From contig NZ_BCWP01000014.1 in the NCBI RefSeq assembly GCF_001592265.1, forward strand, positions 1 through 64,000: 64,000 nucleotides of DNA, written 5' to 3'. The DNA comes from Curvibacter delicatus NBRC 14919. GTDB taxonomy: Bacteria > Pseudomonadota > Gammaproteobacteria > Burkholderiales > Burkholderiaceae_C. Below the pieces are notes generated by a model. That model saw only the letters and a list, made by a program, of their open reading frames with translations, was not told the origin of the DNA and did no database searches. Every line of letters begins with the position of its first letter. The stretch's first letter is position 1. A program made the translations under genes and the position numbers. Positions 1-64,000 of this stretch are shown piece after piece.

Positions 1-400
1 TTTTTATTTGCCGCAGGATCACGCTTTTTGTTGCTATATTTTTGATAGCATTTCGCGCAGATTTGACGGCACCCATGACTTAAAACGTCCCTGTTCGGCA
101 AACCACCGACAGACCGCCCCGTCCTTGGCCTCGGCAAGCCCATCTGGAATGCCGGCGGCATGTGCATCAGCGCGCCGTTCACTGTGTCTGCGCACTGGCG
201 CTGGCTCGTCGGCTCTCGAACTCGCGGATTCACATCCTGTCAACCCGGAGTTGCGTCCCGGACACAGCCTGGCCGCCGCTGATCGCCCACCGCAGCGGCG
301 CTTCTTGCCAAATCGCCGATTCCCTTACACTGGAGCCATGTCGGACAGACCCGGGGTACATCGGGCTGCGCCAGCCAAGACACTCAGGGGAAACATTGAC
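1..400. other. Non-coding stretch at window start
   Basis: I see no convincing gene here. Open frames exist on both strands, but they lack ribosome binding sites and recognisable protein features. The stretch holds one 17-bp palindrome at 33-49, listed separately. The first supported start codon to the right is at 401. Confidence 0.5.
33..49. repeat. 17-bp palindrome GCTAT-N7-ATAGC, copy 1
   Basis: The sequence reads GCTAT, a 7-base T-rich spacer (ATTTTTG) and ATAGC. The same 5-7-5 layout recurs at 20391-20407, 33864-33880 and 63940-63956, with looser versions inside genes. The shared spacing and T-rich loop suggest one dispersed family rather than chance. Confidence 0.6.
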
Positions 401-925
401 ATGTTCGGATTTTTCGGAATCGGACGCGCCGGGCGAAAGCAGCGGGACGACACAGCGACGGATTTTGCGTCCCTGCCATCGTCCTCACTACCGCTCAGCA
501 CCCAGCAACATACCGCCACCCACCGCGAGTTGGTGCGGGTTGTGTTGCGCGACACCTTGCGCATGAATGGCATTCCGCCGGAGTGGGTGGGCTGCGAAAT
601 CCTGACACGCTCCCGCAGCGTCGGCGATCCGGTCCTGCAGATCCAGGTGCTGATCCATCAGTGGCACGAAGGGCTGTTGCGCTATGCCCCGTTGATCCAG
701 CAGCAACTGCTGCAGGCACTGCAGCGCTTCGACCCCGCCACCGACCATTCCCGGCACACCGTGGTCTGGCGTTTTTCCCCCGCCTGCGAGTGCCCATACA
801 CGTCCATGCCGGAGCCCGGCTACTGGACGTCGGCCACGGCCTTGCCGAAGTTCGACCTCGCCCCCTCGGATCTCAGCCATCTTGACAACGGTTTTGCCCC
901 GACCCAGCAAGGACAGTGGCGCTGA
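401..925 (+). CDS. Hypothetical protein, 174 aa
   Basis: I do not recognise this family. ATG 401 is preferred because AGGGGAAA lies about 10 bases upstream and the frame before it reads as low-complexity non-coding sequence. The N-terminus is short, with a Phe/Gly stretch (MFGFFGIG), then a Ser/Thr-rich linker to about residue 40. A more conserved-looking region rich in Leu, Gln and Trp follows, with a Cys pair (ACEC) near residue 135. There is no signal peptide or membrane segment. It is followed by the response regulator gene, but the 82-base gap leaves an operon uncertain. Confidence 0.55.
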   Translation: MFGFFGIGRAGRKQRDDTATDFASLPSSSLPLSTQQHTATHRELVRVVLRDTLRMNGIPPEWVGCEILTRSRSVGDPVLQIQVLIHQWHEGLLRYAPLIQQQLLQALQRFDPATDHSRHTVVWRFSPACECPYTSMPEPGYWTSATALPKFDLAPSDLSHLDNGFAPTQQGQWR

Positions 926-1007
926 GGCGACTCTGACGGCGGCAGCGGCGCGTGATTTGCCCGACAGGGCATCGAACTTCAGCTACCATGCTAGCTGCCC
1001 CTGACGA

Positions 1008-1679
1008 ATGCCGGAGAGAAAGTTGAAAATTCTCGTCGTTGACGACCATGCCTTGGTTCGCGAAGGCCTGCGCCAAGTCCTCAAAGGACTTGATGCGGAC
1101 GTTGACGTTCTGGAAGCCGGTCTGTGCGGTCGCGCCTTTGAGCTCGCAGACCAGCACACCGACCTGGACCTGGTCCTGCTGGACTACCACCTGCCCGACA
1201 TGAATGGACTGGATGCACTCGACGTTTTCGCCCGGAAACACCCCGAACTGCCCATCATCGTCCTCTCCGGCTCGGTCAATCCACGCGTGATACGCCAGGT
1301 CATGAACAAGGGCGCCGCCGCTTTCCTCACCAAGTCAGGCATGAGCGAGGAACTGCTCTCCGTGACCCGTCTGGTACTCGCTGGTGATGTTTATGTCCCT
1401 CCGGAAGTGATGGCGGCCATGGCCGACCCATCGGAGGCGGGCCTGCAAGCGGGCCAACCCACGCCCCAGTTCACACCGCGCCAGGAAGAGGTGCTGTACC
1501 TGCTGCTGGACGGTTATGCCAACAAGGAAATCGGGCGCATGCTCAATCTGTCCGATGAAACCGTCAAAAACCACGTGACCGCCATCCTGCGCGGTTTTGG
1601 CGTGACCACACGCACCCAGGCAGTCCTGGCGGCCAACCGCCACGGCTACGTGCGCTCGCAGACCAGCGACACCGATTAA
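1008..1679 (+). CDS. NarL/FixJ-family response regulator
   Basis: This is a DNA-binding response regulator of 223 aa. An N-terminal receiver domain (about residues 6-125) has an acidic DD pair near residue 12, phospho-acceptor Asp59 in LLDYHLPD, and a Lys in FLTKSG. The C-terminal LuxR-type helix-turn-helix (about 155-210) contains FTPRQEEVL and NKEIGRMLNLSDETVKNHV. The start is uncertain. ATG 1008 has no good ribosome site, whereas TTG 1023 (MKILVVDDH) has GGAG about 6 bases upstream. It converges with the hybrid kinase gene at 1710-3650, so it is the likely partner of that kinase, but this is inferred only from proximity. Confidence 0.9.
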   Translation: MPERKLKILVVDDHALVREGLRQVLKGLDADVDVLEAGLCGRAFELADQHTDLDLVLLDYHLPDMNGLDALDVFARKHPELPIIVLSGSVNPRVIRQVMNKGAAAFLTKSGMSEELLSVTRLVLAGDVYVPPEVMAAMADPSEAGLQAGQPTPQFTPRQEEVLYLLLDGYANKEIGRMLNLSDETVKNHVTAILRGFGVTTRTQAVLAANRHGYVRSQTSDTD

Positions 1680-1709
1680 GGCCAGGGCACCGGCAGGAAC
1701 CCGGCCGCC

Positions 1710-3650
1710 CTACGCTGTACCCGACGTGCCATCCCCCTGCGCCAGCCGGCGCAACAAGGTACGCAGCTTCGCCGGTCGGACCGGCTTGTGCAGCAAGGGA
1801 ACCCCGGCCTCACGGCAAGCCTGCATCAAGACCGGATCGGTGTCGCCACTCATGAGGCAGGCCGGCACCTGATGACCCAGTGCAGCACGCAGCCGGGAGA
1901 GCGTCTCCATCCCCGTCGTCCGGTTGCGCAAGCGGTAGTCACTGAGAATGACTTGCGGCACAAACGTGGCCGACACGGCAGACAACGCGCTCTGCAGATC
2001 TTCCACGGCCACCACGGTGCACCCCCAGGAGGTCAGCAAACCCGACAAGGCCTGCGCAGAGGCACTGTCGTCCTCGATGACCAACACGTGCAGCCCGTCC
2101 AGCCCACCTGACGACAGTGCGTCCGACGACACCGAGGCCTTGGCGGCGCGACCTGTGGGCGCCGTGGTCGGTACTTCTATGCTGAAGCGCGTGCCGCGGC
2201 CCGGGATGGACGTCAAGCGCAACGCGTACCCCAATAGCTTGGCGGTACGGTCCACGATGTGCAGCCCCAGCCCCAGCCCCTTGCTGCGATCGCGCTCGGG
2301 ATTGGCAATCTGGAAAAACTCCTTGAAGATGTCCTGCTGGTGCTCAGGTGCAATCCCGATCCCGCTGTCCCAGACTTCGATGCGCAGATGGCTGCCGCCA
2401 CGGGTCATGCGGCAAGCCACCAGAACGCCACCACGATGGGTATAACTCAAGGCATTGCTCACCAGATTGAGCAAAATGCGGCTGAGCAGGATCGGATCAC
2501 TCAACACCCAAGCTTGGCACGGACGCACGCGCAGACGCAAGCCCTTGTCTGCCGCCACAGGCGACAGGCCGCCGCGCAGCGGCTCCAGTAGGTCCATGAT
2601 CGGGAACGCTTGCAGGTGAACCTTGACGGCATCGGCATCGAGCCGGGAAATATCCAGCAGCGAGTCGAGCAGATCCTGCATGGCACGCACCGATGCTTCC
2701 AGATTGACGATCAGGTGCCGGGTTTCTGCGTCATGCGGTAGTTGCGCCAGCCGGGCCACAAACATCCCCAGGGCATGGGTCGGCTGGCGCAGATCGTGGC
2801 TGGCCGCCGCCAGGAAACGCGACTTGGCCAGCGTGGCCATCTCGGCCTCCTCCTTTTTCTCACGCAACTCCAGTGTTGCCAGATCCACCCGCTGCTCCAG
2901 CTCATCGCGTCCGTGCTCCAGGCGCTCGGCCATCTGGTTCAAGCCCTGCTGCAGGTCGCGCAAAGGATCGTCCGACCGCACTTCCCCGCGCGCAGAAAGC
3001 TCCCCGCGCCCAAGGCGTTCGATCATGTCGGACACCCGCAGGATCGGATCGATCACCCCCTGCCCGATGCGCACCGCCAGAAAGCCGCCCAGCAGCAAGC
3101 CCCCCAGCGTCACGGCCAGGCCGACCATCAGCATGTCGCGCTCGCGGGACACCACCGTCTGGCGCGACATCTCGATCACCACATGGCCGAGCACCTGGGG
3201 CGATTCCCGCGGTGCTGACGCAGCACCATCGAACAGATCATCCAGCCGGAGCGGCGTCACAGTCACCGGTTGCACCAGCATGTCGTGGTGCGTGGTGTCA
3301 TCGTTCCACTCGCTCTCGCTGTCGCCCAGCAACGGCAGCCCGGCATAGCCGGCCTTGCCGGCCCGGGCCAGCGCGCTCCCCTGGGCATCCTGAATCACCA
3401 CCGAGCGCACATCCGGCTCGCGCAGGGCACCTGCTGCGATCGCCTGCAAATTGCCGATGTTGCCGGAGAACATGCTGTATTCGCTGGCGCTGGCCACCTG
3501 CCGCGCCAGCGACCGGGCACGCTGGTTGTGGGCCTCGTCGATATCGCCAACCCGCCCCAGCAAAAAGACGGCCGAGAGCAAAAAGGCCAGCAGCGTTACC
3601 GGCAGCAAGGCCGCCAGCAGCACCCGGTCGCGGATATCGAAGAACTTCAT
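1710..3650 (-). CDS. Hybrid sensor histidine kinase
   Basis: This 646-aa inner-membrane kinase has a first membrane helix at about residues 10-31, a periplasmic sensor region to about 170, and a second helix at about 175-195. HAMP and a coiled coil follow (to about 275), then the HisKA domain with phospho-accepting His285 in ASHDLRQP. The ATPase domain carries a DSGIGI box and a GLGLGL box, and a C-terminal receiver has Asp571 in LSDYRLR. Its ATG overlaps the stop of the upstream binding-protein gene (ATGA), so the two are translationally coupled. With the TonB-dependent receptor further upstream, the set looks like a sensing operon in which a periplasmic protein could feed the kinase. The ligand is unknown. 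Confidence 0.9.
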   Translation of the reverse strand: MKFFDIRDRVLLAALLPVTLLAFLLSAVFLLGRVGDIDEAHNQRARSLARQVASASEYSMFSGNIGNLQAIAAGALREPDVRSVVIQDAQGSALARAGKAGYAGLPLLGDSESEWNDDTTHHDMLVQPVTVTPLRLDDLFDGAASAPRESPQVLGHVVIEMSRQTVVSRERDMLMVGLAVTLGGLLLGGFLAVRIGQGVIDPILRVSDMIERLGRGELSARGEVRSDDPLRDLQQGLNQMAERLEHGRDELEQRVDLATLELREKKEEAEMATLAKSRFLAAASHDLRQPTHALGMFVARLAQLPHDAETRHLIVNLEASVRAMQDLLDSLLDISRLDADAVKVHLQAFPIMDLLEPLRGGLSPVAADKGLRLRVRPCQAWVLSDPILLSRILLNLVSNALSYTHRGGVLVACRMTRGGSHLRIEVWDSGIGIAPEHQQDIFKEFFQIANPERDRSKGLGLGLHIVDRTAKLLGYALRLTSIPGRGTRFSIEVPTTAPTGRAAKASVSSDALSSGGLDGLHVLVIEDDSASAQALSGLLTSWGCTVVAVEDLQSALSAVSATFVPQVILSDYRLRNRTTGMETLSRLRAALGHQVPACLMSGDTDPVLMQACREAGVPLLHKPVRPAKLRTLLRRLAQGDGTSGTA

Positions 3651-4584
3651 GACCCCTTCTCCAACCGACGCAGGCGCTCCGCCAGGGTTTGTGGCTCCAG
3701 ATGCAAGCCCAGCGAGCGGGCCACATATTCATTGACGCTGACGCTGAAATTCTGCGGGTACTGCGGCAGGCCGAGCGGTCGCCCCTGGAAAAAACTGCGC
3801 GCCATCGTGCCAACCTGCTGCCCGATCTGGGCGGGCGTTGAATACACCGCCAGCAATGCACCGGCGCGCACGTAGGCCGGAGAAAAGGCCAGCATCGGCA
3901 CCTGCGCACGGAACGAGGTGATCAGGATGTTCTGGATCGTGCTGCTGTTGTATAAATCTGCGGATCGGCCAAGGCCAGCAACAGATCGGCATCGGCCAGA
4001 ATTTTCTTCAGATCGTTGAAGACAGGCTCCTGCGGCTGCACCCGTTCACTCACCAGTTTCAGGCTCCGCGTTCCAGCCGCCTCTTCCAGCAGGGGCTGCT
4101 GCGACGCCGACTCGCTGCCCAGCAGCACCCCCACACGCCGCGCCTGGGGCAGGGCCAGCCGGGCCAGATCGAGCTGGCGTGTCAGCGGCTGGTTGAGATA
4201 GAGCGCAGTGAACTGGCTGGACACCCGGCGGCCGCTGTCGCGCAGCACACGCTCGAAACTGGAACGCGGCAGCAAGGCACACAAGACCGGTGCCCTGACA
4301 TCGCTGCGCGCCAGGACGCTCGCCGCCTCCACGCCCAGGGCGATGAACAGGCGCGCGCCCTGCCCCGCCTCGGGGCTCCATTCAGCCGCCGTCATCTGGT
4401 GCACATCACGCCGCGCCACATTGCCGCGGGCCAACTCCTCCAGCACGGCGTCCGCCGCTTCCTGATAGGACGCACTGCGCTCGCTGCTCACGATCACGAC
4501 GGCCCACTCCGCTGCGTGGACAGAAGCCATGGCGCAGAACAGCAGGAAAAAGGTCAGCAGCAAACGCCGCACAAGCTGGATCAT
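3647..4584 (-). pseudogene. ABC-type substrate-binding protein, frameshifted
   Basis: This encodes a periplasmic binding protein resembling the ABC_sub_bind family (PF04392). The first frame, from ATG 4584, has a signal peptide ending in VHAAEWA and runs about 210 residues before stopping at 3922. The expected continuation (NSSTIQNILITSF, then FSPAYVRAGALLAVYSTP) is in another frame and ends at 3647. The break maps to about 3945-3955. There, ATTTATACAAC would read through as ATTTACAAC, so a duplicated TA (net +2, equal to -1) explains it. I see no slippery heptamer, so programmed frameshifting is unlikely. It is either a real null allele or an assembly error. The gene lies 10 bases after the receptor gene and overlaps the kinase start. 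Confidence 0.75.
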
Positions 4585-4594
4585 GTCTGCGGGT

Positions 4595-6568
4595 TCAGTT
4601 TTCCAGTTTGAGCATCACATAGGCCTGGTGGCGGAAATAGAAGCTGGGCAGGAAATCCTGGTACGACGGGCCCAGGTTCTGGACGACGAACGAGATCTCA
4701 CCCCGCCGGTTGCCCAGGCGCAAGGCCTTGGCCAGACGCAGATCGGTGCGGCTCATGGCCGGGGCCTGGGCATCGGTGCCGGGGAAATGGCTGGCATCCA
4801 CCTGGTGGTACATCAGGCTGGCCTCCACGCCCTGCGGCAGCTTCTGCATCAGCATCAGCCCCATGCTGTTGTAGGGCCGGGCTGGATAGGTGCCGCTGAT
4901 CGACTGGCTGCTGTCCACCAGAGACTGGCTGAAGATCAGTTGCCCGTCGCGCCAGGGATGCCATCTGAGCTGGTATTCGACACCGTGGATGTTGAAGTTC
5001 TCGTCGTTGACGTAGTCGACCGCCTTGTTGTTGCCGCCGCTGCCCGGCAAGTCGTAGTTTCGCGCCTTCACGAAGTCCCGCACCTCCTCCTCGAACACCC
5101 GTACATCAATGCTCAGCCCGGCAGCGGGCAACTCACCCAGATAGCCGATCTCGCGCGTCTGGACCTTTTCCGCAGCGACATTGCCGCGTGCGACCGTGGT
5201 CGAGTCGATCAGGGCACCGTTCAGGTAGTAGCGCACATTGCCGTATTTCTCATAGGTGCTCGGCGGACGGAAGGCTTGCGTCAGGCCGTAGCGCAGGGTA
5301 TGCCCCTCGGCAAGGTGCCAGTTCAGCATCAGGCGCGGCGACAGGTGTTCGCCTCCGATGTTGCTACGCTCGAACAGGCCACCGGCGTTCAGCACCAGAT
5401 CGGGGCGCAGCCGCCACTCGGCATTGCCGAACAGCCGCACGAAGTCCGTCACGAACTCGGAGCCGGTGTTGTAGAGCGGCTGGGAAACGACGGTTTCGCG
5501 CCGCAACTCCCCGCCCCAGAGCAGGCGCAAGTCGGGCCCCCTGCGCAAGGTGTGCTGCAGCGACAGGTTGTCATTGCTGGCATGACCGCCGAAATCAATG
5601 GTCATGCCGACCAGCGGCTTGTAGGGAAAGTTGTCCCGGATGCGCTCTGCTGTGTGCGACACCTGCAGCGCCAGATCCTCGTCCGGCCCCAGATTGCGCT
5701 GCCAGTCGAGCTGGACAAACGAGGTGTCAATCGAGCGGGTCCGCAACGCATTGCCATCCTGATCCGCAAAACCCACCCCGGCATCGATCACCGTCTGTCC
5801 GGCACGCACCTGGACCGTGTCATTGGCGTTGGCCCGCACATCGCCGCGCAAATTGAGGCGATGGACCCGGTTGGGCCCATTGGCGCCGTTCAAGCCGAGG
5901 TCCGCACGGCGATCGACGCCCAGACGAAAACTGCCTCGCTCATCGCCCCAACCCAGACGCACCAGCGCGTCCTGGATGCCGTTTTCCCCCGAGGCGACCT
6001 GAACCTGCGCGCCTTGGGTATCCACCGGGTCACGCGTCACGATGTTGATGGTGCCCAGGAAAGCACGAGCGCCGTAAGCCGCCGAATTCGAACCTCGATG
6101 CACCTCGATGCGCTCGATGTCCTCGATCGCCACCGTCTGCAAGCCGGGCCCCGTGCTGCCTTGCATATAAACGGAATAGACCGAACGACCATCCACCAGC
6201 ACCTGCACATGGTTGGAATAGTCACTCAGGCTGCTGTGGTAACTGCCCTGCGGCGTGTTGCTTTCAAAAGCGGTGCTGGTCCGGAAACCCGGCACCAGCC
6301 GCAGCAGATCAGCCACGTCGCGCGCGCCGCTCATGCGGATCATCTGGCGGTCGAGGATGGTGACCGCGCCTGGCGTTTCGTCCAGCCGCTGCGGCAGGCG
6401 CGACACCGACAGGACGATCGGCACCTCGCCCAGGTAGTCTTTCTCCGACACAGCCGCCAGTTCCTGCGCGCACAGTGGCGCCGTCCAGCCAAGCGTGGCG
6501 AACAGGCAGTTCAAAGGGATCAGGCGTTTCAGGTTCATTGATGGCATCCGGCCAACGACTATTTTCAT
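4595..6568 (-). CDS. TonB-dependent outer-membrane receptor
   Basis: This is an outer-membrane active-transport receptor of about 657 aa. A signal peptide ([21 protein letters not shown]) precedes a plug domain with typical segments ([16 protein letters not shown], then [10 protein letters not shown], then [17 protein letters not shown]). A long beta-barrel follows with many aromatic and Asn/Gly turns. Possible starts are ATG 6568, 6547 and 6538; all keep the signal peptide, and 6568 has a G-rich stretch upstream. The last residue is Asn rather than the usual Phe, which is slightly odd. It is the first gene of the operon with the binding protein and the hybrid kinase. The substrate (iron chelate, cobalamin or another) cannot be read from the sequence. 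Confidence 0.88.
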
Positions 6569-6630
6569 GGCTGCAGCCCCCGATTCTGCACAGTCCGCAG
6601 GGCCTTCCCGGACAGGCGACAATAAGGGCC

Positions 6631-7782
6631 ATGTCCGAACGCGTCATTCCCCTGGTTGACCAGCGCATTCCCACGCTGAGCGCCCCTGCGGCCGCCTTTG
6701 ATCCGGCCACCCGCATGGCGGCCAACGGCCTGCTGGCCGACCGCCTGGGCCGGCCGCTGCGCGACCTGCGCATCAGCGTCACCGACCGCTGCAATTTCCG
6801 CTGCAACTACTGCATGCCGAAGGAAACCTTCGACAAGGACTACCCCTACCTGCCGCACAGCGCATTGCTGAGCTTCGAGGAGATCACCCGCGTGGCGCGG
6901 CTGTTTGCCGCCCATGGCGTGCGCAAGATCCGCCTGACCGGCGGCGAGCCGCTGCTGCGCAAGAACATCGAAATCCTGATCGAACAGCTGGCTGCCCTGC
7001 GCACCGTGGACGGCGAACCACTCGACCTGACCCTCACCACCAACGGCTCGTTGCTGGCACGCAAGGCCCAGGCCCTGAAGGACGCCGGCCTGCGGCGCAT
7101 CACCGTCAGCCTGGACGGGCTGGACGACGCGGTATTCCGCCGCATGAACGACGTCGACTTCCCGGTGGCCGACGTGCTGGCCGGCATCGAAGCGGCCAAG
7201 GCGGCCGGTCTGGGGCCGATCAAGATCAACATGGTGGTCAAACGCGGCACCAACGAGCACGAGATCCTGCCCATGGTGCGGCATTTCAAAGGCTCGGGCA
7301 TGGTGCTGCGCTTCATCGAGTACATGGACGTCGGCGCCACCAACGGCTGGCGCATGGACGAGGTGCTGCCATCAAGCGAAGTGGTCAAGCTGATCCAGGC
7401 CGAAATGCCGCTGGTGCAACTCGAGCCCAGCGCCCCGGGTGAGACTGCCGAGCGCTGGGGTTTCGCCGATGCCGAGGGCAAGCACGACAGGGCCGCCGGC
7501 GAGATCGGCGTCATCAGCAGCGTGACCCACGCCTTCTGCGGCGACTGCAACCGTGCCCGCCTCTCCACCGAGGGCCGACTCTACCTGTGCCTGTTTGCCA
7601 CCCAGGGCCACGACCTGCGCAGCCTGATCCGCGGCGAGGCCAGCGATGCGGACATCATCTCGGCCATCGGCCACATCTGGGGTGCCCGCGACGACCGCTA
7701 CTCCGAGTTGCGTGCCGCCCAACCGCCGGACACCGGGCATGCGTCCCAGCGACGTGTCGAGATGAGCTACATCGGAGGATAG
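6631..7782 (+). CDS. moaA: GTP 3',8-cyclase MoaA
   Basis: MoaA is a radical-SAM enzyme that converts GTP to 3',8-cyclo-GTP, the first step of molybdenum cofactor synthesis. The protein has 383 aa. The SAM cluster motif is CNFRCNYC (Cys54, Cys58, Cys61). The second Fe-S site is [11 protein letters not shown] followed by a Cys in LYLCLF, and the protein ends in the conserved GG tail (YIGG). ATG 6631 is chosen because it is the first start after the divergent receptor gene and gives the usual short N-terminal extension before [17 protein letters not shown]. It heads a moaA-mobA-moeA cluster. A dispersed repeat begins at its stop codon. Confidence 0.97.
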
Positions 7783-7868
7783 GTATGTGGCCCCCACGGT
7801 CGCCCACTGCGTGTGGCTCCCTGCCCCCCGAGGGGGCCGCGTTTTGCCTTGGGGCGGCCCGGCGGCAA
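7783..7868. repeat. Dispersed GC-rich repeat, copy A1 (after moaA)
   Basis: This element of about 86 bp fills nearly all the moaA-mobA gap. Landmarks in order are GGCCCCCAC, GCGTGTGGC, a CCCCCC/GGGGG hairpin with loop GA, CTTGGGGCGG and CCCGGCGGCAAAAC. The inverted copy at 9449-9535 inside moeA matches it closely; a diverged copy follows trxA at 34297-34395. It could act as a 3'-end or processing structure, but that is inference. Confidence 0.75.
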
Positions 7869-7891
7869 AACCATCTTCTTTTCGGTAAGCA

Positions 7892-8515
7892 ATGATCAAT
7901 ACACAAGACATCACAGGCCTGATCCTGGCCGGCGGGCGCGGCAGCCGCATGGGCGGCGTGGACAAGGGGCTGCAGAACCTCAACGGCATGCCCATGGCCC
8001 TGCATACCCTGCTGCGGTTGCAGATGCAGACCGGCCAGGTCATCATCAATGCCAACCGCAACCTGGCGGCCTACGAGTCCTTCGGTGTGCCGGTCTGGCC
8101 CGATGTGCTGGCCGATTACGCCGGTCCGCTGGCCGGTTTCCTGACCGGGCTGGAGCGCTGCGAAACGCCCTACCTGGCCACGGTACCGTGCGACACGCCG
8201 CGCTTTCCGCTCGACCTCGTAGCGCGCCTGGCCGAGGCGCTGGAACGTGAGGAGGCGGACATTGCCATGGCGGCCGCGCCAGAGCAGGACAAGGACGGCC
8301 AGATCATGCTGCGCACCCAGCCGGTGTTCTGCCTGCTGCGTGTGGAACTGCTGGAAAGCCTGGTGGACTTCACCCACAAGGGCGGACGCAAGATCGACGC
8401 CTGGACGGCCTTGCACAAGACGGTGGTCGTGCCCTTTGACCGGCCCGGCGACGATCCACTGGCCTTTTCCAATGCCAACACGCTGGCCGAGCTGCAGCAG
8501 CTGGAACGATCCTGA
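7892..8515 (+). CDS. mobA: Molybdenum cofactor guanylyltransferase MobA
   Basis: MobA transfers GMP from GTP onto molybdopterin to give the guanine dinucleotide cofactor used by DMSO-reductase-family enzymes. The protein has 207 aa. The nucleotide-binding signature [18 protein letters not shown] is near residue 10, followed by a PVWPD segment and an [11 protein letters not shown] segment that fit the family. The length is usual. It lies after moaA with a repeat in between, and its stop is one base before the moeA ATG, so these two are probably co-translated. Confidence 0.95.
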
Positions 8516-8516
8516 C

Positions 8517-9881
8517 ATGAAATCCATTGAGCAGATTGCCGCCGAACTGCAGGGTTATGACCCGCAGGCCCTGAGCGCCACCGCCGTCAACGAATTCCTG
8601 AGCCGCCTGGTAACACCGGTCACCGACACCGAAGAGCTCGGCATCTTCGACGCACTGGACCGTGTGCTGGCACAGGACGTGATCTCGCCGGTCAGCGTGC
8701 CGCCACACGACAACTCGGCCATGGACGGCTACGCCTTTGACGGCCGCCAGTTGCGTGCTGGCGAAGCTTTGACCTTGACGTCGGTCGGCACGGCACTCGC
8801 CGGCAAGGCCTGGCAAGGCAGCGTGGGCGCCGGCCAGTGCGTGCGCATCATGACCGGCGCCATCATGCCCACCGGCCTGGACACCGTGGTGCCGCAGGAG
8901 TTCGTCAAGGCTGAAGGTGATGCCATCACCCTCCCGGCCGGCCTGCTGCAGCCCGGCGACAACCGCCGCCAGCTGGGCGAAGACGTCATGGCCGGCCAGC
9001 CAGCGCTACAAAAAGGCGAGCGCCTCACGCCCGCTGCATTGGGTCTGGCGGCCAGTTTGGGCATCAAAACCGTGCAGGTGATGCGCCGCCTCAAGGTGGC
9101 CTACTTTTCCACTGGCGACGAGATCCTGAGCCTAGGCGAAGCCCCGCGCGAAGGCGCTGTGTACGACAGCAACCGCTACACCGTGTTCGGCCTGCTGACC
9201 CGTCTGGGCTGTCAGGTGATCGACTTCGGCGTGGTGCGCGACGAGCCGGCGCTGCTGGAAGCTGCCTTCCGCCGTGCGGCGGCCGAGGCGGACGCCATCA
9301 TCACCAGCGGCGGCGTCAGCGTGGGCGAAGCCGACTTCACCAAAACCATGATGAAACAACTCGGCGACGTGGCCTTCTGGCGCATCGCCATGCGGCCGGG
9401 CCGGCCCATGGCGGTGGGCCGCATCGTGACAGAAGACCAGCGTGAGACCGGTCGTTTCGCCGCCGGGCCGCCCCAAGGCGAAACAGCCCCCTCGGGGGGC
9501 AGCGAACCACGCGCAGCGGGGAGCGTGGGGGCCATACTCTTCGGTTTGCCGGGCAACCCGGTGGCCGTGATGGTGACCTTCCTCGCCTTCGTGCGCCCGG
9601 CTCTGCTGCAGATGATGGGTTGCAGCCGCCAGGCGCCGCCGCTGCTGCGCGCGCGCAGTGCCGAGGCCATTCGCAAGAAACCGGGCCGCACCGAATACCA
9701 GCGCGGTACGGTGAGCTACGGCGCCGACGGCAGTCTGCAGGTGCGCACCACCGGCAACCAGGGTTCGGGTGTGCTCAGTTCCATGGTGCAGGCCAACGGC
9801 CTGATCGTGCTGCACCACAGCCAGGGCAATGTGGCCGCGGGTGACGAAGTCGACGTGATGATGTTCGACGGCGTGATCTGA
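8517..9881 (+). CDS. moeA: Molybdopterin molybdotransferase MoeA
   Basis: MoeA inserts molybdate into adenylylated molybdopterin. The protein has 454 aa, longer than the usual 400-odd residues. Family motifs are DNSAMDGYAF, RIMTGAIMP, the active-site region TSGGVSVGEADF, MRPGRPMAVG and FGLPGNPVAVMV. Between MAVGRI and the ILFGLPGNP strand there is an extra stretch of about 29 residues that includes FAAGPPQGETAPSGGSEPRA. It is encoded by an inverted copy of the dispersed repeat at 9449-9535. The insertion keeps the frame and presumably forms a loop. Only one moeA is seen in this window, so whether the enzyme is active is open. Confidence 0.95.
   Translation: MKSIEQIAAELQGYDPQALSATAVNEFLSRLVTPVTDTEELGIFDALDRVLAQDVISPVSVPPHDNSAMDGYAFDGRQLRAGEALTLTSVGTALAGKAWQGSVGAGQCVRIMTGAIMPTGLDTVVPQEFVKAEGDAITLPAGLLQPGDNRRQLGEDVMAGQPALQKGERLTPAALGLAASLGIKTVQVMRRLKVAYFSTGDEILSLGEAPREGAVYDSNRYTVFGLLTRLGCQVIDFGVVRDEPALLEAAFRRAAAEADAIITSGGVSVGEADFTKTMMKQLGDVAFWRIAMRPGRPMAVGRIVTEDQRETGRFAAGPPQGETAPSGGSEPRAAGSVGAILFGLPGNPVAVMVTFLAFVRPALLQMMGCSRQAPPLLRARSAEAIRKKPGRTEYQRGTVSYGADGSLQVRTTGNQGSGVLSSMVQANGLIVLHHSQGNVAAGDEVDVMMFDGVI
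9449..9535. repeat. Dispersed repeat, copy A2, inside moeA
   Basis: This is an inverted copy of the element after moaA. Read on the minus strand it gives GGCCCCCACG, GCGCGTGG, the CCCCCC/GGGGG hairpin, CGCCTTGGGGCGG and CCCGGCGGCGAAAC in the same order and spacing. It lies inside the moeA coding sequence without breaking the frame, so it is translated. Confidence 0.8.
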
Positions 9882-9884
9882 CCC

Positions 9885-12413
9885 TCAGATCCGGCGCGAA
9901 ACCCACTTCAGTACTTCAAACCAGCACAGGCCCACCGCAGCGCCCGCCAGCGCCAGCGCCCATAACCCGACCGGCAACGGCGCCATGTGCAGCACCTGCG
10001 TCAGGGGTGGCAGGTACAGCGCCAACGCCAGCAGCCCCAGCGTCAGGCCGCAGACCCACCACAGCGTGCGGTTGGGCACCTTGAGCGAAGCCAGCAGGCC
10101 GCTGGGCCCGGCACGGTTGGAGAAGATCAATGCCAGATTGCCCAGCACCAGGGTGGTGAAGGCCAGTGCCCGCGCCTGGGCTTCGTCCAGATGCTGGGCT
10201 CCCCAGAGTTGCGCCCCCATCACCACAACCAGCACACCCAGGCCCTGCAACAGGGCCAGCAACAGGGTGCGGCCGGCGAACAGCGGCGCAGCCGGGTCGC
10301 GCGGCGGGCGCTGCATCACGTCGCTGTCGGCCGGCTCGTTCTCGAACACCATGGAACAGGCCGGGTCGATGGCGAGCTCCAGCAGGGCGATGTGCATGGG
10401 ATACAGCACGATCGGCCAGCCCAGCAGCAGCGGCAACAGCGCCATGCCGGCAATCGGCACGTGCACGGCGAGGATGTAGGACATGGACTTGCGCAGGTTG
10501 TCGAAAATGCGCCGCCCCAGCCGCACGGCGCGCACGATGGAGGCGAAGTTGTCGTCCAGCAGCACGATGGCGGCCGCCTCGCGCGCCACGTCGGTGCCAC
10601 GCCCGCCCATGGCCACACCCACGTGGGCGGCCTTGAGCGCCGGCGCATCGTTGACGCCGTCGCCGGTCATGGCCACCACCGCACCATCGGCCTGCAGGGC
10701 CTGCACGATGCGCAGCTTCTGCGACGGCGCAATGCGCGCACAGATGCTCACCGTGCGCAGGCGCTGCTGCAGCTCGGCGTCATTCAGTTGCGCCAGCTCA
10801 TCACCGCCCAGCACCACGTCGGCCGGCAGGCCGGCCCGGCGGGCAATCGCCTGCGCCGTGACCGGATAGTCGCCGGTGATCATCACCACCCGAATGCCGG
10901 CCGCATGGCATTCGTGCATGGCCTGCGGGATTTCCTCACGCAGCGGATCGGCCAGGCCGAGCAGGCCGACGAATTCGAAGTCGAAGTCGTGCTCCTGCGC
11001 CGGCCAGGGTGGGCCGGCAAAACGCGCACGGGCCACCGCGAGCACGCGCAGGCCGCAGGCCGCCATGGCATCGGCGGCGGCGGCAATCGCCTTCTGGCGC
11101 ACGGCATCCAGGTGGCACAGATCGACGATGGCCTCGGACGCCCCCTTGGCAGCCACCACATGGGCCTCGCCCTCCACCGCCTTCCAGACCCGCGCCATGG
11201 CACGCAGCTCGGGCGTCAGACCATACTCCTGCGCCAGCGTCCAGTCGCGATGCAGATGCTCGGTTTGCGCCAGGAACTGCTGACCCAGGCGGTGAAACGC
11301 CTGTTCCATCGGATCCACGGGATCGCTCTGGCTGGCCAGGATGGCAAACTCGACCAAGGCATGAAAATTCTCGGCCAGCTCGGCACCCTGCACCTCGTCC
11401 AGCGCCAGATCGCGCCCGTTGGCATACAGGTGCGCCACGCGCATGCGATTGACGGTGAGGGTGCCGGTCTTGTCCACGCACAACACCGACGTCGCGCCCA
11501 GCGTCTCGATGGCCGCAATGCGGCGCGTCAGCACCTGCTCGCGTGACAGGCGCCAGGCGCCAAGCGCCGGCAGCACGGTTAGTACCACGGTGAATTCTTC
11601 CGGCAGCATGGCAATGGCCAGCGCAATGCCAGCCAGCAGCGCCTGCAGCCAGTCGCCATTCAACACCCCCTGGACCAGCACCAGCAGCAGACTCAAGGAC
11701 AGGCCCACCCAGGCCAGCCGGCGCACCAGCCGGTTGGTCTGCCGGCGCAGCGGTGACTCCTCGGCCTGCACGGTCTGCAGCGCCGCACCGATTTGCCCCA
11801 TCTGGCTGCGCCCCCCGGTCGCCGTGACCCGCGCCAAGCCTTGCCCCTGCACCACCAGCGTGCCGGCATACAGCGCTGCCGAGTCCTCCCCGCCAGGTAC
11901 GGCAGCCGCCACACCGGCCCCGGGCTGCTTGCGCACCGGCACCGACTCCCCAGTGAGCAGCGATTCGTCCACCTGCAACTCGCCGCCCGACAGCAACTCG
12001 GCATCGGCGGCCACACGGTCGCCTTCGGCCAGCAGCATGATGTCGCCGCAAACGAGCTCAAGGCCGGCAATCAGCTGCTGGCGGCCATCGCGAATGACAC
12101 GGGCCCGCGGGCTGGAGAGATCGCGCAGCGCCTGGATGGCGCGTTCGGTCTTGCCTTCCTGGTACAGCGTCAAACCCAGCACCACCAGCACCATCAACGC
12201 CAGGCTCAGGCTCTCCTGCAAATCGCCCAGCACCAGATAAAGGCAGGCGGCCACCAGCAGCAGCCCGAACATGGGCTCCCGCATAGTCTCCCACACGATG
12301 TGGCGCCAGGTGCGGGCACCACCGCCGGGCAAGCCATTGGGGCCGTCCGCCGCCAGGCGGCGGGCGGCTTCCGCGCTGCTCAGCCCTTGTTCGGCGCCCG
12401 CAGCCTTGATCAT
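9885..12413 (-). CDS. Cation-translocating P-type ATPase
   Basis: This 842-aa inner-membrane pump belongs to the P2 (calcium/cation) group. The N-terminal cation-ATPase region (LSSAEAARRLAADGPNGL) is followed by a membrane hairpin, the actuator motif LLTGESVPVRK, and a PEEF site in membrane helix 4. The phosphorylation site is DKTGTLTVN (Asp314), and the hinge motif is MTGDGVNDAPALKAAH. A C-terminal membrane domain includes an acidic MVFENEPAD loop. The start is ATG 12413 because it overlaps the stop of the RND permease (ATGA) and gives a normal N-terminus. Coupling to an RND efflux pump is unusual; the transported ion is not evident. Confidence 0.9.
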   Translation of the reverse strand: MIKAAGAEQGLSSAEAARRLAADGPNGLPGGGARTWRHIVWETMREPMFGLLLVAACLYLVLGDLQESLSLALMVLVVLGLTLYQEGKTERAIQALRDLSSPRARVIRDGRQQLIAGLELVCGDIMLLAEGDRVAADAELLSGGELQVDESLLTGESVPVRKQPGAGVAAAVPGGEDSAALYAGTLVVQGQGLARVTATGGRSQMGQIGAALQTVQAEESPLRRQTNRLVRRLAWVGLSLSLLLVLVQGVLNGDWLQALLAGIALAIAMLPEEFTVVLTVLPALGAWRLSREQVLTRRIAAIETLGATSVLCVDKTGTLTVNRMRVAHLYANGRDLALDEVQGAELAENFHALVEFAILASQSDPVDPMEQAFHRLGQQFLAQTEHLHRDWTLAQEYGLTPELRAMARVWKAVEGEAHVVAAKGASEAIVDLCHLDAVRQKAIAAAADAMAACGLRVLAVARARFAGPPWPAQEHDFDFEFVGLLGLADPLREEIPQAMHECHAAGIRVVMITGDYPVTAQAIARRAGLPADVVLGGDELAQLNDAELQQRLRTVSICARIAPSQKLRIVQALQADGAVVAMTGDGVNDAPALKAAHVGVAMGGRGTDVAREAAAIVLLDDNFASIVRAVRLGRRIFDNLRKSMSYILAVHVPIAGMALLPLLLGWPIVLYPMHIALLELAIDPACSMVFENEPADSDVMQRPPRDPAAPLFAGRTLLLALLQGLGVLVVVMGAQLWGAQHLDEAQARALAFTTLVLGNLALIFSNRAGPSGLLASLKVPNRTLWWVCGLTLGLLALALYLPPLTQVLHMAPLPVGLWALALAGAAVGLCWFEVLKWVSRRI

Positions 12414-15400
12414 GCGTGGGTCGCGCCTTCCTTGGCAGGCTCGGTGCCGTGGGGCAGCGCCTCGTCCGCCACGGCCTGCTTGTTGGCACCCGGCGCGTGC
12501 TTGCGTGCCAGCAGGGTGTACATGGTCGGCACCACGAAGATGGTGAGCAGTGTGCCCAGCGTCATGCCACCCACAATCACCCAGCCGATCTGGATACGGC
12601 TTTCGGCACCGGCACCGGTGGACAACGCCAGCGGCACGGCGCCCAGCACCATGGCACCGGTGGTCATGAGGATCGGGCGCAGGCGCTGGCTGGCAGCCTT
12701 CACCACAGCCTCGAACATGTCCATGCCCTGCTCGCGCATCTGGTTGGCAAACTCGACAATCAGGATGCCGTGCTTGGTGATCAGGCCCACCAGCGTGATC
12801 AGGCCGATCTGCGAATACACATTGAGCGAACCGTTGCTCCACTGCAGCGCCAGCAAGGCACCGATCATGGACAGCGGCACCGACAGCATGATGACGAAGG
12901 GATCAATGAAACTTTCGAACTGTGCCGCCAGCACCAGGAAGATGAACAGCAGCGCCAGGACGAAAACAATGGTCAGCGAGCCCTGCGAACTCTTGAACTC
13001 GCGCGAGGTGCCGTTCACATCCGTCGTGTAGCCGGGTTTCAACGCTCGGGCGCTGACCTGGTCGAGGAAATCCAGCGCCTCGCCCAGCGAATAATTGGGC
13101 GCCAGATTGGCCGTGATGGTGACGGCGCGGCGCTGGCTGAAGTGGTTCAGTTCGCGTGGCGCCACCGCCTCGCGCACCTTCACCAGCGAGGCCAGCGGGA
13201 TCATGGTGTCGTTGCGGCCGCGCACGAAGATCCGCTCGATGTCGTCCGGCGTGTCACGGCCAACCGACTGGGTCTGCACGATCACGTCGTACTGGTCGCC
13301 CTCGCGCTTGTAGCGCGTGACCTGCCGGCCACCGAGCATGGTCTCGATGGCACGCGCCACCACATCGACGCCGACGCCGAGATCGGACGCCTTCTCACGA
13401 TCGACGTCGATCTTGAGTTCCGGCTTGTTCAGGCGCAGGTCAACGTCCGGCGTCAGGAAACCGGGGTTCTTGCCGATTTCTTCCAGGAACTGGCGCGTCA
13501 CACCGCTGAGATTCTCGTAGCTGTCAGAGGTCAGGATCACGAAATTGACCGGCCGCTCGCGGAACCCCTGTCCCAGCGAAGGCGGCGTGATCGGGAACGC
13601 CGACACACCGGGCAGCGCATTGATCTTGGGCTGCATCTCGCGCGCCATCTCCAGCGTCGTGCGCTTGCGCTGCTCCCAGTCGATGGCGCGGAAGAACACG
13701 TTGGACTGGCTCACCGTCGGATTGCCCGTGACCGTGAAGATGCGGTCGAACTCCGGGTAAGGCGCGCCGATGCGTTCGATCGCATTGGCATACTTTTCGG
13801 TGTAGTCGAGCGTGGCACCGTCCGGGGCATTGATCACGTTCAGGATCACACCGCGGTCTTCCAGCGGGGCCAGCTCGCGCTTCATGCCCGGCAGGATGGC
13901 CCAGATCGCCAGGCCGACGCCGGCCATCACCAGCAGGACCACCCAGCGCATCCCCAGGACGCGGCGCAACAGCCGCTCATAGCCATCGCTGATGCCGGTC
14001 AGCACCTTCTCCATCCAGCGGTCAAAGAACCAGGGCTTGGCGTTGTGCCGCAACAGCTGCGAGCACATCATGGGCGAAAGCGTCAGGGCAATGAAGCCGG
14101 AGACGACCACCGCCCCCGCCAGAGCCAGCGCGAACTCGATGAACAGCCGCCCGGTACGCCCGGGCGTGAAGGCCAGAGGCGCATAAACGGCGGCCAGCGT
14201 CAGCGTCATGGCCACCACGGCGAAACCAACTTCCTTGGCGCCCTTTATGGCCGCGCTGAAGGGGTCCAGCCCTTCCTCGATGTGGCGGTAGATGTTCTCC
14301 AGCACCACGATGGCATCGTCCACCACCAGGCCAATGGCCAGCACCAGCGCCAGCAGCGTCAGGGTGTTGACGGTGAAGCCGGCCAGCGCCATCAGTGCGA
14401 AGGTCCCCACCAGGCTGACCGGGATGGTGACGATGGGAATGATGGACGCACGCAGGGTGCGCAGGAAGACGAAGATCACCAGCGCCACCAGCACCACCGC
14501 CTCGATGATGGTCTTGTAGACGCCCTTGACCGAACGGTCAATGAAGATCGAGTTGTCGTTGGCCACGTCGATGCTGATGCCCGGCGGCAGGTCGGCCTTG
14601 AGCTTGGGGATCATCTCGCGCACGCCCTGACTCAACACCAACGGGTTGGCTGTGGCCTGGCGGATCACACCGGCCGAGATGGCCTCGCGGCCGTTCAGGC
14701 GCACGGAGGTGCGTTCCTCGGCAGCCCCCTCTTCGATGCGTGCGACATCACGCAGCTTGACCGGAAAGCCGTTGACAGTCTTGATCACAATCTCGCCGAA
14801 TTGCGCCGGCGTGCGCAAGTCGGTATTCGACGTCACCGAGAACTCGCGCTGCCGGCTCTCGATACGCCCGGCCGGCACTTCGAGGTTGCTGCGGCGCAGG
14901 GCATCCTCGGCGTCCTGGGTGGTGAGCTTGTAGGCCGCCAGCCGGTCGGGGTCGAGCCAGACGCGCATGGCGAACTTGCGCTCACCAAAGATACGCACAT
15001 CGGCCGCGCCAGTCACGGTCTGCAGGCGCGGCTTGACAATGCGGTTGACCAGCTCGTTGATCTGCAGCGCATTGAGCGTGTCGCTGGAGAACGCCAGCCA
15101 GATCACCGGGAAGGCGTCGGCCTCGACCTTGGCAATCACCGGTTCCTCGATCGCCTGCGGCAGCTTGTTGCGCACGCGCGCCGTGCGGTCGCGCACCTCG
15201 GCGGCCGCGGCATCGGCGTCCTTCTCCAGGCGGAAACGCACCGTGATCTGCGCCTGCTCGGCACGCGAGATCGAGGTGATGACGTCCACCGCGTCGATGC
15301 CGGCAATCGAGTCTTCCAGCGGCTTGGCCACCTGCGACTCCACCACCTCGGCCGAAGCGCCGGCGTATTTGACCGAGACGGTCACCACCGGCTCGTCGAT

Positions 15401-15517
15401 CTTGGGGTACTCGCGCACCGGCAGCTTGGTAAAGCTGACCGCGCCAATGAGCAACACCAGCAGTGACAGCACGGTGGCGAACACCGGCCGGCGAATGGCT
15501 ACTTCAGGCAATTGCAT
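12410..15517 (-). CDS. RND efflux permease (AcrB/MexB-like)
   Basis: This is a proton-driven inner-membrane efflux transporter of 1035 aa, the usual length for the HAE1 group. It starts with a membrane helix (FATVLSLLVLLIGAVSFTKLP). Periplasmic porter domains lie in both halves, and helix 4 has the proton-relay aspartate pair (GLVVDDAIVVLENI). In the second half there is a GLITKHGILIVEFAN helix. It is 23 bases downstream of the adaptor gene and overlaps the P-type ATPase. No outer-membrane TolC-type channel is encoded here, so it would have to borrow one. The substrate is unknown. Confidence 0.95.
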   Translation of the reverse strand: MQLPEVAIRRPVFATVLSLLVLLIGAVSFTKLPVREYPKIDEPVVTVSVKYAGASAEVVESQVAKPLEDSIAGIDAVDVITSISRAEQAQITVRFRLEKDADAAAAEVRDRTARVRNKLPQAIEEPVIAKVEADAFPVIWLAFSSDTLNALQINELVNRIVKPRLQTVTGAADVRIFGERKFAMRVWLDPDRLAAYKLTTQDAEDALRRSNLEVPAGRIESRQREFSVTSNTDLRTPAQFGEIVIKTVNGFPVKLRDVARIEEGAAEERTSVRLNGREAISAGVIRQATANPLVLSQGVREMIPKLKADLPPGISIDVANDNSIFIDRSVKGVYKTIIEAVVLVALVIFVFLRTLRASIIPIVTIPVSLVGTFALMALAGFTVNTLTLLALVLAIGLVVDDAIVVLENIYRHIEEGLDPFSAAIKGAKEVGFAVVAMTLTLAAVYAPLAFTPGRTGRLFIEFALALAGAVVVSGFIALTLSPMMCSQLLRHNAKPWFFDRWMEKVLTGISDGYERLLRRVLGMRWVVLLVMAGVGLAIWAILPGMKRELAPLEDRGVILNVINAPDGATLDYTEKYANAIERIGAPYPEFDRIFTVTGNPTVSQSNVFFRAIDWEQRKRTTLEMAREMQPKINALPGVSAFPITPPSLGQGFRERPVNFVILTSDSYENLSGVTRQFLEEIGKNPGFLTPDVDLRLNKPELKIDVDREKASDLGVGVDVVARAIETMLGGRQVTRYKREGDQYDVIVQTQSVGRDTPDDIERIFVRGRNDTMIPLASLVKVREAVAPRELNHFSQRRAVTITANLAPNYSLGEALDFLDQVSARALKPGYTTDVNGTSREFKSSQGSLTIVFVLALLFIFLVLAAQFESFIDPFVIMLSVPLSMIGALLALQWSNGSLNVYSQIGLITLVGLITKHGILIVEFANQMREQGMDMFEAVVKAASQRLRPILMTTGAMVLGAVPLALSTGAGAESRIQIGWVIVGGMTLGTLLTIFVVPTMYTLLARKHAPGANKQAVADEALPHGTEPAKEGATHA

Positions 15518-15540
15518 GAACCGCTCCGTGCCTCAGGCGT

Positions 15541-16689
15541 TCAAGGCTTGGCCGCCGGGGGGCGGCCGGTGTCGATGACCTTGATCACCGTGCCATCTTT
15601 CTGCAAGCGTTGGTGGCCTGCTGTCACCACTGTGTCGCCTTCGCTCAGGCCGTCGAGAATTTCCACCCGACCCGGGCGGCGGATGCCGACCTTGACCTCC
15701 ACCCGCTTCGAGACCTGGTTGTCCTTCTCCGCGCCGTTGACCACCTTGATCACGAACTGGCGCCCGCCCTGCGGCACGATGGCCTCCTCCGGAATCACCT
15801 TGGCCCGCTCCCGCTCGCCGAACACCGTGGTAACCCGGGCGAACATGCCCGGGCGCAACACCTGCTGGCGGTTGTCGATGGTGGCGCGCACGGCAATGGA
15901 GCGGCCATTGGCATCGATCAGGGGGTCAACCGCCTGGATCAGGGCGTCGAACTTGCGCCCCGGCAAGGCATCGATCTCGACCACGGCCTTCTGGCCCTTG
16001 CTCACCTGCGTCTGGAAACGCTCGGGCAGGCGGTAATCCACATAGACCACATCGATGTCCTCGACGTTGACCATGTCGGTACCGTCCTTCAGGTAGTCGC
16101 CGACATTGACCGCACGGATGCCGGCGATGCCGTCGAACGGCGCCACGATCTTCAGGCGTGCCGCCGTGGCCTGCGCCAGGGCCAGCTTGGCCAGGGCGAC
16201 GTCCAGGTTGGCAGCACTCTCGTCCACCGTGCGCTGGCTGATGAAGTTCTGCGCCAGCAACTCCTGGTTGCGCTTGTGGTTGGCACGCGCAATCGACAGT
16301 TCCGCCTCACTTTGCTTGACCTGGGCCTGCGGCAACTGGTCGTCGAGCTGCACCAGCAGCTGACCACGGCGCACACGTTCGCCGTCGCGGAAATTGAGGC
16401 GGGTCACACGACCGCTGACCTCGGGCCGCAGCACCACCCCCTGGCGCGAGCGCAGGCTGCCGACCGCCTGCACGTCATCCACCAGCTTGCTGATTTCCAC
16501 CCGGGCCACCTCGACCGTGACCGGTCGGCTGGCACCGGCTGCAGCACTGGAGGCTGGTGCCGGGCCGGCGGCTGCGCCTGGCGCAGGCGTATCGGAGGAT
16601 GGAGCCCGGTGCTGATACCACCACGCGGCCCCGGAAGCCGCCACGATGCCGACAGCGGCAACGACTGGATAAAGAAGTTTGGATGCCAT
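15541..16689 (-). CDS. RND efflux periplasmic adaptor (HlyD/MFP)
   Basis: This membrane-fusion protein links the RND permease to an outer-membrane channel. From ATG 16689 it has 382 aa. An N-terminal membrane anchor (LLYPVVAAVGIVAASGAAWW) precedes an Ala/Pro-rich linker and a lipoyl-like half-motif (GSLRSRQGVVLRPEVSGRV). A coiled-coil hairpin (about 110-160) and beta-barrel domains (FDGIAGIRAVNVGDYL) complete it. A longer form starting at 16719 would add MFLHEKKSAF, which looks less like a genuine N-terminus. It is the first gene of the adaptor-permease-ATPase operon. Confidence 0.93.
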   Translation of the reverse strand: MASKLLYPVVAAVGIVAASGAAWWYQHRAPSSDTPAPGAAAGPAPASSAAAGASRPVTVEVARVEISKLVDDVQAVGSLRSRQGVVLRPEVSGRVTRLNFRDGERVRRGQLLVQLDDQLPQAQVKQSEAELSIARANHKRNQELLAQNFISQRTVDESAANLDVALAKLALAQATAARLKIVAPFDGIAGIRAVNVGDYLKDGTDMVNVEDIDVVYVDYRLPERFQTQVSKGQKAVVEIDALPGRKFDALIQAVDPLIDANGRSIAVRATIDNRQQVLRPGMFARVTTVFGERERAKVIPEEAIVPQGGRQFVIKVVNGAEKDNQVSKRVEVKVGIRRPGRVEILDGLSEGDTVVTAGHQRLQKDGTVIKVIDTGRPPAAKP

Positions 16690-16825
16690 GAACGCTGATT
16701 TCTTCTCGTGCAGGAACACTCTCTGAACAATCTGCCAATGTAGCAGCCCCCCATGGTCACTGCATGCGTGATGTCCCTAGCCCATTGGCCGAAACGGGCA
16801 ACTTTGCCTGCTCTTTACACACGGG

Positions 16826-17275
16826 CTAGGCCTGCCGCATGGCCTGCTCCACCCCCCGGTTGGCCAGATCATCGGCCCGCTCATTGCCCGGATCACCGTT
16901 GTGACCCTTGACCCAGCGCCACTCGATCTTGTGGCCGGCGTTCGCCACCAGGGTGTCCAGCCGCTGCCACAGATCGACGTTCTTCACCGGCTGCTTGGAG
17001 GCCGTCTTCCAGCCCTTGGCTTTCCAGCCCACCAGCCACTCGGTCATGCCCTTGAGCACGTACTGGCTGTCGGCATGCAGGAACACATGGCAGGGGCGTT
17101 TGAGTGCCTCCAGGGCCATGATCACCGCCATCAGTTCCATGCGGTTGTTGGTGGTCTCACGCTCGCCGCCAAACAGCTCTTTTTCGGTGGCGCCGGATTT
17201 CAGCAGCACACCCCAGCCACCTGGGCCAGGATTGCCCTTGCAGGCGCCATCGGTATAGATTTCAACGTGGTTCAA
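16826..17275 (-). CDS. rnhA: Ribonuclease HI
   Basis: RNase HI cuts RNA in RNA-DNA hybrids, removing primers and R-loops. Starting at TTG 17275 the protein has 149 aa, the family norm. The DEDD active site is visible: Asp in [15 protein letters not shown], Glu in NNRMELMAV, Asp in LHADSQYV, and a late Asp in [12 protein letters not shown]. The TTG start overlaps the upstream methyltransferase stop (TTGA). No ATG in frame would give a normal N-terminus, since the motif begins within eight residues, so the TTG start is well supported. Confidence 0.95.
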
Positions 17276-18078
17276 TCGGTTTTCCCATTCATCGTGATCA
17301 CGTGATTGTCGCTGCTGCGGTTGGCCATCGGCACCGTGGCACTGGCCCGGCTGGGCACCGTCTTCCAGCTGGCGCCGAGCAGGCGCACACCGTGCACGCG
17401 CTTGACCGCCACCAGAAAATACACGGCACCAAAAATCGGCCACCAGCGCGCGCCCAGGCGGTCCAGCCCCTCCAGACGGCGCTGCCACTTCTCGGCACGC
17501 ACCGCCGGCAGGTAGCAGCCGAAATGGCCGTCTTCGATCTCGAAGTCGAGCAGATGCAGCCAGTCGCGCAGGCGGCGGTAGCCGATCAACTGGGGTAACT
17601 CCGGCAAAAAAGGCTCACCCCAGCCAAGACGCCGGCACAAGCGGTCGCGTTGCCGGCGCAGCCCCCACAGGCTGGCCGGATTGAAACCACTGATCACCAC
17701 CCGCCCTTCGGGCACCAGCACGCGCGCCACCTCACGCAAGGTGGCATGCGGATCAGGGTGGCTGTCCAGCGCGTGCGGCAGCGCCACCAGATCGAGGCTG
17801 GACGCCGGGAACGGGAGGGCCGCGTAATCGGTCAGCAAGGCCAGGGGGCGCTGGCCGAGTGACGCTGGCCGGGCCTGCATCGGCTCGCCCATGGCCAGCC
17901 AGCGATGCGGCATGCGATTGGCCTGCAGGGCATCCAGTGCCGGCAGCCCCAGCTGCAGGGCGTGGTAGCCGAAGATGTCGGCCACCGCCTGCTCGAACTG
18001 GCGGTGTTCCCAGTCGAGCAGATAGCGTCCCGGCGGGGCCCCAAACCAGTCCTGCAAACCTATAATCCCATTGCTCAT
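17272..18078 (-). CDS. SAM-dependent methyltransferase
   Basis: This is a class I methyltransferase-like protein of 268 aa from ATG 18078. The SAM motif is degenerate in the N-terminal half, but the post-motif segments are typical: [40 protein letters not shown] split over about residues 100-140. A C-terminal part contains a hydrophobic stretch ([16 protein letters not shown]). The family commonly lies between gloB and rnhA in beta- and gammaproteobacteria; the substrate is unknown to me. Its ATG overlaps the gloB ATG on the opposite strand at the palindrome CATG. Confidence 0.85.
18061..18066 (+). promoter_or_regulatory. Possible gloB -10 box (TATAAT)
   Basis: A perfect TATAAT lies only 11 bases before the gloB ATG at 18077. 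Transcription would then begin around 18073, giving an almost leaderless mRNA. No clear -35 hexamer is seen at the usual distance, so the call is tentative. Confidence 0.35.
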
Positions 18079-18847
18079 GGTCTTGATTCCACTTCCTGCT
18101 CTGGCCGACAACTACATCTGGATGCTGCACGACGGGCATCAGGCCCTTGTCGTCGACCCCGGAGACGCACAACCGGTGATGCAGGCATTGCAGGATCAGA
18201 ACCTGCAGTTGCAGGCCATTCTAGTCACCCACCACCATGCCGATCATGTCGGCGGCGTGACGGCGCTGCGCGAAGCCACCGGCGCCACCGTGTACGGGCC
18301 GGCAGCGGAAGACATCCCCGAACCGCTGGTTCGCCTCAGTGGCGGCGACCAGTTGCAGGCCATTGGCATCGACTTCCAGGTGCTGGACGTGCCCGGCCAC
18401 ACAGCCGGCCATATCGCCTTTTATGCCGCCGACATGGACGGCAGCCCGCTGCTGTTCTGCGGCGACACCCTGTTTTCCGGCGGCTGCGGCCGCCTGTTCG
18501 AAGGCACGCCGGCGCAGATGCTGGCCTCGCTCGACCAGTTGGCAGCCCTGCCCGGCACCACCCGCGTCTGCTGCACGCACGAATACACCCTGAGCAACCT
18601 GCGCTTTGCCCGTGCCGTCGAGCCGGACAATGCGGCGCTCGCCCGCTACACGGCCGAGTGCGAAGCCCGGCGCGCGCGCCAGTTGCCCACCCTGCCCTCG
18701 TCGATCGCGCTGGAACGCGAGATCAACCCTTTTCTGCGTTCGCGCCAACCCAGCGTCACGGCGGCCGTGCAGACCTTCGATGCGGCCGCCCGCCATGAGA
18801 CCGCTGTGTTTGGCGCCTTGCGTGAATGGAAGAACCAGTTCAAATGA
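18077..18847 (+). CDS. gloB: Hydroxyacylglutathione hydrolase (glyoxalase II)
   Basis: Glyoxalase II hydrolyses S-lactoylglutathione to lactate and glutathione, completing methylglyoxal detoxification. The protein has 256 aa from ATG 18077. The metallo-beta-lactamase motif THHHADHVGG is at about residues 53-62. Further metal ligands are in DVPGHTAGHIAF, FCGDTLFSGGCGRLFEG and CTHEYTLSNLRFA. It ends with the family tail containing FGALREWKNQF. The start codon overlaps the divergent methyltransferase start. Its stop overlaps the mltD start (ATGA). Confidence 0.96.
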   Translation: MVLIPLPALADNYIWMLHDGHQALVVDPGDAQPVMQALQDQNLQLQAILVTHHHADHVGGVTALREATGATVYGPAAEDIPEPLVRLSGGDQLQAIGIDFQVLDVPGHTAGHIAFYAADMDGSPLLFCGDTLFSGGCGRLFEGTPAQMLASLDQLAALPGTTRVCCTHEYTLSNLRFARAVEPDNAALARYTAECEARRARQLPTLPSSIALEREINPFLRSRQPSVTAAVQTFDAAARHETAVFGALREWKNQFK

Positions 18848-20346
18848 AATTCCTCATCTCCGCGGCCTTGGCCGGCCTGCTCCTCTTGAGCGGCTGCGCC
18901 AACATGGCGCCTGCCAACCCCACCGCATCGGCGGATGCCGGAACACCCCGCAGCAGCAGTCGTGCGCCGACCTTGCCCGCCGGCAACCTGTCGCCGATCC
19001 AGGCCCGCAACACCGCTGCACGCGGCGGGGTCGCTCCCCTGACTGCCCCGGCCGACCTGTGGGAACGCATCCGCCTCGGCTTTGCCATGCCCGAACTCGA
19101 CAGCGACCTGGTGCGCGACCGCGAGCAGTGGTATGCCAGCCGGCCCGACTATATCTTCCGCATGACGGAGCGCTCGCGCAAATACCTGTTCCACATCGTC
19201 GAGGAACTGGAGCGGCGCAACATGCCGACCGAGCTGGCCCTGCTGCCCTTCATCGAGAGCGCCTTCAACCCGCAAGCGGTATCGAGTGCCAAGGCCGCCG
19301 GCATGTGGCAGTTCATGCCCGCCACCGGCAAGTACTTTGAACTGAAGCAGAACGTGTTCCGCGATGACCGACGCGACGTGCTGGCCTCCACCCGCGCGGC
19401 ACTCGACTACCTGCAGAAGCTCTACGGCATGTTCGGCGACTGGCACCTGGCGCTGGCCGCCTACAACTGGGGCGAAGGCAGTGTCGGACGTGCCATCGCC
19501 AAGAACCAGCGCGCCGGCGTCGGCACCACCTACCTCGACCTCAACATGCCGATGGAGACGCGCTTCTACGTGCCCAAGCTGCAGGCCGTGAAGAACATCG
19601 TGGCCCGTCCTCAGGACTTCAATGCGCAGCTGCCGCTGATCGAGAACCACCCCTACTTCGACAGCGTCACCATCACGCGCGACATCGATGTCGCCCTGGC
19701 CGCCAAGCTGGCCGAGGTGCCGCTGGAGGACTTCAAGGCGCTCAATCCCTCGCTGAACAAGCCGGTGATCCTGGCTGCGGGCACGCCCCAGATCCTGCTG
19801 CCCTGGGACAACGCCACCCGCTTCCAGCGCAATCTGGAAGCCTACAGTTCACGGCTGGCCAGCTGGACGGTGTGGGTCGCGCCCAGCACCATGAAGGTGG
19901 CCGATGCCGCCAAACGTGCCGGCATGAGCGAGGCCGAGCTGCGCAACGTCAACAACATCCCGCCGCGCATGCTGATCCGCGCCGGCTCCACCCTGCTGGT
20001 GCCGCGCTATGCCCACCATGAGAACGACGTGACCGAGCGCATCGCCGACAACGGCCAGGTGGCCTTTGCTCCCGAAGTCGTGCTGCGCCGCACCGTCGTC
20101 AAGGCCGGCAAGCACGAGTCGGTGGCCAGCATCGCCAAGCGCTACCGCCAGACCCCGGCCAGCGTGGCCGAGTGGAACAAGGTCAGTGCCTCGGCCGCCT
20201 TCAAGGCCGGCCAGCAGGTGGTGCTGTTCCTGCCGGTGCAGCCACGCGCCATGGCCAAAGCCAAGACCGCCACCCGCGTCGTGGCCAAGGCAACCCCACG
20301 CGCCAGGCCAGCCAAAGCCCCGGCCACCAAAGTGGCCCGCCGCTGA
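18844..20346 (+). CDS. mltD: Membrane-bound lytic murein transglycosylase D
   Basis: This lytic transglycosylase cleaves peptidoglycan glycan strands in the periplasm. The protein has 500 aa. It is a lipoprotein with lipobox LLSGC, so Cys18 would be acylated. The SLT domain has catalytic Glu138 in LPFIESAFNPQA and the motifs AAGMWQFMPATGKYF and LALAAYNWGEGSVGRAI. Two LysM-like modules follow (about residues 340-385 and 420-465). A basic Ala/Lys/Pro tail (about 470-500) may contact the wall. The ATG overlaps the gloB stop, so the genes are co-translated. Confidence 0.95.
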   Translation: MKFLISAALAGLLLLSGCANMAPANPTASADAGTPRSSSRAPTLPAGNLSPIQARNTAARGGVAPLTAPADLWERIRLGFAMPELDSDLVRDREQWYASRPDYIFRMTERSRKYLFHIVEELERRNMPTELALLPFIESAFNPQAVSSAKAAGMWQFMPATGKYFELKQNVFRDDRRDVLASTRAALDYLQKLYGMFGDWHLALAAYNWGEGSVGRAIAKNQRAGVGTTYLDLNMPMETRFYVPKLQAVKNIVARPQDFNAQLPLIENHPYFDSVTITRDIDVALAAKLAEVPLEDFKALNPSLNKPVILAAGTPQILLPWDNATRFQRNLEAYSSRLASWTVWVAPSTMKVADAAKRAGMSEAELRNVNNIPPRMLIRAGSTLLVPRYAHHENDVTERIADNGQVAFAPEVVLRRTVVKAGKHESVASIAKRYRQTPASVAEWNKVSASAAFKAGQQVVLFLPVQPRAMAKAKTATRVVAKATPRARPAKAPATKVARR

Positions 20347-20390
20347 TTCAAGCCACAAGTGCCGTCCGCCCCTTCAACGGGGCGCGGCAG

Positions 20391-20407
20391 GCTATTGTTT
20401 TTATAGC
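20391..20407. repeat. 17-bp palindrome GCTAT-N7-ATAGC, copy 2
   Basis: GCTAT, spacer TGTTTTT and ATAGC lie in the gap between mltD and the convergent binding-protein gene. The rest of the gap (20347-20517) shows no other feature. Position and layout match the copies at 33-49 and 63940-63956. Confidence 0.6.
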
Positions 20408-20517
20408 AAATGGATTGACCCCAGCGTTGGCGCGCGGCCTGCCCGCCGAGAGCAAGGCCCGCAAGCGCAGCGGCACCGCTCGGCCAGAGACCCGGCAGGT
20501 GCACCGCCACGTCGGCC

Positions 20518-21576
20518 TCAGGCCTTGAACTTCACCTTGGCACGCAGCGCAAACTGGTTGGTGAAGGTCCTGGCCAGATCAATCTTCTCCGTCTTGAGCG
20601 TGACATCCAGGCTGGCCAGCGCGCGCAATGCGATCTTGCCGCCGTCCTCCGGGAACATGCCGTCGACCGCAATCGACTCGCGCACCTTGTTGAAGGAAGA
20701 CAGGTAGAGCCCGCGATCACCCACCAGGTAGGCCTCGGGTACGGTCTTGATGAGGTCACGCGGCCCCGCCGTCTGCAGCCACTTCAGGCCGTGCACGATG
20801 GCGTTGGTCATGGCCTGGGCGGTGTTCGGGTGCTTCTTCAAAAACTCCTGCGAAGCGTACAGACAGGCCGCCGGCATCGGGCCGCCAAAGACCTCCTGCG
20901 TGCCCTTGAGCGTGCGCGTGTCGTAGATGATGCGCACCTCGCCCTTCTGCTCCAGCAGGGTCATCACCGGGTCGATGCTGCTGATGGCGTCGATCTGGCC
21001 CGAGCGCAAGGCCGCGAGCGCACCGGCCGCCGTACCGACGTCGATGAGGCTCACCTCACTGGCCCGGATCCCGTAGCGCGACAGCACCACATGGGCCAGC
21101 ATGCTGGTGGATGAATCCTGCGCCACGACACCAATCCGCCGGCCCTTGAGTTCATGCACGGTCTTGAAGCCGGGCATGGTCTTCATCGACACGCCCAGCA
21201 CAACCTGCGGCGCACGGCCTTGCAGTACGAAGGCCTGAAAGAACTGCCCCCGGTTCTGCAGGTTGATGGTGTGTTCATAGGTGCCACTCACCACGTCGGC
21301 CATACCGCCCAGCACCGCCTGCAGCGCTTGCGCGTCGCCGGCAACGTCGTGGATCTCGACCTCCAGCCCCTCGTCCCTGAAAAAGCCGAGTTGCTCGGCA
21401 ACAGTCAACGGCAGGTAATGGAACAAGGCCTTGCCACCGACGGCCATCGCAACCCGGTTTTTCTCCAGCTTGGGCTGGGCCCGCACGACCGGCGCCGCCA
21501 GCGAGGCCGCCGCCAGCATGGCCCCGACACCGAAGGTGCGGCGACTCAGGGGTAAAGGGGGCAGACGGGTCATCAT
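20518..21576 (-). CDS. NitT/TauT-type ABC substrate-binding protein
   Basis: This periplasmic binding protein of 352 aa resembles the nitrate/sulfonate/taurine family (NMT1/SsuA-like). A twin-arginine-like signal (SRRTFGVGAML) precedes cleavage near VVRAQ. Lobe motifs include YLPLTVAEQLGFFRDEGLEVEI, ALQAVLGGMADVVSGTYEH and LKGRRIGVVAQDSSTSM. No permease or ATPase gene lies beside it, so it is an orphan or serves a transporter elsewhere. The first two codons are both ATG (21576 and 21573). A terminator separates it from the MAPEG gene upstream. Confidence 0.88.
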   Translation of the reverse strand: MMTRLPPLPLSRRTFGVGAMLAAASLAAPVVRAQPKLEKNRVAMAVGGKALFHYLPLTVAEQLGFFRDEGLEVEIHDVAGDAQALQAVLGGMADVVSGTYEHTINLQNRGQFFQAFVLQGRAPQVVLGVSMKTMPGFKTVHELKGRRIGVVAQDSSTSMLAHVVLSRYGIRASEVSLIDVGTAAGALAALRSGQIDAISSIDPVMTLLEQKGEVRIIYDTRTLKGTQEVFGGPMPAACLYASQEFLKKHPNTAQAMTNAIVHGLKWLQTAGPRDLIKTVPEAYLVGDRGLYLSSFNKVRESIAVDGMFPEDGGKIALRALASLDVTLKTEKIDLARTFTNQFALRAKVKFKA

Positions 21577-21616
21577 GTGTCAAGGCTGCAGGATGGCCAC
21601 AGCCTACCCAGCCATG

Positions 21617-21654
21617 AAAAAACCCGCATCGGGAAACATCCCGAGCGGGTTTTC
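21617..21654 (-). terminator. Intrinsic terminator of the MAPEG gene
   Basis: The hairpin arms CCCGC-TCGGGA and TCCCGA-GCGGG are interrupted by one base and flank the loop AACA. Read on the minus strand the stem is followed by six T, as expected for termination of the gene ending at 21685. On the plus strand it is followed by four T, so it may work both ways. Confidence 0.8.
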
Positions 21655-21684
21655 ACTTAAGGGATAGAACCTAAGCTCAGCGCT

Positions 21685-22098
21685 CTAACGGTAGCCGATG
21701 AACAGGATGCCGATGTTCACCAGAAACGCCAGTGTCCAGACCATGGAGCGCACCGTGGACAGGCCCGCCACGTACATCATGATGTAGAGCAGGCGCAGGA
21801 ACACGAACAGAAAGGCCAGCAGGTCCAGCCGCGCCTGGTAGGCGCCGAGCTGGTGGGCAATGATCACCGCGCCAATGAAAAACGGCAGTGCCTCGAAGCT
21901 GTTCTGCTGCGCCGCATTGGCCCGGGCACGCCAGTCGGTCTGCTGCGCCAGCCAGGAACGCGGGTTGTCGTTGTCATACCCGCCTTCACGCCGCGGCTTG
22001 CTTGTCATGCCCCATTTGGCAATGCCGGCACAGACGATGGGCAGGATGGCGGCAATCAGCACGCACCAATAAGCCAGGGTGAAACGGGCAAAGGTCAT
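21685..22098 (-). CDS. MAPEG family membrane protein
   Basis: This is a small integral membrane protein of 137 aa with four predicted helices: ARFTLAYWCVLIAAILPIVCAG, FIGAVIIAHQLG, LLAFLFVFLRLLYIMMYVAGL and VWTLAFLVNIGILF. The segment RANAAQQNSFEALPFF matches the MAPEG signature region (glutathione-dependent eicosanoid enzymes in eukaryotes; function mostly unknown in bacteria). ATG 22098 is chosen because it begins directly before the first helix; the longer reading frame would start inside the recR 3' end. Confidence 0.88.
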   Translation of the reverse strand: MTFARFTLAYWCVLIAAILPIVCAGIAKWGMTSKPRREGGYDNDNPRSWLAQQTDWRARANAAQQNSFEALPFFIGAVIIAHQLGAYQARLDLLAFLFVFLRLLYIMMYVAGLSTVRSMVWTLAFLVNIGILFIGYR

Positions 22099-22174
22099 GT
22101 TGGTCTCGAAGTTGGCGTCGCGGGCATTATCCCTGATGGGCTGACCGCTGCGAACGAGCCGAACAAGCCGGGCA

Positions 22175-22765
22175 TCAGCGCCGGTCCACCAGCGCATGGG
22201 CGATGGTGCCCAGGTCCACGTACTCCAGCTCGCTGCCGATCGGCACGCCGCGCGCCAGGCGCGTGAAGGCGACGCCGCGGCTTTTCAGCGCCTCACCGAT
22301 CACATGCGCCGTGGCCTCACCCTCGGCCGTGAAATTGGTGGCCAGGATCACCTCGCGCACCGTGCCATCGCTGGCGCGCGCCAGCATCTGCTTCAGGCCG
22401 ATGTCATTCGGGCCAATGCCATCGAGCGGACTCAGGCGCCCCATCAGCACGTAGTACAGCCCCTTGTAGGCGCCGGTACGCTCCAGCGCCATCTGGTCGG
22501 CCGGTGTTTCCACCACGCACAGCTTGCTGGTGTCGCGCGCCGGGTCCAAGCAGGTGGCGCAGACCTCGGCTTCGGTGAAGGTGTGGCAGCGCGCGCAGTG
22601 GTGCACATGCTGCGCGGCGTCATGCAATGCACGCGACAGCAGCAGCGCGCCCTCGCGGTCCTGCTGCAGCAGATGGAGCGCCATGCGCGAGGCCGACTTC
22701 ACGCCCACACCTGGCAGCCGGCGCAAGGCTTGAATCAAGGCATCAAGGGAATGGGCGTCGGACAT
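22175..22765 (-). CDS. recR: Recombination mediator RecR
   Basis: RecR works with RecO (and RecF) to load RecA on single-strand gaps. The protein has 196 aa, the standard length. A helix-hairpin-helix ([20 protein letters not shown]) is at the N-terminus, followed by a zinc finger with four Cys ([16 protein letters not shown]) and a Toprim domain beginning [14 protein letters not shown] and including [11 protein letters not shown]. It follows dnaX and ybaB, the conserved dnaX-ybaB-recR order. Confidence 0.97.
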
Positions 22766-22905
22766 GGGTTTACCAACAATGGTTCGGGGCGTCGCGAGCG
22801 GGCGTCAGGCAAGGCGCGGGTGGCGGGAAACCGCAATGGACTGGAACGTCCATGAGGATTTCCCGACGGGCCCCGCAACGCCGCATCACGCCCGCGCAGT
22901 AGCCC

Positions 22906-23238
22906 TTAGAAAGGGAACTTCATGCCGCCGGGGAGGCCTGGCATCCCTGCCGTGAGCTTGCCCAGCTTCTCCTGCGAGGTCTCCTCGGCCTTGCGCACGG
23001 CGGCGTTGAAGGCGGCAGCCACCAGGTCTTCCAGCATGTCCTTGTCGTCGGTCAGCAGGCTGGGGTCGATGGTGATGCGCTTGACGTCGTGCTTGCAGGT
23101 CATGACAACCTTGACCAGGCCGGCACCGGATTCGGCGCTGACTTCGATGAACGCGAGTTCGTCCTGCGCCTTCTTCAGGTTGTCCTGCATGGCCTGGGCC
23201 TGCTTCATGAGGCCGGCGAGTTGTCCTTTGTTGAACAT
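22906..23238 (-). CDS. ybaB: Nucleoid-associated protein YbaB/EbfC
   Basis: YbaB/EbfC is a small dimeric DNA-binding protein of 110 aa. Visible features are the helical N-terminus ([25 protein letters not shown]), the core strand region ([23 protein letters not shown]) and the C-terminal helix ending in a Gly/Met/Pro-rich tail ([14 protein letters not shown]). It starts 8 bases after the dnaX stop, so it is in the dnaX operon. The 140-base gap to recR shows no feature. Confidence 0.96.
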
Positions 23239-23246
23239 GTCTGTCC

Positions 23247-25169
23247 TTACGAGTTTGGTGAAATAGTGGGGTCGACGGGCTTGATGCTGCCAGGCACGAT
23301 TTTCGCGCCAAAGTCACGCATCATGGTTTGCACGAAGGGGTCTTCGTAAATCAGTTTCTCGGCTGCCTGCTGCTTCTCTGCGGCCGCTGCCGCGTTGCGT
23401 TTGGCCGGGCTGTCGCTCACGCGGCCGATCTCCACGCTCAAGGTGGCCGCATGGCCGGCCGCGCGCAGTGCGTTCTGCAGCCGCTCGCGGCTGGTGGGTG
23501 AATTGAGCGACTCGCGCTCCACGCGCAGCAACCAGTGCTCGCCGTCGCGTGCCACCAGCTGCGACTGCAGCGCCAGCTCGCGCACCAGCGCCGTCACGGC
23601 CTCGGCCGCCACCAGCTGCTGCACCGTCAGGTGCCAGAAGCCGCCTTCTTCAGTCGGCACCAGCGGTGTGCCGCTGGCGCCGTTCACGGGCGCATCGGCA
23701 CGCGATTCGGGTGCCACACGCACCGGAACCGCTACAACTTTAGGAGCATCCGGCGCCGTATCGACGGCACTAACGCTTGAATTTGATCTTGAATCCGCAA
23801 CAGGCGGCATGGCCTTGGCAGCATCCACCACCGGCAGCACCTGACCCGGTGGCGTGCGCTCCGACGTGTCCACCGGGGTCGGTGCAGGCCTTGCTGCCAC
23901 AGGGGCAACAGGTAGCGGGCGGGCGGCGGCAGGCGCTGCTGGTGCGGAAGTCGCCGGGGCCGTCTGGGTCGTTACGGCAGCACGAGGCACAGCCGCCACC
24001 GGGGCCGCAGGCGCCGTCGCCACCGGCGCTTCAGCCGATTTCAGTGTTTTTTTTTCAGCCGTGGTGACTGCACCGGGCTTGAAGGCCAGCAAACGCAGCA
24101 ACACCATGGTGAGTGCCGCGTACTCGTCGGGCGCCAGGCCCAGTTCGCCGCGGCCATGCAGGCACAGGCTGTAGAGCAGCTGTGTTTCATCGGCCGGCAT
24201 CAGTGCAGCCAGGCGCGCCATCTCGGTCGCTTCCGGGTCGGACTCGTCCACCGAATCCGGCACCGCCTGCACCACCGCCATGCGCTGCAGCACCACCGTC
24301 ATTTCTTCCAGCGTGGAGGCGGCACTCAGGCCGTTGACGCGCAAGGCTTCGGAGGTTTCCACCACCGTCTTGCCGTCGCCCTGCGCCAACGCTTCGATCA
24401 GCCGGAACACATGCGAGCGGTCCACGCTGCCCAGCATCTGGCGCACCGTGGCCACTTCGAGCTGGCCGGAACCGAAGGCGATGGCCTGGTCGGTCAGCGA
24501 CAGCGCGTCGCGCATCGAGCCGCGCGCGGCACGTGCCAGCAGGCGCAGCGCCTGGGTATCGGCCGGCACGTTCTCGGCCTGCAGCACTTTGGTGAGGTGT
24601 TCCAGCACCGTCTCGGGCGCCATCGGCCGCAGGTTGAACTGCAGGCAGCGCGACAACACCGTCACCGGCACCTTCTGAGGGTCGGTGGTGGCCAGCACGA
24701 ACTTGAGGTATTCGGGCGGCTCCTCCAGCGTCTTCAACATGGCGTTGAAGGCGGTGTTGGTCAGCATGTGGACTTCGTCGATCATGAAGACCTTGAAGCG
24801 ACCCTGCACCGGCTTGTAGACCGCCTGCTCCAGCAGGGCCTGCACCTCGTCCACGCCGCGGTTGGAGGCGGCATCGAGCTCGGTGTAGTCGACAAAACGG
24901 CCGGCATCAATGTCGGTACAGGCCTTGCACACGCCGCAGGGGGTGGCGGTGATGCCGCCCTGCCCGTCCGTACCCTGGCAGTTCAGTGACTTGGCCAGGA
25001 TGCGCGAGACCGTGGTCTTGCCCACGCCGCGCGTACCGGTGAAGAGGTAGGCATGGTGCAGGCGCTGGGTTTCCAGCGCATTGCTCAGCGCACGCACCAC
25101 GTGCTCCTGCCCCACCATTTCAGCAAAGCTGCGGGGGCGGTACTTGCGGGCGAGCACGAGATAGGACAT
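23247..25169 (-). CDS. dnaX: DNA polymerase III subunit tau (and possibly gamma)
   Basis: DnaX is the ATPase core of the clamp loader and connects polymerase and helicase. Full-length tau is 640 aa. The Walker A motif is [13 protein letters not shown] (about 45-57). A zinc module has Cys in SLNCQG and TPCGVCKAC. Walker B is in MIDEVHML and the sensor/SRC motif in [12 protein letters not shown]. Domain III ends near residue 368. An Ala/Pro/Val-rich linker (about 375-500) precedes the C-terminal tau domain. A run of nine A at codons 372-375 lies exactly at the domain III/linker boundary; both other frames stop within six codons after it. Slippage there would produce a gamma-like protein of about 375-379 aa. 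Confidence 0.97.
23731..23747. repeat. Degenerate 17-bp element inside dnaX linker
   Basis: GCTAC, spacer AACTTTA and GGAGC keep the 5-7-5 layout of the GCTAT-N7-ATAGC family with one arm mismatch. It lies in the poorly conserved dnaX linker. A near-identical inverted version occurs in arsI at 59756-59772. Relation to the perfect copies is inferred. Confidence 0.35.
24047..24055 (-). other. A9 slippery run in dnaX
   Basis: On the coding strand the codons are GAA AAA AAA ACA, a run of nine A (E372 K373 K374 T375) in a very GC-rich gene. With eight A the frame becomes AAA CAC TGA (stop after residue 375). With ten A, or a -1 ribosomal shift, it becomes AAC ACT GAA ATC GGC TGA (stop after residue 379). 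A GCGCCG/CGGCGC stem with a 7-base loop follows 17 bases later. Confidence 0.65.
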
Positions 25170-25218
25170 GCGGGGATTCTACGGTGTGGACCGGGTCACT
25201 TTTTTCTCGAGGGCGGCC

Positions 25219-25246
25219 TTGAAGACCGCCCCCCTGCCCTTACAAT
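25219..25246 (+). promoter_or_regulatory. Promoter of the SRP RNA gene
   Basis: TTGAAG (25219-25224), a 16-base spacer and TACAAT (25241-25246) lie 5 bases before the predicted first base of the SRP RNA at 25252. This geometry is that of a sigma-70 promoter. Confidence 0.6.
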
Positions 25247-25251
25247 TGGAA

Positions 25252-25349
25252 GTGACGGGCCTTCCCGCATGGTGAAGCGGCCAACCGGGTCAGGTGGGGA
25301 ACCAAGCAGCCCTAACTGTGGAGTCAGTGCCGGGGTCAAGGTCCGTCAC
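25252..25349 (+). ncRNA. ffs: 4.5S signal recognition particle RNA
   Basis: This is the small bacterial SRP RNA, about 98 nt, which binds Ffh and targets membrane proteins. The apical loop and Ffh-binding internal loops are recognisable: ACCGGGTCAGGTGGGG, then AACCAAGCAGCC, and the returning strand with CAGTGCCGGGGTCAAGG. The ends pair as GTGACGGGCC with GGTCCGTCAC (one G-U pair). Exact ends are set from this closing helix. It lies divergent from dnaX. Confidence 0.9.
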
Positions 25350-25361
25350 CTTACATCTTTC

Positions 25362-25383
25362 AAGCCCGTATCGATGCGGGCTT
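25362..25383 (+). terminator. Terminator of the SRP RNA gene
   Basis: The stem AAGCCCG/CGGGCTT with loop TATCGATG lies 12 bases after the SRP RNA. The T-tract is poor (CTTCTC), so termination may be partly factor-dependent. Confidence 0.6.
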
Positions 25384-25438
25384 CTCGGACTTCCGGCCTT
25401 CTTCGGCATCCCCCCCACATCCGCTGACCGGCGACCGC

Positions 25439-25843
25439 CTACAGGTACTTGCACACCAGCTTGAACTTGACGTCTGCCGAGGTGTCTGGAATCACCGGGG
25501 CCCAACTGCTGGGCTGCTTCTCCGCGTGGACCACCCGGCCCTCCGCCATGCCTTGTTTGTAGGCTGTCAGAAGAACCGTCCGCCAGATCCCTTCCTTGCA
25601 GTCGTACTCGTGCTGCGCCATGATGGACTTGTACTGGACGCCTCCCGGCGTCGACTGGTACTCGGTGTAATCGGTCATCGTCCAGACCTTCGCCTTGTCG
25701 GCTGCTTTGCGGACCGACTGCGGGTCCAGGTAGATCCTGTACCCGCCATCGGTGTCACCTTCGGACACCTTGAACCATTCGGCTGACGCGCCAGTGCTGG
25801 CGGCAATCAGCACGGCAAGCAGGCATGTCTGTTTAAGGCACAT
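25439..25843 (-). CDS. Surface-adhesin protein E-like secreted protein
   Basis: This is a small exported protein of 134 aa. A signal peptide (LLAVLIAASTGASA) is followed by EWFKVSEG. The core (YRIYLDPQSVRKAADKAKVWTMTDY, then YKSIMAQHEYDCKEGIWRTV) resembles the Adhesin_E-like family (PF16747) seen in many betaproteobacteria. Two Cys (in YDCKEG and LVCKYL) could form a disulfide. The real role is unknown to me, and the family name does not prove adhesion. Confidence 0.7.
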   Translation of the reverse strand: MCLKQTCLLAVLIAASTGASAEWFKVSEGDTDGGYRIYLDPQSVRKAADKAKVWTMTDYTEYQSTPGGVQYKSIMAQHEYDCKEGIWRTVLLTAYKQGMAEGRVVHAEKQPSSWAPVIPDTSADVKFKLVCKYL

Positions 25844-26004
25844 TTTTCTTCACTTCACTTGGCATCAACCCACAACGGGAACGAGAGCTTATCAAGAAGC
25901 CAGCACATGGCGCGCAAACAAGCTTCCCCGAGTTGACCCGAAAGCGTCTTGCTGTCTACCATGCAGGCCAACCTGACAGACATCCAAAATCACGGGGAGC
26001 ACAC

Positions 26005-26388
26005 ATGTGGCCGTTCAGCAAGAAGACCTTGGACCTGAACAAGATCGAGATCCATCTGCACTTCTGGGGAGACGAGAGTGAACCCACCTACACCGTGAAG
26101 CTGTCTGTCGACAAGCTTGAAGTGCTTGAGTGCCTGGGCTTCATCCAGGGTTCCGACTTCCGGCTCAGCAACATCGTCACCGTGCCCGCGTTCCGCCGGC
26201 GCGGCTTTGGCACCACGGTCGTCGGCACCCTGATCGGCGCCGCCCGGGCCCGCCAGTGCAGCACCTTCACGCTGGAAGACGTTTCACCGCGAAACACCGG
26301 GGCCATCAACATCTACCAGCGCTTTGGCGCCGTGGCCCTGCCCCCGAAACCGTCCAACGGTCACTCCGATTACCAGATCCGGCTCTGA
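26005..26388 (+). CDS. GNAT-family N-acetyltransferase-like protein
   Basis: This 127-aa protein has a GNAT acetyl-CoA-binding signature: VTVPAFRRRGFGTTVVGTLI resembles motif A (R/Q-x-x-G-x-G), and it is followed by TLEDVSPRNTGAINIYQRFGAVAL, typical of motif B. The start at ATG 26005 is supported by GGGGAGC 5 bases upstream; the longer frame begins in intergenic sequence. The acetyl acceptor is unknown. Confidence 0.75.
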   Translation: MWPFSKKTLDLNKIEIHLHFWGDESEPTYTVKLSVDKLEVLECLGFIQGSDFRLSNIVTVPAFRRRGFGTTVVGTLIGAARARQCSTFTLEDVSPRNTGAINIYQRFGAVALPPKPSNGHSDYQIRL

Positions 26389-26434
26389 TTTTCGCGCCCC
26401 AGGCGCCGTGGACAAGGCCGGTGGATTCAGCCGA

Positions 26435-27745
26435 TCAAGCGGCCAGATAGCGCAGCACCCCCGCGCCTGCCTGACGCCCGCTGGCAAAACAGGCCGTCAG
26501 CAGGTAGCCGCCGGTGGGGGCTTCCCAGTCCAGCATCTCGCCGGCACAGAACAGCCTCGGCAGCGCCGCGCACATCAGGTCGTCATTCAACACCTCGAAC
26601 AGCACACCACCGGCGCTGCTGATGGCCTCGTCGAGCGGCCGCGCTGCCACCAGCCGCAAGGGCAAGGCCTTGATGGCCGCCGCCAGCCTGGTCGCATCGT
26701 GCATCTCATCCTTGCTCAGCAACTCGTGCAGGAGTGCCATCTTGATGCCGTCCAGCCCCAGCCGGCTCTTGAGGTGGCTGGAGAGCGAACGGGAACCGCG
26801 CGGGTGCGCCACCTCGGCCAGCACACGCTCCGGCGTGAAGTCGGGCAGCAGGTCCAGGTAGAGCGTGGCGTGGCCGGTGCGAATGATCTCGTCGCGCAGC
26901 AGGCTGGAGGCGGCATAGATCAGGCTGCCTTCCACGCCGGTGGCGGTGGCGACAAACTCGCCCTTGCGCTGGAACGTCAGCCCCTGGGCATTGGTGAATG
27001 AGACCGCCACGGTCTTGAAGGGCTGGCCGGCAAAACGGCTGGCAAAAAACTCGCTCCAGCCCGCCGCCGCGGGCACCGCCTGCACCGGCAGGGACTGGCC
27101 TTGCGCTGGCAGGTGGCGCTGTACCGCGACGTCGAAACCGCAATTGGCCGGCAGCAGCGGCGCCACCGCCACGCCGCGCGCAGCCAAGAGCGGCACCCAG
27201 GCGCCGTTGGAGCCCAGCCGCGCCCAGCTGCCACCACCGAGCGCCAGCACCACGGCATCGGCCTGCGCGCGCGCCTCGCCCTGCGGGGTGTCGAAACGCA
27301 GCGTGCGGCCATCCTCGGCCCAGCCGAGCCAGCGGTGCCGCATGTGGAACTGCACACCCGCGCCACCGTGCACTGGGTGGCGCAGGCGGTTGAGCCAGGC
27401 ACGCAGCAGCGGTGCCGCCTTCATGTCGGCAGGAAAGACGCGGCCCGAGGTACCGACAAAAGTCTCGATGCCCAGGCCGTGCGCCCATTCGCGCAGCTGC
27501 TGGGGCCCGAAGCTGCGCAGCAAGGCCTCGATCTGCGTGCGCCGCTCGCCATAGCGCTCGGCAAAACGGTCGGCCGATTCCGAATGCGTGAGGTTGAGCC
27601 CGCCCTTGCCGGCCAGCAAAAATTTGCGCCCCACCGAGGGCATGGCGTCATACAGGTCCACCGCCACGCCGGCCTCGCTCAGGACCTCGGCCGCCATCAG
27701 GCCCGCCGGGCCACCGCCGATCACGGCTACTTTCTTGTTCTGCAT
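26435..27745 (-). CDS. FAD-dependent oxidoreductase (HI0933/BaiN-like)
   Basis: This 436-aa flavoprotein starts with a dinucleotide-binding fold (VAVIGGGPAGLMAAEVLSEAGVAVDLYD), followed by GRKFLLAGKGGLNLTHSE, a hallmark of the HI0933 family. A second FAD contact is ADAVVLALGGGSWARLGSNG, and the C-terminal FAD motif is LFCAGEMLDWEAPTGGYLLTACFASGRQAG. ATG 27745 is chosen because it directly precedes the Rossmann strand. The substrate is unknown. It lies downstream of addA, separated by a dispersed repeat. Confidence 0.9.
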   Translation of the reverse strand: MQNKKVAVIGGGPAGLMAAEVLSEAGVAVDLYDAMPSVGRKFLLAGKGGLNLTHSESADRFAERYGERRTQIEALLRSFGPQQLREWAHGLGIETFVGTSGRVFPADMKAAPLLRAWLNRLRHPVHGGAGVQFHMRHRWLGWAEDGRTLRFDTPQGEARAQADAVVLALGGGSWARLGSNGAWVPLLAARGVAVAPLLPANCGFDVAVQRHLPAQGQSLPVQAVPAAAGWSEFFASRFAGQPFKTVAVSFTNAQGLTFQRKGEFVATATGVEGSLIYAASSLLRDEIIRTGHATLYLDLLPDFTPERVLAEVAHPRGSRSLSSHLKSRLGLDGIKMALLHELLSKDEMHDATRLAAAIKALPLRLVAARPLDEAISSAGGVLFEVLNDDLMCAALPRLFCAGEMLDWEAPTGGYLLTACFASGRQAGAGVLRYLAA

Positions 27746-27808
27746 TTCAGTTTTCCACTGCGCCAAAGCGCGACACGTAAGCCATGAAATCGCCCCACCC
27801 AAGGGCGC

Positions 27809-27901
27809 CATGGAACCGGCTTGGCCGGGTCATCGGCGCCGCCCCCCTCCCGCCGCAGGCGAGAGAGGGAGAAGCCGCGCAGCGGCTCAGGGGGTGCTTC
27901 A
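27809..27901. repeat. Dispersed repeat, copy B1 (at addA stop)
   Basis: Read with the upstream gene (minus strand), the addA stop TGA is followed by AGCACCCCCTGAGCCGC, a C-rich/G-rich pairing region and finally CCCGGCCAAGCCGGTTCC. The same landmarks occur after rho (35810-35908) and after addB (31205-31297), always in the same orientation relative to the upstream gene. Confidence 0.7.
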
Positions 27902-30900
27902 TGAATCAATTTCTTCCAGTGTGCCCGCGGCGCTCAGAAAAGCCGCGCGCACAGTCTCGCCGGGGCAGGCGGCCTGCACCGCGGCGCGATAACTGCCCAA
28001 CTGTGCCAGCAGTTCATGACGGCCTTGCGGCTGCGTCGCCGATTTGTAGTCCAGCACCCACCACTCTCCCCCATTCGTTCCTGTCTTGCGGCGCACCAGC
28101 CGGTCGATGCGGCGCACGCTGCCCTGCACCGTCACCGGCACTTCATTGCCGTGCCAATCCACCGCGCCGGCATGCCAGGCCCAGGCACCAGCCCCGGCAA
28201 GGATGCGCTGCGCCATGGCAGCGGCCTGCCGGGCCTGCGCAGCGTCGAGGCCGAACTCGGCGGCCGCGCGCTGCACCTGCTCGGGTGTCCAGCCCTGGGC
28301 ATCGAGCGCGGCCCATTCCAGCAGGCGGTGCATGGCCTGGCCAATCAGCGACTCGGGCGTTGGCTTATCTGCAAGCCCCTGAGCCGCTCCTGTTTTAATA
28401 GCGGCTGGCGCATGTTGGGCAAGAACGGAAGGCAGAATTGGCAAGCAGATCGGCACGACCTGCGCTGGCATAACAGCGACCGGCACAGGTGCCGCCGGCA
28501 CCTCAATGGCCGTGCAGCCGGCCTGCAGCCGCTGCCACCAGCTGGCACCATTGGCCTGATGCGGCTGCACCGAAGACAACACCAGCCGCTGCTGTGCGCG
28601 TGTCATGGCCACGTACAGGGCGTTGAGCTCCTCGCGCTGGCGCGCCTGCTGTTCGGTCGCCAGGGCCTGCGCCACGCTGGGCGGCACATTGCTCTCACTG
28701 GCCAGGAAGACAAAACTTTGCGGCGCTTCGGCCTGACCCGGCCAGTCGAGCAGCACACTCATGGTCTGCGCCTTCGGTGGCGGCGCATCGGTGTCGAGCA
28801 ACAGCACCAGCGCGGCTTCCAACCCCTTGGCGCCGTGCACGGTGAGCAAGCGCACCGCATCGGCATCGGCCAGCGTGGGCGCCGGCACACCGCCGGCCTT
28901 GAGCGCGCGCACCAGGGCATAGGGCGTGGCGTAGCGCGCGCCGTCTACCTGCAGCGCCGCCGCCAGCAGCGCCTGCAGGTTCGCCACCACAGACTCGCGC
29001 AGCGGCACCGGCGCGGCAGCAACAAAACGCGCCAGCACATCGCCGTCGTCAAAGATGGCGTCCAGCGCATCGTGTGGCGGCAGCGTGTCGAGCCAGCCTT
29101 GCCATCGCATCAAAACGGGGCCCAACCCTTGCAATACCTGCGGAAGCAGCTCCTCTTTTTGCAGCAGATCGAACCACGGCCGCTTGTACTGACGTTGCAG
29201 CAGCGCCAGCTGCACCAGCTCGTCGTCGCTGACGCTGAACAATGGCGACTTCAGCGCCCGCGCCAGCGACAGGTCGTGTGCCGGCGACACCAGCGCATCA
29301 AGCAGGGCCACGATGTCCTGTACCTCGGGTGCCTGGCCCAGGTCGCGTTTCTCGGGCTGCTGCGCCGCAATGCCCAGGACACGCAACTCCTCCTGCATCA
29401 CGGCCAGACGGTCACGCTTGCGCGACAGCACCATGATCTCTTTCGGATGCAGGCCTTGCTGGATCTGCGTGGCCAGCCACTGCGCCGCCTGGCGGCACTC
29501 CAGTGTGCGCAATGTTTCCTCGGGCGTGACGCGCGGCATGGTCAGGCTGTCGCGCCAGCCAGCCGACGCTTCTTCGGCCTCCGCTTTCTCGGGCCGCGGA
29601 ATCTGCGGCAGGGCATACGCACCGCCGGCCTCCGCCGATTCGGTGGTGTGGTGGCGAAAGCCAGGGTACAAACCATCGGCTTGCGCCTGCCCCATGGCCT
29701 GGTTGACCAACGCCAGCACCTCGGGCGCGTTGCGGCGTGTGTGGTCGCAACTCAGCAGGTCGCCACCGAGGTCGCGCACAAACTGTTGTGCGGCGATGAA
29801 GACCTGCGGCTCGGCTCGGCGGAAGCGGTAGATGCTCTGCTTCGGATCACCGACGATGAACAGGCTTGGTGCCTCGGCGCCGCCACCGGCGCCGGCATAG
29901 CCGCTGAGCCAGGCATGCAGCGCCTGCCACTGCAGCGGATTGGTGTCCTGGAACTCATCGATCAGCAGGTGGCGCGTGCGCGCATCGAGCCGTTCCTGCA
30001 CCCAGCCGCCCAGCACCGGGTCGGACAACTGGTGCAGCGCGGCGCGCTCGACGTCGTTCATGTCGACCCAGCCGCGCTCGCGCTTGAGCGCGGCGAACTC
30101 GTCGATCAGCAAGCGCGTCAAGCGCGTCATGCGCTGCTGGTAAAGCCAGGCCTGGTGTTGCGCCTCGGCGGCCAGCACGGCCAGCACCTGTTCCTGCACC
30201 GCACGCACCTGTTCGATGCCGGCCACCTTGTCGCCGAACTTGCGCGCCGTGCCGCTCTGCGTCAACAGTGCAGCCAGCACGCCGTCGGCATTGTTGGCCG
30301 TGAGCGCCTGCTCCAGCTCGCTGCCCTTGGCACTGAAACTCGGTTGACTGGTGCGGCCCAGCGTCTGCGCCGCCAATACCAGTTGCTGGCGCAGCGGCCC
30401 CTCGGCCAGCAGCATGGCCAATGGTTCGTCCACGCCCGAGAACTCGGGAAAGTGTTCGCTGAAATGCGGTACCGAAGCCAGCACCTCACCCTGCGCGTCG
30501 GCCAGCGCGAACTCCACGCGCCGCTGCAGTGCCGCCTCCAATGCACGCTCGGTCTGGAAGCGACCGTGCGTGGCCACCACCGCCTCGTAGTCCTGCCGTG
30601 CCGTGGGCTCGCGCAACAGGCGCGCATGGAAGGGCCGCCACACCTGGGCCACGGCCTGTGCGTCGTCCTCCAGCAGCTCGTAAGCGGTCGGCAGACCGAG
30701 TGCGTCGAGCACCGACAGCGGTGCCGTGCGCAACAGCGCCGCGAACCAGCTGTGGAAGGTGCGGATCTGCACTGGCCGGCCCTGGGCCAGCAGGGTTTGA
30801 TACAGATTTCGTAGCGGCTCGCGCAATTCCCGTGCGGCTTGTGGCCCGATTCCGCGTATAAGAAGCTCTTGCTCCAGCCGCTCCGGTGTTGCCGTGGCAA

Positions 30901-31156
30901 AAGCCTCCAACCATTCAGTCAGGCGCTGGCGCATCTCGCCGGCGGCCTTTTTGGTGAAGGTGATGGCCAGGATTTCGTGCGGCGCCGCGCCTTCAAGCAG
31001 CGCGCGCAGGATGCGCGAGACCAGCATCCAGGTCTTGCCGGCACCGGCACAGGCTTCCACCGCGACGCTGCGGCGCGGGTCGCAGGCGATGGCGTAGAAG
31101 TCTTCACGGGAAACGGGTTTGCCGTTCAACTCGTAGGCAGCTTGCATATCAGTCAT
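27899..31156 (-). CDS. addA: AddA-like helicase-nuclease subunit
   Basis: This is a UvrD/Rep-type helicase with a C-terminal RecB-family nuclease, 1085 aa from ATG 31156. With AddB it would process double-strand breaks for RecA. Helicase motifs are VEACAGAGKTWMLVSRIL (Walker A), AITFTKKAAGEMRQRL (Ia), LIDEFQDTNPLQW (Walker B), IVGDPKQSIYRFR (III), LTVHGAKGLEAALVLL (V) and LYVAMTRAQQRLVL (VI). The nuclease motif WWVLDYKSA lies near the end. A degenerate 17-bp palindrome lies in the linker between helicase and nuclease. The gene follows addB after a dispersed repeat. Confidence 0.93.
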   Translation of the reverse strand: MTDMQAAYELNGKPVSREDFYAIACDPRRSVAVEACAGAGKTWMLVSRILRALLEGAAPHEILAITFTKKAAGEMRQRLTEWLEAFATATPERLEQELLIRGIGPQAARELREPLRNLYQTLLAQGRPVQIRTFHSWFAALLRTAPLSVLDALGLPTAYELLEDDAQAVAQVWRPFHARLLREPTARQDYEAVVATHGRFQTERALEAALQRRVEFALADAQGEVLASVPHFSEHFPEFSGVDEPLAMLLAEGPLRQQLVLAAQTLGRTSQPSFSAKGSELEQALTANNADGVLAALLTQSGTARKFGDKVAGIEQVRAVQEQVLAVLAAEAQHQAWLYQQRMTRLTRLLIDEFAALKRERGWVDMNDVERAALHQLSDPVLGGWVQERLDARTRHLLIDEFQDTNPLQWQALHAWLSGYAGAGGGAEAPSLFIVGDPKQSIYRFRRAEPQVFIAAQQFVRDLGGDLLSCDHTRRNAPEVLALVNQAMGQAQADGLYPGFRHHTTESAEAGGAYALPQIPRPEKAEAEEASAGWRDSLTMPRVTPEETLRTLECRQAAQWLATQIQQGLHPKEIMVLSRKRDRLAVMQEELRVLGIAAQQPEKRDLGQAPEVQDIVALLDALVSPAHDLSLARALKSPLFSVSDDELVQLALLQRQYKRPWFDLLQKEELLPQVLQGLGPVLMRWQGWLDTLPPHDALDAIFDDGDVLARFVAAAPVPLRESVVANLQALLAAALQVDGARYATPYALVRALKAGGVPAPTLADADAVRLLTVHGAKGLEAALVLLLDTDAPPPKAQTMSVLLDWPGQAEAPQSFVFLASESNVPPSVAQALATEQQARQREELNALYVAMTRAQQRLVLSSVQPHQANGASWWQRLQAGCTAIEVPAAPVPVAVMPAQVVPICLPILPSVLAQHAPAAIKTGAAQGLADKPTPESLIGQAMHRLLEWAALDAQGWTPEQVQRAAAEFGLDAAQARQAAAMAQRILAGAGAWAWHAGAVDWHGNEVPVTVQGSVRRIDRLVRRKTGTNGGEWWVLDYKSATQPQGRHELLAQLGSYRAAVQAACPGETVRAAFLSAAGTLEEIDS
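28386..28402. repeat. Degenerate 17-bp element inside addA
   Basis: GCTCC, spacer TGTTTTA and ATAGC match the GCTAT-N7-ATAGC family except for two arm bases; the outer bases extend the pairing (AGCCGCT with AGCGGCT). It encodes part of the sequence AAIKTGAAQG in the linker before the nuclease domain, a place tolerant of insertion. Confidence 0.5.
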
Positions 31157-31204
31157 CTTTGCGCAAACAGCGATACACACCGCCCCCCCCGCAGCTTCAC
31201 ACCA

Positions 31205-31297
31205 GGGCTCCCGTGGAACCGGCTTTGCCGGGCCACTGGGAGCGTCTCCTTGAGGGGGAGACGGCTACACGAAGTGAGACGTAACGGGGTGGAGCTA
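31205..31297. repeat. Dispersed repeat, copy B2 (at addB stop)
   Basis: On the minus strand the addB stop TAG is followed by CTCCACCCCG, an internal CGTCTCCCCCT/AGGAGACG pairing region, and CCCGGCAAAGCCGGTTCC, a perfect CCGGC/GCCGG hairpin. Order and orientation match copies B1 and B3. It fills most of the addB-addA gap (31157-31294). Confidence 0.7.
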
Positions 31298-33877
31298 TTC
31301 ATTCCAGAAATCCCTGCGGCACAGACCGCGCGCCGCACAGAATTCGCAGGCATCGCCCTCACCCAACGCCGGCAAAGGCGCTCCCTCGGCAATGCGCTGC
31401 AGGTCATGCGCCATGCCCTCGACCAGCGCATCGCGCACCGCCACCACATCCTTCTGCTCAAAAGTCCTGCTGCCTTCCTTCTCGCTCACATTGACATAGG
31501 CGGCACGCAGGGTGTCGTGCGGCTGGAGCGCCGCGTAGAAGGCGAGCTGCGTGTCTTCAAACGGCTCCTTGATGCGCTTGGCCGTCACGGTGGGCGACTC
31601 GGTTTTGTAGTCGATCACCATCACCTCGCCGCTGCCGGTTTGGTCGATGCGGTCGAGCCGGCCCACCAACGTGAGCGCACCGAGCGGCTGCTCCTGCCAG
31701 CGCTCGCCTTCCTCGAAGTGCAGCCCCTCGGCCTCGTGCCCGGCCAGCCACTCGAGATACCCTTCGCGCACCCGCGGCCAGGCAGCCTGAAACGGCAGGA
31801 ACTCCTCTTCAGCCAGACGCATGGATACGGTTGCCTGCGTGGCGGCGGCATCGATCAGCACGCGCCGTGCCGCCGCATCGGCCTGCACGGTCGTCTTGAG
31901 TTGTTCGTGGAAAGCCTGCAGCACGGCATGCAGCCAGAGACCGAAGTCGCGCTTGTCGAGTTCGCCTTCCAGTTCCTCGACCTCCTTCAGGCCCAGCTGG
32001 CGCAGGGCGAAGAAACGGTAGGGGCAGTGGCGCAGATCGCTGTAGGTACTGGCCGACAGGCGTGCCACGTCCAGCTGCGGCGCCGCCGGCATCGGACGCG
32101 CCACGGGCACCGGCACCACCTCGAGCTGTGCACGCGGGTCCAGCGCCTGGCCGTCGCCCACCTGCAGATGAAGCGCCTGCACCAGCGGACTGGGCAACAG
32201 GGGTTCGCCGCCATCGTCACCGGCACGCCAGAGCAGATCGACCTGCGGCGTGCACAGCGCATGCTGCCAGGCCGCACGCAAGGCGGCCTCCAGCGCCTCA
32301 CGCCCCGGCAAGCCGAGCGCGGCGCGCTGCGCTGCCGTCCACAGCCCAGGCGGTTCGGGTGAAGGGTTCAGCCGCACCTCGTCACACCCCGGCAACACCA
32401 CGGCGCCAAAAGGCCGGCCCAACAGCTGTGCCAGCGGCAGGATCACCACCTGCTCCTGCAGCGGGTACTCGGGCGTGAAGCTCGCGGCCTCCAATGCCTG
32501 GTCTACCCAGCGCGTGAAATCCATCAGCGACAAACGACGCTGAGCCCACAGTGCATCGGCCGGCAGCGCGATACCCGCCTCTGACAGGCGCAGTGTGGCC
32601 AGCACGGTGTCACCGGCCACGTCGTCCTGCAGCAGCGACCACTGGCCACTGCGTTGCAACAGTTCGCGCAGGGCCAGCAGCCATTGCGGCAGCGTGCGTG
32701 GCCGCTGCAGGCTCTCGCGCAGCGCTTCGACCTCGGCCTGCAGCGCCGCCAGCGCCGGCTGCTCGCTGGCATCCAGTGCCGCTGGCACGCCGCGCCACTC
32801 ACGCACAGGCTGGCGACGCAGTTGTGCTTCCAGTTGGCGCACGGCCACAGCATCAAAAGCCGGCGCGTTCTTGAGCCAGTCGAGCACGGCATCGCTGGCC
32901 ACATTCCAGGCACAGGCACGCAGTGCGCCCATGACGTGGGCGCCGGCGCGGCTGGTGGAGAGTTTCCAGCCGGTCTCGTCACGGATCTGCAGCCCGCGCG
33001 AGGCCAGCATGGCGCGCACGCGACGCGTCAGGGCGCGGTCGATCGCCACCAGCGCCACCGGCATGCGGCCGGCATTGACATGCTGCAGCACGCAGGCAGC
33101 GGCGCGTTGCGCCTCGTCCTGGGCGTCCCGGGTCTTGTGGAACGCCGGTACGGTACCGGCCTGCGCCAGTTCACCGTCGAGCGACAGCACCGCCATGCGC
33201 TCACCCCACACGGCCTGCAAGACCGCCGGCAGCGGGTCGGGTTGGAAACCCTGCAGTGCGATCAGGCAGTCGGTCGCTTCGATCACATGCGGCTCGAACA
33301 GCACGTCACTGGCATAGGCCGAGTTGGCGGCCCAGGCCACGGCCATCTGGGCCACGGCCGCTTCCAGTGCCAACGCGCCCGCGTCCATGCCGGTGAGCGC
33401 CGCGCTACGCGCCCGCGCGCCCCAGGCGGCGCGCTCGGCGGGCGGCACGGCCGCCGCCAGGGCACCGAGCTGTTGTGCCGCCTCCAACAGCAGCGGTGTG
33501 GCGGCATCGGCCTGCGCGCCCAGGCTGGTGCGCTCCAGCATGGCACGCGCGGTCAGCACGTCCAGGGCCGCATCAAAGCTGATGTCGGTGGCCGCCGGGG
33601 TGAAGCCGCCCAGGCTGCGGCGCCAGTTCTGCGTGGTCTCGAAACGCGGTGCAAAACCGTCCGGGTGGGCCTGCGCCCAGAGGCGAGCGGCCAGCGGCAT
33701 GAGCTGGGCGTAGGGCAACAGCACCACGGTGCGCGCCGGATGTGCGCCGCGTGCGCGCATGTGGGCGGCGATGCGGGCCAGCCAGCCTTGCTCGGGCGCC
33801 AGCCAGCAGGCCAGGACCGGGTAGAGGGCTGGATCGAGCACGAAGGGGAAGCGAGCGGTGAACGCTATGGTGTTCAT
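31295..33877 (-). CDS. addB: AddB-like PD-(D/E)XK nuclease subunit
   Basis: This 860-aa partner of AddA contains a degenerate helicase-like N-terminal part and a C-terminal RecB-family nuclease. The nuclease core is GEVMVIDYKTESP. Four Cys suited to the AddB iron-sulfur cluster are visible: one in YSDLRHCPYRFFALRQL and three in CEFCAARGLCRRDFW at the very end. The start is ATG 33877 (MNTIAFTARF). This ATG lies inside a 17-bp palindrome (33864-33880). Further upstream the frame has no support. It is divergent from trxA. Confidence 0.9.
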   Translation of the reverse strand: MNTIAFTARFPFVLDPALYPVLACWLAPEQGWLARIAAHMRARGAHPARTVVLLPYAQLMPLAARLWAQAHPDGFAPRFETTQNWRRSLGGFTPAATDISFDAALDVLTARAMLERTSLGAQADAATPLLLEAAQQLGALAAAVPPAERAAWGARARSAALTGMDAGALALEAAVAQMAVAWAANSAYASDVLFEPHVIEATDCLIALQGFQPDPLPAVLQAVWGERMAVLSLDGELAQAGTVPAFHKTRDAQDEAQRAAACVLQHVNAGRMPVALVAIDRALTRRVRAMLASRGLQIRDETGWKLSTSRAGAHVMGALRACAWNVASDAVLDWLKNAPAFDAVAVRQLEAQLRRQPVREWRGVPAALDASEQPALAALQAEVEALRESLQRPRTLPQWLLALRELLQRSGQWSLLQDDVAGDTVLATLRLSEAGIALPADALWAQRRLSLMDFTRWVDQALEAASFTPEYPLQEQVVILPLAQLLGRPFGAVVLPGCDEVRLNPSPEPPGLWTAAQRAALGLPGREALEAALRAAWQHALCTPQVDLLWRAGDDGGEPLLPSPLVQALHLQVGDGQALDPRAQLEVVPVPVARPMPAAPQLDVARLSASTYSDLRHCPYRFFALRQLGLKEVEELEGELDKRDFGLWLHAVLQAFHEQLKTTVQADAAARRVLIDAAATQATVSMRLAEEEFLPFQAAWPRVREGYLEWLAGHEAEGLHFEEGERWQEQPLGALTLVGRLDRIDQTGSGEVMVIDYKTESPTVTAKRIKEPFEDTQLAFYAALQPHDTLRAAYVNVSEKEGSRTFEQKDVVAVRDALVEGMAHDLQRIAEGAPLPALGEGDACEFCAARGLCRRDFWNE

Positions 33878-33880
33878 AGC
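33864..33880. repeat. 17-bp palindrome spanning the addB start codon
   Basis: GCTAT, spacer GGTGTTC and ATAGC. On the minus strand it reads GCTATGAACACCATAGC, so the addB ATG and the next three codons are part of the palindrome. If it folds in mRNA it would enclose the start codon. Confidence 0.55.
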
Positions 33881-33961
33881 ACCGGCCCACTGTCGGGGTA
33901 CTTGGTTTCTGTCACAATGCCGCAACTTTAGCTGTATTGCCAAACTGTCAAAGGAGCCCTC

Positions 33962-34294
33962 ATGGCCAGCGACCTCATCAAACATGTTTCAGATGCCACT
34001 TTCGAAGCCGACGTGCTCCAATCGGCCCAGCCCGTGCTGGTCGATTACTGGGCCGAGTGGTGCGGTCCCTGCAAGATGATCGCCCCCATCCTGGACGAAG
34101 TGTCCAGCGCCTACCAGGGCAAGCTGCAGATCGCCAAGATGAATGTGGACGAGAACCGCGACATCCCCGCCAAGTTCGGCATTCGCGGCATTCCGACCCT
34201 GATGCTGTTCAAGGGCGGCCAGCTGGCTGCCACCAAGGTCGGCGCCATGAGCAAGGCCCAGCTGACCGCCTTCATCGACCAGCAACTGGCCTGA
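33962..34294 (+). CDS. trxA: Thioredoxin
   Basis: Thioredoxin 1 is the general cytoplasmic dithiol reductant; here it may also supply electrons to some arsenate reductases. The protein has 110 aa. The active site is WCGPC (Cys34, Cys37) in [17 protein letters not shown], and the cis-proline loop is [20 protein letters not shown] lies 7 bases before ATG 33962. A dispersed repeat follows the stop codon and then rho. Confidence 0.98.
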
Positions 34295-34296
34295 GC

Positions 34297-34395
34297 CCCC
34301 CTCAGCAGCGGCCCGGTTTTGCCACCGGGTCGCCCCGAGGCCCAACGTGCCACTTCGGGGGCGGCCCCGCCAGCGTGGCACCCTGCACAGGGGCC
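34297..34395. repeat. Dispersed repeat, copy A3 (after trxA)
   Basis: Starting at the trxA stop, the order is CCCCCCTCAGC, CCCGGTTTTGCCACCGGG (a CCCGGT/ACCGGG hairpin), TCGCCCCGAGG and TTCGGGGGCGGCC. It is a diverged version of the element at 9449-9535 in the same strand orientation. The CCCGGT hairpin followed by C-rich sequence could terminate trxA, but there is no T-run. Confidence 0.55.
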
Positions 34396-34462
34396 TTGGT
34401 CCTTGGGCCTCATTTCCTGTCATAATCAAACCTGAACGCCGGTTCCATGTCTGGAGCCGGTT
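34396..34462 (+). promoter_or_regulatory. rho promoter and leader hairpin
   Basis: A -10 box CATAAT lies at 34421-34426; the best -35 candidate, TTGGTC at 34396-34401, has an overlong 19-base spacer. Downstream is an imperfect stem, CCGGTTCC with GGAGCCGG around loop ATGTCT (about 34439-34460), about 90 bases before the rho ATG. Rho genes are often autoregulated in their leaders, so this hairpin is a candidate site. Confidence 0.4.
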
Positions 34463-34549
34463 CGAGTTCCCGGCTGGCAAGGCCCTCTGTCTGCCCTGTC
34501 CCCACCTCCCCCGGATTTTTTGATATCTCTCCCCTTTGGGGCTCTATCC

Positions 34550-35812
34550 ATGCACTTAAACGAACTCAAGGTACTGCACGTATCTGAAATCCTCAAGCAG
34601 GCTGAAGAGCTTGAAATTGAGAACACCGGCCGCATGCGCAAGCAAGAGCTGATGTTTGCCATCATCAAGAAGCGCGCCAAGGGCGGCGAGCAGGTGTTTG
34701 CCGACGGCGTGCTGGAAATCCTGCCCGACGGCTTCGGCTTCCTGCGCAGCCCCGACTCCAGCTACACCGCCAGCACGGACGACATCTACATCAGCCCGAG
34801 CCAGGTGCGCCGCTTCAACCTGCACACCGGCGACATGATCGAAGGCGAAGTGCGCACCCCGAAAGACGGCGAGCGCTACTTTGCCCTGAACAAGCTGGAA
34901 AAGGTCAACGGTGGCCCGCCCGAAGGCAACAAGCACAAGGTCATGTTTGAAAACCTGACCCCCCTGTTCCCCAAGGAGCAGATGAAGCTGGAGCGGGGCA
35001 TCAAGGGTGAAGAAAACATCACTGGCCGCGTGATCGACATCATTGCCCCCATCGGCAAAGGCCAGCGTGCCCTGATCGTGGCGCAGCCCAAGAGCGGCAA
35101 GACCGTGATGATGCAGCACATCGCCCACGCCATCTCCGCCAACTACCCCGACAGCTACCTGATGGTGCTGCTGATCGACGAACGCCCGGAAGAAGTGACC
35201 GAGATGCAGCGCACCGTCAAGGGCGAGGTGATTGCCTCCACCTTCGATGAGCCCGCCGCCCGCCACGTGCACGTAGCCGAAATGGTGATCGAGCGCGCCA
35301 AGCGCCTGGTCGAGCTGAAGAAGGACGTGGTGATCCTGCTGGACTCCATCACCCGTCTGGCGCGCGCCTACAACAACGTGGTGCCGTCCTCCGGCAAGGT
35401 GCTGACCGGCGGTGTGGACGCCAACGCCCTGCAACGCCCCAAGCGCTTCCTGGGTGCCGCCCGCAACGTGGAAGAAGGCGGTTCACTGACCATCATCGCC
35501 ACCGCCCTGGTCGACACCGGCAGCCGCATGGACGAAGTGATCTTTGAAGAATTCAAGGGCACCGGCAACTCCGAAATCCACCTGGACCGCCGCCTGTACG
35601 AGAAGCGCGTCTTCCCCTCGATCCAGCTCAACCGCAGCGGCACCCGTCGCGAAGAACTGCTGCTGCAGCCCGAAATCCTGCAGAAGACCCGCATCCTGCG
35701 CCAGTTCCTCTACAACATGGACGAAATCGAGGCCATGGAGATGGTGCTCAAGCAGATGCGTGCCACGAAGACCAACAACGAGTTCTTCGACATGATGAGA
35801 AGGGGTGGTTGA
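34550..35812 (+). CDS. rho: Transcription termination factor Rho
   Basis: Rho is the hexameric RNA-dependent ATPase that ends transcription. The protein has 420 aa, matching the usual 419. The N-terminal domain starts [15 protein letters not shown]. The RNA-binding cold-shock fold contains [13 protein letters not shown] and [14 protein letters not shown]. Walker A is [15 protein letters not shown], Walker B is [18 protein letters not shown], and the Q/R-loop regions follow. ATG 34550 is preferred because it gives the conserved N-terminus; the in-frame start at 34520 adds an unlikely extension. Confidence 0.98.
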
Positions 35813-35908
35813 ACACCCCCAGGCTGCGCGCACTGCGTGTCACTCCGCCCCCCCCTTGCAGGGGGCGCACCCAGCGGCCCGGCAAAGCCGGTTCCGCGGG
35901 TGCCCTCG
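35810..35908. repeat. Dispersed repeat, copy B3 (at rho stop)
   Basis: The rho stop TGA is followed by ACACCCCCAGGCTGCGCGC, a CCCCCCCC/GGGGG hairpin with loop TTGCA, GCGCACCCAGCGG and CCCGGCAAAGCCGGTTCC. It is the cleanest B-type copy in the window and has the same orientation to its upstream gene as B1 and B2. Confidence 0.75.
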
Positions 35909-35949
35909 CATCAAGCCCCAAGAACCCCTGCAAGTCCTTGATTTGCTTG

Positions 35950-35955
35950 TATAAT
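35950..35955 (+). promoter_or_regulatory. -10 box upstream of rpmE2
   Basis: A perfect TATAAT lies 66 bases before the rpmE2 start, right after the dispersed repeat. The -35 region is weak (CTGCAA at 35929-35934, 15-base spacing). Confidence 0.45.
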
Positions 35956-36020
35956 TCGACGTTTTCTGCGGAAAGTAGGCCAGATAGGCTGGCCCGGCTC
36001 CCGCACCTTGAGGAAGAATC

Positions 36021-36278
36021 ATGAAAGAAGGCATTCACCCCAATTACCGCGAAGTTTGCTTCCAGGACATGTCCAATGGTTTCAAATTCGTGACCCGTTC
36101 CTGCGCCAACACGAAGGAAATGATCAAGATGGAAGACGGCCGCGAACTGCCGCTGTTCAAGCTGGATACCACCAGCGAGTCGCACCCCTTCTACACCGGC
36201 ACGCAGAAATCCGTGGACAACATGGGCGGTCGCGTCGAGAAGTTCCGCAACCGCTTCGGCAAGACCGCTGCCAAGTAA
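36021..36278 (+). CDS. rpmE2: Ribosomal protein bL31, type B
   Basis: This 85-aa large-subunit protein has the type B L31 form. It starts [23 protein letters not shown], contains [31 protein letters not shown], and lacks the CxxC zinc pair of the type A protein (only two unpaired Cys). Type B forms are often zinc-sparing paralogues; I see no Zur site. A strong terminator follows. Confidence 0.97.
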
Positions 36279-36298
36279 ACTGGCCAGCGATTCCCGCC

Positions 36299-36336
36299 AA
36301 GGGCAGCCCGGGTTTCCGTGCTGCCCTTTTGTTTTC
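36299..36336 (+). terminator. Intrinsic terminator of rpmE2
   Basis: AAGGGCAGC pairs perfectly with GCTGCCCTT around a 12-base loop, followed by TTGTTTT. It lies 21 bases after the rpmE2 stop. Confidence 0.85.
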
Positions 36337-36358
36337 CTGACCACCCGAAGTTGACCGC

Positions 36359-38080
36359 GTGAACCAGCCCACCCCCGCCATCGTTGCCCAAGCCGCCGTG
36401 CGGCGGTTGCCACGTGCCGCGCTCTTGCTGTTCTGCCTGGCCTATGTGCTGCCAGGGTTTGTCTGGCGCGATCCCTGGCGCAGCGCCGACATCACGGCGT
36501 TCGGCTACATGCTGGAACTCGCCGGCAACAGCACGTCCTGGCTGGACCCGCGCCTCATGGGCCAGCAACCCGACGTCAACGCCCTGCTGCCCTACTGGCT
36601 GGGGGCCTGGGCCCTGAAACTCGCACCCGGCTGGATCGCGCCCGATTTCGCCGCCCGCCTCCCTTTCATGGCCTTGCTGACGCTCACCCTTGCTGCCGTC
36701 TGGCAAGGCATCTACTACCTAGCGCGCAGTCCGCTGGCACAACCGGTGGCCTTTGCCTTCGGTGGCGAAGCCCGGCCGACCGACTATGCCCGCGCCATGG
36801 CCGACGGCGGCCTGCTGGCCTTCATCGCCTGCCTGGGCCTGGCCCAGCTGTCGCACGAAACCACGCCAGCCGTGGCCCAACTGTGTTTCAGCGCCCTGGC
36901 GTTCTATGCCGTGGCAGCCATGCCCTACCGTCGCTTCGGGCCGATCCTGGCCGGTACGGCGGCCCTGCTGGGCCTCACGCTCTCCGGCGCCCCGGCCATG
37001 GCCGTGCTGTTCGGTCTCGGCAGCATGGTCATCCACCTGCTCGACCGCAGCCACACCAGCCGAGAAGACGGCCCACCCATGCGCTGGGACCGGCGCTGGG
37101 CCTGGGGCATCGCATTGCTGACATTGATGGCCGCCGGTCTGGCAACGGCGCTTGATCTGTGGCACTGGCGCATCGAATTGCCGCCCTTGAAATGGGACAT
37201 CTGGCATGGTTTGGGCAGTCTGTTGCTGTGGTTCACCTGGCCGGCCTGGCCCCTGGTGCTGTGGACGCTGTGGCGCTGGCGCCATCAGTTGTTCAGTACC
37301 CATGTGCGTCGCCACCTTGCCTTGCCACTGTGGTTTGCGTTGGTCACCGTCGCTGCCACCCTGGTGACACCGGCCAGCGACCGCGCCCTGCTGCTCGCCC
37401 TGCCGTCGCTGGCCACGCTGGCAGCCTTCGCGTTGCCAACCCTGGAACGCAACGTCTCAGCCCTGATCGACTGGTTCACCCTGCTGTTCTTCACCGGCTG
37501 CGCCTTCATCATCTGGGTGGTCTGGATCGCCATGCAGACCGGCTTCCCGCCACAACCGGCCGCCAATGTGGCACGGCTGGCGCCCGGCTTCGAGGCCGGC
37601 TTCACCCTCCTGCCTTTCGTGTTCGCCTCTCTTGCCACGCTGGCCTGGGCCTGGCTCGTCAAGTGGCGCGTGGGACGCCACCGCGCCGCCATCTGGAAAA
37701 GTCTGGTGCTGCCAGCCGGCGGTGCCGCACTGTGCTGGCTGCTGCTGACCACGCTGTGGATGCCGCTGCTTGATTTCGCGCGCAGTTATGAGCCGCTGGT
37801 GCGGCGCGTGGAGGCCGTCGTCAAGCCGGCCGAATGCATTGAAACCTTCGGCCTCAAGCCGGGCTTGTACACCGCGTTCCGCTTCTATTCACCGTTGTTG
37901 CTCAAGGCCGCAGGCACATCCAAAGGCTGCGCGTGGCTGGTGATCGACAAGGATGCCTCGTTCATGCTGCCTGGCGTGGTCAATCCGGCGCAATGGCGGG
38001 AGCACCAGACCCTGGGCCATCCGCGCGAGGGAGAGGAAGATCTCGTGATTTATCAGCGCGCCAGCCGCGCCGGCTTCTGA
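36359..38080 (+). CDS. Polytopic membrane protein, possible GT-C glycosyltransferase
   Basis: This 573-aa protein begins at GTG 36359. It has a first helix (ALLLFCLAYVLPGF), then a loop WRDPWRSADITAFGYMLEL, and about ten more helices, ending in a soluble C-terminal part (from about residue 470, ECIETFGLKPGLYTAFRFYSP). The order of one helix, an acidic external loop, further helices and a soluble tail resembles ArnT/PMT-type lipid-linked sugar transferases, but no certain catalytic motif is recognised. It is 4 bases from the MATE gene, probably one operon. Treat the function as a guess. Confidence 0.55.
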   Translation: MNQPTPAIVAQAAVRRLPRAALLLFCLAYVLPGFVWRDPWRSADITAFGYMLELAGNSTSWLDPRLMGQQPDVNALLPYWLGAWALKLAPGWIAPDFAARLPFMALLTLTLAAVWQGIYYLARSPLAQPVAFAFGGEARPTDYARAMADGGLLAFIACLGLAQLSHETTPAVAQLCFSALAFYAVAAMPYRRFGPILAGTAALLGLTLSGAPAMAVLFGLGSMVIHLLDRSHTSREDGPPMRWDRRWAWGIALLTLMAAGLATALDLWHWRIELPPLKWDIWHGLGSLLLWFTWPAWPLVLWTLWRWRHQLFSTHVRRHLALPLWFALVTVAATLVTPASDRALLLALPSLATLAAFALPTLERNVSALIDWFTLLFFTGCAFIIWVVWIAMQTGFPPQPAANVARLAPGFEAGFTLLPFVFASLATLAWAWLVKWRVGRHRAAIWKSLVLPAGGAALCWLLLTTLWMPLLDFARSYEPLVRRVEAVVKPAECIETFGLKPGLYTAFRFYSPLLLKAAGTSKGCAWLVIDKDASFMLPGVVNPAQWREHQTLGHPREGEEDLVIYQRASRAGF

Positions 38081-38084
38081 GACC

Positions 38085-39431
38085 GTGTCCGAACTGAAAA
38101 CCATCTCCCGTCACGCTGGCACCGTGCTGGTCGGCCAGTTGGCCACCATGGCCTTTGGCGTCACGGACACCATCGTCGCCGGGCGTTATGCCGAGGCCTC
38201 GCTGGCGGCGCTCTCGGTCGGTTCGGCCATCTACATGAGCGTTTATGTGGCGCTGATGGGCGTGCTGCAGGCCCTGCTGCCGGTCTGGGCCGAATTGCAC
38301 GGCGCCCAAAAACCCCGGCAACTCGGTTTTTCGTTCCGCCAGTCGCTTTACCTGTGCGGCGCCTTGATGGTGTTTGGCATGGTGATCCTGCTGCAACCGG
38401 CCTCCCTGCTCGACTGGGCCGAGGTGCCAACTGCCTTGCGCAGCGAGGTGCTGAATTACCTGGGCGTGCTGGCCCTGGCCCTGCCGCCAGCACTGCTGTT
38501 TCGCCTCTACAGCACGCTGAATCAAAGCCTGGGCAAACCGTTGTTGGTGACCTGGCTACAGATCGGTTCGCTGTTTGTCAAAGTACCGCTTTCGATCTGG
38601 TTTGCCTTTGGCGGCTTCGGGCTGGCACCGCAAGGCGTTGTCGGTTGTGCCCTGGCCACCTTGGTGGTGCAGTGTCTGATGCTGGCGCTGGCCCTGTGGC
38701 TGCTGCGTACCCGCCCCCTCTACCAGCCCTACCGCCTCTGGCACCGCCTGGAAAAACCACACGCCCCCACGCTGGCCGCCTTCGCCCGTGTCGGGGTGCC
38801 CAGCGGGCTGACCATTCTGGTGGAGGTGACTTCGTTCACGCTGATGGCCCTGTTTATCGCGCGCCTGGGTACCACCGCCGCCGCCAGCCACCAGATCGCC
38901 GCCAATCTGGCCGCCGTGCTCTACATGGTGCCACTGGCCATCGGGATTGCCACCAGCGCACGCACCAGCTACTGGCTCGGGGCGGATCAGCCGCATCAGG
39001 CACGGCATGCGGTGGGGCTGGGGTTCAGGCTGGTGCTGGGTTGTGCCGTGCTGCTGGCAGGTCTGCTGATGGTGGTGCGCGACCCGCTGGTACGGTTGTA
39101 TGCGCGCAGCCCGGAGGTGATTGCCTTGGCCGTCCCGCTCTTGTTCTGGATCGCCGCCTTCCACTTGTTTGATGGTCTGCAGGCATTGGGCGTCTTCGTC
39201 TTGCGCTGCTTTCGCATCACGCTCTCACCCTTCCTGATCTACGGCATTCTGTTGTGGGGACTCGGGCTGTACGGCGGCTACCAGCTGGCCTACCATGGCC
39301 TCGGACCCTGGCCCGCCATGCAGACACCCGCCGCCTTCTGGATTGCCGGCATGGTGGCCTTGGCACTGGCGGCATTGATTTTCTGGCTCATGATCTGGCA
39401 GGTGCTGCGACGCGAACACCGTCCCGGCTGA
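38085..39431 (+). CDS. MATE-family efflux transporter
   Basis: This 448-aa inner-membrane exporter starts at GTG 38085. Twelve hydrophobic helices form two repeats. The first repeat contains VLVGQLATMAFGVTDTIVAGRYAEASLAALSVG, the typical MATE N-terminal signature (about residues 14-46). The second repeat has GVPSGLTILVEVTSFTLMALFIARLG. It uses a sodium or proton gradient to export cationic compounds in known members. It follows the membrane-protein gene by 4 bases and converges with phoR. Confidence 0.92.
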   Translation: MSELKTISRHAGTVLVGQLATMAFGVTDTIVAGRYAEASLAALSVGSAIYMSVYVALMGVLQALLPVWAELHGAQKPRQLGFSFRQSLYLCGALMVFGMVILLQPASLLDWAEVPTALRSEVLNYLGVLALALPPALLFRLYSTLNQSLGKPLLVTWLQIGSLFVKVPLSIWFAFGGFGLAPQGVVGCALATLVVQCLMLALALWLLRTRPLYQPYRLWHRLEKPHAPTLAAFARVGVPSGLTILVEVTSFTLMALFIARLGTTAAASHQIAANLAAVLYMVPLAIGIATSARTSYWLGADQPHQARHAVGLGFRLVLGCAVLLAGLLMVVRDPLVRLYARSPEVIALAVPLLFWIAAFHLFDGLQALGVFVLRCFRITLSPFLIYGILLWGLGLYGGYQLAYHGLGPWPAMQTPAAFWIAGMVALALAALIFWLMIWQVLRREHRPG

Positions 39432-39520
39432 TAGCACCTCGCGGCATTTTTCGCTGCGGCGGTCGCCTGCCCGCAGGAGCTGAAGCGCTCAACTCGTCCG
39501 ACTCGCACCCACCAGCCCGG

Positions 39521-40852
39521 TCATGCCGAGCGAACACGGTTGGCCGGGAACACCATGGCAAAGCGTGACCCCTTGCCAAGGGTGCTTTCAATCTTCAATT
39601 CAGCGTTATGGCGCTGCGCCACGTGCTTGACGATGGCCAAGCCCAGTCCGGTGCCTCCCGTGTCGCGCGAACGGCTGCGGTCCACCCGGTAGAAGCGTTC
39701 GGTCAGGCGGGGAATGTGTTCCGGGGCAATGCCGGGGCCGCTGTCCTGCACAAAGATCTCGTAACGCCCGTCCTCATGGCGCAAGAACCCGACAGCGATC
39801 TGCCCACCCGACGGGGTGTAGCGAATGGCATTGCCGACCAGATTGGACAGGGCGCTGTGCAACTCGGTCGACGTCCCGGCGATGTCTTCCTGCGCCGTCA
39901 CATCGAAGCTCAGCACCTGCATCGGCCCCTCCGGCGGGGTCAATACCGTCGACAAGGCACGCCCTTCCTGCTCCAGTTGCTGCAACAGCGAACGGACCGA
40001 GGTCCACTCGCCCGCCCCCGGCAACGGACTCCCTTCCAGCCGGGAGAGCATGAGCAGGTCCTTCACCAAGGTCTGCATGCGCTCCGCCTGCTGGGCCATC
40101 AGATCGAGATAACGTGCACGCTCGGTCTCGTTGAGCGGCAAGCTCTGCAGGGTCTCGACAAAACCGGTCAGCACGGTCAGTGGTGTACGAATCTCATGCG
40201 AGACGTTGGCCACGAAGTCGCGCCGCATGGCCTCGGCCTGCTCCAGCGCCGTCACATCGCGCGATAGCAGCAAGCGACGGCCATCGCCGTAAGGATGCAG
40301 GTGCACCGAGAGCCGGATCGGACGCGAGGCGCTGTGGCCACGGCCGGGCATGGTCACCTCGTGCAGGAAATCACCGCCCGCAGCATAGGCGGCATAACCG
40401 GGGTCACGCACCAGATTGCCGAAGTGCTGCAGCAGGTCGCGTTGAACATCCAGTCCGAAATGATCCGCCGCGGTCTGGTTGAACCATTCGATGCGCCCCT
40501 CATCATCGAGCAGCACCACCCCATTGGGCGACGCCTGCAACGCCGCGAGGAAGTCCTGCAAACGGGCATCGCTCTCGCGGATCTGCTGTTCACGCGTCCG
40601 CACCAGACGACGCGCGCGGTCCGCCACCTCGCCCCACAGGCCATAGTGGAGAGGCACATCGGACACATCCGCATGACGCAGCCAGTTCAGCAGCTTCAGC
40701 CCGCGGGAAAAATCGAGCAAGACCCACAGCAAGCCGGCCGCAGACATACCGGCCAAGGCCCCCCGGATCTGCAGATCATCCGGCGCCACCCAGGCTCCCG
40801 CCAGCGCCCCAATGCATTGAATCAGCAGGAAGGAAAAAAGCCGCAAGAACAT
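39521..40852 (-). CDS. phoR: Phosphate regulon sensor kinase PhoR
   Basis: PhoR phosphorylates PhoB when PstSCAB-PhoU signals low phosphate. The protein has 443 aa. Two N-terminal hydrophobic helices (FLLIQCIGALAGAWV and GMSAAGLLWVLLDFS) precede a charged linker and a PAS domain (about 95-190, SPNGVVLLDDEGRIEWFNQTAADHFGLD). HisKA has His219 in VSHEIRTPLTVLTG. The ATPase domain has SNLVGNAIRYTPSGG, DSGPGIAPEH and GTGLGLAIVKHV. It is the last gene of pst-phoU-phoB-phoR, 38 bases after phoB. Confidence 0.96.
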   Translation of the reverse strand: MFLRLFSFLLIQCIGALAGAWVAPDDLQIRGALAGMSAAGLLWVLLDFSRGLKLLNWLRHADVSDVPLHYGLWGEVADRARRLVRTREQQIRESDARLQDFLAALQASPNGVVLLDDEGRIEWFNQTAADHFGLDVQRDLLQHFGNLVRDPGYAAYAAGGDFLHEVTMPGRGHSASRPIRLSVHLHPYGDGRRLLLSRDVTALEQAEAMRRDFVANVSHEIRTPLTVLTGFVETLQSLPLNETERARYLDLMAQQAERMQTLVKDLLMLSRLEGSPLPGAGEWTSVRSLLQQLEQEGRALSTVLTPPEGPMQVLSFDVTAQEDIAGTSTELHSALSNLVGNAIRYTPSGGQIAVGFLRHEDGRYEIFVQDSGPGIAPEHIPRLTERFYRVDRSRSRDTGGTGLGLAIVKHVAQRHNAELKIESTLGKGSRFAMVFPANRVRSA

Positions 40853-40890
40853 GGCGCCGCCTCAGGGCTGTGACAACAAGACAGCGGCCC

Positions 40891-41613
40891 TCAGTCCCGC
40901 CCTGTCAGGCTGACAGCAGCCGCCACCGGCTGCACCGTGAAACGATAACCAGCACCACGCACCGTCTCCACCATGACCGAGGCATCACCCAAGGCTTCCC
41001 GCAGGCGTTTGACATGGACATCCACCGTTCGTTCTTCGATGAAGACATGGTCGCCCCAGACCTTGTCCAGCAACTGACCGCGGCTGTGCACACGTTCGGC
41101 GTGGCTCATCAGGTATTGCAGCAGCTTGAATTCGGTGGGTCCGAGCTTGAGGGGCTGCTCCTGGAAAGTCACGCGGTGCGTGGCTGTATCCAGCGTCAGG
41201 CCGCCCAGCGTCACCGCACCACCAGTCTGCTCCGGCGCACGGCGGCGCAGGACAGCGCGAATGCGGGCCAGCATTTCCTTGGTGGAAAAGGGTTTGACCA
41301 GGTAGTCATCCGCGCCCGCGTCCAGGCCTGCGACCCGGTCGGCTTCGTCTCCTCGTGCCGTCAGCATGATGATCGGCACGGCCTTGGTTCGTGCATCGGC
41401 CCGCCAGCGTTTGGCCAGCGTCAGGCCGCTCTCGCCGGGCAGCATCCAGTCAAGCAGGATCAGGTCGGGCAACACGGCATCCAGCTCACGCTGGGCACTG
41501 TCGCTGTCCATGGCCCAGGTCGGGCGAAAACCGTTGTGACGCAGATTGACGGCGATGAGTTCGGCAATGGCCGGCTCGTCTTCCACGATCAGGACTGCTG
41601 GCTGATGCTTCAT
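40891..41613 (-). CDS. phoB: Phosphate regulon response regulator PhoB
   Basis: PhoB is an OmpR-type activator that binds Pho boxes. The protein has 240 aa. The receiver has acidic residues in IVEDEPAIAEL and phospho-acceptor Asp55 in LLDWMLPG, with Lys in LVKPFSTKEML. The C-terminal winged helix contains ERVHSRGQLLDKVWGDHVFIEERTVDVHVKRLREAL. Its ATG overlaps the phoU stop (ATGA). Likely targets in this window are the Pho boxes near 46.1, 50.9, 54.0 and 58.9 kb. Confidence 0.98.
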   Translation of the reverse strand: MKHQPAVLIVEDEPAIAELIAVNLRHNGFRPTWAMDSDSAQRELDAVLPDLILLDWMLPGESGLTLAKRWRADARTKAVPIIMLTARGDEADRVAGLDAGADDYLVKPFSTKEMLARIRAVLRRRAPEQTGGAVTLGGLTLDTATHRVTFQEQPLKLGPTEFKLLQYLMSHAERVHSRGQLLDKVWGDHVFIEERTVDVHVKRLREALGDASVMVETVRGAGYRFTVQPVAAAVSLTGRD

Positions 41614-42311
41614 TTCAGGACGGATTCGATTTCTTCGATGGAAGCATGACGTACGTCTGCACCCTTGACGATGTAGATGATGAGTTCGGCAATGTTCTTG
41701 GCATGGTCGCCAACACGCTCGATCGCCTTGGCCAGGAACAGTAGATCCAGGCTCGGCGAGATCATGCGGGGGTCTTCCATCATGTAGGTGATGAGCACGC
41801 GCATGAAGTTGTCGAATTCCTTGTCGATCAGGTCATCCTCTTTCAGGATGGACACCGCCGCAACGGTGTCCAGGCGTGCAAACGCGTCCAGTGCCTTGCG
41901 CAGCAGACCGGAAGCCAGGTCTGCGGCAACGCGCAGCTCGGAAGCCGGCAGGTTGCGCGGCGTGCCGCTCTGGATGATGGAAAGCACCATGCGCGCCATC
42001 TTTTCCGCCTCGTCGCCCGCCCGCTCCAGGTTGGCGGTGGACTTGGAAACGGCGATCAGCAGACGCAGGTCACGTGCCGTCGGCTGGCGGCGTGCAATGA
42101 TGGAAGAGAGCTCACGGTCAATCTCGACTTCCATCGCATTGACACGCTTTTCCGTCTCGATGACCTTGTGTGCCACTTCGGCGTTGAACTGCCCCAGGGC
42201 ATGGATGGCCTGCTGGACCTGGGACTCGACCAGGCCACCCAGTTCCATGACGCGGGTGGAGACGGTGTTGAGTTCGCTGTCAAACTGGGTCGATAGGTGT
42301 TTTTCGGGCAT
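41610..42311 (-). CDS. phoU: Phosphate transport regulator PhoU
   Basis: PhoU is a cytoplasmic helical protein that links the Pst transporter to PhoR and keeps the Pho response off when phosphate is plentiful. The protein has 233 aa in two three-helix repeats. Metal-binding-like signatures are seen in each: EVEIDRELSSIIARRQPTARDLR and the later DLLFLAKAIERVGDHAKNIAELIIY. It starts 11 bases after pstB and overlaps phoB. Confidence 0.97.
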   Translation of the reverse strand: MPEKHLSTQFDSELNTVSTRVMELGGLVESQVQQAIHALGQFNAEVAHKVIETEKRVNAMEVEIDRELSSIIARRQPTARDLRLLIAVSKSTANLERAGDEAEKMARMVLSIIQSGTPRNLPASELRVAADLASGLLRKALDAFARLDTVAAVSILKEDDLIDKEFDNFMRVLITYMMEDPRMISPSLDLLFLAKAIERVGDHAKNIAELIIYIVKGADVRHASIEEIESVLK

Positions 42312-42322
42312 GTTCCTTCTCC

Positions 42323-43138
42323 TTAGCCGAATCGGCCAGTGATGTAGTCTTCCGTTTCCTTGCGCGTCGGCTTGAAGAACATCTGCTCGGTCGAGCCGAA
42401 TTCCACCAGATCACCCAGGTACATATAGGCCGTGTAATCACTGCAACGCGCAGCCTGCTGCATGTTGTGCGTGACGATCACCACGGTGTAATCATCCTTG
42501 AGCTCGGTGATCAGCTCTTCGATCTTGGCGGTGGAGATCGGGTCCAGCGCCGAGCAGGGTTCGTCGAGCAGGAGCACCTCAGGCTTAATCGCGATGCCGC
42601 GCGCAATACACAGACGCTGCTGCTGACCGCCCGACAGGCTGGAGCCGCTCTGCTTGAGCTTGTCCTTCACTTCGTTCCACAGCGCAGCCTTGCGCAAGGC
42701 CCATTCGACACGATCTTCCATGTCGGTGGCATTGAGCGACTCAAACAGCTTGATGCCGAAGGCAATGTTGTCGTAGATCGACATCGGGAACGGCGTCGGT
42801 TTCTGGAACACCATGCCGACCTTGGCGCGCAGCAGGGCCACGTCCTGCTTGCTGGTCAGGAGGTTCTCGCCGTCTAGCAACACCTGGCCTTCGGCCCGCT
42901 GATCCGGATACAGCTCAAACATGCGATTGAAGACGCGCAGCAAGGTGGACTTGCCGCAACCGGACGGGCCAATGAAAGCCGTGACCTTGTTCTGCGGGAT
43001 GTCCAGGTTGATGCCCTTGAGCGCATGGAACTTCCCATAGAAGAAGTTCAGGTCACGAACCGAAATCTTCGCTGCGGATGTTTCGGCAGGAGTGGTGTTG
43101 TCCATAGGTTGCCTTGGGTGAAATTCGCTGACGTACAT
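42323..43138 (-). CDS. pstB: Phosphate ABC transporter ATPase PstB
   Basis: PstB powers phosphate import. The protein has 271 aa from ATG 43138, or 260 from ATG 43105 ([10 protein letters not shown]), which has AAGG upstream; both fit. Walker A is [18 protein letters not shown], the Q-loop is [11 protein letters not shown], the ABC signature is [16 protein letters not shown], Walker B is [15 protein letters not shown], and the H-loop His is in [16 protein letters not shown]. It lies 4 bases after pstA. Confidence 0.98.
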
Positions 43139-43142
43139 GAAC

Positions 43143-44000
43143 TCAATCCTTGTGGCGCGTCAGCACACGCGCCAAGATGTTGAGCCCGAGCACGGTGATG
43201 GTGATCAGCAGCACGCCGGCCCAGGCCAGCTGCTGCCAGTTTTCGTAGGGGCTCATGGCGAACTTGAAGATCGTGACCGGCAGGCTGGCCATGGGATCGT
43301 TCAGGTTCGAGGTCCAGAACTGGTTGTTCAGGGCGGTGAACAGCAACGGCGCCGTTTCACCCGAAATGCGGGCAATTGCCAGCAGCACTCCGGTGACCAC
43401 ACCCGCACGCGCCGAACGCAGCGTGATGCTCATGATCACTTTCCACTTCGGCGTTCCCAGCGCGTAGGCTGCCTCGCGCATGCCGGCTGGCACCAGCTGC
43501 AGCATGTTCTCGGTGGTGCGGATCACCACCGGAATCACGATCAGTGCCAGTGCGATCACGCCGGCCCAACCGGAAAAAGACTTGAAACGTGCGACCACCA
43601 CCGCATAAACGAACAGGCCAATCACGATGGACGGTGCCGACAGCAGGATGTCGTTGACAAAACGTGTGACCGACGCGAGCCAGCCGCGGGGGTCGTATTC
43701 AGCCAGGTAAATGCCGGCCATGATGCCGATTGGTGTCCCCACACAGGTGGCCAGCAGCACCATCAGGAAAGAGCCATAGACGGCATTGGCAATCCCCCCG
43801 GCTTCGTTGGGTGGCGGCGTCATCTGCGTCAGCGTGGCAACCGTCATGCCGCCAATACCGAGACGGAATGTCTCCCACAGGATCCAGAACAGCCAGAACA
43901 GGCCGAAGGCCATGGCCCCCAGCGACAGCGTCAGGGCGATGATGTTGACACGCTTGCGGCTGGCATAACGTGCACGGCGGATGTCGTCGATATCGGTCAT
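43143..44000 (-). CDS. pstA: Phosphate ABC transporter permease PstA
   Basis: PstA is one of two membrane channel subunits. The protein has 285 aa with about six helices. The cytoplasmic loop that contacts PstB is [31 protein letters not shown]. Other features are [35 protein letters not shown] in the N-terminal half and [14 protein letters not shown] after the loop. Its start overlaps the pstC stop by four bases. Confidence 0.97.
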
Positions 44001-44962
44001 GACTTGGCGCCCTCGTTTTTCTTGAGCTGGAGCAACAGCAGTTTGGAGAGGGACAGAACCACAAAGGTGATGAAAAACAGCACCAGCCCGAGGTAGATCA
44101 GTGAAGCCTGGTGAATGCCGCTGGCCGCTTCCGCGAACTCGTTGGCCAAGGCTGATGTGATGCTGTTGGCAGCCTGGAACAGGCTCAAGGAGTCAAGCTG
44201 GTTCATGTTGCCGATGACGAAGGTCACGGCCATGGTTTCACCCAGGGCACGCCCCAGGCCCAGCATGATGCCACCGACCACACCGGCCTTGGTATAAGGC
44301 AGAACCACGGTGGAAACCACTTCCCAGGTCGTCGCACCCAGGCCGTAGGCCGACTCCTTCAGAAGGGGGGGCGTGACCTCGAACACATCGCGCATGACAG
44401 AGGCGATGAACGGAATGATCATGATGGCCAGAATGATGCCGGCCGACAAGATGCCGATACCCACCGGCGGCCCTGACACCAGGGCCCCAAGGTAAGGCAC
44501 GCCGCTGAACAGCGACTGCAGCGGGGTTTGCACATATTTGGCCAAGATGGGGCCAAAAACCAACAGACCCCACATGCCATAAACAATGGACGGAACAGCC
44601 GCCAGCAACTCGATGGCCGTGCCCAACGGGCGCTTGAGCCAGGCCGGTGACATTTCCGTCAGAAACAGGGCAATGCCAAAGCTCACCGGCACGGCAATCA
44701 GCAAGGCGATGATGGAGGTGGCCAGCGTGCCATAGATCATCACCAGACCGCCAAAATTCTCCTGCACCGGGTCCCAGACCGAATTGGCCAGGAAACCCAG
44801 GCCGTAGCGTTCGATGGCAGGCCAGGCGCCCACCAGCAGCGACGCCAGAATGCTGACCAGCAGCGCCAGAGTCAACCAAGCCGCCCCCTTGGCAAGCCAG
44901 CCAAACAAGGCATCAGCCCAGGGTCCCGTGCGAACGGAGGTGACAGACGAAGAAGAACTCAT
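43997..44962 (-). CDS. pstC: Phosphate ABC transporter permease PstC
   Basis: PstC is the second channel subunit. The protein has 321 aa and about six to seven helices. Family segments are [39 protein letters not shown] (about 95-135), the EAA-type loop [32 protein letters not shown], and [18 protein letters not shown]. It lies 24 bases after pstS and overlaps pstA. Confidence 0.97.
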
Positions 44963-44986
44963 GGCGCGGCAATGGTTAGAAGAGAA

Positions 44987-46033
44987 TTACTTGAAGGCGA
45001 CCGAATGACCGGAAGCGTCCTTGATCTCGCTCCAGGACTTTTCGATAGCGGTCTTCACGCTGGCAGGCATCGGCACGTAGTCCATCTCGTCAGCGGTCTT
45101 GTCGCCATTCTTGTAGGCCCAGGAGAAGAACTTGAGCGTGGCTGCTGCCTGGGCCGGCTTGTCCTGCACCTTGTGCATCAGGATGAACGTGGCACCCGTG
45201 ATCGGCCAGGAATCCTTGCCAGGCTGCTCGGTCAGGATCTGGTAGAAGCTCTTGGCCCACTCGGCACCCGCAGCGGCCGCCTTGAAGGCGGTGTCATCGG
45301 GCGACACGAAGTTGCCGGCCTTGTTCTGCATCTGCGCATAGGTCATCTTGTTCTGCTTGACGTAGGCATATTCCACGTAGCCAATGGAGTTGGGCAGGCG
45401 ACCGACAAAAGCAGCCACACCTTCATTACCCTTGCCACCCGCACCGGTGGGCCAGTTGACGGCCGTGCCTTCACCAACCTTGGCCTTCCATTCGGTGTTC
45501 ACCTTGCTCAGGTAGTTGGTGAAGAGGAAGGTGGTACCAGAACCGTCGGCACGACGCACCGGGGCGATGGCGGCATCCGGCAGGTTCAGGCTGGGGTTGA
45601 TCGCTTTGATGGCGGGATCGTTCCACTTGGCGATCTTGCCCAGGTAGATGTCGCCCAGCACCTGGCCGTTGAGCTTGAGTTGACCGGGTGTCACGCCCTG
45701 GATGTTCACGACCGGCACCACGCCGCCAATGACGGTGGGGAACTGCAGCTGGCCCTTTTTGGCCAGCTCATCGTCCTTGAGCGGCATGTCGGAAGCACCG
45801 AAATCAACCGTCTTGGCATCGATCTGGCGAATACCGGCACCGGAGCCGACCGACTGGTAGTTGATCTTGACGCCCGTGGCTTTGTTGTAGTCGGCTGCCC
45901 ACTTGGCATACAGCGGGGCCGGGAAGCTGGCACCGGCACCCGTCACGTCCTGGGCTGCGGCCACGCCGGCTGCAGTCATCAGGGTCGCAGCTGTCAGGCC
46001 CAGCATCGTGCGATTGAAAGTCGTTGTCATCAA
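44987..46033 (-). CDS. pstS: Phosphate-binding protein PstS
   Basis: PstS is the periplasmic high-affinity phosphate receptor. The protein has 348 aa (two tandem ATG, 46033 and 46030). A signal peptide ends near GVAAAQD. Phosphate-contact segments are GAGASFPAPLYAKW, VGSGAGIRQIDAKTVDFGASDMPL, VPVVNIQGV and VRRADGSGTTFLFTNYLSKV. AAGGAG precedes the start. Two Pho-box arrays lie upstream. It is the first gene of the pstSCAB-phoU-phoB-phoR operon. Confidence 0.98.
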   Translation of the reverse strand: MMTTTFNRTMLGLTAATLMTAAGVAAAQDVTGAGASFPAPLYAKWAADYNKATGVKINYQSVGSGAGIRQIDAKTVDFGASDMPLKDDELAKKGQLQFPTVIGGVVPVVNIQGVTPGQLKLNGQVLGDIYLGKIAKWNDPAIKAINPSLNLPDAAIAPVRRADGSGTTFLFTNYLSKVNTEWKAKVGEGTAVNWPTGAGGKGNEGVAAFVGRLPNSIGYVEYAYVKQNKMTYAQMQNKAGNFVSPDDTAFKAAAAGAEWAKSFYQILTEQPGKDSWPITGATFILMHKVQDKPAQAAATLKFFSWAYKNGDKTADEMDYVPMPASVKTAIEKSWSEIKDASGHSVAFK

Positions 46034-46086
46034 AAGCTCCTTGAGGATTGTTGGTTGGATAACCAGCTACGAATTTAAGAACTTTT

Positions 46087-46158
46087 TATGTCAGTGATGT
46101 GACACAGAATGAAAACGACATCACTCGATTTGTCGCAATTTTGTCACGAAATTGACAA
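46087..46158 (-). promoter_or_regulatory. Pho boxes upstream of pstS
   Basis: On the minus strand the distal array reads TTGTCAA-TTTC-GTGACAA-AATT-GCGACAA (plus-strand 46130-46158, three units at 11-bp steps). The proximal one reads TGTCACA-TCAC-TGACATA (46087-46104). Both fit the PhoB consensus of TGTCAT-like 7-mers spaced by 4 bases. The proximal array lies about 55 bases before the pstS start. Confidence 0.8.
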
Positions 46159-46247
46159 AACCAATTCATCAATCCGTCACACACCATCCCTACCATCGTC
46201 GCTTCGCCTTTGCCACGTTGCGGAGGTTCCCCAGGGAGTTCGAGCTC

Positions 46248-47390
46248 ATGTCCAAGTCATTTCTGAACCGGCGCCACCTGCTGACAAGCGCCGCCGGACT
46301 CCCCTTTTTCACGGCGCAGCCTGCCTGGGCGCAAGCGCTCAAGCAACTCCCGCCCTCTCGCGGTATGAGCATTGCTCAGATCGTGGACACCTCGGCAACA
46401 CAGCAGGACGTCTCACGCGACTTCCTGATCGGCTCGCGAGCGGCCTGGCTGGACATCAACGCCCGGGGGGGCATACGCGGCAGACCGGTCCAGCACACGG
46501 TGCTCGAAGTGGACGGCAGCATGCCCAGTCTGCGAGCCGCCCTGGAGAGCATCCGGATGCAGACCCACTGTCTTGCGCTTTGCGGCACCGTGGGTGACAA
46601 GACCGCCACACAACTGGTGCAGTTATTGCGTCAGGAGCAACTCGACCTCGCCCATGCCGCCCCCTGGTTGCACAACGCGGATGGGCAAGGAGAGCAGACC
46701 TTCTGCATCTTCGCCTCCCGCCAAGAGCAGATTGCCCATGCCTTGAAATCGCTATCAGCCAATGGCGTAGCGGAGCTCGGCGCGGTCTACGCCACGGCAC
46801 AAGAAAACGCCTTGTACCGCACCGATGTCGAGCGCGCCGCGGCTGACCTGAAGCTCCGGCTCACGAACTATCCGCTCAACGGCTCCTCTTTACGACAAGC
46901 CGGCATGAGCCTGAACAACAACACGCCGGCCATCTTGCTTTTCCTCGGTGGCACCCCCGAACTGGCCCAGTTCACCCAAGGCATGGAGAAACAAACTCGC
47001 CAGCGCTACGTCATTGCGCTGGCCGACGTCAACCTGCAGACCATGGCGCAACTCGGCGCGACCCGCAACACGCCCGTGGTGGCCACTCAGGTCGTGCCCA
47101 TGGTGAATGCCGGCCTGCCTGTGGTCCGCGCTTACCGCGAAACGCTCGCACGGCTGTTTGACGAAGCCCCGACCGCCTTGAGTCTGGCTGGTTTCATCGC
47201 CGCACGCTACACGCAGGAAGTATTGCAAACCATTGAAGCCACGCCAACCCGGCAAAACACATTGCAGGCCTTCCAGCGCCGCACACCACTGGACCTGGGC
47301 GGTTTTCGCATCAGTTTCAACGGACAACGACGTGGCAGCCCTTATGTGACGCAGAGCATGCTGAGCCAGGATGGCCGCATTGTTGGCTGA
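46248..47390 (+). CDS. Periplasmic binding protein, branched-chain amino acid type
   Basis: This is a Peripla_BP_6-like protein of 380 aa from ATG 46248. A twin-arginine-like signal (NRRHLLTSAAGLPFFTAQPAWAQA) precedes the mature fold. Typical segments are WLDINARGGIRGRPVQHTVLEVDG and CGTVGDKTATQLVQLL. No transporter genes lie beside it, so it may be a sensor or orphan receptor. It is divergent from pstS, and the 214-base gap holds the Pho boxes, so joint control is possible but unproven. The in-frame upstream start at 46152 would run through the Pho-box region and is rejected. Confidence 0.82.
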   Translation: MSKSFLNRRHLLTSAAGLPFFTAQPAWAQALKQLPPSRGMSIAQIVDTSATQQDVSRDFLIGSRAAWLDINARGGIRGRPVQHTVLEVDGSMPSLRAALESIRMQTHCLALCGTVGDKTATQLVQLLRQEQLDLAHAAPWLHNADGQGEQTFCIFASRQEQIAHALKSLSANGVAELGAVYATAQENALYRTDVERAAADLKLRLTNYPLNGSSLRQAGMSLNNNTPAILLFLGGTPELAQFTQGMEKQTRQRYVIALADVNLQTMAQLGATRNTPVVATQVVPMVNAGLPVVRAYRETLARLFDEAPTALSLAGFIAARYTQEVLQTIEATPTRQNTLQAFQRRTPLDLGGFRISFNGQRRGSPYVTQSMLSQDGRIVG

Positions 47391-47451
47391 AGCACCTCTC
47401 AGGGCTGGGGGTTGCCAATGCTATGCTGCCCGACCAGAATGAATTGACACC

Positions 47452-48948
47452 ATGCAAAACGGAACCCGCCTCGCCGCCGTAGACCTCGGCTCCAACAGCT
47501 TTCGACTTGAAATCGGCTACCTCGACCATGGCCAGATCCAGCGAACCGAGTACCTCAAGGAAACCGTGCGGCAGGGTAACGGCCTGGACGAGAACCGCAA
47601 CCTGTCGCGGCAAGCCATGCAGCGCGGCTGGGACTGCCTGGCCCGCTTCGGCGAGCGCCTGGCTGGGTTCCGCAAGCACCAGGTACGCGCCGTGGCGACC
47701 CAGACCCTGCGCGAAGCTCGCAACCGGGATGAATTCCTGGCACGGGCGACCGAGATCCTGGGCTTTCCTATTGATGTGATCTCCGGTCACGAAGAGGCCC
47801 GCCTGATCTACCAGGGGGTTGCCCACCTGTTGCCCCAGTCAAACGAACATCGGCTGGTCGTGGACATCGGTGGCCGTTCGACCGAACTGATCCTCGGGCG
47901 CGCCTACGAAGCCCGCTTCATGGAGTCGTTTCGTGTCGGCAGCGTTGCCTGGTCGATGCGCTACTTTCCCGACGGCCTCTTTACCGCGCAGGCCTTCGAG
48001 ACCGCCGAGGTGGCGGCCAAAGCCGTCCTGGACGAGGCCCTCAACACATTCCGCCCGGACGCATGGGAGGTGGCCTATGGCTCTTCCGGCACCGTCGGCG
48101 CTGTCAGCGACATCCTGATGGAAGCCGGCTGGCCGGAGGGTCGCGTGACCCGCGACGGTCTCGACTGGCTGCTGGAACGCCTGCTCAAGGCGCAAAGCGC
48201 TGACAAGGTCCGCCTGGAAGGCATGAAAGAAGACCGCCGTGCGGTGATTGGCGGCGGAGTCAGCGTGCTGCGGGCCGTGTTTGATCTGCTGTCCATCAAG
48301 GAAATGCACGTGGCCCAGGGTGCACTGCGACATGGCGCCTTGTACGACCTGCTTGATCGCGAACAGGAACAGACCGATCAGCGCCATGCCAGCGTCAATC
48401 GCCTGTCAAGCAAATTCAATATTGATCTGTCCCAGGCACAACGGGTCAGCAAGGCGGCACGCCACCTGTTTCGCCTGATGGCGAGTGAATTCCCCGCCAG
48501 CGTGATGGACCGGCACCAGCGCAAGCTCGGCTGGGCAGCACAGCTGCATGAAATCGGCAGCGTGATTTCGCACAGCGACTACCACAAGCACGGCGCCTAT
48601 ATTCTGGACAACACCGACGCCGCCGGCTTCACCATGCCCGAACTGCACCGGCTCAGCCTGTTGGTGCTGGGACACCGGGGCAAACTTCGCAAGCTGGACA
48701 TGGACTTCGAAGACGATGTCTTCGTCAGACAACTGCTGGCCTTGCGTCTGGCGGTTCTGTTGTGCCATGCACGCCGGGATCCCGACTTGCAAGGCATGAT
48801 GCTGCAATTCAATCAGCCCCACCGCCTGGCCCTGAACTGCCGGCCGGGCTGGCGCGAGGCCTACCCGCAATCCGCCCATCTGCTCAATGAAGAGCTGCTG
48901 GCCTGGCAGAAGACACCCTGGACGCTGACGTTCAGCGAACGCAATTAG
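47452..48948 (+). CDS. ppx: Exopolyphosphatase (Ppx/GppA family)
   Basis: Ppx removes terminal phosphates from polyphosphate; GppA relatives hydrolyse pppGpp. The protein has 498 aa. The ASKHA-fold phosphate loops are LAAVDLGSNSFRLEIG and RLVVDIGGRSTELILG, with the active-site SGHEEARLIYQGV between them and VIGGGVSVLRAVFDLL later. The C-terminal half (about 310-498) is a helical HD-like domain (LHEIGSVISHSDYHKHGAYIL). Its length matches Ppx. It converges end to end with the EAL-GGDEF gene. Confidence 0.93.
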   Translation: MQNGTRLAAVDLGSNSFRLEIGYLDHGQIQRTEYLKETVRQGNGLDENRNLSRQAMQRGWDCLARFGERLAGFRKHQVRAVATQTLREARNRDEFLARATEILGFPIDVISGHEEARLIYQGVAHLLPQSNEHRLVVDIGGRSTELILGRAYEARFMESFRVGSVAWSMRYFPDGLFTAQAFETAEVAAKAVLDEALNTFRPDAWEVAYGSSGTVGAVSDILMEAGWPEGRVTRDGLDWLLERLLKAQSADKVRLEGMKEDRRAVIGGGVSVLRAVFDLLSIKEMHVAQGALRHGALYDLLDREQEQTDQRHASVNRLSSKFNIDLSQAQRVSKAARHLFRLMASEFPASVMDRHQRKLGWAAQLHEIGSVISHSDYHKHGAYILDNTDAAGFTMPELHRLSLLVLGHRGKLRKLDMDFEDDVFVRQLLALRLAVLLCHARRDPDLQGMMLQFNQPHRLALNCRPGWREAYPQSAHLLNEELLAWQKTPWTLTFSERN

Positions 48949-50826
48949 TCAGACACGCTCCAACGCCGGCTCGCCGCGGACAAACAGCCCGCCTCCATTC
49001 ATCTTGGCTTCATGCTTGGCCAACGCGGCCAGGGTGGCCACCTCTTCTTCGTCCCGCAAGGCATGTGCGCCCACCCGAACCGCACCAATGGAAAGCGTCG
49101 TGCAGGGGAAGAATCGCATCACGCCATGCCGGTCCTCAGCATGAATGCCGCCGCATAAACGAGCGGCCTCGTCGAACAGGTCGCGGGCCTTGAAGGCGAA
49201 CTCGCTGACGATGAGCTCGCAGCGCCGCCGCCATTCCTCGCTCTGGAACAGGATCAGGAAGTCGTCGCCTCCGACATGGCCCACAAAATCACGCTGCGGG
49301 TCGCAATGGGTCACGGCCAGTTGCGCCAGCAAGCGGATCATCTCATCACCACGCCAATAGCCGTAATGGTCATTGAAGGGCTTGAAGTTGTTCATGTCGA
49401 GGTAACACGCCACAAACTCCGCGCCTCCCTCCAGCAGACGCTTGATGTGCAGGCTGATCGGGATATTGCCCGGCAGGAACGTGAGCGGATTGGCATGACG
49501 TGCCGCCTCCAGCCGCAGCTCGGTCACCGAACGCACCAGTTGGTCGCCCGTGCCCAGACCGATATAACGCCCGTTCTCGGTCACGATGAAACCATCCGTC
49601 AGGTAGCGCTGATCCTGCGAGGTCAGAATGCCGATCAGCTCATCAATGTCGTGGTTGCGCTCAATCAGGCGTGGTGAATGGTTCGCGTACTGCATGCAGG
49701 ATTTCTTGCCAAAGATCTCCCTGAAATACAGGGTGGCATAGTGATCCATGAAATGCTGACGGTTGATGATGGCCACCGGCTGGTTGTTGTCCACTACGGC
49801 AATGGCATGCAATTCCGGACGGGCCATCAGAATGGCCGCCACTTCATCGTTGCTGGTCTTCTGACTGACGCACGGCGCATGTATCAACGACAGGTGCCGC
49901 AGGTGCCCCAGACGGGAAATATGCCGCTGCTCGGGCATCACGGCCACACGCGAGTCCTGCAGCACGTCGATCGCATCGCTGCGAATGCTGGGCAGCACCA
50001 CGTTGGAGGGCCGCCCCAGAAAATAGCCCTGGCCATAGGCAATCCCCAAGTCGCGCAGCACCCGTAAGTCGTCTTCATTCTCAATGCCCTCGGCCACCAG
50101 GGCGGTGCCGAAAATCTCGGCGATCTGCATCAGCGCCTGGAGCGTCTTGAGGTTGTCGGCATGACCGCTGATGCTGCGACTGAAATACTTGTCGATCTTC
50201 ACGATGTCCGGCTTGATCTGAGACCACAGGCGCAGGCTGGAACGGCCATCACCAAAATCATCCAGCGCCAGGAACAGACCTGTGCTGTGCAACTCCTTCA
50301 CCAGTTCCGCCAGCGCCTGCATGTCGGCGACGCGTTCGTGCTCGGTGATCTCCAGCACCACCATGCGCGGGGATACGCCTAGATCACGCACACACTTGCT
50401 GAAACAGGTGCATCCGCCTTGCTCGACCAGACTGAGCAAGGCATTGGCGCTGATGTTCAGGAACAGGCGCCCAGGCTGCTTGAGCTGCCCCCATTGCTTG
50501 AGCGCCGTGAAAAGGCAGAAAAATTCAAGCTCATGCAACAGCCCCTCGTCCTGCGCCGCCTGCAGCAGGGCATCAGCGCTGTGCAACGTGGATTCATGCG
50601 GTCCGCGGATCAGCGCTTCATGGCCATAGATGGCTCCGTCCTTCAGGTCCGCAATCGGCTGGAAGACGGAGTGCAAGCCATCGTTGCGGATCAGTTGAGC
50701 CAACGGGCCATCTCCCCTGATCACGTCCGGCAGGACCTTCCCCATCAGCAGGCAAATCGGATCGCTCATCTCGTGCTGCTCCATTGCTATCGCAACTTCT
50801 GGCCAGTCTTCCAACAGTTCTTCCAA
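48949..50826 (-). CDS. EAL-CBS-GGDEF protein (c-di-GMP turnover)
   Basis: This 625-aa cytoplasmic protein has an EAL phosphodiesterase domain (about 45-285), a CBS pair (about 310-440) and a C-terminal GGDEF domain (about 455-620). EAL catalytic features look complete: GHEALIRGP (Glu70), LFLNISANAL, VVLEITEHE, LALDDFGDG, DIVKIDKYF and VAEGIENEDD. The GGDEF signature is GHVGGDDFLILF, with Asp in place of Glu, so cyclase activity is doubtful and the domain may bind GTP. The start is uncertain: TTG 50826 has GGAG at good spacing; ATG 50784 or 50769 are alternatives. A Pho-box-like array lies about 70-90 bases upstream, tying it to phosphate limitation. Confidence 0.9.
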   Translation of the reverse strand: MEELLEDWPEVAIAMEQHEMSDPICLLMGKVLPDVIRGDGPLAQLIRNDGLHSVFQPIADLKDGAIYGHEALIRGPHESTLHSADALLQAAQDEGLLHELEFFCLFTALKQWGQLKQPGRLFLNISANALLSLVEQGGCTCFSKCVRDLGVSPRMVVLEITEHERVADMQALAELVKELHSTGLFLALDDFGDGRSSLRLWSQIKPDIVKIDKYFSRSISGHADNLKTLQALMQIAEIFGTALVAEGIENEDDLRVLRDLGIAYGQGYFLGRPSNVVLPSIRSDAIDVLQDSRVAVMPEQRHISRLGHLRHLSLIHAPCVSQKTSNDEVAAILMARPELHAIAVVDNNQPVAIINRQHFMDHYATLYFREIFGKKSCMQYANHSPRLIERNHDIDELIGILTSQDQRYLTDGFIVTENGRYIGLGTGDQLVRSVTELRLEAARHANPLTFLPGNIPISLHIKRLLEGGAEFVACYLDMNNFKPFNDHYGYWRGDEMIRLLAQLAVTHCDPQRDFVGHVGGDDFLILFQSEEWRRRCELIVSEFAFKARDLFDEAARLCGGIHAEDRHGVMRFFPCTTLSIGAVRVGAHALRDEEEVATLAALAKHEAKMNGGGLFVRGEPALERV

Positions 50827-50885
50827 AACATCTCCGCCGGCAAAAGCCAGCCCCCCTTGGCACCCCCCCTACTTTGCTTGCTGAA

Positions 50886-50914
50886 GATGAATGTTTCATG
50901 ACATCTTCATGACG
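50886..50914 (-). promoter_or_regulatory. Pho-box-like array before the EAL-GGDEF gene
   Basis: On the minus strand the order is CGTCATG-AAGA-TGTCATG-AAAC-ATTCATC, three 7-mers at exact 11-bp steps. The first two units match the PhoB consensus well and the third weakly. The array lies about 60-90 bases before the predicted start. Confidence 0.6.
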
Positions 50915-51000
50915 GTCGCATCAGTGCCATCGTTCAGCGCTTGTGCGTGAAAAAACAACGGTATAAACTGTTTTCAAATTTTCAGAGAGGAACCCAACAC

Positions 51001-51384
51001 ATGGCAACTGTCACCAGAAAACCCACAACGACCAAGACGGCCAAAGCCCCAGTCAAATCCAGCCCGTTGGCGGCCAAGAAGGCGCCCCAGTTGCGCAAAG
51101 CCGCACCGGCGGCCCCGGCGAAACCGGCCCCTGTGACGCCTCAAGCCAAGATCGCCAAACCGAAAAAGCCGAAACTGGTTCGCGACAGCTTCACCATCCC
51201 GAAGCTTGAATATGTCGTGCTTGATGAGTTGAAACTGCGTGCCGCCAAACTGGCACATCCAGTCAAGAAGAGTGAGCTGCTGCGCGCCGGCATCAAGGCG
51301 CTGACCGGCATGTCCGATGCGGCCCTGCTTGCTGCCCTCAAGGCCGTTCCCACCATCAAGACCGGTCGCCCCAAGAAGGCTTGA
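51001..51384 (+). CDS. Lys/Ala/Pro-rich protein, possibly DNA-binding
   Basis: This 127-aa protein starts at ATG 51001 with GAGAGGAA about 8 bases upstream. The first 60 residues are a low-complexity basic tail rich in Lys, Ala, Pro and Thr, like the tails of histone H1-like bacterial proteins. The rest (about 62-115: DSFTIPKLEYVVLDELKLRAAKLAHPVKKSELLRAGIKAL, split) is compact and helical. It has the look of a ribbon-helix-helix unit, with a short strand then two helices. It ends in GRPKKA, an AT-hook-like GRP core. A TATAAA at 50962-50967 may be its -10. The function is unknown; a nucleoid role is inferred. Confidence 0.65.
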   Translation: MATVTRKPTTTKTAKAPVKSSPLAAKKAPQLRKAAPAAPAKPAPVTPQAKIAKPKKPKLVRDSFTIPKLEYVVLDELKLRAAKLAHPVKKSELLRAGIKALTGMSDAALLAALKAVPTIKTGRPKKA

Positions 51385-51405
51385 GCCCGCCTCCTGCCAG
51401 ATGTC

Positions 51406-51867
51406 TTACAGCACCTCGGGGGACTGGACCGTCAGCAGCACGGTCTGGGCAACGCCATCGCGTTGCCGGTGGCGCAACCACCAGACAGCACCTTTGCGCA
51501 CCGCGCAGTCGCTGGCCTGCATGCCAAGCAGTTGCGCAATGGCCTGCCCCAGCATCGGCTGATGGCCCACGATCAAGGTCGTGGTCTTGGCCTGCGGCCA
51601 TTGCACCAGCTCCAGCAGCTGTGCCACCGAACCGTCAGGCGCGAGTTCATCGCGCAGCTTGTACTTGCGTCCCAAGGCCAACGCGGTCTGCTCCGTCCTG
51701 CGTGCCGGACTGACCAGCACGCGGGCACCTTCGGGTAATTGGCGGTCAAGCCAGCTGGCCATGCGCGCGGCCTGTTTCTCGCCCCGAGGCGTGAGTGAAC
51801 GCTCCAGGTCGTTGCAGCCCGGCACCCAGTCGTGGGCTTCCGCATAACGCCACAAGACCAGGTCCAT
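51406..51867 (-). CDS. sixA: SixA-like histidine phosphatase, catalytic His replaced
   Basis: This 153-aa member of the phosphoglycerate-mutase-like superfamily starts at ATG 51867, two bases after the ppk stop. SixA removes phosphate from histidine phosphotransfer domains. The family motif should read R-H-G/A near residue 8; here it is LVLWRYAEAHD, so the phospho-accepting His is Tyr8 (codon TAT). The other catalytic parts remain: Arg in VLVSPARRTEQTA, Glu in the following segment, and the second His in LIVGHQPMLGQ. Either the enzyme is inactive or the role has changed. The ppk-sixA pairing is common in related bacteria. Confidence 0.88.
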   Translation of the reverse strand: MDLVLWRYAEAHDWVPGCNDLERSLTPRGEKQAARMASWLDRQLPEGARVLVSPARRTEQTALALGRKYKLRDELAPDGSVAQLLELVQWPQAKTTTLIVGHQPMLGQAIAQLLGMQASDCAVRKGAVWWLRHRQRDGVAQTVLLTVQSPEVL

Positions 51868-51869
51868 GA

Positions 51870-53972
51870 TCAAGCCTTGCCGCGAGCCTCGCGCGCGGCA
51901 TAACGCGCCATCAAGGCGTTCTGGGCGCTGATGGCCTGCCGCACCCCGGACGGGTGCGTACGCACATAGCGGCCGTCAGGCTGCAGGTCCCAGGCATCGA
52001 GGCTGTCATGCAGTCCCGCCACCAGGCATTCGTCCACGATACGCTGACGCAGCACCGGGTCCATGACCGGCCAGGCCAGTTCGACCCGACGCAGCATGTT
52101 GCGGTTCATCCAGTCGGCACTCGACAGGTAAAGTTCCTCGGTCTCCCCTTGTCCAAAGTAGAAGACTCGCGCGTGCTCCAGAAAACGTCCGATGATCGAA
52201 CGGACCCGGATGTTGTCGGTTTCGCCGGGCACTTGCGCCGGCAGCATGCACGCGCCACGGACGATGAGATCAATCCTGACGCCGCATTTGCCGGCCGCAA
52301 TCAGGGCACGGATCAAGGCTTCATCGGTCAGCGCATTCATCTTGGCCACAATGCGGGCCGGCTGGCCGGCTGCGGCGGCCACCCCCAGGCTTTCGATCTT
52401 TTCCAGCAGCTTGCGGTGCAGCTGGAGCGGCGCCATCCACAGACGGTTCATGCGGGGCAGCCGGCTTTGTCCAGCCAAGTGGATGAAGACGTGCTCGATG
52501 TCCGCCGTCAGCGCGGCATCGGCCGTCAGGTGGCTGATATCGGTATAGAAGCGGGCCGTCACCGGGTTGTAGTTGCCGGTGGACAAGTGCGCATAACGCT
52601 TGAAGTGCTTGCCCTCGCGCCGCGTGACCAGCATCATCTTGGCATGGGTCTTGAGCCCCACCACGCCGTACACAACCTGCACCCCGATGGACTCGAGCTT
52701 CTCGGCCCAGTTGATATTGACTTCCTCGTCGAAACGGGCCTTGAGCTCCAGCACGACGGTGACTTCCTTGCCACGCCGCACGGCCTCGCGCAGCAGCTCC
52801 ATCAGCTCGGAGTTCGAACCCGTGCGGTAGATGGTCTGCTTGATGGCCATGACCTGCGGGTCATCCACCGCCTCACGCAAAAAAGCCAGCACACCATCAA
52901 AACTCTCGTAAGGCTGATGGATGAGCACATCGCCCCGTTTGAGCTGCTCGAAGATCGGCTGGTCACGCCCCAGCTGTCGAGGGTAAGACGCCTTGTACGG
53001 CGGGAAACGCAGATGGGGTTCATCGACCAGGTCCACCAGCTGGTTCAGCCGTACCAGATTGACGGGGCCGTGAACGCGAAAGAGTGCACCTTCGGGCAAG
53101 CCGAACTGTTTGAGCAGGAAACTGGCCAGGTACTCGGAGCAGCCGGCAGAGACCTCCAGCCGGACCGCCTGCCCGTAATGGCGATGCTGCAGCCCTTGAC
53201 GCAAGGCGGTACGCAGGTTCTTCACGTCTTCTTCGTCCACTGCCAGATCGGAGTGGCGCGTCACACGGAACTGCGAAAACTGACTCACTTCCCGCCCCGG
53301 GAACAGCTCGGCCAGATGGGCACGGATCACACTGGAGAGCGAGACAAACAGCGTGCGCTTGCCACACAACTTGTCCGGCAGGCGGATGAGGCGCGGCAGC
53401 ACACGCGGCACCTTGACGATGGCCACATCGTTCTCGCGCCCGAAAGCGTCATGCCCGACCAGCCGGACAATGAAATTCAGCGACTTGTTCGCCACCTGCG
53501 GAAACGGGTGCGAAGGGTCCAGCCCGACCGGAATCAACAGCGGGCGGACATCGCTCTCGAAATACTGCTTGACCCAGCGCCGTTGCGCGACATTGCGCTC
53601 ACCATGCGAGAGGATCCGGATCCCCTGCTTTTCAAACGCCGGGATGAGCTCGTCGTTGTACAACGCATACTGACGATCCACCAGCTCATGGATGGCGGCC
53701 GAAAGCTGATCAAACGACTCTTCCGTGTAGAGCCCTTCCTGGTCATGCCCCTGTTTGGCACTCAGGTGGGGCTCGGCCCGCACCTCAAAGAACTCATCCA
53801 GGTTGGATGAAACGATGCACAAATAACGCAGACGTTCCAGCAAAGGCACATCGCTGCGGCAAGCCCAGTCGAAGACGCGCCAGTTGAAGGCCAGAATGCT
53901 ATGGTCCCTGTCCAGCAGGGTAAGCGGTTTCGACTCAACGCTCGATTTCGTTTCACTGACGGGAGACAACAT
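51870..53972 (-). CDS. ppk: Polyphosphate kinase 1
   Basis: Ppk reversibly polymerises the gamma-phosphate of ATP into polyphosphate. The protein has 700 aa, the normal length. The N-terminal domain (LLDRDHSILAFNWRVFDWA) is followed by the head domain (SSNLDEFFEVR) and two phospholipase-D-like catalytic domains. The phosphorylated His is in GLKTHAKMMLVTRREG, with a second His in RYAHLSTGNYNPVTARFYTD. A three-unit Pho box overlapping the end of agt lies about 40-70 bases upstream. It is the first gene of ppk-sixA. Confidence 0.97.
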   Translation of the reverse strand: MLSPVSETKSSVESKPLTLLDRDHSILAFNWRVFDWACRSDVPLLERLRYLCIVSSNLDEFFEVRAEPHLSAKQGHDQEGLYTEESFDQLSAAIHELVDRQYALYNDELIPAFEKQGIRILSHGERNVAQRRWVKQYFESDVRPLLIPVGLDPSHPFPQVANKSLNFIVRLVGHDAFGRENDVAIVKVPRVLPRLIRLPDKLCGKRTLFVSLSSVIRAHLAELFPGREVSQFSQFRVTRHSDLAVDEEDVKNLRTALRQGLQHRHYGQAVRLEVSAGCSEYLASFLLKQFGLPEGALFRVHGPVNLVRLNQLVDLVDEPHLRFPPYKASYPRQLGRDQPIFEQLKRGDVLIHQPYESFDGVLAFLREAVDDPQVMAIKQTIYRTGSNSELMELLREAVRRGKEVTVVLELKARFDEEVNINWAEKLESIGVQVVYGVVGLKTHAKMMLVTRREGKHFKRYAHLSTGNYNPVTARFYTDISHLTADAALTADIEHVFIHLAGQSRLPRMNRLWMAPLQLHRKLLEKIESLGVAAAAGQPARIVAKMNALTDEALIRALIAAGKCGVRIDLIVRGACMLPAQVPGETDNIRVRSIIGRFLEHARVFYFGQGETEELYLSSADWMNRNMLRRVELAWPVMDPVLRQRIVDECLVAGLHDSLDAWDLQPDGRYVRTHPSGVRQAISAQNALMARYAAREARGKA

Positions 53973-54012
53973 CGGATCCTGACGGTTTTATTACGTTTCA
54001 GTGGCGAATTCT

Positions 54013-54041
54013 TTACACATTTGATGACAAAGACGTGACAG
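54013..54041 (-). promoter_or_regulatory. Pho box upstream of ppk, inside agt 3' end
   Basis: On the minus strand the order is CTGTCAC-GTCT-TTGTCAT-CAAA-TGTGTAA, three units at 11-bp steps, the first two close to consensus CTGTCAT. The last unit includes the agt stop codon TAA. The ppk ATG is 41 bases beyond, so the array is at promoter distance. Confidence 0.75.
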
Positions 54042-55104
54042 TTTCACGCGCCTGTCCCAAACCTGCCCTAGATTCATCTTGACGGACGGGGACCAGATGG
54101 TCAAGAAACAGGCGGCTGGACTGCTCCCAGCTGAATTCCAGCGCCCGCGCCCGCGCCTCATGGCGCGGCACGGCCAGCGCCCGGTACCAGGCACTTTTCA
54201 GGTCCGCATCCAGGATGCCGCCGGTCACTTTGCCCTCGCTGTGGCCCAGCACCTCCAGCGGCCCATCCACCGGGTAGGCTGCCACAGGCGTGCCGCTGGC
54301 CATGGCCTCCAGCATGACCAGCCCAAAGGTCTCTGATTTGCTGGGCATGACAAACAGATCGGCAGCAGCATAAACACGTGCCAACTCGTCACGCGGCAGG
54401 ATGCCAAGCCAGCGGACATGGGGATAACGCGCCTTCAGCGAAGCTTCCAGCGGGCCGACGCCACAGACGATCTTGGTCCCCGGCACATCGAGCTGCAAGA
54501 AGGCCTCGATGTTCTTTTCATACGACACGCGGCCGACAAACAGCGATATCGGGCGCGCCAGCAAGCCGAGTGCCGGATGCAGCTGCACTTCCTCATGAAA
54601 CGGGAACAGGTCCATGTCCACGCCATGGGTCCAGCCACGCAGACGCTGGAAGCCGCGCTGCTCCAGCATGCGCAGCACCCCCTGGGTCGGCACCATCACG
54701 CCCGATGAGGGCTTGTGGAAATGGCGGAACAGGGCGTAACCCCAGGCATGCGGCACCTTGAGCGCGGCGTTCAGGATCTCCGGGAACTTGGTGTGAAACG
54801 CCGTGGTGAACGCCAGGCCGCGCTTGAGGCAGTAGGCGCGCGCCGCCCAGCCCAGCGGCCCTTCGGTGGCGATGTGGATGGCGTGCGGCGCCAGCGCATC
54901 GAGCTGCTCGCGCAGGCTTTTGGCCGGGCGTACCACCAGATCGATGCCGGGATAACCAGGACAGGGCCGCGTGCGGAACTGCCCCGGGTGCACCACGCTG
55001 ATGTCATGCCCGGCACGTTGGACCTCCCTGACCAGCTCCACCAGCGTGGTCACGACGCCATTGACCTGGGGCTCCCAGGCATCCGTGATCAGTGCAATTT
55101 TCAT
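54013..55104 (-). CDS. agt: Glycosyltransferase family 4 (Agt-like)
   Basis: This 363-aa retaining GT-B glycosyltransferase resembles enzymes that add a sugar to diacylglycerol or related lipids. The N-terminal domain starts MKIALITDAWEPQVNGVVTTL, typical of lipid-acting GT4 enzymes. The acceptor side has TAFHTKFPEI and HGVDMDLFPFH. The donor domain has LFVGRVSYEKNIEAFL and the E-x7-E motif in PSKSETFGLVMLEAMASGTPV. It overlaps plcP by four bases (ATGA) and follows olsB. Known plcP-agt pairs (Agrobacterium, marine bacteria) make glycolipids under phosphate starvation; by that analogy the product is mono- or glucuronosyl-diacylglycerol. The sugar is not predictable. Confidence 0.75.
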   Translation of the reverse strand: MKIALITDAWEPQVNGVVTTLVELVREVQRAGHDISVVHPGQFRTRPCPGYPGIDLVVRPAKSLREQLDALAPHAIHIATEGPLGWAARAYCLKRGLAFTTAFHTKFPEILNAALKVPHAWGYALFRHFHKPSSGVMVPTQGVLRMLEQRGFQRLRGWTHGVDMDLFPFHEEVQLHPALGLLARPISLFVGRVSYEKNIEAFLQLDVPGTKIVCGVGPLEASLKARYPHVRWLGILPRDELARVYAAADLFVMPSKSETFGLVMLEAMASGTPVAAYPVDGPLEVLGHSEGKVTGGILDADLKSAWYRALAVPRHEARARALEFSWEQSSRLFLDHLVPVRQDESRAGLGQARETVTSLSSNV

Positions 55105-55964
55105 GCGGAGACCGTCCTTGTTGCGTGGGGTTGAACCGGTACGGCGTGGGTCGCCCCCCAGTGCAGCAGCTCCAGCCGGCCGTCCTGGTGTTCAACCAGG
55201 GCGGTGCGGCTTTCCACCCAGTCGCCATCGTTGCAGTAGAGAATGCCGTCGATATCGCGCATCTCGGCGCGGTGGATATGGCCGCACACCACGCCCTGGT
55301 GGCCAAGGCGGCGCGCCTCGTTGGCCACCGCCACCTCGAAGTCGGTGACGTAGTTCAAGGCTTTCTTGACCTTGTGCTTGAGGTAGGCCGACAGCGACCA
55401 GTAAGGCAGACCGAACCTGGCGCGCAGGTGGTTCAGGTAACGGTTGAGCTTGAGCGTGAACTCGTACAGGTTGTCACCCACGTAAGCCAGCCACTTGGCA
55501 CACTGGATCACGCCGTCAAAGTAGTCGCCGTGCATCACCCAGAGCTGGCGCCCGTCGGCCGTCACGTGCACGGCATCTTCCACCACCTCGATGCCGCCAA
55601 ACTGGTGTCCGATGAAACCCCGTGCGAATTCGTCATGGTTGCCCGGCACGTAGATGATGCGGCAGCCCTTGCGCCCGCGGCGCAGCAGCTTCTGCACCAC
55701 GTCGTTGTGTGCCTGCGGCCAGTACCAGCGGCGACGCAGTTGCCAGCCGTCGACGATGTCGCCCACCAGGTAGAGGTAGTCGCTCGGATGGGCTTTCAGG
55801 AAAGCCAACAGCTCGTTCGCCTGGCAACCTGGTGTACCCAGATGCAGGTCGGAGATGAAGATGGCACGCAAACGCCCATGGCGCGGGTGATCTTCTTCGT
55901 CACCATCATCCTGCCCGGCCATGCCGGCCAGCCACGGATTCATCGGGTCGAAGGTCTTCTTCAT
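55101..55964 (-). CDS. plcP: PlcP-like metallophosphoesterase (phospholipase C type)
   Basis: This 287-aa calcineurin-like phosphoesterase resembles LpxH (UDP-2,3-diacylglucosamine hydrolase), but its context points to PlcP, which removes phosphate head groups from phospholipids. Metal motifs in order are FISDLHLGTPG (D-x-H), YLVGDIVDGW (GDxxD), YVPGNHDEFARG (GNHD), WVMHGDYFDGV and VVCGHIHRAEMRD (GHxH). The region CAKWLAYVGDNLYEFTLKLNRYLNHLRARFG could contact membrane. It shares one base with the olsB stop and overlaps agt. An LpxH role cannot be excluded from sequence alone. Confidence 0.75.
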   Translation of the reverse strand: MKKTFDPMNPWLAGMAGQDDGDEEDHPRHGRLRAIFISDLHLGTPGCQANELLAFLKAHPSDYLYLVGDIVDGWQLRRRWYWPQAHNDVVQKLLRRGRKGCRIIYVPGNHDEFARGFIGHQFGGIEVVEDAVHVTADGRQLWVMHGDYFDGVIQCAKWLAYVGDNLYEFTLKLNRYLNHLRARFGLPYWSLSAYLKHKVKKALNYVTDFEVAVANEARRLGHQGVVCGHIHRAEMRDIDGILYCNDGDWVESRTALVEHQDGRLELLHWGATHAVPVQPHATRTVSA

Positions 55965-56812
55965 CAGGCGCCGAGGAAGTGCTTGCGGTAGCGTGCCGGC
56001 AGGTCTTGCAGGCGCATCAGCATGGGCAGGTCCGCACTGTTGAAGTCCGGGTCCCAGGCCGGCGCGCCCAGCACCTTGGTGCCCAGGCGCAGATAGCCCT
56101 TGATCAACGCCGGCGGCTCGACCTGCAGATCGCCATTGAGCTCCTCCACCGGCAGCGGCAGGCGCGGCCGCACGTGGTATTCGACGGAGGCCAGATGCGT
56201 TTCCTTGAGCTGCTTCCAGATGCTGGCCGCCACATCGCCGCTGAGCACGCCGTTATGCAGCATCGGGATGCTGGCACAGCCGATCATGGTGTCGAGCTGG
56301 TTGCGCACCATGAACTCACCCAGCGCACCCCACAGGGCCATGATCACGCCACCGTGTCGGTGCTCCGGGTGCACGCAGCTGCGGCCCAGCTCCACCATGC
56401 GTTCGCGCAGCATGCGCAGGCGCGTGAGGTCGAACTCCAGGTCGCTGTAGGTGCTGCCGACACGCTTGGCCTGCGCCGGTGTCAGCACGCGGTAGGTACC
56501 GATGACCTCGCGCGTGGCCTGATCACGCACCAGCAGGTGCTCGCAATAGTCGTCGAACAGGTCGATGTCATGGCCCGGCACATCGGTATTGAGCCGCGCC
56601 CCCATCTCGCCGGCAAAGATCTGGTACCTCAGTCGCTGTGCGGCACGGACGTCGTCCTGGTGTTGGGCCCACGCCACTTCAATGCCGCCACGCCCAGCAG
56701 GCGCGACTGGCTGGCTATCAGTACCCAGGGTTTGCTGATCAGGTCGGTGAAGTGACCCCCTGGGCATGACAACGGGCGACAGCGGGAAAGTCGGGTTAGG
56801 CAGTTCTTTCAT
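55964..56812 (-). CDS. olsB: OlsB-like ornithine N-acyltransferase
   Basis: This GNAT-like acyltransferase of the PF13444 type has 282 aa from ATG 56812, placed 6 bases after AGGAG (the tandem ATG 56815 would be only 3 bases away). OlsB makes lyso-ornithine lipid from ornithine and 3-hydroxyacyl-ACP. Matching features are AQRLRYQIFAGEMGARL, IDLFDDYCEHLLVRD, VELGRSCVHPEHRHGGVIMALWGAL and the C-terminal LIKGYLRLGTKVLGAPAWDPDFNSADL, followed by YRKHFLG. The first 45 residues are Pro-rich and variable. olsA, needed for the second acylation, is not in this window. The hemolysin-like acyltransferase family is broader, so substrate identity is inferred. Confidence 0.8.
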   Translation of the reverse strand: MKELPNPTFPLSPVVMPRGSLHRPDQQTLGTDSQPVAPAGRGGIEVAWAQHQDDVRAAQRLRYQIFAGEMGARLNTDVPGHDIDLFDDYCEHLLVRDQATREVIGTYRVLTPAQAKRVGSTYSDLEFDLTRLRMLRERMVELGRSCVHPEHRHGGVIMALWGALGEFMVRNQLDTMIGCASIPMLHNGVLSGDVAASIWKQLKETHLASVEYHVRPRLPLPVEELNGDLQVEPPALIKGYLRLGTKVLGAPAWDPDFNSADLPMLMRLQDLPARYRKHFLGA

Positions 56813-56843
56813 CATGTACTCCTTGCTTTATGGGTATCAGGTT

Positions 56844-56872
56844 AAAAAAAAGGCCCCGGAGGAAACGGGGCC
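56844..56872 (-). terminator. Terminator between phoX and olsB
   Basis: GGCCCCG/CGGGGCC with loop TTTCCTC is followed on the minus strand by eight T. It starts 8 bases after the phoX stop. Only about 29 bases separate the T-run from the olsB start, so olsB either depends on read-through or on a promoter inside phoX. Confidence 0.88.
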
Positions 56873-56880
56873 AGTAAGTT

Positions 56881-58797
56881 CTAGGTGCCGACAATGCCGC
56901 CGTCCTTGCGACGGATGACGACGGTCGCCGAGCGCGGCCGGCCGCCAGCCGGCCCATCCGGCCAGTTGCTGATAGCCAGCGGCTTGCTGGGATCGCTGCG
57001 CTCACTGGCGGTCTCGCCCGGGTGCTGCACATTGACGAACATGAAACGGCGATCCGGCGTGAAGGCAATGCCGGTGATCTCGCATCCGGCCGGACCCGTC
57101 AGGAAACGCTTGGTCTCGCCGCTAGCCGGATCAGCGCACAGCATCATGTTGTTGCCGATGGACTTGTAGGCGCCCTTGTTCATGACCGAGGTGGAGATGT
57201 CGGTCTGAATCCAGAGCAGGCCGCTGTCGTCAAAGGCTAGGCCATCCGGGCTCCCATACATGTCGCCCTGGATGTTGCCGCGGTGCTCCGGTTTCTCGGC
57301 GTTCGGGTCGCCCGCCAGGGCAAAGTGCATCCAGCGGAATTCGGTGGCGGCCGCATCGCCGCTGCCCCCCTGGCCTTCACGCCAGCGGATGATGTGGCCC
57401 ATGATGTTGTCGGGCCGAGGGTTGGCGGTATCGACCTCACGCCCGGGCTGGCCGCGCTGGTTGTTGTTGGTCAGCGTGACGAACACCTCACCGGTGTGGG
57501 GGTGCACGGCAATCCACTCGGGGCGGTCCATCTTGGTCGCGCCCACGGCATCGGCGGCCTGGCGCGTCTTGATCAGCACCTCACCCTGGTCGGCAAAACC
57601 ATGCGCTGCCGTCAGACCGTTTTCCCCATGGACCAGGGGAATCCAGCGGCCATAACCCTTGGCGTCGAAACGTGCCACATACAAGGTGCCGTGATCCAGC
57701 AGGTCCTTGTTGGCGGCATAACCACCAGGGCGCACCTTGTCGCGCGAGACGAACTTGTAGACATACTCGAAGCGCTCGTCGTCACCCATGTAGACCACGG
57801 CATGGCCATCCTTCGTCAGCGTGGTGGTGGCGCCTTCGTGCTTGATGCGCCCCAGCGCCGTGCGCTTGACGGGCGTCTGCGTCGGGTCCATCGGATCAAT
57901 CTCCACCACCCAGCCGAAGCGGTGCGGCTCGTTAGGGTGCTTGACTGCGTCGAAACGTTCGTCGAATTCATGCCAACGGTAGCCCCAGCCTTTGTGGCGC
58001 AGGCCGTAGCGCTGTTCGTCGGTGTTGGGCTTCTCCTGCGACGAGAAATAACCGTTCCAGTTCTCCTCGCACGTCAGGTAAGTGCCCCAGGGGGTGCGGC
58101 CTGCCGCGCAGTTGTTAAGCGTGCCCAGCACACGGGTGCCGGCGGGGTCAGCCGCCGTCTTCAGCAGCGCATGGCCACGCGCCGGGCCGCTGACAGCCAT
58201 TGGTGTGTTGCCGGTGATGCGCCGCGCATAACGCGAGCCCGGCATGACGCGCCACTGGCCCTGGCGTTCGACGATTTCGATCACGCTCACCCCGTGGGCG
58301 GCTTGTGACTTGCGCACCTTGTCGGCCGACCAGTTCTGCATGCCATCCGCGTGCAGCAGTCCATCGTCGGTGTATTCGTGGTTGATCGCCAGCAGGCCGT
58401 GACGCGGATTGCCGTCAATCGGGAAGAAGGCCATGCCATCGTGGTGCATGCCAGCCTGCAGGCTCTGCTCTTCCCAGCTGTTGGAACCGTCGGTCTTGAA
58501 GACCGGCGAGCCGGCCTTGGCGCCTACCGCATCACCCCAGCGGTACAGCACCTGCGCCTCGTACTCGCGCGGCACATTCAGAGCATCAGCCGATGACACC
58601 GGTACCCCGGTGAAACCCAGCGGCTTGCCGCGCGGGACCGTCGCGCCCAGCGCGTGCGAACCCACCAGCATGGCCACGGCCGCTGCCGTGCATTTGAAGA
58701 CCTCGCGCCGCGCACTGTCGACCCCACCAATGTGCGCATTGGCACTGCTGTTGACGCCCTCAACTGCGTCGTAATGACCACCAAATCCTTGACCCAT
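56881..58797 (-). CDS. phoX: Alkaline phosphatase PhoX
   Basis: PhoX is a secreted, Ca/Fe-dependent phosphatase that frees phosphate from organic esters. The protein has 638 aa from ATG 58797. A twin-arginine signal (SARREVFKCTAAAVAMLVGSHALGA) is set in from the N-terminus by about 28 residues. Core motifs are LAINHEYTDDGLLHADGM, TWGTYLTCEENWNGYF split around TPWG (the Cys-Glu-Glu metal site), RFGWVVEIDPMDPTQTPVKRTALGR, GDDERFEYVYKFVS and GSPDGLAFDDSGLLWIQTD. A three-unit Pho box lies 58-86 bases upstream. The next genes downstream form the olsB-plcP-agt operon. Confidence 0.95.
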   Translation of the reverse strand: MGQGFGGHYDAVEGVNSSANAHIGGVDSARREVFKCTAAAVAMLVGSHALGATVPRGKPLGFTGVPVSSADALNVPREYEAQVLYRWGDAVGAKAGSPVFKTDGSNSWEEQSLQAGMHHDGMAFFPIDGNPRHGLLAINHEYTDDGLLHADGMQNWSADKVRKSQAAHGVSVIEIVERQGQWRVMPGSRYARRITGNTPMAVSGPARGHALLKTAADPAGTRVLGTLNNCAAGRTPWGTYLTCEENWNGYFSSQEKPNTDEQRYGLRHKGWGYRWHEFDERFDAVKHPNEPHRFGWVVEIDPMDPTQTPVKRTALGRIKHEGATTTLTKDGHAVVYMGDDERFEYVYKFVSRDKVRPGGYAANKDLLDHGTLYVARFDAKGYGRWIPLVHGENGLTAAHGFADQGEVLIKTRQAADAVGATKMDRPEWIAVHPHTGEVFVTLTNNNQRGQPGREVDTANPRPDNIMGHIIRWREGQGGSGDAAATEFRWMHFALAGDPNAEKPEHRGNIQGDMYGSPDGLAFDDSGLLWIQTDISTSVMNKGAYKSIGNNMMLCADPASGETKRFLTGPAGCEITGIAFTPDRRFMFVNVQHPGETASERSDPSKPLAISNWPDGPAGGRPRSATVVIRRKDGGIVGT

Positions 58798-58854
58798 GTT
58801 CTTCTCCTGCGGAATCCGCAATGACGTCAGTGTGGAAGCCCCCCGTGACGTCTT

Positions 58855-58883
58855 CATGGCAGAAAAATGTCAGAAACATGACA
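58855..58883 (-). promoter_or_regulatory. Pho box upstream of phoX
   Basis: On the minus strand the order is TGTCATG-TTTC-TGACATT-TTTC-TGCCATG, three units at exact 11-bp steps with near-identical TTTC spacers. This is among the best PhoB-like sites in the window. It lies about 60-85 bases before the phoX ATG, in the gap shared with arsR. Confidence 0.82.
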
Positions 58884-58914
58884 TGGACCGTGGCGACAGC
58901 GCTGGTTTGCATCA

Positions 58915-58940
58915 TTTCAATAGTTCAACTATCATTGAAA
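58915..58940 (+). promoter_or_regulatory. Putative ArsR operator
   Basis: The imperfect palindrome begins TTTCAATAGTT, has centre CAACTAT, and ends CATTGAAA. It ends one base before the first possible arsR start at 58942. ArsR-type repressors bind such inverted repeats in their own promoters, so autorepression is likely. Confidence 0.6.
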
Positions 58941-58941
58941 T

Positions 58942-59295
58942 ATGAAAAACATCGCCATGCAGGAATCCGACGCCATCAAGTCGCTGGCAGCACTGGCCCA
59001 GGCGCAACGCCTGCGCGCCTTCCGTGCGCTGGTGGGGGCCGGCCCGGAGGGGCAAACGCCCGGCGCACTGGCGGCAACGCTGGGCGTGAGTCCGAGCGCC
59101 CTGTCCTTCCATCTCAAGGAGTTGGCCAACGCCGGCCTGGTCAGCAGTGAACCCAACGGCCGCTACCTGGTCTACCGCGCCAACTTCGGACAGATGGATG
59201 CCTTGCTGGGCTACCTCACCGAGCATTGCTGTCAAGGTGCCGCGTGCGAGGTAAGCCCCAAACGCAAGAAAAAGACCGTCTGCGCCACCTGCTGA
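58942..59295 (+). CDS. arsR: ArsR-family repressor
   Basis: ArsR represses the arsenic operon and releases DNA on binding As(III). From ATG 58942 the protein has 117 aa; ATG 58957 (MQESDAIKSLAAL) is equally possible, since neither start has a clear ribosome site. The winged helix is QRLRAFRALVGAGPEGQTPGALAATLGVSPSALSFHLKELANAGLV (about residues 22-68). Cys at EHCCQGAACE (about 95-102) and VCATC at the end could bind arsenite, which resembles C-terminal sensing sites rather than the classic N-terminal CxC in the DNA-reading helix. Confidence 0.93.
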   Translation: MKNIAMQESDAIKSLAALAQAQRLRAFRALVGAGPEGQTPGALAATLGVSPSALSFHLKELANAGLVSSEPNGRYLVYRANFGQMDALLGYLTEHCCQGAACEVSPKRKKKTVCATC

Positions 59296-59329
59296 TTTTT
59301 CCCCTTACCCATTTTCCAAGGAGTTCTCC

Positions 59330-59848
59330 ATGAAACGCTTTCACGTCCATGTCCACGTCGACAACCTGGCACAGAACATCGCCTTCTATTCGGCCATGTT
59401 CAACCAGGCCCCGGCCCGTACCGAAGATGACTATGCCAAGTGGATGCTGCAGGATCCGCCGGTGAACTTCGCCATCTCCACCCGCGGCGACAAACCCGGC
59501 GTCGACCACCTGGGCATCCAGGTCGAATCCGCCGATGAACTGCAGGTGCTCAAGGCTCAGGCCACCCAGGCCGACATGGCCCTGCTCGACGAAGGCGAAA
59601 CCACCTGCTGCTACGCACGCAGCGACAAGTACTGGGTCACCGACCCGCAAGGCATTGCCTGGGAACAGTTCCACACGCTGGACAGCATCCCGGTCTTCAG
59701 CCAGAAAAGTTCCGAGCCAAATCAGGCTCAAGCCCCCGCCTGCTGTACGCCAAAAGCTCCTAAAACTGTAGCAATTGACAAGGCCAGCAGCGGTTGCTGC
59801 GCGCCCACGGCCGGCCAGACCAACAACGGCGCCAAGGCCTGCTGCTGA
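59330..59848 (+). CDS. arsI: ArsI/CadI-type C-As lyase-like protein
   Basis: ArsI is an iron-dependent dioxygenase of the vicinal-oxygen-chelate fold that demethylates trivalent organoarsenicals. The protein has 172 aa. Likely metal ligands are one of His5/His7/His9, His60 in GVDHLGIQVES, and Glu112 in AWEQFHTLDS. The thiol pair for the arsenical is Cys93-Cys94 in TTCCYARSDKYWV. The C-terminal 45 residues are a flexible tail with three more CC pairs (ACCTPK, SGCCAP, KACC). CadI-like metal-binding proteins share this architecture, so enzymatic activity is likely but not certain. AAGGAG precedes the ATG. Confidence 0.88.
   Translation: MKRFHVHVHVDNLAQNIAFYSAMFNQAPARTEDDYAKWMLQDPPVNFAISTRGDKPGVDHLGIQVESADELQVLKAQATQADMALLDEGETTCCYARSDKYWVTDPQGIAWEQFHTLDSIPVFSQKSSEPNQAQAPACCTPKAPKTVAIDKASSGCCAPTAGQTNNGAKACC
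59756..59772. repeat. Degenerate 17-bp element inside arsI tail
   Basis: GCTCC, spacer TAAAACT and GTAGC keep the 5-7-5 layout. Read on the same strand, the minus-strand version of the element at 23731-23747 in dnaX is GCTCC, TAAAGTT, GTAGC, differing only in the spacer. It encodes part of APKTVAID in the variable tail. Confidence 0.4.
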
Positions 59849-59877
59849 ATATATTTTCGCGACCAGCCATTTCAAAC

Positions 59878-60387
59878 ATGACTTCAACCGCACCCACCCT
59901 CAACGTGCTGTTCCTCTGCACGCACAACTCGGCGCGCAGCATCCTGGCCGAAGCCACGCTCAACCACATTGGCCAGGGCCGCTTCAAGGCCTTCTCGGCC
60001 GGCAGCAGCCCGCGTGACCAGCAGCAGCCCAACCCGCTGGCCCTGCAGGTGCTGGAAAGTGCCGGCATTACCACCGAGGGCCTGCGCAGCAAGAGCTGGG
60101 ACGAGTTCGCAGCACCCGATGCGCCGCAGATGGATCTGATCATCACCGTCTGTGACAACGCGGCCGGCGAGGTCTGCCCGATCTGGCCCGGCCACCCGGC
60201 CACCGCGCACTGGGGTTATGCCGATCCATCCGAAATGCAAGGCACGGACGCGCAGCGGCTGGAGGCCTTCCGCCAGACCCTGCTGGCCATCCGCCGCCGC
60301 CTGGACCTGCTGGTCAACCTGCCGCCCGAGAAGCTGGCCAAGCAGCTGATCCAGACCACGGCGCGCAACCTGAGCAAGGCCGACTGA
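59878..60387 (+). CDS. arsC: Arsenate reductase, low-molecular-weight phosphatase type
   Basis: This enzyme reduces As(V) to As(III) using a Cys cascade. The protein has 169 aa from ATG 59878; the upstream frame is inside arsI and is rejected. The phosphate loop is LFLCTHNSARSILAE (Cys14, Arg20, CX5R). The second half has DLIITVCDNAAGEVCPIWPG, whose two Cys are candidates for the relay. The general acid region is WGYADPSEMQGTD. Trx-coupled enzymes of this type take electrons from thioredoxin; related mycothiol and glutathione forms exist. Confidence 0.92.
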   Translation: MTSTAPTLNVLFLCTHNSARSILAEATLNHIGQGRFKAFSAGSSPRDQQQPNPLALQVLESAGITTEGLRSKSWDEFAAPDAPQMDLIITVCDNAAGEVCPIWPGHPATAHWGYADPSEMQGTDAQRLEAFRQTLLAIRRRLDLLVNLPPEKLAKQLIQTTARNLSKAD

Positions 60388-60389
60388 CC

Positions 60390-61457
60390 ATGAGCGTCCA
60401 ATGTGAAGTGACCGCCAAGCAGGCGGCCGGCGCGCCCATGAGCGTGTTCGAACGTTACCTGACGCTGTGGGTCTTTCTGTGCATCGTGGCCGGCATCACG
60501 CTCGGGCAGCTGTTGCCCGGCGTGGCCCAGGCCATCGGCCGCATGGAAGTGGCCCAGGTCAATCTGCCGGTCGGCGTGCTGATCTGGGTCATGATCATCC
60601 CGATGCTGGTGAAGGTGGATTTCGGTGCCCTGCACGAGGTGCGACAGCACGTGAAGGGCATCGGCGTCACGCTGTTCGTCAACTGGCTGGTCAAGCCGTT
60701 TTCCATGGCCTTCCTCGGCTGGCTGTTCATCCGCCAGCTGTTTGCGCCGTACTTGCCGGCCGACCAACTGGACAGCTACATCGCCGGCCTGATCCTGCTG
60801 GCCGCCGCGCCCTGCACCGCCATGGTGTTCGTCTGGAGCCGCCTCACCGGCGGCAACCCGCTGTTCACGCTGTCGCAGGTGGCGCTGAACGACAGCATCA
60901 TGGTGGTGGCCTTCGCACCGCTGGTGGCCTTCCTGCTCGGCCTCTCCGCCATCACCGTGCCGTGGGCCACGCTGCTGACCTCGGTACTGCTGTACATCGT
61001 GGTGCCGGTTTTCCTGGCCCAACTGTGGCGCAAGGCGCTGCTGGCCAAGGGTCAGGCCGCCTTTGACGCCGCCATGGCCAAGATCGGCCCCTGGTCCATC
61101 ACCGCCCTGCTGGCCACGCTGGTGCTGCTGTTCGCCTTCCAGGGCGAGGCCATCCTGCAGCAGCCGCTGGTCATCGCCCTGCTGGCCGTGCCGATCCTGA
61201 TCCAGGTGTTTTTCAACTCCGCGCTGGCCTACTGGCTCAACCGCGCCGTCGGCGAAAAGCATGAGATCGCTTGCCCCTCGGCCCTGATCGGCGCCTCCAA
61301 CTTCTTTGAGCTGGCGGTGGCCGCCGCCATCAGCCTGTTCGGCTTCCACTCGGGCGCCGCGCTCGCCACCGTGGTCGGCGTGCTGATTGAGGTGCCCGTC
61401 ATGCTGTTGGTGGTACGCCTCGTCAACAACTCGAAGGCCTGGTACGAACGCCGCTGA
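60390..61457 (+). CDS. acr3: ACR3-family arsenite exporter
   Basis: Acr3 expels As(III). The protein has 355 aa and ten predicted helices. The essential Cys is in LAAAPCTAMVFVWSRLTGGNP (helix 4). Other conserved segments are LIWVMIIPMLVKVDF, GEKHEIACPSALIGASNFFELAVAAAISLFG, and the C-terminal LIEVPVMLLVVRLVN. It starts two bases after the preceding arsC, so they are co-translated. The name arsB is also used for this role, but the protein is ACR3, not ArsB. Confidence 0.95.
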   Translation: MSVQCEVTAKQAAGAPMSVFERYLTLWVFLCIVAGITLGQLLPGVAQAIGRMEVAQVNLPVGVLIWVMIIPMLVKVDFGALHEVRQHVKGIGVTLFVNWLVKPFSMAFLGWLFIRQLFAPYLPADQLDSYIAGLILLAAAPCTAMVFVWSRLTGGNPLFTLSQVALNDSIMVVAFAPLVAFLLGLSAITVPWATLLTSVLLYIVVPVFLAQLWRKALLAKGQAAFDAAMAKIGPWSITALLATLVLLFAFQGEAILQQPLVIALLAVPILIQVFFNSALAYWLNRAVGEKHEIACPSALIGASNFFELAVAAAISLFGFHSGAALATVVGVLIEVPVMLLVVRLVNNSKAWYERR

Positions 61458-61477
61458 TTCGTTGACACAATTTCGCC

Positions 61478-61900
61478 ATGACTGACATCACGATCTATCA
61501 CAACCCCAAGTGCGGTACCTCGCGCAACACGCTGGCCATGATCCGCAATAGCGGCGCCGAGCCGCAGGTCATCGAGTACCTGAAGACACCCCCGACGCGC
61601 GAACAGCTGCTGGCCCTGATCGCGGCCAGCGGCCTGAGCGTGCGCGAGGTCATGCGCAGCAAGGAAGCGCTCTACACCGAACTTGGACTGGCTGACCCTG
61701 CGCGCAGCGATGCCGAACTGATAGCCGCCATGCTGGCCCACCCCATCCTGATCAACCGCCCGATCGTCGTCACGCCGCTGGGCACGCGCCTGTGCCGGCC
61801 GTCCGAACTGGTTCTGGACATCCTGCCGCAGCCGCAGCAAGGGGCGTTCAGTAAGGAAGATGGGGAAGCGGTGGTGGATGCGCAGGGGCGGCGCATCTGA
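61478..61900 (+). CDS. arsC: Arsenate reductase, glutaredoxin type
   Basis: This second arsenate reductase, unrelated to the one upstream, has 140 aa. It has a thioredoxin-like fold with catalytic Cys12 in IYHNPKCGTSRNTL and the arginine triad region including Arg in INRPIVVTPLGTRLCRPSE. Such enzymes use glutathione and glutaredoxin. It ends the arsenic operon 20 bases after acr3. Having both enzyme families lets the cell draw on two thiol systems. Confidence 0.95.
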   Translation: MTDITIYHNPKCGTSRNTLAMIRNSGAEPQVIEYLKTPPTREQLLALIAASGLSVREVMRSKEALYTELGLADPARSDAELIAAMLAHPILINRPIVVTPLGTRLCRPSELVLDILPQPQQGAFSKEDGEAVVDAQGRRI

Positions 61901-62037
61901 CGACCCGATAAAACTGCTATCGGAACCTCGTCAAAACAGAACCGAATGGCAATTTTGAAGGCTAGCTAACACGCCAGCAGTGCGGAACCCAGTATGAATT
62001 GAGGGGGCGAGCTTTTGTGGTCGGCTTGGATGATGGG

Positions 62038-62523
62038 TTAGCGCTGCTTCTCAAGGAATGCCAGATCACCGAAATCAACTTCTCTTTTTTCGAGCCGCTC
62101 CGGGGACTCGACGGCAAGTCGCTTGGACTGCTTCAACCAATCTCGATTTAGTACGGGAAGGTTTATGCCACCCCATGAGGCCCAAACTGCAGTGGCTCTC
62201 ATGCTTTCATAATCAAGGCCTCGCATTGATCCGAAAACCTCGACATCGAAGCGCGTAAGCTTGCTATCGGTACGCTTGAGCACCTCTGATGGGAGTACAG
62301 AAGATGTTCCCGGCAGAGAATTGATTGCAAAATCTACAGCGGTCAAGTTGGCCGCTGACTGTGACACGACTAGGTCGAGGTCGTGAGTTTGCCGATCGCG
62401 ACCATGACAACGCATCGCGTACCCACCAACGACGAGGAAATCAACGCCATATTGGACGAAGGCGTTCAGAAGAATGCATTGATTCGAATTGAGCGACGAG
62501 AAAGCGTCAACAGAGGTACTCAT
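62038..62523 (-). CDS. Nucleotidyltransferase-fold protein (AbiEii/DUF6036-like)
   Basis: This 161-aa protein contains a minimal nucleotidyltransferase core: FLVVGGYAMRCHGRDRQTHDLDLVV (about residues 30-54), with the GG-Y motif and the D-x-D pair; a possible third acidic residue is in TRFDVEVFGS. Such proteins occur as toxins or antitoxins, but no obvious partner lies beside it. Base composition is visibly more AT-rich than in neighbouring genes, and it stands alone between the ars operon and glmM, which suggests horizontal gain. The AT-rich flank 61901-62037 shows no other feature. Confidence 0.7.
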   Translation of the reverse strand: MSTSVDAFSSLNSNQCILLNAFVQYGVDFLVVGGYAMRCHGRDRQTHDLDLVVSQSAANLTAVDFAINSLPGTSSVLPSEVLKRTDSKLTRFDVEVFGSMRGLDYESMRATAVWASWGGINLPVLNRDWLKQSKRLAVESPERLEKREVDFGDLAFLEKQR

Positions 62524-62572
62524 CTGTTATCGACCGCAGAAACGCTTCCTATCAGCAGCTGGCCGAAGAGTT

Positions 62573-63904
62573 TCAGTTCCTAAGCGTCTTCGCTAGCCGC
62601 TCAGCGCAAGCCTGGGCCTGCGCCGCGTCCCGCGCCTCCACCATCACCCGCACCAGCGGCTCGGTGCCACTGGCCCGGATCAGCACCCGGCCGTGGTCGC
62701 CCAGTTCGGCTTCCACCGCCTTCGTCTCTTCGGCCAGCCGGGTGTTGGCTTTCCAGTCCTGGCCCGGCTGCAGGCGCACGTTGATCAGGGTCTGGGGGAA
62801 CAGCGTCACATCGGCCAGCAGCTGTGCCATGCTGCGCTCGCTGCGCACACAAGTCTGCAGCACCTGCAGCGCCGACACCAAGCCGTCGCCCGTGGTCTGC
62901 TTGTCCAGCGCCAGCAGGTGGCCCGAGCCTTCGCCGCCGAGCAGCCATTTGTGCTTGTGCAACTCTTCCAGCACATAACGGTCGCCCACCTTGGCGCGCA
63001 CGAACTGCACGCCGCGCTTCTTGAACGCCACTTCCACCGCCATATTGGTCATGAGTGTGCCCACCACACCGGGGACGTTCTCGTCACGCCCGATCCGCTC
63101 ATCCGCCATCAGGTACAGCAGTTCGTCGCCGTTGAACAGGCGACCCGAGGCGTCGACCATCATCAGGCGGTCGGCATCACCGTCGAACGCCACGCCGTAG
63201 TCGGCATGGTGGGCCTTGACCGCCGCCACCAGCGCATCGGTATGGGTGGCGCCGACTTCGTGGTTGATGTTGAGACCGTCCGGTGCGCAGCCGATGGCCA
63301 CCACCTCGGCGCCGAGTTCGTGGAACACCTTGGGGGCAATCTGATAGGCCGCACCGTGTGCGGCATCGACCACGATCTTGAGGCCCTTGAGCGTGAGGTC
63401 GTTGGCGAAGGTGCTCTTGCAGAACTCGATGTAACGCCCGGCCGCATCGTCGAGGCGCCGTGCCTTGCCCAGGGCGGCCGAGTCCACCCATACCGGCGGC
63501 TCATCCAGGGCGGCCTCCACGGCCAGTTCCCACTCGTCGGACAGCTTGGTACCCTGGGCACTGAAGAACTTGATGCCGTTGTCCGCATAGGGGTTGTGGC
63601 TGGCGCTGATGACGACGCCGAGTGAAGCGCGCTGGGCACGCGTGAGGTAGGCCACGCCGGGCGTGGGCAGTGGGCCGAGCAGCATGACGTCGACCCCGGC
63701 CGAATTGAAACCCGACTCCAGCGCGCTTTCCAGCATGTAACCCGAGATGCGGGTGTCCTTGCCGATCAGCACCAGCGGACGCGCCTCGCTGCGCTTGAGC
63801 ACACGGCCCACGGCGTGCGCCAGGCGCAACACGAAATCAGGGGTGATGGGCGACTGGCCCACGGTGCCGCGAATGCCGTCGGTACCAAAATATTTTCTGC
63901 TCAT
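62573..63904 (-). CDS. glmM: Phosphoglucosamine mutase
   Basis: GlmM interconverts glucosamine-6-phosphate and glucosamine-1-phosphate for cell-wall and LPS precursors. The protein has 443 aa. The N-terminus is [13 protein letters not shown]. The phosphoserine is Ser102 in [18 protein letters not shown]. The magnesium loop is [14 protein letters not shown], the sugar-binding loop is GGEGSGHLL, and the phosphate-binding loop is [16 protein letters not shown]. It lies 40 bases downstream of folP, as in most proteobacteria. Confidence 0.98.
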
Positions 63905-63939
63905 TTTTGATCTCTGTTCTTGTGGCTCATGCGCCAGAC

Positions 63940-63956
63940 GCTATTCATTTTATAGC
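63940..63956. repeat. 17-bp palindrome overlapping the folP stop
   Basis: GCTAT, spacer TCATTTT and ATAGC; the pairing extends outward as GACGCTAT/ATAGCGTC. The folP stop codon (minus strand TGA, 63945-63947) lies in the loop. The copy at the window start also holds a possible stop codon, and copy 33864-33880 holds a start codon. Confidence 0.65.
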
Positions 63957-64000
63957 GTCCAGCACCTTGAGTGCCTGCACCGTGGCCAGCACGTCGTGCA
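63945..64000 (-). CDS. folP: Dihydropteroate synthase, C-terminal end (partial)
   Basis: The minus strand reads HDVLATVQALKVLDAIK and stop, which matches the usual FolP ending (a conserved HDV followed by a helix with ALKV). Together with glmM immediately downstream this supports folP. Only the last 17-18 codons are inside the window. The gene uses a stop codon that lies inside a dispersed 17-bp palindrome. Confidence 0.8.
   Translation of the reverse strand, partial: HDVLATVQALKVLDAIK

Follow-up and report, generated by a model that had tools for sequence, protein, structure and literature searches.

Does the run of nine adenines (A9) within dnaX of the analyzed DNA (the whole 64-kb stretch, hereafter "the window") serve to produce a second, gamma-like clamp-loader subunit, and if so, by which mechanism? 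The need for a short DnaX, gamma, in bacteria besides E. coli and Thermus is disputed: according to a 2012 review, most other bacteria keep no dnaX frameshift signature and may not make gamma (PMC3290774). Slippage yielding a truncated product is also hard to recognize comparatively (PMC1088944). Here the comparison is informative because, in more than one hundred genes, the stops of both alternative frames have survived codon changes and residue replacements. To the extent that sequence comparison can tell, this dnaX carries a Thermus-like slippage cassette that evolved independently and has been retained in the majority of the genera sampled from a betaproteobacterial family, Comamonadaceae, whose members are GC-rich environmental bacteria.

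The A9 Run and Its Predicted Products

The window dnaX (Table 1) has a TIGR02397 dnaX_nterm match of 410.7 bits, its Pfam domains include DNA_pol3_gamma3 (238–362) and DNA_pol3_tau_5 (518–628), and E. coli tau/gamma structures match it at E ≤ 1e-113. Two open reading frames, named from their translations and resembling YbaB/EbfC and RecR, come after it in the usual dnaX–ybaB–recR order, and a small SRP RNA gene (Rfam RF00169, 55.9 bits) is located divergently, directly upstream.

The nine A claimed in the initial annotation for codons 372–375 were confirmed on the sense strand, where codons 371–380 read GCT GAA AAA AAA ACA CTG AAA TCG GCT GAA (the plus strand shows nine T), and tau is encoded through the run in a single uninterrupted frame of 640 codons. 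The placement of the run at the end of domain III and the beginning of the linker was also correct: it sits 58% along the gene, ten codons past domain III, whose C-terminal limit (Pfam PF12169) is residue 362. E. coli gamma(1–373), the construct of the solved clamp-loader structures, aligns to residues 1–366, and thus the short product would be close to the crystallized minimal gamma.

Both other frames were found to be closed near the run, as had been claimed. With eight A, the reading is ..AAA AAA CAC TGA, the stop being the second codon, and the products predicted for eight and 11 A have 375 and 376 residues, respectively (...EKKH and ...EKKKH, calculated 40.8–40.9 kDa). With ten A, the reading is ..AAA AAA AAC ACT GAA ATC GGC TGA, with a stop after five codons; the product predicted for this run length, or for a −1 ribosomal shift, has 379 residues (...EKKNTEIG, calculated 41.2 kDa).

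Table 1. Features of the dnaX region, in window coordinates.
Feature	Position	Strand	Comment
dnaX, DNA polymerase III subunit gamma/tau	23247..25169	−	640 aa, 640-codon ORF; tau calculated 67.9 kDa
A9 run, codons 372–375 (G-AA AAA AAA A-CA)	24047..24055	−	cds nt 1115–1123; candidate slippage run
TGA reached if mRNA run is 8 or 11 A	24041..24043	−	predicted frame reading
TGA reached if run is 10 A, or by −1 ribosomal shift on A_AAA_AAA	24031..24033	−	predicted
Possible 6-bp hairpin GCGCCG/CGGCGC downstream of run	24011..24029	−	weak candidate, z −0.24 vs dinucleotide shuffles
ORF resembling YbaB/EbfC	22906..23238	−	named from translation
ORF resembling RecR	22175..22765	−	named from translation
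Small SRP RNA gene	25254..25350	+	Rfam RF00169

Conservation of the Run in Comamonadaceae

The comparison set was built from the nearest relatives plus order and class samples. An in-phase run is present in 115 out of 125 non-redundant Comamonadaceae dnaX genes, 114 of them with A9 and one with A10, where GAA ahead of the lysines has turned into AAA. The remaining ten comprise one cut contig, eight genera in which nothing comparable is seen, and a single genus whose cassette is of the ribosomal type. All intact dnaX genes of the window's genus carry the run in identical phase, and the run is likewise present at all of the 80 nearest named dnaX loci, including those of Curvibacter, Rhodoferax, Ramlibacter, Acidovorax, Variovorax, Polaromonas, Hylemonella, and Caenimonas; with sampling at the genus level, it is present in 21 out of 30 Comamonadaceae genera with a readable site. 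Alignment with relatives, the check proposed together with the initial annotation, thus bears it out: 115 out of 115 aligned runs have at least nine A in phase, and the nearby stops of both frames are retained through many codon and residue changes.

This distribution bears on another explanation, that the run is a product of chance, base composition, or a sequencing or assembly error. Some assemblies are indeed error-prone at homopolymers. However, the single A9/T9 of the 64-kb window compares with 0.04 expected from shuffles, and an identical A9 is observed in more than one hundred genomes that were assembled separately, none of which shows a break in the frame at the run; the conservation excludes such an origin, whose probability is negligible. 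The entire 3.76-Mb assembly contains five A9/T9 runs, and of those outside dnaX at least one is an intergenic terminator. Across the 701,690 bases retrieved from the dnaX neighborhoods of the relatives, runs of at least nine A/T occur once per locus (107 in 107 loci), which is the expectation from the dnaX cassette, and no A9/T9 beyond this cassette was found there.

Selection on Nucleotides and on Flanking Stops

Both lysines of the run are encoded by AAA in 115 out of 115 genes, while elsewhere in the same genes AAA accounts for 37.5% of lysines (723 out of 1,929), and AAG predominates at conserved lysines outside the run (92 AAG to 23 AAA for the Walker-A lysine, and 110 to 4 for the lysine of FKV). 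The residue ahead of the run lysines is Glu in 108 genes, Gln in six, and Lys in one, the codon always ending with AA; the residue following them is Thr or Ser, the codon always starting with A. Linker residues neighboring the run vary freely in the family alignment.

One could suppose that the run is retained for the peptide E-K-K-T/S-L, or for another role in DNA or RNA, with no short product made, given that the two lysines never change and the leucine hardly does, in a linker that is variable apart from them. This is highly improbable, as AAA is never swapped for AAG in 115 genes, the out-of-frame stops are retained, lineages without the run also lack the peptide, and in other groups the same run and stops occur together with unrelated peptides (CAA AAA AAA ACT RA in family f50, AAA AAA AAA CAG YTR A in genus g44; see below). 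Peptide conservation as the whole explanation is ruled out by the absence of AAG and by these unrelated peptides.

Set against control positions, the stops are retained in both frames. The stop of the A8/A11 frame lies at most three codons from the run in 112 out of 115 genes, whereas a stop within two codons is found at 4.5% of other linker positions; the stop of the A10 frame lies within ten codons in 114 out of 115 genes, compared with 24% at other positions, and both criteria are satisfied at 1.1% of control positions. The A8-frame stop is distant in three genes, L017 (102 codons), L077 (8 codons), and L102 (11 codons).

The means of preserving the A8-frame stop vary. On the tree, about 17 switches in its type or place were counted, with no wide loss of the stop, and the residue following the leucine changed about 40 times with both flanking stops still kept. 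Each of CTG-A, CTA-A, CTA-G, GTA-A, and TTA-A (the leucine-position codon and the next base) preserves this stop; the counts are 86 for CTG-A, one for CTG-G, 12 for CTA-A, and eight for CTA-G. CTA makes up 1.4% of other leucine codons, yet it appears at sites where a G follows, TAG then replacing TGA. The stop is also retained after a codon insertion in L190 and with a wholly different codon series in L231. Since a formal independent-contrast test of stop-codon covariation had too few phylogenetically independent informative pairs for significance, the case for stop retention is built on the counts and the control positions. Taken together, the family-wide comparison shows that the A9 run, its exact length, its phase, and both stops are maintained by selection across the family.

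Transcriptional Slippage or Ribosomal Frameshifting

The A9 run is quite probably a site of programmed transcriptional slippage, through which a gamma-like clamp-loader subunit of 41 kDa would be made in addition to the 68-kDa tau. In this mechanism, RNA polymerase would realign on the nine A/T base pairs, yielding dnaX mRNAs with 8, 9, 10, 11, or more A. Messages with 9 (or 9 plus 3n) A would be translated into full-length tau, and all other run lengths would bring the ribosome to an immediate flanking stop, resulting in a gamma-like protein of 375–379 residues, which would consist of domains I–III, the clamp-loading part, and lack the linker, the helicase-binding part, and the polymerase-binding domain V. 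The comparative evidence supports this reading, already put forward in the initial annotation, and from it we infer both slippage and the 41-kDa product; slippage would account for most of the short product, which presumably assembles into clamp loaders.

The main competing explanation is programmed −1 ribosomal frameshifting, the A9 run being an extended slippery site. The A_AAA_AAA heptamer within the run is itself a −1 ribosomal slippery site in the correct phase, the −1-frame stop is the one found within ten codons in nearly all genes, and one sister genus clearly has the A_AAA_AAG layout. Folding downstream of the run is also slightly stronger than in control windows (family mean z −0.48 vs +0.08), which counts against a purely slippage-based model, since pure slippage needs no such folding. 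On the other hand, ribosomal frameshifting leaves unexplained the exact length of nine and the strict stop in the A8/A11 frame: of the two stops, the one conserved more strictly lies outside the −1 frame and may be reached only by deletion or insertion of two. Moreover, A_AAA_AAG is absent from the site in every A9 gene, with A_AAA_AAA in its place, and an upstream Shine–Dalgarno-like stimulator is not enriched (family mean duplex energy −3.8 kcal/mol vs −3.6 kcal/mol elsewhere in the gene). Thus, Thermus-type slippage is favored, given that the A8/A11 stop is useless to a −1 ribosomal shift, no Shine–Dalgarno sequence is conserved, and the stem is weak, and frameshifting as the source of the gamma-like product seems rather unlikely.

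The upstream stimulator was rejected on the family data, the duplex energy upstream of the run in the window gene being −5.3 kcal/mol. The GC stem noted downstream did not hold up as an essential element: a 6-bp pairing may be drawn, but in the window gene the folding of the downstream segment does not exceed that of dinucleotide shuffles, and across the family it stands only weakly above controls. An Rfam scan of the region detected no dnaX frameshift element near the site.

The two mechanisms could also act together, slippage generating heterogeneous mRNA and ribosomes shifting −1 on the unslipped run as well. Signals for either mechanism are present in the A9 run, and neither stop has been given up; still, no sequence feature requires two mechanisms, and we regard the combination as very unlikely. 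Ribosomal frameshifting may nevertheless contribute at A9, as A_AAA_AAA is slippery by itself and the −1-frame stop is also kept.

Distribution of Cassettes Within and Outside the Family

Genus g86 of the same family (L266–L270) provides an internal contrast to the slippage cassette. A9 is absent there, and the site has the form GGAGTGCCGCCGAGCCGTC-A_AAA_AAG-YC-TGA (first base G or A) in five out of five genomes, that is, a Shine–Dalgarno-like GGAG, 15 nt, A_AAA_AAG, YC, and TGA; this cassette was noted for L233 as well. The −1-frame stop is kept in these five genomes, and the stop of the other frame is at a variable distance. Thus, the A9 and g86 layouts differ, each carrying the stops needed by its mechanism. 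Eight further Comamonadaceae genera have neither A9 nor the ribosomal cassette, and hence gamma is not universally required.

On the tree of domains I–III, the A9 genes group together and most run-less genera of the family fall outside, while run-less genus L236 and g86 fall inside the A9 group. The origin of the run appears to lie within the family and to postdate the divergence of lineages that lack it.

Outside Comamonadaceae, linker runs of at least eight A were observed in eight out of 55 other Burkholderiales and four out of 49 other gammaproteobacterial sequences. In family f50 (L271–L277), CAA AAA AAA ACT RA is found in seven out of seven genes, with an immediate stop in the A10/−1 frame. 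The stop of the other frame is near in five of the seven; genus g51 has no near stop there, and slippage and a ribosomal shift are therefore indistinguishable in g51. In family f43, the run is limited to genus g44 (L297, L298, L300, L301), where four out of four genes have AAA AAA AAA CAG YTR A, which differs in phase and comes with the stops of both frames; sister genera have no run. The f50 and g44 A9 cassettes look like independent gains. The suggestion of the initial annotation that the same trick has been used independently fits these data, with the run arising inside the family and parallel A9 cassettes in other Burkholderiales.

Runs with stops within ten codons in both frames were also seen in further dnaX linkers of other families, namely, A10 in L125, L258, and L260, A9 in L151, and runs ending with A_AAA_AAG in L144 and L201.

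From these distributions, it is fairly likely that Comamonadaceae gained the slippage cassette de novo, that decoding then turned over within the family (slippage, ribosomal, or neither), and that the A9 cassettes of f50 and g44 are parallel. If so, gamma is no peculiarity of E. coli but a product that has been invented again and again, and the family, offering natural slippage, ribosomal, and "neither" genera, provides material for studying the role of gamma and the replacement of recoding mechanisms.

Comparison With Known Systems

The cassette is of a known kind, the Thermus type, newly found family-wide in Comamonadaceae by sequence comparison; we found no report of it in Comamonadaceae or Burkholderiales in the open literature, although a passing earlier mention is possible.

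Caulobacter crescentus has another route to a short DnaX, proteolysis of tau (PMC5009743). Unlike slippage, proteolysis needs no slippery sequence, and nothing in the Comamonadaceae site points to it. Two-ORF dnaX genes of Chlorobi and others, for which transcriptional realignment has been inferred (PMC3711429), also contain a poly-A run, but recoding there makes the longer tau, which in Comamonadaceae is the standard product.

The closest analog is dnaX of Thermus thermophilus, whose transcriptional slippage on A9 has been described: it too is a single-ORF tau gene with an in-frame A9 and near stops in both other frames, the shorter product being gamma (PMC1088944, PMC5009743). Heterogeneous mRNA was shown there and is predicted for the Comamonadaceae cassette. 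Thermus belongs to an unrelated phylum, and the short product of the window gene would have essentially no linker (run at 58%).

Finally, dnaX of E. coli is the same gene with the same kind of product (domains I–III), an A-rich slippery site, and a −1-frame stop. Its −1 frameshift depends on A_AAA_AAG, a Shine–Dalgarno sequence, and a stem-loop; the A9 genes, in contrast, have no A_AAA_AAG or enriched Shine–Dalgarno sequence and a weak stem, and carry a further stop, strictly conserved, in the other frame, while the E. coli layout is found in a sister genus of the very same family (L266–L270).
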